From positions 1-26,016 of IMG/VR virus record IMGVR_UViG_3300036908_000046: DNA of 26,016 nt; one strand, 5' to 3'. A program made the translations under genes and the position numbers. Positions 1 to 26,016 of the stretch are shown here, piece after piece (the first letter of the stretch is position 1; each line of letters opens with the position of its first letter). A model generated the notes under the pieces. That model was not told the DNA's origin. It saw only the letters and a list, made by a program, of their open reading frames with translations, and did no database searches. Source of the DNA: a virus.

Positions 1-2
1 AA

Positions 3-419
3 GACGTAATTCCCAAACAACGAGGTTCTGCGGAGCCCTATAAAAGTCGCGGGGGTGCACCAAAGAAAGTCCTCAACGCCGGCATGATCCAGATCATGGC
101 AATGAAGGGTCTGACTCAGGAGGATTGCGCTGCGGTGCTCGGCTGCTCCGTCGATACGATTTACAGAAATTATGCGAGCGCTTTCGCCGTCGGGCGGCAG
201 AAGTGTATGTCCTCGCTGCGCAGGAAGCAGTTCGAGATGGCCATGAAAGGCGATCGGACCATGCTGGTGTGGCTCGGCAAGAACCTCCTTGGTCAGAAGG
301 ATCGTCACGAGCTCACCGGCAAGGACGATAGTCCATTGATCCCCGAGGTCGACCGCGAGGAATTGATTGGGAAGCTACTCGGTACTGGACCAGCTCCGGC
401 AGCAAAAACAATTCAGTAA
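3..419 (+). CDS. Small terminase subunit (5' end outside window)
   Basis: This is probably the DNA-recognition subunit of the packaging motor, which brings phage DNA to the large terminase. The frame is open from base 3 with no stop before the first ATG at 84, and the residues before that ATG (an RGSAEP...GGAPKK stretch) look like a basic terminase or HTH N-terminus, so the true start is likely left of the window. A helix-turn-helix pattern follows, LTQEDCAAVLGCSVDTIY, at residues 10-27 counted from the ATG at 84. The C-terminus is acidic, then Ala/Pro-rich. The gene overlaps the start of the large terminase by 53 bases, a usual TerS-TerL arrangement. The assignment rests on the HTH and the position. 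No catalytic motif is expected in this family. Confidence 0.7.
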   Translation, partial: DVIPKQRGSAEPYKSRGGAPKKVLNAGMIQIMAMKGLTQEDCAAVLGCSVDTIYRNYASAFAVGRQKCMSSLRRKQFEMAMKGDRTMLVWLGKNLLGQKDRHELTGKDDSPLIPEVDREELIGKLLGTGPAPAAKTIQ

Positions 420-1815
420 GCGCCTAGCCAGGCTTTCCGATCAGGAACTCTACGCGCTGCGCTTCGACTGGTTGATCGCCGCGCGGCCCAATCAAATCGC
501 GCCGAAGTGGGACTGGGCCACGTGGCTAGTGCTCGCTGGCAGGGGATATGGAAAAACCAGGGTCGGCGCTGAATCGGTCCGCGGTTGGATCGGGGCCGGC
601 TTTAACCACGTGAACATGGTTGCGCCGACAGCGGACGATCTTCGCGACGTAATGGTCGAGGGCGAATCTGGCATTCTGGCCGTTTGCCCCCGCCAGGAAC
701 GCCCAATCTACCGGGTTTCGAAACGTCGCCTGGAATGGCCTAATGGGGCTCGGTCACTGCTATTCACCGCCCAGGAGCCGGATCGGCTACGCGGAAAGCA
801 GCACTCTAAACTATGGACCGACGAACCGGCCTCATGGCAATACGACAGCGATGCCTGGGACCAGGCGCAGTTCGGGTTGAGGCTCGGCAAAAACCCTCAA
901 ACCGTAGCCACGACGACCCCGCGGCCGACCGCCCTGATCCGAATGCTGATCGCAGCCAGCCGCGGCGACGCACCCACCGTGGCGATCACCCGTGGCACGA
1001 CCTACGAGAATCGTTCGAACCTTGCGCCTGGCTTCTACTCGAAGATCATCACTCGGTATGAAAACACCCGACTGGGACGGCAAGAGCTGCTCGCGGAGGT
1101 GCTCGATGATAACCCTGATGCTCTGTTTCACATGGAACACATCGAGGGTGCGCGCGTCTCGAATCTTCCTCCTCTCATACGCATCGTGGTCGCCATGGAT
1201 CCAGCCACAACCTCGAACCCCGATTCGGACGAGTGGGGAATTATTGCCGCTGGCCAGGACGGCCGTGACCCGGCGCACTTCTACATCCTGGCCGACGAGA
1301 GCGAGGTCTACAGCCCCGACGAGGCGGCAAAGCAGGCGGTGAGGCTCTACCACCGGCTGGGGGCCGACCGGTTGGTGGGCGAGGCCAACAATGGCGGGGA
1401 CATGATCGAGGCGCTGATTCGCCACCAGGACGCGAACATCTCTTACAAAAAGGTAACCGCCAGCCGCGGCAAGGTGACGCGCGCCGAGCCCGTCTCTGCG
1501 CTCTACGAGCAGCACCGCGTTCATCACCATGGCATGTTCGCCAAGCTCGAGGACCAGGCCACCAACTGGAACCCGGCGGTCGACAAGGATTCTCCGGATA
1601 GGATGGACGCGATGGTGTGGGCGATGACGGAACTGGCGGAAGGCTCGAGCGGCTGGGCTGGCTTCGTGAAGGACGAGGGCCAGAAATCCCCGGAGGCCCC
1701 GAAGGCGCCGCGGATCAACGTCGCGGGCGGCGACCGTGATCGGTGTGAATGTGGATCTGTGGTCTGGGATGGGGATAAGTGCTTTAAATGTGGAAAAGCG
1801 CGTCCGGAAGCATGA
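367..1815 (+). CDS. terL: Terminase large subunit, with C-terminal zinc ribbon
   Basis: This is the ATPase and nuclease that pumps DNA into the prohead and cuts concatemers. The start is TTG at 367: a TGA lies directly upstream in frame (364-366) and GAGGA at 356-360 is a good ribosome site. Residues 56-64, LAGRGYGKT, form Walker A. KLWTDEPA (148-155) is Walker B with D152/E153. ATTTPR (181-186) is the coupling motif. The RNase H-like nuclease begins at VVAMDPA (D278), with D310, E339 and the SPDRMDAM motif (D411/D414) as further acidic residues. The total of 482 residues is normal. The odd part is the tail: CEC at 460-462 and CFKC at 472-475 make a four-cysteine zinc ribbon after an otherwise complete nuclease domain. 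Confidence 0.95.
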   Translation: MGSYSVLDQLRQQKQFSKRLARLSDQELYALRFDWLIAARPNQIAPKWDWATWLVLAGRGYGKTRVGAESVRGWIGAGFNHVNMVAPTADDLRDVMVEGESGILAVCPRQERPIYRVSKRRLEWPNGARSLLFTAQEPDRLRGKQHSKLWTDEPASWQYDSDAWDQAQFGLRLGKNPQTVATTTPRPTALIRMLIAASRGDAPTVAITRGTTYENRSNLAPGFYSKIITRYENTRLGRQELLAEVLDDNPDALFHMEHIEGARVSNLPPLIRIVVAMDPATTSNPDSDEWGIIAAGQDGRDPAHFYILADESEVYSPDEAAKQAVRLYHRLGADRLVGEANNGGDMIEALIRHQDANISYKKVTASRGKVTRAEPVSALYEQHRVHHHGMFAKLEDQATNWNPAVDKDSPDRMDAMVWAMTELAEGSSGWAGFVKDEGQKSPEAPKAPRINVAGGDRDRCECGSVVWDGDKCFKCGKARPEA

Positions 1816-1869
1816 TTTGATGCGGCGCCTGGCTGAAACAGTGGTAAAGTGTGGAAAGTCGGAGCAAGC

Positions 1870-2106
1870 ATGAAAATCATGATCGAAAGCACGTGCAGGA
1901 TGGTCACGATCTGTCAGGGGCGCGAGGAAATCCCGGCGCGCGTCTGGGAGGGCGAGACCGAGGGCGGCGTGAAGGTAGTCTGCCTGATCACGCGTATTGG
2001 TGCCCATAAAGATCAGGATCTCGCTCAGTTTCAGGCCGAACTCGAAGAGACGGCCGTCCCCTCCGCGGAGGGCGAGGGTGTTTTCCCGTTGCGACTGATT
2101 CTTTAG
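1870..2106 (+). CDS. Small conserved phage protein, function unknown
   Basis: This encodes a 78-residue protein. I chose ATG 1870 because CGGAG at 1860-1864 sits 5 bases before it; a GTG at 1849 is in frame but has no ribosome site. The protein is acidic and looks beta-rich, with the pattern GREEIPARVWEGETEGGVKV followed by a short hydrophobic strand and a C-terminal PLRLIL. Small proteins of this appearance are common beside phage terminases, but I know no function for them. It is the first of a run of very short genes between terminase and portal. It contains two cysteines (TCRMVTIC) and no complete zinc motif. Confidence 0.7.
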   Translation: MKIMIESTCRMVTICQGREEIPARVWEGETEGGVKVVCLITRIGAHKDQDLAQFQAELEETAVPSAEGEGVFPLRLIL

Positions 2107-2113
2107 GCTCACT

Positions 2114-2326
2114 ATGACCGTCTGGATTGAAATCCCGGCCATGCTGGCGGCGACGCCCGATGACTTGCTAGAAAGGATGAAGGCGGCCTGCCGGGCGCAC
2201 TACCGGAAATACGAACGTGGCCCAGAGCAGGAGCGCCTTGACGCTCAGAAAATCTTCGATATGATCAAGGCCGAGCAGCGCAGGCGGCTCCTGGCACCGA
2301 CGGTGATTAAGGGGATGCTCCAATGA
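2114..2326 (+). CDS. Small helical protein, function unknown
   Basis: This encodes 70 residues that look almost entirely alpha-helical and strongly charged (ERMKAACRAHYRKYERGPEQ, then DMIKAEQRRRL). It starts seven bases after the previous gene. The ribosome site is weak (TAGGCTC). Its stop overlaps the next start as ATGA at 2323-2326, which supports it as a real translated gene. I do not recognise the family; a nucleic-acid or protein-binding helical bundle is only a guess from its charge. Confidence 0.6.
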   Translation: MTVWIEIPAMLAATPDDLLERMKAACRAHYRKYERGPEQERLDAQKIFDMIKAEQRRRLLAPTVIKGMLQ

Positions 2327-2490
2327 AGCGATTCAAGGTATTGGTCTCAATCTGGTTACATCGGCCAATGTTTAGGGCGGTCGAGTGTTCCGAGCCGGAT
2401 CCCAAAGCGGTTTGGAATGGATTAGCGACCTGCGCGGACGCTGCTATTTTCTCGGCGCGGCGATGGAAGAGTGGAGAGCCGGTCGGATAA
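2323..2490 (+). CDS. 55-residue protein, function unknown
   Basis: This is a very short gene that simple length cut-offs miss. AAGGGGA at 2309-2315 precedes ATG 2323 by 7 bases, its start overlaps the previous stop (ATGA), and its stop overlaps the next start (TAATG at 2488-2492), so it fills the gap in the chain exactly. The product begins MKRFKVLVSIWLHRP and is basic, with two cysteines (VECSEP and ATCADA) that do not form a clear zinc motif. I do not recognise a family. The evidence that it is real is context and ribosome site rather than similarity. Confidence 0.6.
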   Translation: MKRFKVLVSIWLHRPMFRAVECSEPDPKAVWNGLATCADAAIFSARRWKSGEPVG

Positions 2491-2720
2491 TGTCGCGTCT
2501 CATCGTCACAGAGGATCTGGCCGAATGCCCGCAGTGTGGTGCGCCGGCTGTCAAAACGAGCGACCGCGCTCGCCAGTGCAACTCTTGCGGGCTCGCCTGG
2601 GAGCGCGTCACCGAGGACGACGAACTGGACGCCGAGGCCGAGCGTCTGGTGCGCAGCCGGGGGTGGAACGAGGAGCGCGGGCGCGCGAAGTCGATCGGCA
2701 AATTTCAAACGAGGTGGTAA
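2490..2720 (+). CDS. Zinc-ribbon mini-protein (CPQC/CNSC)
   Basis: This encodes 76 residues. The start is ATG 2490, overlapping the previous stop as TAATG; the same frame is open further upstream, but that part lies under the preceding gene. Cysteines at 13, 16, 30 and 33 (CPQCGAP and CNSCGLAW) make a classic two-knuckle zinc ribbon, followed by an acidic segment (TEDDELDAEAE) and a basic helix (RSRGWNEERGRAKS). Such ribbons usually bind nucleic acid or protein partners. No catalytic residue is visible, and the actual role is unknown. It is part of the zinc-protein cassette discussed in the findings. Confidence 0.65.
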   Translation: MSRLIVTEDLAECPQCGAPAVKTSDRARQCNSCGLAWERVTEDDELDAEAERLVRSRGWNEERGRAKSIGKFQTRW

Positions 2721-2930
2721 ATGCATAAACGGAAACCCAGCACGAAACGGTTCGAACGGATGAATGCCCAGCGCGAGAAGGCGGTCCTTTGGCTCCGGCG
2801 GAAGATGATCAACGAAGCGATGGCCGGCGGCCAGTCCGGGTTTGCGGTGCAAATGCGGCTTCAATCACTGGACACGGCTGTTTCAGTCAGCACGATTGGC
2901 TTGCGCGAGGCGCGGCCGAGGGAGCGGTGA
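2721..2930 (+). CDS. Small basic helical protein, function unknown
   Basis: This encodes 69 residues starting directly after the preceding TAA, with GAGGTGG just upstream as ribosome site. The product is very basic and helical in its first half (HKRKPSTKRFERMNAQREKA), then runs through MAGGQSGFAVQMRLQSLD to a basic end. It has no cysteines, unlike its neighbours. It ends with a TGATG overlap (2928-2932) to the next gene. The family is not recognised; RNA or DNA binding would fit the charge but is inference. Confidence 0.6.
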   Translation: MHKRKPSTKRFERMNAQREKAVLWLRRKMINEAMAGGQSGFAVQMRLQSLDTAVSVSTIGLREARPRER

Positions 2931-3145
2931 TGCAGAAGCCTGGGAAGCTACAGAAGCCGATCAAGACCGGCCCGTTGCGTAAGGACCGGCCTCCGTGCCC
3001 CGGGTGCGGCGCCTCGCCTGGGTTTGCTCATGCACCGGACTGCAGTTGGACGGTCGCTACGGACGCGCTCCAGAAGCCAAAGACAGCCCCCCGTGAGGTC
3101 ACCGACGCCGAGCACCAGAAGTGGCTCAGAGAGCAGGGGCGCTGA
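2930..3145 (+). CDS. Zinc-binding mini-protein (CPGC...H...C)
   Basis: This encodes 71 residues from ATG 2930, in a TGATG overlap with the previous stop and with GGGAG just upstream. The first 22 residues are basic (KPGKLQKPIKTGPLRKDR). Residues C23, C26, H34 and C38 (CPGCGASPGFAHAPDC) form a compact CCHC knuckle, and the C-terminus is a charged helix (TDAEHQKWLREQGR). The knuckle spacing suggests one bound zinc. I do not know a named family. The gene is coupled to the next by another TGATG. Confidence 0.65.
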   Translation: MQKPGKLQKPIKTGPLRKDRPPCPGCGASPGFAHAPDCSWTVATDALQKPKTAPREVTDAEHQKWLREQGR

Positions 3146-3402
3146 TGCCGCGGCGGGGTGTAGCCAAGGCGCCGGCGTCGCCGGCCACGCTGCGCATGCC
3201 TGGGGTCGTCTACACGCGCCACTCGCAGACGCTCTGCGTTGTTTGTCAGCGGCGCGTGCAGTGGAACGGCGACCGCTGGATTCACCTCACCGTTTTCGCT
3301 CGCGGGATCCACGATGCGCGGCCAGACCTGGGCCTGGTAATTGACTCCTCGGACACCTGGCATGCGCAGAAACTTGAGGCGATGGAAGCGGGGGAGCCCT
3401 GA
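3145..3402 (+). CDS. Small CxxC protein, function unknown
   Basis: This encodes 85 residues from ATG 3145, overlapping the previous stop (TGATG). A GTG at 3121 is in frame but lies inside the previous gene. The basic N-terminus (PRRGVAKAPASPATLR) is followed by C31-V-V-C34, then a compact region with W45 and H47 (GDRWIHLTVF) and H56. This may be a half-ribbon completed by histidines, but the second metal pair is not certain. The next gene starts in its stop (TGATG at 3400-3404). Confidence 0.6.
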   Translation: MPRRGVAKAPASPATLRMPGVVYTRHSQTLCVVCQRRVQWNGDRWIHLTVFARGIHDARPDLGLVIDSSDTWHAQKLEAMEAGEP

Positions 3403-3806
3403 TGCCCGTAACGATTGTGACCTCGAGAATCTGCCGATGTGGCTGTGGTCGGCGTTTCACTCCCAATCCAAAGCGCCCCGGCACCGAGTATTGCTACGGT
3501 CACAAGCCAAAGGTCGCTGCGCCGTCAGGGCCGACGCCCACACCCCAGCGCGACAAAGAGCGCGATCTCCGCGTCTACCGCCTTACGACCGCCACCTTTC
3601 GGCGTGAGCTCTCCACGCTCAACGTAGAAATCGAGGGCTTTGACGCGGAGATCGATCTGGCGCGGAAGATGCTGACAGCGGCTCAAGAGAGGAAGGATCG
3701 GGCGGTCGACCGCCACTTGGTGGTAAGCACGGCAGTTGAAACCCTCGAGGCCCTTATCGCCGGGCGATCTCTCGCGAGCCTGGTCGGCGCTGTGGAGGCG
3801 ACCTGA
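3402..3806 (+). CDS. CxCGCG zinc-finger protein with coiled coil
   Basis: This encodes 134 residues in two parts. Residues 10-34 carry ICRCGCGRRFTPNPKRPG and then CYGH, giving C11, C13, C15, C31 and H34, a pattern I associate with short phage proteins ending in a GH pair and likely to bind zinc. After a Pro/Thr linker, residues 60-125 form a long amphipathic helix (LSTLNVEIEGFDAEIDLARK, then TAAQERKDRAVDRH) that should be a coiled coil. It may therefore dimerise and present the zinc knuckle. It is coupled on both sides by TGATG. The function is unknown. Confidence 0.65.
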   Translation: MPVTIVTSRICRCGCGRRFTPNPKRPGTEYCYGHKPKVAAPSGPTPTPQRDKERDLRVYRLTTATFRRELSTLNVEIEGFDAEIDLARKMLTAAQERKDRAVDRHLVVSTAVETLEALIAGRSLASLVGAVEAT

Positions 3807-4051
3807 TGCTCGCTCGGTTCATTCTCTGGCTGATCCGCCGGTTCCCGATTCTGAGCGCCGACTACCGCGCGCGGCGGGTGAAGCGCAGGCAGATCTGCCC
3901 AGCGTGCGGCAATTCCGAGAAAGTCATAATTCGGTGCGACTCTTCCACAGGCCAGGTGGTCGTACAATGTCCGACCTGCCTTGCGATGTGGGCTTATAAT
4001 CCAGTCGTGCGACCGGACGTGTGGGCAAAACTGCCCAAAGTGGAGGAGTAG
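3806..4051 (+). CDS. Zinc-ribbon mini-protein with hydrophobic N-terminus
   Basis: This encodes 81 residues from ATG 3806 (TGATG overlap). The N-terminus, MLARFILWLIRRFPILSADY, is hydrophobic and amphipathic but too short and basic to be called a membrane segment with confidence. A basic stretch (RARRVKRRQ) leads to CPAC (C31/C34), C44 and CPTC (C55/C58), a well-formed zinc ribbon of the type found in nucleic-acid-binding proteins, ending LAMWAYNPV. It is the last of the coupled run; the next gene starts three bases later with its own strong ribosome site. Confidence 0.65.
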   Translation: MLARFILWLIRRFPILSADYRARRVKRRQICPACGNSEKVIIRCDSSTGQVVVQCPTCLAMWAYNPVVRPDVWAKLPKVEE

Positions 4052-4054
4052 CCA

Positions 4055-4762
4055 ATGTCAGAAGAGCACGTGCTCGTCAGGATTGAACGTCTCTTTCAGC
4101 AACTTCTCTGCGAGGTCCGCGCCATCCGGCGTGAGGTCGCGCCTCACAACTTTTCGCTGCAACTCACTCTGTATACAGGAGATGGTATGTCCTCACAAGT
4201 ACTTCCAATCACGAGTATCGCCCTCGGCGGCAACGCGCAGCTCGTTGCCCAGCTTCTGGAAAGCGGCGCGCCCTACGTGGCGCCGGCAGGAGCCGCACCC
4301 TACACCTTCGCGCCCACGATCAGTTCGAGCGACGCGAACGTCACCAGCGCACCGGCAACGGTCGATGTGACGGGCGGGGCAGTTCCCCTCGCACAGCAGT
4401 TCCTGCTTACGGACTCGGCCAATGACACCGTCGGCGCAGTTGACGCCATCACGGTTTCGGCTGTAGCTCCGGACGGCACCACGGTGACCGAGACGATCAA
4501 CGTCGGCGTCGGCCCCGCGGTCCCTGTGAACACGTTCGGCCTTTCGTTGGCTCTCTATCCAGCGCCAGGCTCCGGCCCGGTCGGACTTCGCCATGGACAG
4601 ACCCAGGCGCAACTCGATGCCGCATCTGCCCGTGTTGGCCAGGTCAATGATGGCCGCACCCAGGCGGACATCGATGCAGACAACCGGGTTGCCAGCGGTG
4701 GCCGCACCCAAACGGAAATCGACCAAGCCAATCGCGTTGCTGCAACCCGCGGCGTTCGGTAG
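4055..4762 (+). CDS. Putative beta-rich structural protein with C-terminal repeats
   Basis: This encodes 235 residues with GGAGGA (4042-4047) before ATG 4055. Residues 1-30 are a charged helix (EEHVLVRIERLFQQLLCEVR). From about residue 45 the protein is Ala/Thr/Val-rich and beta-like (SSDANVTSAPATVDVTGG, then TDSANDTVGAVDAITVS), resembling an Ig-like or carbohydrate-facing domain. Residues 181-233 are three degenerate repeats around GRTQADIDADNRVASG. A second in-frame ATG at 4187 (residue 45) has its own AGGAGA site 5 bases upstream and would give just the beta and repeat portion. Its place just before the portal gene suggests a virion accessory or decoration protein, but I recognise no family. 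Confidence 0.65.
   Translation: MSEEHVLVRIERLFQQLLCEVRAIRREVAPHNFSLQLTLYTGDGMSSQVLPITSIALGGNAQLVAQLLESGAPYVAPAGAAPYTFAPTISSSDANVTSAPATVDVTGGAVPLAQQFLLTDSANDTVGAVDAITVSAVAPDGTTVTETINVGVGPAVPVNTFGLSLALYPAPGSGPVGLRHGQTQAQLDAASARVGQVNDGRTQADIDADNRVASGGRTQTEIDQANRVAATRGVR
4595..4753 (+). repeat. Degenerate protein-level tandem repeat (3 units)
   Basis: Three consecutive units of 16-19 codons share the pattern G-[QR]-T-Q-x-x-[IL]-D-x-x-x-[AR]-V: GQTQAQLDAASARV, GRTQADIDADNRV and GRTQTEIDQANRV, starting at 4595, 4652 and 4700. At DNA level the second and third share GCCGCACCCA before diverging. They form the C-terminus of the preceding structural protein. Confidence 0.6.
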
Positions 4763-4803
4763 AAAAGGTAGCTGACCGCGCGCAATAGGAGGAGACCGGA
4801 GAG

Positions 4804-7086
4804 ATGGGCACCAGCCTCATTAAGACGATCGCCGATGCTTTCTCTCCGGTTTTCCGTCCAGCGGGAAACCTCATCGAGGGTGTAACGCCCGGCTCCTGGG
4901 CAAGCCCTCAGAACCCCATCCGACCCACGCTGCAGCTCGGCACCGGCATCCGGCAGTGGGATTTCACGCCTGGCATCAACCTCCAGTTCACCCCCCGCGG
5001 CGACGTCGCGATCAAGTTCCCGCAACTTTGGAACGTCTCTAATTCCTTCGATCTCTGCCGGCTGATGATCGAGACCAGGAAGGACCAGATCGTCAATCGG
5101 CCTTGGGTTATCCGCGTCAAACCGCAGCTCGGCGAGACGAAGAAGACTGCGGCTGATCGGCAGACGAAGAACCCCAACATCGCCAAGGTCACAAATCTGC
5201 TCCGCTTCCCCGACGGCGTGCATAGCTTCGACCTGTGGATACGGATGTGGCTCGAGCAGCTCCTGGTCTTTGACGCTCCCTGCATCTATCCCATCAAGTC
5301 GATCGGCGGCGACGTGCTGTCTTTGCGCCTGGTCTCTGGCGCCACCATCACACCCCTGCTCGACCAGTTCGGTTTCGTTCCCGAGCCTCCGTCGCCGGCC
5401 TACCAGCAGATCATCCTCGGGATCCCGACGGCGAACGTTGCGGCCACGGGCACCGAGAAGAAGTACTCGGTCGACGAACTGATCTACTCGCCCCGGAATC
5501 CGCGGGTTGACTCACGCTGGGGCTTCGGCCCCGTCGAGCAGATCATCACGACGCTCACGATCGGCGCCAACTGGCAGCAGACCATCAAACTCGATTTCAC
5601 TTCAGGCAACGTGCCTCGCGCATTTGTTCCGGCTCCAGAAGGATGGACAAGTCAGCAGATCAAGGATCACCAGAAGTGGCTCGACTCTATGCTGGCTGGC
5701 AACTTGGCGATGAAGCGGAGAATGATCCTCATCCCCGACGGCAAGCACAATGCACAGTTTTCGCCCCATGAAGTACTCATCGATCCGGTGATCAACGAAT
5801 ATCTCGTTCGCGTAGTGGCCTTTGCTTTCTCTATCTCGCCACAGAACATGCTCAAACAGGTTAACCGGGGCACGGCGAAAGAATCCTCTGATGTGGCTCA
5901 GATCGAGGGGCTTGAGCCCTACCTGAAGCACATCGAGAACGTGATGAACGGCCAGGTGATCGAGCGGCAGATGAAGCTCGACGACGTGGAATTCGCGTAC
6001 CTCGACGAGCGGGAAATGGATCCCGTGAAGCAGGCCCAGGTTGACACGCTCTATCTCAAAGCCTGCGCTTACAGCGTGAACGAGATCCGCGAGGCCCGTG
6101 GCGACGACCCCCGGTCCGAGCCCCAGGCTAATGAGCTCGGGAGCATGACTACTACCGGGTGGATGTCCATCTCAGACAAGCCGGCCGCTGGGTCCGAGGA
6201 CGAACCCCCGATCGGTGGGCGGCCGAAACCGGCGAAGGTCAAGAAAATTGCCAGTCTGAAGGCCCGCGCGGGCGACCTCACTCCCCACAGCCGGCAGGCT
6301 CGGAACGACTTCGCGCGCCAGCTAAAGAAGTTCCTGGCTGACCAGAAGGCGAGGGTCTCGAGCAAGGCCGCGCAGGAGTTCGGTGTCGCGAAAGCGAGTG
6401 TGGCACGTGGAACGCTTTTGAAGGACACCGACGACCGCGATCGCCGGGCTGCCGAGATCATCGCCCTGCTCGGCTGGGATTACGAGACGCTCTACGGGCT
6501 CTCGGCTCCCTATTTTGAGATCGCAGCGGAGGAAGGCGTTCACGCGGGTGCTTACCAGGTTGCGTCTAACCTTGGGGCATCGCTCCCCGGCACCATCGCC
6601 GAAGCGATGCCCAAGGCGAAGCGGGCGGCCGACGAGCGCGCTGCCGAGATGGTCGGCTACGACCTCGAGGACGATGGCACGCTCACCGAGGCCACCGCGC
6701 CGGCCTGGGCGATCTCGACGACGGCGAAGGATAGCGTTCTAACCACTCTGAAGCAGGCGATCGCGGAGGACTGGACGCCCCAGCAGCTCGAGGCCGTGCT
6801 CCAGGCCAGCGTGGTCTGGACCCCCGAGCACGGCGATCTGATCGCCGACAACGAGATCGCCAGGCAGCAGACTTTTGGCCATCTGAATGCCTGGCTTGCT
6901 TCGGGAATGGTTCTTGAGTACCAGTGGACGGTCATGGACCTCGGGTGCTGCCCACTCTGCGCCAGCTTTGCGCTGCTGGGTCCGGTAAAGGTCGGCTACG
7001 AGTTCGCCCCGATGATTTATGCGCCTGGTGCGCATCCTGCCTGCCGTTGCTGGCTGACCGTGACGAAAATCGCCGGAGAGGACTAA
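4804..7086 (+). CDS. Portal protein fused to MuF-like head morphogenesis domain
   Basis: This encodes 760 residues. AGGAGGAG (4787-4794) precedes ATG 4804. The first ~440 residues read as a portal, the dodecameric ring through which DNA enters: YSPRNPRVDSRWGFGPVEQI, DFTSGNVPRAFVPAPEGW, then FAFSISPQNMLKQVNRGTAK and the helical EGLEPYLKHIENVMN segment. A Lys/Pro linker (KPAKVKKIASLKAR) follows near residue 475. The C-terminal part ends with C716-P-L-C719 and HPACRC (744-749), the Cys/His signature of the Mu gpF family of minor head proteins. Portals are usually 400-550 residues, so the length itself indicates a fusion. Portal and MuF are commonly adjacent separate genes. Confidence 0.9.
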   Translation: MGTSLIKTIADAFSPVFRPAGNLIEGVTPGSWASPQNPIRPTLQLGTGIRQWDFTPGINLQFTPRGDVAIKFPQLWNVSNSFDLCRLMIETRKDQIVNRPWVIRVKPQLGETKKTAADRQTKNPNIAKVTNLLRFPDGVHSFDLWIRMWLEQLLVFDAPCIYPIKSIGGDVLSLRLVSGATITPLLDQFGFVPEPPSPAYQQIILGIPTANVAATGTEKKYSVDELIYSPRNPRVDSRWGFGPVEQIITTLTIGANWQQTIKLDFTSGNVPRAFVPAPEGWTSQQIKDHQKWLDSMLAGNLAMKRRMILIPDGKHNAQFSPHEVLIDPVINEYLVRVVAFAFSISPQNMLKQVNRGTAKESSDVAQIEGLEPYLKHIENVMNGQVIERQMKLDDVEFAYLDEREMDPVKQAQVDTLYLKACAYSVNEIREARGDDPRSEPQANELGSMTTTGWMSISDKPAAGSEDEPPIGGRPKPAKVKKIASLKARAGDLTPHSRQARNDFARQLKKFLADQKARVSSKAAQEFGVAKASVARGTLLKDTDDRDRRAAEIIALLGWDYETLYGLSAPYFEIAAEEGVHAGAYQVASNLGASLPGTIAEAMPKAKRAADERAAEMVGYDLEDDGTLTEATAPAWAISTTAKDSVLTTLKQAIAEDWTPQQLEAVLQASVVWTPEHGDLIADNEIARQQTFGHLNAWLASGMVLEYQWTVMDLGCCPLCASFALLGPVKVGYEFAPMIYAPGAHPACRCWLTVTKIAGED

Positions 7087-7292
7087 TGGAACACGCACAG
7101 CTGTGGCTTTGCGGTCAATGGCGCGGCGACGAGGAGTGGGAGTTTCAAGGTATCTTCTCGTCTCGTGATCTGGCCGTCGCGGCTTGCCTAAATGAGAATT
7201 ACTTCATCACTCCCTGCTATCTCGACGCTTCACGCCCATACGATCAGCGTGGGCTGCCGAACTGTGAATTTCCCTATCGGAAAGGACGATAG
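7086..7292 (+). CDS. Small acidic protein, function unknown
   Basis: This encodes 68 residues starting in the portal stop (TAATG at 7084-7088). The sequence has LWLCGQWRGDEEWEFQGIFS then DLAVAACLNENYFITP, a compact alpha/beta-looking pattern that I have seen in short phage proteins without a known role. It contains four cysteines (LC, ACL, PCY, NCE) that are too scattered for a ribbon. It is followed without a gap by the next gene. Confidence 0.6.
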   Translation: MEHAQLWLCGQWRGDEEWEFQGIFSSRDLAVAACLNENYFITPCYLDASRPYDQRGLPNCEFPYRKGR

Positions 7293-7544
7293 ATGGCTGC
7301 TTCCAAAGCCCCGCACGTTGTAGAAACCTGTCTGGTCAAGGATGTTGAGACCACCATCGATGGTCTCGCGGCCGACTATGAGCTCCAGGCTATGAGTTCC
7401 CACCAGGTTGGCTCCGGTTTCGGCGCGTACGTCGAGGCGCTCCTGGTATTTCGCCTGCTACCCTCAGCGCAAACGACCGGGAAATCAAACGGCAACCGCC
7501 CGGGCCATAGAGGCCCCGGCGCCTTCGCAAAAAAAGATCGTTGA
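7293..7544 (+). CDS. Small protein, function unknown
   Basis: This encodes 83 residues from ATG 7293 with AAGGA upstream. Residues 8-53 look like one small beta-alpha-beta unit ending in a hydrophobic strand (GAYVEALLVFRLL), weakly reminiscent of the DUF4177 style of short proteins. The last 30 residues are low-complexity, Gly/Pro/Lys-rich and probably disordered. The gene ends across a run of seven A (7529-7535), one base before the next start. No function can be assigned. Confidence 0.55.
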   Translation: MAASKAPHVVETCLVKDVETTIDGLAADYELQAMSSHQVGSGFGAYVEALLVFRLLPSAQTTGKSNGNRPGHRGPGAFAKKDR

Positions 7545-7545
7545 C

Positions 7546-7947
7546 ATGAGCCATGCGATACAACAGCCGATGGAACCTATAGAAAATAAACAAGAAAAGC
7601 TCGCGCTCACTTTCAACGACGACGGCTCGATTGATCCCGCCCAGCTCGAGGGCATGCCCCAGGAACTGGTCGACAAGGTCACTGATCCTGAGTTCCAGGT
7701 TCGTGCCCGGGAGTACATCGCTGCGGAGAAGGCGCGGGCTTCCTTCCAGCGTGGCGCCTCGCAGATCAGGGCGGCCGCCCGTACCGAGCATGCTGGCCGG
7801 CGCCCTAAAGGGATCAGCGGACGGCAACGGAAGAAGTTGCGGAAATTGGCCAGAAAACTGCCCATGTTAGGATTTACTTCGAGCCAGGAGGGCATCCGAA
7901 ATGCAGCAGATCAACTTCAAAACCGCCAACCCCCAGCAGCCCGGTGA
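7546..7947 (+). CDS. Small protein with highly basic patch, function unknown
   Basis: This encodes 133 residues from ATG 7546, one base after the previous TGA; an in-frame TTG at 7408 lies inside the neighbour. There is no clear ribosome site, so translation is probably coupled. Residues 15-65 are acidic (NDDGSIDPAQLEGMPQELVD), and residues 85-105 are strongly basic (RRPKGISGRQRKKLRKLARK). It overlaps the next gene by 47 bases. The acidic-then-basic layout would suit a head accessory or nucleic-acid contact protein, but that is inference. Confidence 0.55.
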   Translation: MSHAIQQPMEPIENKQEKLALTFNDDGSIDPAQLEGMPQELVDKVTDPEFQVRAREYIAAEKARASFQRGASQIRAAARTEHAGRRPKGISGRQRKKLRKLARKLPMLGFTSSQEGIRNAADQLQNRQPPAAR

Positions 7948-8419
7948 CCGTCTTTCCGCGATTCAGACAGCCGTTTATCTGGACGAGGTCAACCATCACG
8001 CGGCGGCCCTCTATGTCACTGCCGGCGCGATCGTGCACGGCGGGAAAGCCTTTTTGAGGATTGGCGCCCCTGTCGAAATGACGCTCGCCCAGCCGGCTCG
8101 CGGTCCTCAGATGGAAAACGGAAGCGACGGCGCGACCATGAAGATCATCGCCCTCGACGCCTTTGCTTACACCCTGAAAACGGCCCCCAACGGCATCAAT
8201 GGCGTCGCCGATACGGTCATTTTCGGCGGTAGCGCTGGCGACTCGATCACGCTTGACGCCTTCGGTGGCGTCTGGTACGTGGACGAGGATGGTCTTGGCG
8301 GGCCCGCGTTGTCTGCGGCTCCTGTCGTCTCCAAGGCCACCGCGAAGCCAGCGGTTGCTGTTGGCGTCAAGACCGGCAACGCCACAGTTCCGTTCGGTGG
8401 TTTCGTTGGCCGTCGATAG
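7901..8419 (+). CDS. Putative head accessory/decoration protein
   Basis: This encodes 172 residues. AGGAGG (7886-7891) lies 9 bases before ATG 7901. The protein looks all-beta: YVTAGAIVHGGKAFLRIG, then ITLDAFGGVWYVDEDGLG, with a Gly/Ala/Val-rich C-terminus (KPAVAVGVKTGNATVPFGGF). Small beta proteins between portal and capsid genes are often capsid decoration proteins, and this one has the right size and place, but I see no signature that proves it. It is followed by the longest gene-free spacer of the window. Confidence 0.55.
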   Translation: MQQINFKTANPQQPGDRLSAIQTAVYLDEVNHHAAALYVTAGAIVHGGKAFLRIGAPVEMTLAQPARGPQMENGSDGATMKIIALDAFAYTLKTAPNGINGVADTVIFGGSAGDSITLDAFGGVWYVDEDGLGGPALSAAPVVSKATAKPAVAVGVKTGNATVPFGGFVGRR

Positions 8420-8569
8420 GGCACGGATTCACAGAGTAGGCCTGTCCGAGGTGTAACGTGGGAAACCTCTCGAATTTGCTGAAAAACCCGTCAACACAGA
8501 ATGAAACCGTGGCGGCGTGGTCAGCCTGATCTGGGACGGAGCAGGCTGGTGGCTCCTGGAGTACTCGCA
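8420..8569 (+). other. 150-base spacer with hairpin before protease gene
   Basis: This is the longest intergenic stretch. CAGCCTG (8522-8528) and CAGGCTG (8542-8548) can form a 7-bp stem with a 13-base loop. The ribosome site for the protease, GGAG, is at 8557-8560. The stretch also contains a short coding-looking segment (8505-8570) in another frame, described in the findings. I could not identify a convincing promoter. Confidence 0.4.
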
Positions 8570-10141
8570 ATGAAGCTCTCGAAATTTGTACCGCTAGTGA
8601 AGATGGAAGAGCAGACCGATGGCTCCATTAACGTCTTTGGAGTGGTCACCGCCGAGCAGCCGGACCTCGAGAACGAGGTCTGCGATTACGAGGGCACGAA
8701 GCCGTTCTACCAAGCCAAGGTCACCAGCATGTTCAAACTCACGTCGGCTGTCGAGGGCATGGAGCCCTCGATCATGCCGATGCGGGAAATGCACCAGCTG
8801 ATCGCGATCGGAGCCGGCCGGACCATCGAGTTCGACGACGCGAACAAGACCATCAAAATGGGCTTTAACGTGGTCGAGCCTGTCGCCATCCAGAAGTTTA
8901 AAAAGGGCGTCCTGATCGGCTTCTCGCAGGGCGGCGACTACGTGGGCGAGCTCCTGCCGGACCCGGTGCACAAGGGTTGCCGGCGCTACATCGCGGATCC
9001 TGCCGAGGTCTCGGCTGTCGACTCTCCCTGCCTGCCATCCGCCCTGGTCGAAACCATGAAGGGGCGGACGGTCGAACTCAGGAAGTCGAACGGCACGACT
9101 GAAGCCGTGCCCCTGCAGATGCCCGACCCCAGCACGCAGCGCCTCAATAAAATCGAGGGCGCGGTCAACCAACTGTCGCTTTTGTTCAAGCGGGAATTCT
9201 CAAACGAAGAGCGTCAACGCCTGGTCACGACCGGCGCTGCCATGGCGGATGGTTCGTTCCCGATCGAGAGCGAGGAAGATCTGTCGACGGCCGTTAAGGC
9301 CCAGGGTCAGGCCAAGGACAAGACCGCGGCAAAGAAGCACATCGTCTCCCGGGCGAAGGCTTTAGGGCTCATGCGCTTGGTCCCGGCGGACTGGACGTCA
9401 GAGGCGGATAAGGCCGCCATCACGAGGGCCTGTGCTAAGATCGCTTTGAAAAAGGGGCTGTACGAGGTCGGCTGGCTGGCCGAAATCGTCGAGGGCTTAA
9501 ATTGGCTCTGTCTCAACACTGAATTTGAGCGCGATTTCGAGGACGATGGCAGCAAGGTTCCCGATAAATTGCGCGAGGCGTGGCTCGAGCTCCTGGCGCA
9601 GTTAAAGGCCATGGTGATCGAGGAAGCAGACGAAGCGGCCGCGGCGGGCGGCAAAGGAGCAAAGGCGATGAAAATCACCGATCAGGCTGGTCTCACCAGG
9701 GCGGCGAAATCGATTTCCGACCATCTCGACAAGCACATGGAGATGCACAAAGCTCACCACGAAAAGCTCGAGAGCACGCTCTCGAAAGACCACCCGCTCG
9801 TGAAGAGCTCGCAGGCCATGATGGATCACTGCGAGAAATGCCAGAAGGCCGCCAAGGAAGCCGGCGCTGGCGAAGAGCCCGAGGGCGACGCGGCCGAGAA
9901 GGCTGCCAAGGCCGCCGCCGATGTGGCTGCAAAGGCCGCCGCTGATGCCGCCGTTCTGGCTGCCGACCCGATCACCAAGGCGGTTACCGCTGCCCTGGCT
10001 CCGGTCCTTGCCAAAGTTGATGCGCTCGAGAAGAAGATTGCGACGACTCCGGCTCCGGTTGCCATCCCGCACACCGGCGCTGGCGAAATGGGCAAGGGGC
10101 TCACGGTCGATCAGACGTTCGGCGAGCTCATCGCAAAGTAA
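8570..10141 (+). CDS. Prohead protease fused to scaffold-like C-terminus
   Basis: This encodes 523 residues from ATG 8570, preceded by GGAG (8557-8560); an ATG at 8501 is in frame but lacks a ribosome site. Residues 1-170 match the XkdF/HK97-type prohead serine protease layout: VFGVVTAEQPDLENEVCDYE, catalytic His candidate H75 in MREMHQ, catalytic Ser candidate S119 in GFSQGGDYV, then AEVSAVDSPCLPSA. Residues 226-266 have the ADGSFPIESEEDL...KKHIVSRAKALG motif often found in phage structural proteins. The C-terminal 120 residues are Ala/Lys/Glu-rich and helical, as expected for an internal scaffold that the protease removes during maturation. It sits directly upstream of the capsid gene, the classic position. 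Confidence 0.85.
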   Translation: MKLSKFVPLVKMEEQTDGSINVFGVVTAEQPDLENEVCDYEGTKPFYQAKVTSMFKLTSAVEGMEPSIMPMREMHQLIAIGAGRTIEFDDANKTIKMGFNVVEPVAIQKFKKGVLIGFSQGGDYVGELLPDPVHKGCRRYIADPAEVSAVDSPCLPSALVETMKGRTVELRKSNGTTEAVPLQMPDPSTQRLNKIEGAVNQLSLLFKREFSNEERQRLVTTGAAMADGSFPIESEEDLSTAVKAQGQAKDKTAAKKHIVSRAKALGLMRLVPADWTSEADKAAITRACAKIALKKGLYEVGWLAEIVEGLNWLCLNTEFERDFEDDGSKVPDKLREAWLELLAQLKAMVIEEADEAAAAGGKGAKAMKITDQAGLTRAAKSISDHLDKHMEMHKAHHEKLESTLSKDHPLVKSSQAMMDHCEKCQKAAKEAGAGEEPEGDAAEKAAKAAADVAAKAAADAAVLAADPITKAVTAALAPVLAKVDALEKKIATTPAPVAIPHTGAGEMGKGLTVDQTFGELIAK

Positions 10142-10154
10142 GGTTTCAGCAGGA

Positions 10155-10171
10155 CGCGCTCTCCCAGCGCG
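10155..10171 (+). promoter_or_regulatory. Leader hairpin, copy 1 (before capsid gene)
   Basis: CGCGCT, loop CTCCC, AGCGCG: a perfect 6-bp stem, 36 bases before the capsid start. The same 17 bases recur exactly at 14697-14713 before the major tail gene. No T-run follows, so it is not an intrinsic terminator; an mRNA 5'-stability, processing or translation element is more likely (inference). Confidence 0.5.
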
Positions 10172-10207
10172 AGTTCAAAATCCAGGCCGCCGGTAGAGGA
10201 GATCTCC

Positions 10208-11977
10208 ATGCACCCTTCTTCGGTGGCTGATGGTCACAATGGCATTTCGCAGGCGCAGTTCGCTCAACTGATCTCAAAGACCGACATGCAAAAGATCGAG
10301 CGCATGGTCTCGGAGAACGGTGCCGACGCCTGGCGCCGGTTCGTGAAGATGCACGGAAAGTCGTTGGCCAAGGAGTCGACGACCGTGGGCATCACCACGG
10401 GCCTGGGCTTGAACTTCATCGATCTCCGGGCGCCGGCGTACATGCTGGACCCGATCTTCTCGCACATCCGGAACACCACGCCGCGGTGGGATAAGGTGAA
10501 CGCCGGTTACGGCGTGCAGCCGCAGTGGAAGGCGGTAGTCGCAATCGACGCCGCACAGCAGTTCCCGGGCGTTTCCGAGGGCAACACGAACTCGAACGGC
10601 AGCTTCTCCCTGCTGAATTTCAGCTCGCCTTACGTGACGCTCGGCACCGACGACTTCGTGACTTACGAATCGATTTCGGCGTCCGAGGGCTACGAGGACG
10701 CGCTGGGCGACGGTAAGATGTGGCAGCTCCTGCGCTTCATTCGCCAGCAGGAGCGCAGCTACCTGGGCGGGGCCGGAACCACGGCCTCGAATGGGGCTCT
10801 CCAGATCACGACCACGACCACTCCGGTCGGCGTGCTTTCCGCGCTCAACAATGCGAAATACGTCCTCGGCGTTCTTCCCGTCGGCGCCTACGCCGCGGCT
10901 TACGCTGTGGCCTTGAATTACCGGGCGGCGATCAATCCGAACAACACGGTCGCGGCCGGAATCGTCACGCAGTACTTGCGCACCAACGCCGACGGATCCT
11001 CGGACGTGATCAATGGCGGCACAGCGATCGTCTCCGCGGCCTCGAACGTGGTTGGTCCGACGGTCAATGGAACGAAGACGGTTACCTTCTCTTGCACGCC
11101 GCAGGCTGGCGCCTGGGGCTATGCCTGGTTTGTCGAGATCAACGCGACCACGACCTTTTCGCCGAGCGCGGCTTCGGCGAAGCTCACGGCCATCACGGTG
11201 GGTCAGTCGTGGGTCAACATCTACGGGCAGACCCAGGGCACGCAGACCGCGGCCTATGCCGGCTCGGGCGGCTATGCCGGCTTCGCGACCGACCTGTCGA
11301 CGAACGCACTTGACATGGACGGCATGCTCACCATCGCCTCGAACTCGGCTTACACGACGGGTCTTCCAACGCCGGTGTTCGCGATCAACAGCTTTGGAAC
11401 GGCGGTGGGCACGCAGGGTTGGAACAACCACGGCGCCGGGCTTACGAACGGCGGCCTGGTGGGATCGATCGTCGAGATCGACTCGGTTCTCTTCCAGATC
11501 CAGCAGGCGGCTCTCACCGGCCCGACGAGGATCTACCTGTCAACGGACCAAGTGCCAGCCTTCCGGTCGGCCTTCATGGTCGGCTCCTCGAGCTCGACGG
11601 CGATCAACTATTTCTTCCCGAACGGTGGCGGAACGGCCGACGGATCCGGGATCGCGATCAATGGCCGGGTGGCTCAGTACCACAACATCTTCGGCCTGCC
11701 TGGTGGCGAGTTTGTCGACGTGATCCAGCATCCATACCTGCCTGCTGGCACGATCCTGTTCGACGTCGACAGGCTGCAGGAGACCTATGCGAACTCCCGG
11801 ATGGGCGAAACGCGCGGCGTCTTTGTGCGGCGCGACACCTACGGCATCGAGTTCGCGCAGACCAGCCGCAAGTATCCCTTCGGCGTGTTCTCTGAAGAGG
11901 TGTTTGCGGTCAAAACGCCGAACCTGATCGCGTTTCTCACCGGCCTCGGCAAGTTCGGCGACACCTACGTGTTTTAA
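10208..11977 (+). CDS. Major capsid protein (HK97 fold) with Ig-like insertion
   Basis: This encodes 589 residues with GAGGAGA (10195-10201) before ATG 10208. It forms the icosahedral shell. Evidence: position right after the protease, the N-terminal arm and E-loop-like region (TPRWDKVNAGYGVQPQWKAV, FSSPYVTLGTDDFVTYESIS), KMWQLLRFIRQQERSYLGG, and a C-terminus of the P-domain kind (FVDVIQHPYLP, then EEVFAVKTPNLIAFLTGLGK). Residues about 216-335 (from VGAYAAAYAVALNYRAA to the AWFVEINA strand and after) form an inserted Ig or fibronectin-like domain, a known variation in large capsid proteins. HK97 capsid subunits are near 280-390 residues, so the insert explains the size. Confidence 0.9.
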   Translation: MHPSSVADGHNGISQAQFAQLISKTDMQKIERMVSENGADAWRRFVKMHGKSLAKESTTVGITTGLGLNFIDLRAPAYMLDPIFSHIRNTTPRWDKVNAGYGVQPQWKAVVAIDAAQQFPGVSEGNTNSNGSFSLLNFSSPYVTLGTDDFVTYESISASEGYEDALGDGKMWQLLRFIRQQERSYLGGAGTTASNGALQITTTTTPVGVLSALNNAKYVLGVLPVGAYAAAYAVALNYRAAINPNNTVAAGIVTQYLRTNADGSSDVINGGTAIVSAASNVVGPTVNGTKTVTFSCTPQAGAWGYAWFVEINATTTFSPSAASAKLTAITVGQSWVNIYGQTQGTQTAAYAGSGGYAGFATDLSTNALDMDGMLTIASNSAYTTGLPTPVFAINSFGTAVGTQGWNNHGAGLTNGGLVGSIVEIDSVLFQIQQAALTGPTRIYLSTDQVPAFRSAFMVGSSSSTAINYFFPNGGGTADGSGIAINGRVAQYHNIFGLPGGEFVDVIQHPYLPAGTILFDVDRLQETYANSRMGETRGVFVRRDTYGIEFAQTSRKYPFGVFSEEVFAVKTPNLIAFLTGLGKFGDTYVF

Positions 11978-11988
11978 CGAACGGAGGA

Positions 11989-12009
11989 GCGTTGCCACCG
12001 GCGCGACGC
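11989..12009 (+). promoter_or_regulatory. Imperfect hairpin in connector leader
   Basis: GCGT-T-GCC, loop ACC, GGC-GCG-ACGC can form a 7-bp stem with a small internal loop. It overlaps the end of a GGAGGAG sequence (11983-11989) that is too far from the next ATG to serve it. It is followed by AAATCCAGGCC (12010-12020), also present after the capsid leader hairpin (10178-10188). Confidence 0.3.
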
Positions 12010-12016
12010 AAATCCA

Positions 12017-12044
12017 GGCCAGGGGGTTGGGAGACCTCCTGGCC
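12017..12044 (+). other. Strong GC-rich hairpin after capsid gene
   Basis: GGCCAGGGGG (12017-12026) pairs with CCTCCTGGCC (12035-12044) over 10 bp, one of them G-U, with loop TTGGGAGA. It lies 40 bases after the capsid stop. The sequence after it, ACCCTTTC, lacks a real T-run, so complete termination is unlikely; a 3' stabiliser of the capsid message or a partial attenuator fits better (inference). Confidence 0.5.
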
Positions 12045-12064
12045 ACCCTTTCATCAGGTGAGTG

Positions 12065-13003
12065 ATGGGCGCCAACATAATCGACCTCACGACCGTCGCG
12101 GCAGTGAACGCCATCTTGAGCCAGGGTTCAGCGATCGATTCGGCCATCATCCAGGCCGAAATCACCGCCTATTCGCAAAACATCCTCACCCGCACCGGCC
12201 GCGGGTTCCTTTCCGGCGTGCGCGCCTATAGCGAGCGTTACAACGGGAATGGCTCGTATGAACTGCCGGTCCGGAACTACCCCATCCTTTCGATCCAATC
12301 GGTCATGGTGAACGGGATCGCCATCCCGGCTACCCCGGATTACCGCAAGTCTGGCTACGTGATCGACACCGAGGGCTCGATCTGCAACATCGCCCTGATC
12401 TCGGGCGGCGCCGGCGATGGCTCCGGCTACCCCGACGATCGCTGGGGAGTCCGGCCTGGTGGCTGGGGATCTTACGGCAATGCGCCGCCCCTGGGCTATT
12501 CGCCCTACCGCTTCTCGCAGGGCATCCAGAACGTCGCGGTGGCTTACACCGCCGGCTACACCATCGGGGTTCCGGCCGAGGTTCAAACGGTCCCGGCCAC
12601 CCCTGGGCCGTACACGGTGACCGTCGCCAACGCCGCGACCTTCTATGCCGATAACGGTGTGATGCTCGCGAACGGGACGCCCCTGGTCTCAAGCGGGGCC
12701 TCAGCGCCCTCTCCTGGGCAGTACCAGCCCCCGCAGGCCGGCGTGCTGCCCGCAGGGGTCTACACCTTCAACGCGGCCCAGCAGGCCGCCTCTGTGCTCC
12801 TGGCGTACGCCTATGGCGCGGCACCCTTCGACCTGCAGGAGGCTTGCGGCCGTCTGGTGGCCGAAATGTATCGAAAACGGTCCTGGATCGGGCAAAGTTC
12901 CCAGGTCCAGCCCAGCGTCGGGACGACGGCCTACTCGCGGCTCGAGGTCGAAATCGGCACCGCCATGACCATCGAGCGGTATAAGATGAGGTTCCTGTCT
13001 TGA
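12065..13003 (+). CDS. Head-tail connector (gp6-like adaptor) with inserted beta domain
   Basis: This encodes 312 residues from ATG 12065; a GTG at 12062 is one codon upstream and equally possible. The ribosome site is poor (AGGTGA at 12056-12061 is too close). The N-terminal helices (TVAAVNAILSQGSAIDSAII, then AEITAYSQNILTRTGRGFLS) and YELPVRNYPILSIQSVMVNG match the adaptor that plugs onto the portal in HK97 and SPP1-type heads. Residues about 183-251 (YTVTVANAATFYADNGV ... VYTFNAAQQAASVLLAYAY) are an inserted beta domain that also occurs in the tail tube protein. The C-terminal helix resumes with DLQEACGRLVAEMYRKRSW. Confidence 0.75.
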   Translation: MGANIIDLTTVAAVNAILSQGSAIDSAIIQAEITAYSQNILTRTGRGFLSGVRAYSERYNGNGSYELPVRNYPILSIQSVMVNGIAIPATPDYRKSGYVIDTEGSICNIALISGGAGDGSGYPDDRWGVRPGGWGSYGNAPPLGYSPYRFSQGIQNVAVAYTAGYTIGVPAEVQTVPATPGPYTVTVANAATFYADNGVMLANGTPLVSSGASAPSPGQYQPPQAGVLPAGVYTFNAAQQAASVLLAYAYGAAPFDLQEACGRLVAEMYRKRSWIGQSSQVQPSVGTTAYSRLEVEIGTAMTIERYKMRFLS

Positions 13004-13353
13004 AATTGGTCCACCTTGAACCTCAATTCGTTCAGTACTTTGAGGATGAGATTGGACGATATCTTCGCCATGTGCCAGATTTGGGCCACGCGCACGGCGT
13101 CCAGTTTCTATGTCCTTCCTGCTTCGTACGGAACGGGGGCGCGGTCGGCACTCACTTGATAGAGGTCACGTTTAGCGATCGCGGCGTGCGAGACGACCAA
13201 GGCAGCCACGGTCGTACTGGCGCGCCGAGCAGATGGACGGTTTCGGGTACCGGCTTCGCCAATCTGACGCTGAAACCGTCCGTGCAGATTGATCCTGCGA
13301 AGCCGGCTTGCGATGGCTGGCATGGGTTTGTGACCAACGGGGAAGTGGCATGA
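13000..13353 (+). CDS. Conserved phage protein with CPSC and CxxxH, function unknown
   Basis: This encodes 117 residues, starting at TTG 13000 in a TTGA overlap with the previous stop. FLCPSC (C38/C41), a strand-rich middle (THLIEVTFSDRG, then SRWTVSGTGFANLTLKPSVQ) and C104-DGW-H108 followed by GFVTNGEV form a recognisable small family found in phages, similar in outline to DUF6527-type proteins. The two Cys and the late Cys/His probably bind one zinc. Its place among neck genes may be incidental. The next gene overlaps its stop (ATGA). Confidence 0.7.
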   Translation: MKLVHLEPQFVQYFEDEIGRYLRHVPDLGHAHGVQFLCPSCFVRNGGAVGTHLIEVTFSDRGVRDDQGSHGRTGAPSRWTVSGTGFANLTLKPSVQIDPAKPACDGWHGFVTNGEVA

Positions 13354-13937
13354 TCCTTCGCTTCACGATCAACAGCGACGTGGTCGCTGGCGAGCTCGCC
13401 GCCAAGGGCGACGCCGTGATCGACGCGCTCGCCGAGGCGATGAACCTGGCCGGCGAATCGCTATACGAGGCGATCATGTACAACATGAACGGCGGCATCA
13501 TCAAAAGCCGCACCGGCCTGCTGGCCTCTTCGGTGCAACTCCTGCCGGTCACGCGCGACGGGCCCGTTGTTTCAGTCGCGGCCGAGATCCCCGATGACGG
13601 CTCTTTCGAGCACCTGGTGGGCATGGTCCTCGAGTTTGGGGGCACGCATGCTTATGAGATCGTGCCCCTAATGGATCGGTTCGCCGAGTTCCTGGGCCCC
13701 AGCCGGGAGTTCGGCAAAGAGTCTATGTTTTCAGCCGAGGAATCGATCGCGCTGGCCGAGGGGCGCCTGCCGCGGTCGCTGGCCTGGATCGGGGAAGGCG
13801 GGGGAATGGTGTTTGCGAAACGGGTCAACCATCCGCCATCGAAGGAATTCGCTTACATGCGCACTTCGCTCGGCCAGGTGGAGCAGACGGTGCGCTTCCA
13901 GATCGTCGAGACTCTTGCCGCGGTGCTGGTCGCGTAG
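13350..13937 (+). CDS. HK97 gp10-like neck/tail completion protein
   Basis: This encodes 195 residues from ATG 13350 (ATGA overlap, GGGGAAG upstream). HK97 gp10-family proteins act at the head-tail joint. The family layout is visible: a helical N-terminus (DAVIDALAEAMNLAGESLYE), the region KSRTGLLASSVQL, the strand SVAAEIPDD, VLEFGGTHAYEIVP, LAWIGEGGGMVFAKRVNHPP and the final HPPSKEFAYMRTSLGQ helix. About 50 residues between VPLMDRF and LPRSLAW look like an acidic local expansion. The order connector, gp10-like, terminator, tail tube is normal for siphophages. Confidence 0.8.
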   Translation: MILRFTINSDVVAGELAAKGDAVIDALAEAMNLAGESLYEAIMYNMNGGIIKSRTGLLASSVQLLPVTRDGPVVSVAAEIPDDGSFEHLVGMVLEFGGTHAYEIVPLMDRFAEFLGPSREFGKESMFSAEESIALAEGRLPRSLAWIGEGGGMVFAKRVNHPPSKEFAYMRTSLGQVEQTVRFQIVETLAAVLVA

Positions 13938-13955
13938 AATGGCTGCGAGGAACCC

Positions 13956-14174
13956 ATGCAGATCACGGCCTACGATATCGCCGTCCCGGTCGGCCAGGAC
14001 AATCAATACCGATTCAGCATGGATCCCGGAAAGGTGGTCGCTGCGCTCCAGGAAGTGATCGCCGGCATCGAGTTTGGTAAGTTGCTGGTGCAGAGGGCGA
14101 CCTTTGAAACCGCCGCCGTGCAGGACGAGTACGCAATGACCTACGTTCACCTCGCGTTTCACGAGAAGCAATGA
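13956..14174 (+). CDS. Small neck-region protein, function unknown
   Basis: This encodes 72 residues from ATG 13956, with GAGGAA a few bases upstream. The product is mixed alpha/beta (ITAYDIAVPVGQDNQYRFSM, then VVAALQEVIAGIEFGKLL) and ends YAMTYVHLAFHEKQ. I do not recognise it. It overlaps the next start (ATGATG at 14171-14176), so it belongs to the same translation unit. Confidence 0.55.
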   Translation: MQITAYDIAVPVGQDNQYRFSMDPGKVVAALQEVIAGIEFGKLLVQRATFETAAVQDEYAMTYVHLAFHEKQ

Positions 14175-14683
14175 TGATAGCCACCGAGACGATCTTCCAA
14201 AATCTGTATAACCTGCTCTCGCAGACGAAGCTGCTCACCGGCGGTGTCCCGACAGGTCCGGCGGTTTTCATCAACGATCCCGCCACCGGGCGCCGTATTC
14301 CCCAGCGCGACGCCATTACCCCGGCGGTCCTTCCTGGGATCTGGCAAATTGAGGTTGAGCAGGACGTTTTAGAGCACGCGATCGCGCTGCCGAAATATGA
14401 GCTCCACTGCCTGGCTGTCGTCATGTGCGAGATCACCGGCGGCCAGAATGCGATCGCCTCGACGCTCCTAAACAACCTGCGCGACGCCGTGCTCTACCAG
14501 ATGCAGCAGCAGACCCTGAAGGCGGACGGCACGACCGTGATCCCGCTTCTCGGCGGCCAGCCGCAGACGCTCGGCAGGGTTGTGTATCATGCAAGAGTAA
14601 AGGGGCGCATCCTCGTAAACGAGGGTCTGCAGAATAATCGGAGCGCCCTGGTATTTCCGATCTCGATTTTGAGTGGGCAATAG
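14171..14683 (+). CDS. Putative tail terminator protein
   Basis: This encodes 170 residues from ATG 14171 (a second ATG at 14174 is possible). Tail terminators cap the tail tube and join it to the neck. The N-terminal helix ATETIFQNLYNLLSQTKLLT, the long strand KYELHCLAVVMCEITGGQN, the amphipathic helix LNNLRDAVLYQM and the strand QTLGRVVYHARVKGRILVNE fit the small alpha/beta fold of terminators, and the position immediately before the tail tube gene is the expected one. There is no unique motif, so the name rests on position and fold impression. Confidence 0.6.
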   Translation: MMIATETIFQNLYNLLSQTKLLTGGVPTGPAVFINDPATGRRIPQRDAITPAVLPGIWQIEVEQDVLEHAIALPKYELHCLAVVMCEITGGQNAIASTLLNNLRDAVLYQMQQQTLKADGTTVIPLLGGQPQTLGRVVYHARVKGRILVNEGLQNNRSALVFPISILSGQ

Positions 14684-14696
14684 AATGGATCTGTAC

Positions 14697-14713
14697 CGCG
14701 CTCTCCCAGCGCG
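14697..14713 (+). promoter_or_regulatory. Leader hairpin, copy 2 (before tail tube gene)
   Basis: This is identical to the 17 bases at 10155-10171 (CGCGCT, loop CTCCC, AGCGCG). It ends 33 bases before the tail tube start, and the following leader also resembles copy 1 near the ribosome site (CGCCGG, then GAAGGAG against GAGGAG). Confidence 0.5.
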
Positions 14714-14746
14714 CGAAATCACAACTCGCCGGCGAAGGAGTTCATC

Positions 14747-15853
14747 ATGCAGCTTCCCGGCTTGCAATTCGGCTCAGGCTACGCCCTCTGCACCCCGCAG
14801 ACCACCTCCGGCAACCCGGCCCCCAATCCCACCCCGCTCGCTATCGGCGTGCTGCAAAATGTCAAGTTGACGCTCGGCGCCGAGATCAAGACGCTCTTCG
14901 GTCAAAGCCAGTGGGCGGTCGACTCGGCCGTCGGAAAGCGAACGATCAAGGGCTCTTTCGAGTTCGCGCAGATCTCGAACGAGCTCATGAGTCAGCTCTT
15001 CCTGGGCGACGGAACGACCCAGGGCGTGGAGCAGACGACGGCCTTTCCGGGCGAGCTCCAGCAGATCCCCTCCGGCGCCACGCCCTCGGTCCAGGTGACG
15101 AATCATGCCAGCTTCACGGCGGATTTCGGCGTCACCTTCCAGGCGAACGGCGCGCCGCTCAAGAAAGTGCCAGGCGTCGCGGCCTCGGGCACGGCAACGG
15201 TCGGCGCCGTGAGCGACGGCGATTTTGTGACCATCAACGCGACCGAATACAAGTTCATGACCACGCCGGTCAGCGGCGGCGGCATCATCGGGCTGCCAAT
15301 CCTCGGCACCGCGGCTCTCAATGCCGCCGAACTGGCGTCGGCAATCGATGCCAACGATCCGGCCGTCACGGCGACGAATGTGACCGGCAGCGCGGTGGTG
15401 ACGATCACTGCCGCGCTCGCCGGCGCCAGCGGAAACTCGATCGTCTTGACGACCAGCAGCGCCGATATCGCCGTCTCGGGTGCCGGTCATCTCGCCAGTG
15501 GCGCCACGGGCATCACGGCCGCGGGGCAGTACTTCGTCGACGCCTCCTCGGGCACCTACTATTTCTTCTCGACCGACGGGCTGAAGCAGGTGCTGATCAA
15601 TTACACCTGGGCTACCAGCACCCTGGGCTCGACGCTCACCGTGCAGTCGCACTCCATGGGTTACGGCCCGATCATCGGTTTGAACCTGGTGCTCCCATAC
15701 GAGGGCGGCGGGATCGGCTTCTACGTCCCGAACGTGCGCCTGGGCAAGATCGACGGGGCCACCAAGCTCGACGACTACGCCATGTACACGGCGGACTTCG
15801 AGGGCTTTGCCGGCGCGAACGGCGTGCCGTTCGTTTCATATCAAGCGTATTGA
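14747..15853 (+). CDS. Major tail tube protein with nested insertions
   Basis: This encodes 368 residues with GAAGGAG (14734-14740) before ATG 14747. It builds the tail tube. The N-terminal tube domain includes LQNVKLTLGAEIKTLFGQSQ, VDSAVGKRTIKGSFEFAQIS and SQLFLGDG; the C-terminal part resumes with LNLVLPYEGGGIGFYVPNVR, LDDYAMYTADFEGFA. Between them, residues 106-288 hold a beta domain (VQVTNHASFTADFGVTFQAN ... GQYFVDASSGTYYFFS ... VLINYTW). That domain is itself split at about 144-255 by a second one (ATVGAVSDGDFVTINATEY to VVTITAALAGASGNSIVLTT). Without inserts the protein would be about 185 residues, a usual tube size. Confidence 0.85.
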   Translation: MQLPGLQFGSGYALCTPQTTSGNPAPNPTPLAIGVLQNVKLTLGAEIKTLFGQSQWAVDSAVGKRTIKGSFEFAQISNELMSQLFLGDGTTQGVEQTTAFPGELQQIPSGATPSVQVTNHASFTADFGVTFQANGAPLKKVPGVAASGTATVGAVSDGDFVTINATEYKFMTTPVSGGGIIGLPILGTAALNAAELASAIDANDPAVTATNVTGSAVVTITAALAGASGNSIVLTTSSADIAVSGAGHLASGATGITAAGQYFVDASSGTYYFFSTDGLKQVLINYTWATSTLGSTLTVQSHSMGYGPIIGLNLVLPYEGGGIGFYVPNVRLGKIDGATKLDDYAMYTADFEGFAGANGVPFVSYQAY

Positions 15854-15877
15854 TCTTTTCTGCGATAGAATTGGCGC

Positions 15878-16192
15878 ATGAAAAAGCCGGTTCTCATCGA
15901 AGGTCAGGAAGTCACGCTCGCCACCATCACGGTCGGCGACCTCGAAACAGTTGATCTGAGCGCGAAGACGGGGCGGAAGTTCAACATCGCCATGATCGCC
16001 GCCTCGATCCTTGCAGCAGGCGACCAGGAGCGCGGCACCGAGGCCTGGGTGCGCACGGTGCACGCCTTTGACCCCGAAGGCGGCGACGCCCCCTTTCAGC
16101 TCCTGCTCGAGGCAGCCAACGAGGTCAACGGGTTTAAGAAACTGGTGGCGGAAAAAAACGCCCCGGTGCCGGCAGCACCGGCGGCCGGGTAG
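15878..16192 (+). CDS. Tail assembly chaperone, short product (gpG-like)
   Basis: This encodes 104 residues from ATG 15878; I see no good ribosome site before it. It is the zero-frame product of a two-frame chaperone gene of the lambda G/GT type, located between tail tube and tape measure, where these chaperones coat the tape measure during assembly. The N-terminus is beta-like (KKPVLIEGQEVTLATITVGD), followed by helices (FNIAMIAASILAAGD, LLLEAANEVNGFKKLVAEKN), and an Ala/Pro tail ends at TAG 16190-16192. A slippery A AAA AAC at 16153-16159 gives the longer form. Confidence 0.8.
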   Translation: MKKPVLIEGQEVTLATITVGDLETVDLSAKTGRKFNIAMIAASILAAGDQERGTEAWVRTVHAFDPEGGDAPFQLLLEAANEVNGFKKLVAEKNAPVPAAPAAG

Positions 16193-16539
16193 ACATTCAG
16201 TACATCTTTGGCTCGCTTGCGCGCTGGCACGGCATCCCGCCGGACCGTGCGCGCCAGCTCCTGCTCACCGACTTTTGGATGCTCGACGCATTCATGACGG
16301 TCCACCCGCCGGCCGACATCCTGGTCGCTGCCTACCTCGGCTACAAGGGCCCGGGGCGCGAAGGTAAAAGGGGAAAGCCGTCGATGCGGGAGGCTGCTAG
16401 GATAAATTCGGAAGCGCTGGCGAACATGCCGCCACGGCGGAACGTGAAGAAGCTGGCCGAAATGCCGGCGTTCCTGCGCACGCCGGAGCAGCTCAAAATG
16501 ATTGCGGATATGGAGCGGGAATGGAAGAACTCCGGGTAG
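15878..16539 (+). CDS. Tail assembly chaperone, -1 frameshift product (gpGT-like)
   Basis: The zero frame is read to AAC at 16157-16159, the ribosome slips back one base, and reading continues from CGC at 16159 to the TAG at 16537-16539, giving about 220 residues. The added part runs without a stop through RPGAGSTGGRVDIQYIFGS, LARWHGIPPDRARQLLLTDF and WMLDAFMTVHPPADILVAAY to a basic helical end (KMIADMEREWKNSG). This second frame is open well before its first ATG at 16279, so it is better explained as a frameshift extension than as a gene starting there. Its end overlaps the tape measure start by 19 bases, as in lambda-like tails. Confidence 0.75.
16153..16181 (+). promoter_or_regulatory. Programmed -1 frameshift signal
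   Basis: The heptamer A AAA AAC is at 16153-16159, in register with the zero frame as GAA AAA AAC. Three bases later CCGGTGC (16163-16169) can pair with GCACCGG (16175-16181) around loop CGGCA, a perfect 7-bp stem. The -1 frame is the frame of the downstream chaperone extension. The short spacer is slightly unusual, since stimulatory structures often begin 5-8 bases after the slippery site. Confidence 0.75.
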
Positions 16540-19001
16540 TCATTACGGCCGATGCTTCAGGCGTAGGGCCAGGGGTTGCCGAAGCCACCGCAGCCGTCCA
16601 GGCGTCTGCCGAGCAGATCGCCGCCGCCCAGGCCAAGGCCACCGCCGCAACCAAGGCTCTCACCGCAGCCCAGGTCCAGCTCGGCGCCGCCGCTGAAGGT
16701 GGCTCGACCGCAGCCGCCGCGATCATCGCCCAATACTCCGAAGCCAGCGCGCAGGCCGCGGCCGCCGTTGAGGCCCTTACAGCCAGCCAGGAACTCAATA
16801 CAGCGTCGACCCTAAAGAACGCCGCCGCCCAGGAAGTCGACACCAAGGTCACTTACAACCGGATGGAAGCGATGGGCACCGCGCGCGTCGCCATGGGAGC
16901 CATGGACGGTTCGATGGGCATGATGGCCGGAGGCATGGCCCGGCTCGCGGCGGGCTCCTCGGTACTCGGGCCCATGCTCTCGAGCATGGTTCCTGTTGCA
17001 ATCTTCGCGGCCGGCGTGTTCCTGCTTTACGACCTGGGCGAGGCCATCTATAAAGCTTTCGACATGGGCGGTGACGGCGCGCGCGAGTTCCAGGCAAAGC
17101 TCGCCGAACTTGACGGATCCTACCGCACCCTGATCGATGAGACCTCTCTCGAGGCCGACAAAATCGAGGCGGCGAACGCGAAGCTCGAGCACATGCCGAA
17201 CCCCAACGCCATGAAGGAAGCGATTGATCAGGCCCTGGTCGACGCTGACAAAATGGATGCCAAGCTCGCGGGTCTCATCCAGAAAGAAGAGGGCCTGATC
17301 AAAATGCAGTCGATCGCCGGATCGACCACCCAGCAGGTTCTCGGTATTGCCCCTGGGTCGAAAGAAGAAATCGCGGATCTGCAGCAGCATTCGATCTGGA
17401 TGGAGAAGGCGGTCTCGCTCGAGCAGCAACTGGGCGAGTCCAAAAGCTTCACGGCGGTCGAACAGGGCAAGCTGACCGAACTTCAAAAGAAGCAGGCCGA
17501 GTACGAGGCCGCGACCCGTGGTCTCTCCGGCAATGCTCAAGAGGACTCGTTCCTTGCCCGGAAAATCCAGGCGGCCGAGATCATTCTGGCTGACACACAG
17601 AAGGAAACGATCTCGATCCAAGAGCAGATTCGCCTGCGTGACGCCCAGCAGACGCACGAGCAGTTGACCGGTGCTGGGAAGGGCGGCCGTGGCAAAGCTA
17701 CGTCTGACAACATGCCAGAGCAAATTGCCCACGCCCGGATCGAAGCCATGCATGCGGCCGACGCCCAGCTGCCCGTCGAGCAGGAAATCATTGCGGCGAT
17801 GGACAAGCAAGTCGAGCTCAATAACTTGAAGGCGAACACCTCGAAGGAGGGGACGGCCGCCGAACGCGAGACGCTTCGCGTGCTGGAGAACCAACTGGCC
17901 CTTTCGAAGGCCAAGGAGCAGATAGACACGCTCGGCAAGAATCGCCTCAATGTCACCTTCGAGGCCCAGCAGAAGGAGGACGAGGCGGCGCGCAAGCGCC
18001 AGGAGGAACAGGCTCGCGCGCAGCTTGAGGAAACGAACCGGGTTCGGGAAGAGACAATATCGGCCGGGCGCGAGACGGCCGCGGCTCTGATCGAGGCGGC
18101 AAACCAGGAATTCGAACGCACCCAGCTCGAGATTCGCGGCCAGGAGGAACTCGGCCGGATCTCGCACCGGGTCGCCGAGCAGCGTCTGCTCGACGCGCTG
18201 AGGCTCCGCGAGGCGACGACCCAGGGCGCACTCAAAACCGAGCAGGGTCTTTTTAACCCGGTCGCTGGCCAGAAAGAAGCGATCGAGTACAAAAAGCTCG
18301 AGGACCAAATGACGAAGGAGGCCCAGCGCGCCGCCCTCGAGCGGGAACGGATCGTCCAGCAGGAAGCGACCAAAATGGAGCAGGTCTACAAAAGGGTCGC
18401 GACCGAGTTCAATAGCGATTTCACGCGGGCTTTCAACGAGTGGGCGACCAAGTCCAAGACCGCTGGGCAGGCCTTCGGCAAGATGCTGGGTGACATGGAG
18501 CTCCAGGTCATCGACTTCGTGGCAAAGTCGGTGCTCGAACACGCCGAAATGTGGATTGAACTAAAAATAATGAACGCGCTGGGCGTCGAAACGATGGAAA
18601 CGCAGAACGCCGTGGCCAATATGAAAGCGGTCACACAAGATGCAAAAACTGCCGCTGCAAACGCCTACAAATGGGCTAGTTCATGGGGTGGGCCACCGGC
18701 CGGAGCGATCGCCGCCGCTGTGGCCTTCACGGCTGTCGAGGCATTTGGGACTTTCGACACTGGCGGCATGATGCCGCATATGGGGATGGCATTCAACACC
18801 TCCGGCAGCGTAGAGCGGGTGCTTTCGCCCTCGCAGACTTCGAACTTCGAGAGCCTGGTTAACAACGGAGGCAGCCGGTCCGCGCACCTCCACCAGACCA
18901 ACAATTTCGGCGGCGGCGTTAGCGAAAAGATGCTCGCCGACCACACCGCAAAGACCATGAACAAGCTGCGCTCTATGATTAGGCCGGAGGCACTCGCGTG
19001 A
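16521..19001 (+). CDS. Tail tape measure protein
   Basis: This encodes 826 residues from ATG 16521 (GGAG at 16512-16515), overlapping the chaperone end. It fixes tail length and leaves through the tip during DNA entry. The N-terminus (EELRVVITADASGVGPGVAE) and long Ala-rich helices are typical. One hydrophobic segment lies at about 154-176 (SSMVPVAIFAAGVFLLYDLG), a possible membrane-insertion helix. Residues 180-640 are charged coiled coil, rich in Glu, Gln and Lys. The C-terminus has a lambda-like tape measure end (FNEWATKSKTAGQAFGKMLG, then FDTGGMMPHMGMAFNTSGSV). At roughly 0.15 nm per residue it predicts a tail near 120 nm, which is an estimate. Confidence 0.9.
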   Translation: MEELRVVITADASGVGPGVAEATAAVQASAEQIAAAQAKATAATKALTAAQVQLGAAAEGGSTAAAAIIAQYSEASAQAAAAVEALTASQELNTASTLKNAAAQEVDTKVTYNRMEAMGTARVAMGAMDGSMGMMAGGMARLAAGSSVLGPMLSSMVPVAIFAAGVFLLYDLGEAIYKAFDMGGDGAREFQAKLAELDGSYRTLIDETSLEADKIEAANAKLEHMPNPNAMKEAIDQALVDADKMDAKLAGLIQKEEGLIKMQSIAGSTTQQVLGIAPGSKEEIADLQQHSIWMEKAVSLEQQLGESKSFTAVEQGKLTELQKKQAEYEAATRGLSGNAQEDSFLARKIQAAEIILADTQKETISIQEQIRLRDAQQTHEQLTGAGKGGRGKATSDNMPEQIAHARIEAMHAADAQLPVEQEIIAAMDKQVELNNLKANTSKEGTAAERETLRVLENQLALSKAKEQIDTLGKNRLNVTFEAQQKEDEAARKRQEEQARAQLEETNRVREETISAGRETAAALIEAANQEFERTQLEIRGQEELGRISHRVAEQRLLDALRLREATTQGALKTEQGLFNPVAGQKEAIEYKKLEDQMTKEAQRAALERERIVQQEATKMEQVYKRVATEFNSDFTRAFNEWATKSKTAGQAFGKMLGDMELQVIDFVAKSVLEHAEMWIELKIMNALGVETMETQNAVANMKAVTQDAKTAAANAYKWASSWGGPPAGAIAAAVAFTAVEAFGTFDTGGMMPHMGMAFNTSGSVERVLSPSQTSNFESLVNNGGSRSAHLHQTNNFGGGVSEKMLADHTAKTMNKLRSMIRPEALA

Positions 19002-20152
19002 GCCTGCCCATCTTTCCGAGCCTTCCTGGGCTCACTTTCACGACCCTGAAAACGCCGAAATTCGACACACTCATTGAATCCGGCGCCAACGGCTACGAGG
19101 TCCGCCTGCCACAGTACTCTAATCCGGTCTGGACTTGGCAATTGATTTTTGATTTCTTGCACGATTTCTTTTGGGGCAGCTTCGAGACGGTGAGCGAGCT
19201 CCGGACCCTGATGGGTTTTTTCAACGACCAATACGGCAGCGCCGCGGCGTTCCTCTACACGGATCCAGACGACAATTATGTCGGCCCGGCGCTCGTCTCC
19301 GGCGAGCCGAACATCCCCCTGGCGCAGTTGGCCCTGGTCTCGGACGGCGCCGGCAATTACTACTCGCCGGTGCAGCGCACGCTCGACGGCGGCGGCTACG
19401 AGGACGTCACGGATCTCAACGGTGCGATCGCGGTCTACCGCGACGGGACGCTGGCCACCGCCGGCTCTGGCGCCAATCAGTACGCGCTCGAGGGGCCAGG
19501 GCTTGCCATCCCTGGTTACTCCTGGCTGGGGATGGTGCTCAAGTGGGGGCCTGGCGCAGCCTCCTGGGCTGGCACACACGCCTTCGCCCTCAATGCGACG
19601 ATCATTGACCCGGCCGGCCACATCCAGAAGGCGACGGGTCGCGCCTGGTCCGCGCTCGCCGTGGTTGCTCTTGGCTACGAGATCATCGATCCAGCCGGTC
19701 ACGTGCAGAAGATCACGACGGCGGGCACGCTGGGCGCGACCATCCCGACCTTCAATGATTCAGGTGGCACCACGAATGACGGCAGCGGTGGCACGATGGC
19801 CGTCTGGACCGATCAGGGCAGCGCCGGCGGCAACGCTGGCACGTCTGGCGCCGCTATTCCCACATTCAACGACACCGGCGGCGCCACGTCCGACGGCACC
19901 GGCACGCTGGTCTGGGAAGACCAGGGCTATTACGCCGGGCCCGCGGCGCCGGTCACCGCACAGTTTCACTTCTATTTCAGGGTTCGGTTCGATGCCGACT
20001 CGCAAGACTTCGAGAAGTTCGCCGGCATCGGCTCCTCGGCTGGCCAACCACCAGATGGGCAAGGGGGAGGGTACTGGACAATCGGCGGAAGCGAGTCACA
20101 AAACGGCGCCGGGACGCTGGTGCTGCGCACCGCAAGGCCGGTGCCACTGTGA
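18998..20152 (+). CDS. Distal tail protein (DUF2460-like) with inserted repeats
   Basis: This encodes 384 residues, starting at GTG 18998 in a GTGA overlap; GGAGG at 18986-18990 is well spaced. DUF2460 proteins, such as gp12 of the Rhodobacter gene transfer agent, form the ring between tail tube and hub. Signature parts are FPSLPGLTFTTLKTPKFDTL, GANGYEVRLPQYSNPVWTWQ, ELRTLMGFFNDQYGSAAAFL and YTDPDDNYV; the canonical end returns as FRVRFDADSQDFEKFAG. Residues about 195-312 are an insertion with internal repeats: IIDPAGHIQKAT and IIDPAGHVQKIT, then ATIPTFNDSGGTTNDGS and AAIPTFNDTGGATSDGT, each closed by VWTDQG or VWEDQG. Confidence 0.8.
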   Translation: MSLPIFPSLPGLTFTTLKTPKFDTLIESGANGYEVRLPQYSNPVWTWQLIFDFLHDFFWGSFETVSELRTLMGFFNDQYGSAAAFLYTDPDDNYVGPALVSGEPNIPLAQLALVSDGAGNYYSPVQRTLDGGGYEDVTDLNGAIAVYRDGTLATAGSGANQYALEGPGLAIPGYSWLGMVLKWGPGAASWAGTHAFALNATIIDPAGHIQKATGRAWSALAVVALGYEIIDPAGHVQKITTAGTLGATIPTFNDSGGTTNDGSGGTMAVWTDQGSAGGNAGTSGAAIPTFNDTGGATSDGTGTLVWEDQGYYAGPAAPVTAQFHFYFRVRFDADSQDFEKFAGIGSSAGQPPDGQGGGYWTIGGSESQNGAGTLVLRTARPVPL

Positions 20153-21084
20153 GGCGCGTGATCTCGGGCGATGGCAGCGACTCGACGGTCGCAACGCAAA
20201 GCTACCTGAATTCGACCGATCGGCCGATCCTGCGCGATCTCTACATCATCGGGACGCCCGAGGATCCAAAGGCGCTCTATCTGACCAATCACGAAGCGCC
20301 CGTGCTCTACAGCCCCTACGGCATGTTTTGGCCGGCCGTCGTGAAGCGCGCCGGGGTCGAAGCCAAGATCGGGCTTGACGCGCAGGCTCTCGCGATCACC
20401 TGGTCGCCTGGTGCAAGTGCGCAGGCGTCCAAGACCTCGAGCACGTCGACGGCGTCTCCCTACCAGCTCGCAGCGCAGCACTTCTATGACAACTGGCCGG
20501 TGCTGATCCTCCGGTGCTTCATGCCCACGCCCGGTGACGCCGATACCCTTGGCTGCGCGGTGTGGTTTGGTGGCCGGGTGCAGAACTGCAAGGTGGGCAG
20601 GAATTCGCTCATTTTCAACACTAAGAGCTACATCGACGTCTTGAAGCAAAAGGTGCCATCGACCGTGGTCGAGGTTACGAACACCTTAGCGTCGACGGCC
20701 GCGGTTACACCGCCTGCCGGCGACGCATCGGTTCCCATTTTCAACTGCATTCGGCCGTCGACCGAGACCTACATCGTCGCCGACTGCCTCTCACCGGTCG
20801 CTAACAAGATTTATTCTGGCAATGAATTCTCGGGCGGTTACATGGTCTTTTTGTCGGGGCCCGGGGCGACGCTCGCTGGCGCCTGGTCGGCGATCGGTCA
20901 GAATGGGCGCTGGGAGGACGGCAACGGCAACTGGCACTCTGAATTTACGCTCTACTCGCCGTTGCCCTGGCCACCGACGCCAGGCCTCGACACGTTCTAC
21001 GTATCGACCACACCGCCCTTGAATCTCGACGACGAGGGCTACTATGGCTTCCCGTTCGTGCCGTTGCCCCAGGCGGCTGTCTGA
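20149..21084 (+). CDS. Baseplate hub protein (DUF2163-like)
   Basis: This encodes 311 residues from GTG 20149 in a GTGA overlap. The family outline of DUF2163 (hub, gp13 in the Rhodobacter gene transfer agent) is visible: RDLYIIGTPEDPKALYLTNH, VVKRAGVEAKIGLDAQALAI, the DNWPVLILRCFMPTPGD strand pair, then AVWFGGRVQNCKVGRNSLIF and SYIDVLKQKVPSTVVE, and a late FSGGYMVFLSGPGA segment. It lies between the distal tail protein and the NlpC/P60 peptidase, exactly the gene-transfer-agent order. Cysteines near residues 124 and 205 could matter structurally, but no metal motif is evident. Confidence 0.7.
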   Translation: MRRVISGDGSDSTVATQSYLNSTDRPILRDLYIIGTPEDPKALYLTNHEAPVLYSPYGMFWPAVVKRAGVEAKIGLDAQALAITWSPGASAQASKTSSTSTASPYQLAAQHFYDNWPVLILRCFMPTPGDADTLGCAVWFGGRVQNCKVGRNSLIFNTKSYIDVLKQKVPSTVVEVTNTLASTAAVTPPAGDASVPIFNCIRPSTETYIVADCLSPVANKIYSGNEFSGGYMVFLSGPGATLAGAWSAIGQNGRWEDGNGNWHSEFTLYSPLPWPPTPGLDTFYVSTTPPLNLDDEGYYGFPFVPLPQAAV

Positions 21085-21554
21085 TGACGCGCGCCGAGGC
21101 CGTTCTGGTTGCGCGTTCATACGATCGGACGCCATACATCCTGGGTGCGCGCAGCAAAGGCATCGGCGTCGACTGCGCCACTCTGCTCGGCTGCTACCTG
21201 ATCGAGATCGGCGCGGCTTCTCAGGATCTCTGGAAAAGCCTCACGCCCTATTCGCACGACTGGTTTCTTCACGATTCGAACGAGCGCTACCTGCGCGGGC
21301 TGGTGCGCTTCGGCTTCGCGGCTGCCGACGACCTTTGCCGGACGGACGCAAAGGCCCAGCCGGGCGACATCGTGCTTTTTCGGTGTCTGAGCAGCAAGGT
21401 ATTCAACCACGGTGCGATCGTGACCACGTGGCCGTACGGGATCCACGCCGAGGTGCACGGGGTGCGCGAGGCGAATCTCACCGCGCACCGGCTCACCGCC
21501 TATAGGCCAATGGAGGTCTTCGACCCGTTCGCTAAGATGGAAGTCGAACCATGA
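21084..21554 (+). CDS. NlpC/P60-type tail peptidase
   Basis: This encodes 156 residues starting in the previous stop (TGATG at 21082-21086). It is a cysteine peptidase that would cut a peptidoglycan peptide during DNA entry. Catalytic Cys31 is in GIGVDCATLLGCYLIEIG and catalytic His109 is in FNHGAIVTTW, with His121 twelve residues later as the usual third residue; AQPGDIVLFRC is the conserved strand before the histidine. The size equals that of stand-alone tail peptidases such as gp14 of the Rhodobacter gene transfer agent. It overlaps the tip gene by four bases (ATGA). Confidence 0.85.
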   Translation: MTRAEAVLVARSYDRTPYILGARSKGIGVDCATLLGCYLIEIGAASQDLWKSLTPYSHDWFLHDSNERYLRGLVRFGFAAADDLCRTDAKAQPGDIVLFRCLSSKVFNHGAIVTTWPYGIHAEVHGVREANLTAHRLTAYRPMEVFDPFAKMEVEP

Positions 21555-24500
21555 CCGTCACCTTCAAAAATCAGGGCGCGCAGCGACCGACTGCCTTTGG
21601 GTCACTGCTTCAGAACTCTGCCTATGGCTCGACCATCCCCGTGATTTACGGGCAGACGCAGTCGGTTTTGCTCGCGATCTGGGCGGCGAACCTGCGCCAG
21701 GGCGGCGCCGGCATCAAGAAGTTCAAGCAAATCAAAAAGGGCATCACAAACTACTGCGAGAACATCGACTTTCTGCTCGGGCACAATCCGATCCGCGGTG
21801 TGCTTCAGGTGATGAATAACGGCTCGAATTATCCCCTGGCCTTCACAAAGCAGTCGTTCTCAGGCGCCGGCGGCCGGCAGTCCTTTGCGATCACCGATTC
21901 TAACTTCTATTTCGTGATCGCCGTGACGCTGACCGCGAGCTACAGCTTCGCCGTCGACGACTACGGTGGCCAGGGTTCGCAGACGCTCTCGGGATCATGG
22001 GAGATCCCGCTCTGGGATGAGCTCGAGGTTGGTCCGGATCCGACCAACCCCATGAGCTACCGGTGCTGGCCGTTCTGTTATCGGTGGCAGCCGGGCATGG
22101 GGGCGACGGTCTCGATCGACGCTGAGTCCTTCCCGGCCGGCACGGTCAATGTTTACTACGCGCAGCTCACCGCGGCGACCTCACATCAGCCCCCGATCAC
22201 GAAGCTCTACATGGCCTTCGAACCACAACTCGGCTCGGGGGATGAGTACGCGAACGCGGGCAACGATCCCGACGGCCACCCGTACACCGAGCAGCAGATC
22301 ACCTATCCTCACTTTGCCGGCCTGCAAAGCTCCGAGATCGACCTCGGCGCCTCGGGGGTGCTCCCACAGATGAATCCCGAAGTCGCCGGAAAATGGGGCG
22401 TCTACTCGACGGGCGACGCCGATTTCGTGGACATGATCGAGGACATCTACAAGTCGGGCATGGCCCAGGCGGCGATCGCCGCCGACACCTCGGTCCAGCC
22501 GTCGCCGGCTGCCACGCAGATGGAGCGCGGGCTCTCGAGCTACAACATGCCGGGCACGATCCAGAAGAAAGTCGACGCCAGTTTAACCGCGGCGCTGCCC
22601 CCGATGATGTACGACATGCCGACCGCCGAGGGAAACGTGCTGGTGGCGACGGCTACGGGTTCGGGCACGCTCTCGATCAGTTCGACGAATGGCGAGACCT
22701 GGACCAAGGTCTATAGCGACGGCCTGGGCTATCAGGTCTGGTACACCTATGCGGCCGGCGGCCCGAACACGGTTACCGTCGCTGGGGCTTCCATGCCCTG
22801 GCAGATGGGGATCCTCGAGATCGGCGGCGTCGGGGCCTCGGTGGGGAACTCTTCAATGGTTCAAGTGCCTGGCAGTGGAATCGCCACGCATGGCCCTTCC
22901 GAGGTGAATAGCGCCACCGCCCTAGTCGACGATGGCGCTGGCGCGATCGAGGTTTCTGGCATCTATCCGCCGTTCAACATCTACGAAGGGGTCAACGCCA
23001 CTCTTGCGTACGGGGGTGCGGCATGGCCCGGGCTCCCTGCTGGCGCGACGGTGACCTCGATCGTGCCTGTGATCGGCTGGACGGGCTCTTATTACAGCGA
23101 CAACGGTGCTCTCGAGTTTTTCACGACGGGACTCGGGTCGGGTTTCCCGAATCCTCCTGAGGGGGGCGGCGAATTCATCGGTTCGAGCATCGGCACGACC
23201 CAGGCGGAATTCGAGGCCTGGACCTGTTCTTTCCAGTACGAAGCCACGGAGCAGCTGTCGAATTATATTGGCAGCTTTGGGTGCACCGTTTTTCTCCAAG
23301 TGAACTACGACGTCCCTCCAGGCTATCTTGGCGGCAACGCGGTCGATGCCGTGGCGACCTCCTTCAGCGGGCCTGCAGGAGCCTCTAGTAGCGTCGCCGA
23401 GGGCTTGCCTGGTTACCTGCTGGCCATCTCGCTCTATCCTGGCGGCGGCGCGGCGCCGGTGGCCGACCAGCCTCTCTGGCGAGCCGTCACCCCCAAGAAC
23501 TTCACTGGCAGCTCACCGACCACGTTCCAGATGCAGGAGCGCGTCATTCACTCGCCTGGTGCGTTCACCGCGGGCGGTGCCGGCGGCGCGCCGGACTCGA
23601 TCGCTCTGATCGCCATCAAGGCCACCGAGCCCGTGCCGTACCCTCGGCCCCTGGGCGACTTCGTCGACGTGCCGTCCTTTGACCTGGTGCGCGCGCAGTG
23701 TCGCGCAAACGGCCTCTACGGCTCGCTGTCGATGACCTCGCAGTCATCGGCCTCAGATTGGATCAAAACCCTCTGCGCGGCCGCCGTCGCGGCGCCGGTG
23801 TTCCTGGGGGCGAAGTTCTACCTCTATCCATACTCCGAGGTCTCGGCAACCGGAAACGGCGCCTTTTATCCGGCGCCCACAGCCGGGGGTCCGGTCGCCA
23901 AGCTCGACGCCGACTTCGGCGATTTCACTCAGGACGGTTGCCCCTCGCTCGACACCGCGGTCCGGATCGACTTGCCCAACGTCCTCCAGATGCAGTGCAT
24001 CGATCGGAATGCGAATTATGCCCAGGTCACCGTGCAGACGCCGGATCCGGCCACGATCGGGCTCTATGGACTGCGTAAGGACGACCCGGTCACAAACAAC
24101 GCCATCCAGGATCCCACGATCGCCCGGACCCTGCTCGGAATCCAGGTGCGCCGGAATCAGTATGGCGGCGATGTGTGGAGTTTCACGACCACCGCGCGCT
24201 GGTCGCTGCTCTCGCCGATGGATCTGGTCACGTTGACCGACGAACTCCAGGGCATCGCCGGGGTTCCGGTCCGGATCGTGACCTACAACGAGCAGGAAGA
24301 CGGCAGCTTTATCGGCACCGCGGAGCCCTTCGTCTACGGGATGTGCGCACCCACGCTGCTCGCTGCCACGAGCCCCGCTCCGACGCCGCCCGAAACGCAG
24401 CAGAGCGCCGGAAACGCCAACGCGCCGATCATTTTCGAACCGACGCCGGGCCTCTTCCCGGGGGCAACGGGTGACCAGCTCTGGGTTGTGGTCTCGAGCA

Positions 24501-25246
24501 GCGACCCCAATTTTGGCGGCGCGCAGATCTTCGTCTCGACGGATGGCGGCGCGAGCTACAACCCGGCGCCGGGCGGTGCGGACGGCACTTCGAACATCGT
24601 TACGGGTTCGGCTGTGACCGGCGTCCTCGACAGCGATTGGCCGGCAGCGAACGATCCCGACACCACAAATAACCTGGTGGTCGACCTCAACGAGTCGAAC
24701 GGGGTCATGGAGACCCTCTCAACTGTGGAAGAAAACAACTTCGAGGTGCCCTGCTACGTCGCTGGCGCGGCCATCACGATCAAGGTAAGCGGCGCTGCGG
24801 TAGCCACCGGAGATCCTGTGCCGGCAGCCGTGAACGGGACGCTGGTCGGACTGCTCGGCACGCTCGAGGTTGCGGGCACCGGCGTCGCGGCTTCAGGCGG
24901 CGGCGGCTTCGGCTATGAACTGATGTCCTATGCGATCGCGACGATCGTGGGCATTCCGTTCCAGTACACGCTGGTGGCGAACGTAGGCAGCGACTTCCTG
25001 CGCCGCTCAATCTTCCTCGCGCCCAGTTCGAGCGGCGTCGGCGTCGATCACCCGGCGGGCTCACGCTTCGCGGTCGTGGGGCCGAGCCAGGCCGGCATCC
25101 TGAAGATGACGTTGCCGCCGGCTTACATCGGGCAGGCGATCTATTTTAAGGTTTGCACCTTCAACACGTTTGGGGCGGCGCTTCAGTCCCTGGGCGATGT
25201 GACACCATCAATTTACGTGCCCACCGGCGTGCCTGGGGCGGCATAA
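21551..25246 (+). CDS. Tail tip/host-specificity protein (megatron-like)
   Basis: This encodes 1231 residues from ATG 21551 (ATGA overlap). It should close the tail tip and contact the host. The N-terminus has FGSLLQNSAYGSTIPVIYGQ and LAIWAANLRQGG, typical of J-like and phage-tail_3 proteins. Residues about 245-340 contain ITYPHFAGLQSSEIDLGASG and a helix. Residues 700-930 return to the core (GDFVDVPSFDLVRAQCRANG, SDWIKTLCAAAVAAPVFLGA, ARWSLLSPMDLVTLTDELQG). Residues 958-1000 (APIIFEPTPGLFP ... QIFVSTDGGASY) begin the conserved C-terminal beta part. Residues about 345-695 are an extra beta-rich insertion that seems made of a split domain with another inside it. Confidence 0.85.
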   Translation: MTVTFKNQGAQRPTAFGSLLQNSAYGSTIPVIYGQTQSVLLAIWAANLRQGGAGIKKFKQIKKGITNYCENIDFLLGHNPIRGVLQVMNNGSNYPLAFTKQSFSGAGGRQSFAITDSNFYFVIAVTLTASYSFAVDDYGGQGSQTLSGSWEIPLWDELEVGPDPTNPMSYRCWPFCYRWQPGMGATVSIDAESFPAGTVNVYYAQLTAATSHQPPITKLYMAFEPQLGSGDEYANAGNDPDGHPYTEQQITYPHFAGLQSSEIDLGASGVLPQMNPEVAGKWGVYSTGDADFVDMIEDIYKSGMAQAAIAADTSVQPSPAATQMERGLSSYNMPGTIQKKVDASLTAALPPMMYDMPTAEGNVLVATATGSGTLSISSTNGETWTKVYSDGLGYQVWYTYAAGGPNTVTVAGASMPWQMGILEIGGVGASVGNSSMVQVPGSGIATHGPSEVNSATALVDDGAGAIEVSGIYPPFNIYEGVNATLAYGGAAWPGLPAGATVTSIVPVIGWTGSYYSDNGALEFFTTGLGSGFPNPPEGGGEFIGSSIGTTQAEFEAWTCSFQYEATEQLSNYIGSFGCTVFLQVNYDVPPGYLGGNAVDAVATSFSGPAGASSSVAEGLPGYLLAISLYPGGGAAPVADQPLWRAVTPKNFTGSSPTTFQMQERVIHSPGAFTAGGAGGAPDSIALIAIKATEPVPYPRPLGDFVDVPSFDLVRAQCRANGLYGSLSMTSQSSASDWIKTLCAAAVAAPVFLGAKFYLYPYSEVSATGNGAFYPAPTAGGPVAKLDADFGDFTQDGCPSLDTAVRIDLPNVLQMQCIDRNANYAQVTVQTPDPATIGLYGLRKDDPVTNNAIQDPTIARTLLGIQVRRNQYGGDVWSFTTTARWSLLSPMDLVTLTDELQGIAGVPVRIVTYNEQEDGSFIGTAEPFVYGMCAPTLLAATSPAPTPPETQQSAGNANAPIIFEPTPGLFPGATGDQLWVVVSSSDPNFGGAQIFVSTDGGASYNPAPGGADGTSNIVTGSAVTGVLDSDWPAANDPDTTNNLVVDLNESNGVMETLSTVEENNFEVPCYVAGAAITIKVSGAAVATGDPVPAAVNGTLVGLLGTLEVAGTGVAASGGGGFGYELMSYAIATIVGIPFQYTLVANVGSDFLRRSIFLAPSSSGVGVDHPAGSRFAVVGPSQAGILKMTLPPAYIGQAIYFKVCTFNTFGAALQSLGDVTPSIYVPTGVPGAA

Positions 25247-25256
25247 GGAGAGAGTC

Positions 25257-25715
25257 ATGAGCCTTGCGACGACAGTCAACCTCAACGCAACCACGCCGGC
25301 CCCGGCGACCGGCCTGCAGAACGTCGTCTTTGCCGACGATAGCGGCACGCCCACTGTTAACGTCTCGGCGACCGACCCGGTGATGGTCGGCGACGCCGGC
25401 TCCGGTGGCAGTGCTGGCAATGTGCCAAAGCCGGCAGCGGGAACGGCGGCCGCGGGCAAGTTTCTCAAGGCCGACGGTACCTGGGCCGTTCCGCCCGGGG
25501 CCGGCATCGGGACATTCCACGACGAACTGATCACAATGACCGGCACCTCCGGCGCTTTCGCCCATTCGCCAGCAATCCTGATAGGCTTGTTTTTGAACGG
25601 GCAGCGTTTGACGACGCTCGGAATTGCCCCTGATTTCTCGTATATTGGCATCGACATCACTCTCACCGTGGCATCAGTTCCTGGAGATCTCTATGAAGCG
25701 GTTTATTGGTATTAG
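25257..25715 (+). CDS. Tail fibre-like protein
   Basis: This encodes 152 residues with AAGGAGAGAG before ATG 25257. The N-terminal 40 residues (MSLATTVNLNATTPAPATGL, then DSGTPTVNVSATDPV) are a common adaptor-like start for proteins attached to the tail tip. Residues 57-82 hold the fibre motif NVPKPAAGTAAAGKFLKADG followed by TWAVPP. The C-terminal 60 residues look like a small beta domain (ILIGLFLNGQRLTTLG, then IDITLTVASVPGDLYEAVYW). The last 23 bases overlap the start of the next gene. A host-binding role is inferred from the motif and position. Confidence 0.7.
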   Translation: MSLATTVNLNATTPAPATGLQNVVFADDSGTPTVNVSATDPVMVGDAGSGGSAGNVPKPAAGTAAAGKFLKADGTWAVPPGAGIGTFHDELITMTGTSGAFAHSPAILIGLFLNGQRLTTLGIAPDFSYIGIDITLTVASVPGDLYEAVYWY

Positions 25716-26016
25716 CCTGCTGGTGCTTGTGGCGCTCGCGGCGCGTGCACAGACCAAGATCAACCCGAACCAGGTAGGCAATTGGAACGGCTTCAAAGGG
25801 CAGGCCTGCGGCGACACGTCGGGCTCTGGGACGGCGCAACACTGCACGACCGCCTACCTCTTTACGCCGGCGACGCCGAACTGCATTGTTTACACGACGA
25901 CGACTCCCAACAGCGGCACCGGGCTCACGGTCAATGTCAATTCGCTGGGCGCAAAGAGCGTTGCCGTGGAGGGATCCTCCGGCTGGACGACGACCCTAGT
26001 GGCCTCGAGCAGCATT
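25693..26016 (+). CDS. Secreted fibre-like protein (3' end outside window)
   Basis: The frame from ATG 25693 stays open for 108 codons to the window edge. The start overlaps the preceding gene by 23 bases, and GGAGA at 25682-25686 is a fair ribosome site. Residues 1-19 form a clear Sec signal peptide: K2/R3, a hydrophobic core at 4-17, and ARA(17-19) before Q20 as a signal peptidase I site. The mature part has two cysteine-containing segments (GQACGDTSGSGTAQHC and TPNCIVYTTTTPNSGTG) and then LTVNVNSLGAKSV, a motif seen in phage fibre proteins. A signal peptide in a virion operon is unusual; the alternative is a hydrophobic N-terminus with another use. Confidence 0.65.
   Translation, partial: MKRFIGISLLVLVALAARAQTKINPNQVGNWNGFKGQACGDTSGSGTAQHCTTAYLFTPATPNCIVYTTTTPNSGTGLTVNVNSLGAKSVAVEGSSGWTTTLVASSSI

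Follow-up and report, generated by a model that had tools for sequence, protein, structure and literature searches.

Genes between terminase and portal

The window, the whole stretch of DNA analysed, is a linear IMG/VR virus contig of 26,016 bases (IMGVR_UViG_3300036908_000046). Its head and tail genes are all located on the + strand, as are all the window features described below. The terminase small subunit (TerS, 84-419) was assigned by its PHROG, and the same protein also matches the ECF sigma-factor region 4 helix-turn-helix (PF07638, 21.5 bits against a cut-off of 21.1). The large subunit (TerL, 367-1815) is recognised by Pfam as Terminase_6N/6C and the portal gene (4804-7086; phrog_2662, E 5e-64; PF04860), the product of which is a portal protein extended at its C-terminus by a MuF-like region for head morphogenesis (a fusion), forms the right border of the interval. 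Ten ORFs lie between TerL and portal, nine of them small.

The sequence-only reading had singled out six back-to-back small ORFs at 2490-4051, and these are present as described, all on the + strand and all starting with ATG. The variable interval, which we call the slot, extends further and begins right after TerL, at about 1870. Its first three ORFs are g1870 (1870-2106, 78 aa), which matches no family and is confined to the window and near-identical contigs, g2114 (2114-2326, 70 aa), which has no zinc motif, occurs in most relatives and shows a dN/dS of 0.18-0.35, and g2323 (2323-2490, 55 aa), which is found only in window-type sequences. The six ORFs that follow are g2490 (2490-2720), the first core zinc-ribbon protein, with C13, C16, C30 and C33 encoded at 2526-2588; g2721 (2721-2930), a basic helical protein of 69 aa without Cys (dN/dS 0.20-0.42); g2930 (2930-3145), with a basic N-terminus and a candidate C-C-H-C site at 2996-3043; g3145 (3145-3402), a putative C-C-H-H zinc protein; g3402 (3402-3806), with a CRCGC..CYGHKP domain and a coiled-coil-like tail; and g3806 (3806-4051), the second core zinc-ribbon protein, with C31, C34, C55 and C58 at 3896-3979. 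In the close clade the cassette is separated from portal by g4055 (4055-4762, 235 aa). In the window, the C-terminus of g4055 (4600-4760) consists of imperfectly repeated GRTQAxxDxANRV-type units at the protein level, and the orthologues in contigs L006, L009 and L010 stop short of them.

Five of the six cassette genes do carry CxxC or CxC motifs (CPQC/CNSC, CPGC-x7-H-x3-C, CVVC, CRCGC/CYGH and CPAC/CPTC), the Cys-free g2721 being the exception. The stop/start overlaps proposed to link all six were found at five of the six starts (TAATG at 2490; TGATG at 2930, 3145, 3402 and 3806), whereas at 2720/2721 the two genes are adjacent (TAA|ATG). Simple gene duplication can be rejected as the origin of the cassette, as had been anticipated, since the zinc families are distinct and do not align with one another outside the knuckles. 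No RNA elements and no tRNAs were found.

Conservation of the putative metal sites

Knuckle motifs by themselves are weak evidence of metal sites, because residue shuffles that preserve composition yield as many knuckles (P = 0.03 for g2490, 0.09 for g3145, 0.10 for g3806, 0.30 for g2930 and 0.31 for g3402). Judged instead by conservation of the ligands, the sites of g2490, g3806 and g3145 appear to be real. C13, C16, C30 and C33 of g2490 are invariant in 12/12 sequences with identities down to 49%, and C31, C34 and C55 of g3806 in 16/16 sequences with identities down to about 33%. L101 and L103 have Asp in place of the fourth g3806 ligand, C58, and each carries a Cys at position 61. In g3145, the ligands C31, C34, H47 and H56 (3235-3312) are invariant in 6/6 sequences. 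Conservation supports the g2930 site only in part and does not support that of g3402. The constant part of g2930 is its basic N-terminus (PGELQKPVKAGxLRK), while several relatives have a rewired C-C-H-C site and L034 has none; the site appears to be dispensable.

Both g2490 and g3806 are predicted zinc ribbons, a class defined by a beta-ribbon that bears a pair of CPxC/CxxC knuckles; g2490 is placed there by its invariant Cys residues and AF2 model, g3806 by its nearly invariant Cys and a low-confidence model. The g2490 model shows a three-stranded beta-ribbon (pLDDT about 82 in this region) followed by helices, and the protein has a helical, acidic/basic tail ending in RW. The N-terminus of g3806 is a hydrophobic/basic helix, and its AF2 model is poor (mean pLDDT 59). 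Within the close clade dN/dS is 0.07-0.42, indicating purifying selection on all genes with relatives; g3402, compared with its single remote homologue, gives 0.49.

The TerL protein itself ends in a predicted zinc ribbon (C460, C462, C472 and C475, encoded at 1744-1791), the four Cys of which are invariant across the seven aligned TerL sequences. This ribbon was absent from the ten isolated phages checked, with SilentRX alone retaining part of it as CQNC. Several remote TerL proteins (L019-L024, L026, L027, L033 and L039) likewise end in a CxxC..CxxC zinc ribbon. The TerL of L034 (6627-8999) is a 790-aa ORF in which an intein-like insert splits the ATPase domain; the PF14890 match (E 4.9e-8) falls slightly short of the cut-off.

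Gene content of the slot in relatives

Viral contigs were scanned with TerL and then with g2490, g3806, g3402 and g3145, and the relatives recovered form a clade of uncultivated phages. The collection scans rest on short peptide patterns, the contigs are fragments, the relatives are not independent, and gene calls outside the slot were made with a home-made caller.

Thirteen contigs, about 10 of them distinct, span TerL to portal; g2490 and g3806 are present in every one, and their order does not change. Gene content between these two genes varies, the clade as a whole having eight or more families of zinc type, so that close relatives share the same borders but differ in what lies inside them. 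The variable slot genes include g2114, g2721, g2930, g3145 and g3402. Among the other families are a CSEC..DHDLCxRCF protein (L006, L011, L012, L103 and L104), a MVHEAL..CPRC protein (L006 and L010) and a CSCGEIF protein (L104). In L088 (458-1132; record G006), a DUF6745 gene (PF20530, E 6.7e-15) lies directly upstream of the cassette, in the place taken by TerL in other relatives.

The set and its order therefore recur beside terminase and portal: the contigs found with g2490 (13), g3806 (19) and g3145 (10) adjoin terminase and/or portal wherever the contig reaches that far. The further idea that the five zinc genes constitute one fixed functional set did not hold. Only g2490 and g3806 are obligate; g3145 is frequent, and all 10 contigs found with it belong to the same clade, the g2930 site appears dispensable and g3402 is probably recent cargo.

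Small genes with at least two knuckles make up 16/47 of those in the slot and 16/143 of those elsewhere in eight related records, an enrichment of about four times in odds (Fisher P = 6e-4, which is optimistic because the eight records are related). Zinc mini-genes also occur outside the slot, in the non-structural region of records G002, G004, G005 and G008 (loci L113-L120 and L123), examples being KQGLCRDCGLN..CxxC and CEAQ..PCIACGSP..YCxxCL proteins. The zinc bias of the slot is clade-specific: among isolated phages whose TerL is related, most have either no gene or a single gene at this place, and none of the 13 slot genes of Dinoroseobacter R5C has a zinc knuckle. Homologues in isolated phages were found neither for g3806 nor for g3402, and g2490 gave one insignificant match. 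The portal profile found no relative among 84,980 prokaryote species genomes. TerL gave only relatives at 48-55% identity, in four MAG contigs, and the cassette is absent wherever their downstream side is present. Sporadic echoes of the zinc genes were seen in remote contigs (L017, L020, L033, L039 and L040), among them a g3806-like protein that L039 (profile E 8e-8), and perhaps L040, encodes in the interval from TerL to portal.

Gain and exchange of single genes

The g3145|g3806 junction exists in several states, in every case at TGATGC. In L010 and L103 it carries no cargo and the two genes are joined directly by TGATGCTCGC. L006 has a 110-aa ORF at this point and the window has g3402. In L009 and L088 a leftover TGATGCTCGC is followed by an N-terminal membrane segment on g3806. 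Outside the window and near-identical contigs, g3402 was found to have a single homologue (37%), which lies upstream of TerL by about 3 kb in record G001 and retains the CxCGC and GHKPK elements. Together with the junction alignment, this distribution suggests that g3402 is cargo that arrived recently between g3145 and g3806.

L006 and L010 differ by one whole ORF at a TGATGC junction, a difference of 333 nt; its flanks match at about 95-97% in the two contigs, and identity falls to about 75% farther out. Synonymous divergence between the two is 0.61 in TerL, 0.12 in g3145, 0.21 in g3806 and 0.50 in portal (P 1e-13), and it varied gene by gene inside the slot in all eight pairs tested (P 2e-3 to 2e-14). 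Both signs of exchange looked for in an accessory slot, mosaic divergence and clean presence or absence of genes, are thus seen. The near-identical flanks together with the gene-by-gene jumps in divergence indicate that single ORFs are gained or exchanged and that tracts recombine. That the TGATGC junctions are themselves the joints of exchange is suggestive only, because selection for coupling would give the same pattern. The cargo does not appear to resemble morons in the strict sense, with their own promoter and terminator: one promoter-like and eight terminator-like sites were found, about the level in shuffled sequence.

In every close pair g3806 has a synonymous divergence near 0.2-0.3, regardless of that of its neighbours, which may reflect either frequent exchange or a hidden sequence element. 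Three g3806 orthologues (L009:4672-5004, L088:2785-3117 and L012:7968-8300) have a strong N-terminal transmembrane segment (KD19 2.1-2.6), and in L009 and L088 the original g3806 start is left as a remnant upstream of the extension. By the positive-inside rule, the basic stretch after the segment in these three proteins would place the ribbon on the cytoplasmic side.

Lar-type cargo and other family matches

None of the cassette proteins of the window falls into a named family. Four relatives (L005, L009, L088 and L090) carry a predicted Lar-type restriction-alleviation protein in the same slot. The L009, L005 and L088 proteins lie above the PF14354 cut-off of 28.6 bits (32.2 bits for L009) and match phrog_599 (7e-9), and that of L090 scores 26.7 bits, just below the cut-off, with phrog_599 at 3e-8. 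Restriction alleviation of this type is the only family-level function in the slot, and it is found in relatives, not in the window, where proteins reach only 14.7 and 15.5 bits and the CPFCG..AWNxR pattern is absent. We considered g2490 as a divergent Lar and rejected it: weak profile matches repeat, but a profile-profile control of g2490 against g3806 scores as high or higher. Against Lar these comparisons gave 26% for g2490 and 45% for g3806, and 75% for g2490 and g3806 with each other, so that the Lar likeness of the window proteins is generic zinc-ribbon similarity. The suggestion that anti-host proteins are parked in the late operon is thus supported in part, by the Lar-type proteins of the four relatives, but the window's own proteins are not Lar-like beyond a generic zinc ribbon.

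The slot proteins scanned have no match to an HNH family. No match was found in Pfam or NCBIfam to the DksA/TraR zinc-finger family, and Ogr/Delta (PF04606) gave 12.4 bits with g2490 against a cut-off of 26.3. The best solved-structure match of g2490 is TFS4, a weak one (E 1.4e-4). For g3806, Elf1 (PF05129) scores 19.8 bits against a cut-off of 29.8, with a PDB profile E of 0.004, and ranks first in Foldseek at an E of only 0.26. In searches of defence-system families the sole matches were weak ones, between g2490 and large proteins with a zinc ribbon.

Interpretation

We hold with moderate confidence that this is an accessory slot in the late operon, in which host-directed variable cargo is framed by two fixed zinc-ribbon proteins, probably with packaging or late functions. 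The cassette would be the variable interior of this slot, between terL and portal of the late (head and packaging) operon, where the relatives show that small, mostly zinc-binding ORFs come, go and swap, between and around the two fixed genes, as whole stop/start-overlapping units, each incoming ORF remaining in the translationally coupled chain. Cargo would enter by recombination between phages that share the conserved anchor genes. Its zinc ribbons may dock on a host protein or nucleic acid, so that the cargo would target the host or its defences. The variable members are taken to be host-directed because Lar-type restriction alleviation is the only family-level function in the slot, and by analogy progeny genomes might be protected if a protein of Lar type were expressed late. 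The fixed g2490 and g3806 would act with the packaging or late module, g3806 perhaps at the membrane. Such a function is favoured because the pair is linked to TerL and portal; the weak TFS4 and Elf1 matches would fit a role in transcription. Being so constant, the two may also have nothing to do with the cargo and belong to the core assembly factors.

A possible though rather unlikely alternative is that the zinc mini-proteins, or g2490 and g3806 if not the others, serve as packaging or head-assembly accessories, zinc-ribbon adaptors for TerL and portal with a role like that of terminase-adjacent HNH proteins. The strict linkage to TerL and portal over the whole clade fits this, as do the slow evolution of g2490 and g3806, the conserved zinc tail of TerL, the membrane-type extension of g3806 beside the portal gene and the g3806-like protein in the corresponding position of L039, perhaps also of L040; PMC5304195 describes HNH endonucleases as components of phage packaging machines. 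However, no slot protein matches HNH or another packaging family, most phages with a related TerL are without such genes, and a packaging role cannot hold for every one of the variable members. It is less probable again that the small zinc ribbons are transcription factors which, like TraR/lambda Orf73 or Ogr, have late promoters or the host RNA polymerase as their target. Transcription zinc ribbons are the best matches among solved structures, TFS4 for g2490 and, by Pfam, PDB profile and Foldseek alike, Elf1 for g3806, and small zinc phage proteins that bind RNA polymerase exist (PMC9239242), but all these matches lie under the family cut-offs and zinc ribbons are generically alike, DksA/TraR and Ogr gave nothing significant, a late-operon position would be too late for an early switch, and a membrane extension would be odd in an RNA polymerase factor. 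That several motifs are random pairings of Cys, as small GC-rich ORFs may contain, and that their clustering means little, is very improbable: single knuckles do appear in 9-31% of residue shuffles, the g2930 site is gone in L034 and g3402 is without conservation, but ligands are invariant in g2490, g3806, g3145 and TerL, dN/dS is far below 1, zinc mini-genes are enriched in the slot and g2490 has a predicted zinc-ribbon fold.

The accessory slot also has a bolder form, which we regard as a long shot: a dedicated array for ORF exchange, with g2490 and g3806 serving both as recombination anchors and as partners of TerL and portal. The TGATGC joints would let single anti-host zinc proteins swap while coupled to the packaging genes, and the products might be made late so as to enhance methylation of progeny DNA or be carried in the virion.

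As an accessory slot, the interval would be a compact place in phage genomes where small host-directed proteins collect, and its fixed frame eases the finding of more cargo. Recurrent cargo of a recognised anti-restriction type makes the uncharacterised neighbours testable candidates for counter-defence, and the packaging module has, linked to it, a conserved pair of zinc-ribbon proteins that are unnamed in annotation libraries.

Comparison with known systems

Long inserts between TerL and portal occur in Microbacterium phages, with 17 ORFs in Quhwah (cluster EC) and 40 in Hendrix (a singleton); the accessible part of that report (PMC7302621) mentions neither a zinc bias nor a fixed zinc-ribbon pair, whereas here the cargo is mostly predicted to bind metal and is framed by two constant genes. 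Lar proteins (PF14354, phrog_599) are likewise small zinc-knuckle phage proteins and the matching ones share the slot in the four relatives, but the window proteins differ in score and lack the Lar pattern. Phage lambda Ral, a functional analogue of Lar-type proteins, speeds up modification (PMC12707154). The HNHE of GVE2 is a small zinc-binding packaging protein (PMC5304195), and the slot proteins scanned differ from it in having no HNH domain. Lambda Orf73, of TraR/DksA type, is a small zinc phage protein acting on the host (PMC9239242), whereas the slot proteins have no match to that family and differ in Cys spacing and tails.

In the literature searched we found no paper on terminase-linked small zinc-ribbon proteins, nor a fixed zinc-ribbon pair with an exchangeable, mostly zinc-binding interior. 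The anti-phage hotspots of P2 and P4 (PMC9122126) resemble the slot in being fixed loci, flanked by conserved phage genes, at which cargo related to defence is exchanged; they carry antiviral systems, whereas here the cargo consists of single ORFs held in a coupled chain within the head operon. Slots of this type and small zinc phage proteins are already known, and what appears to be new is the zinc bias and the frame of two core genes.
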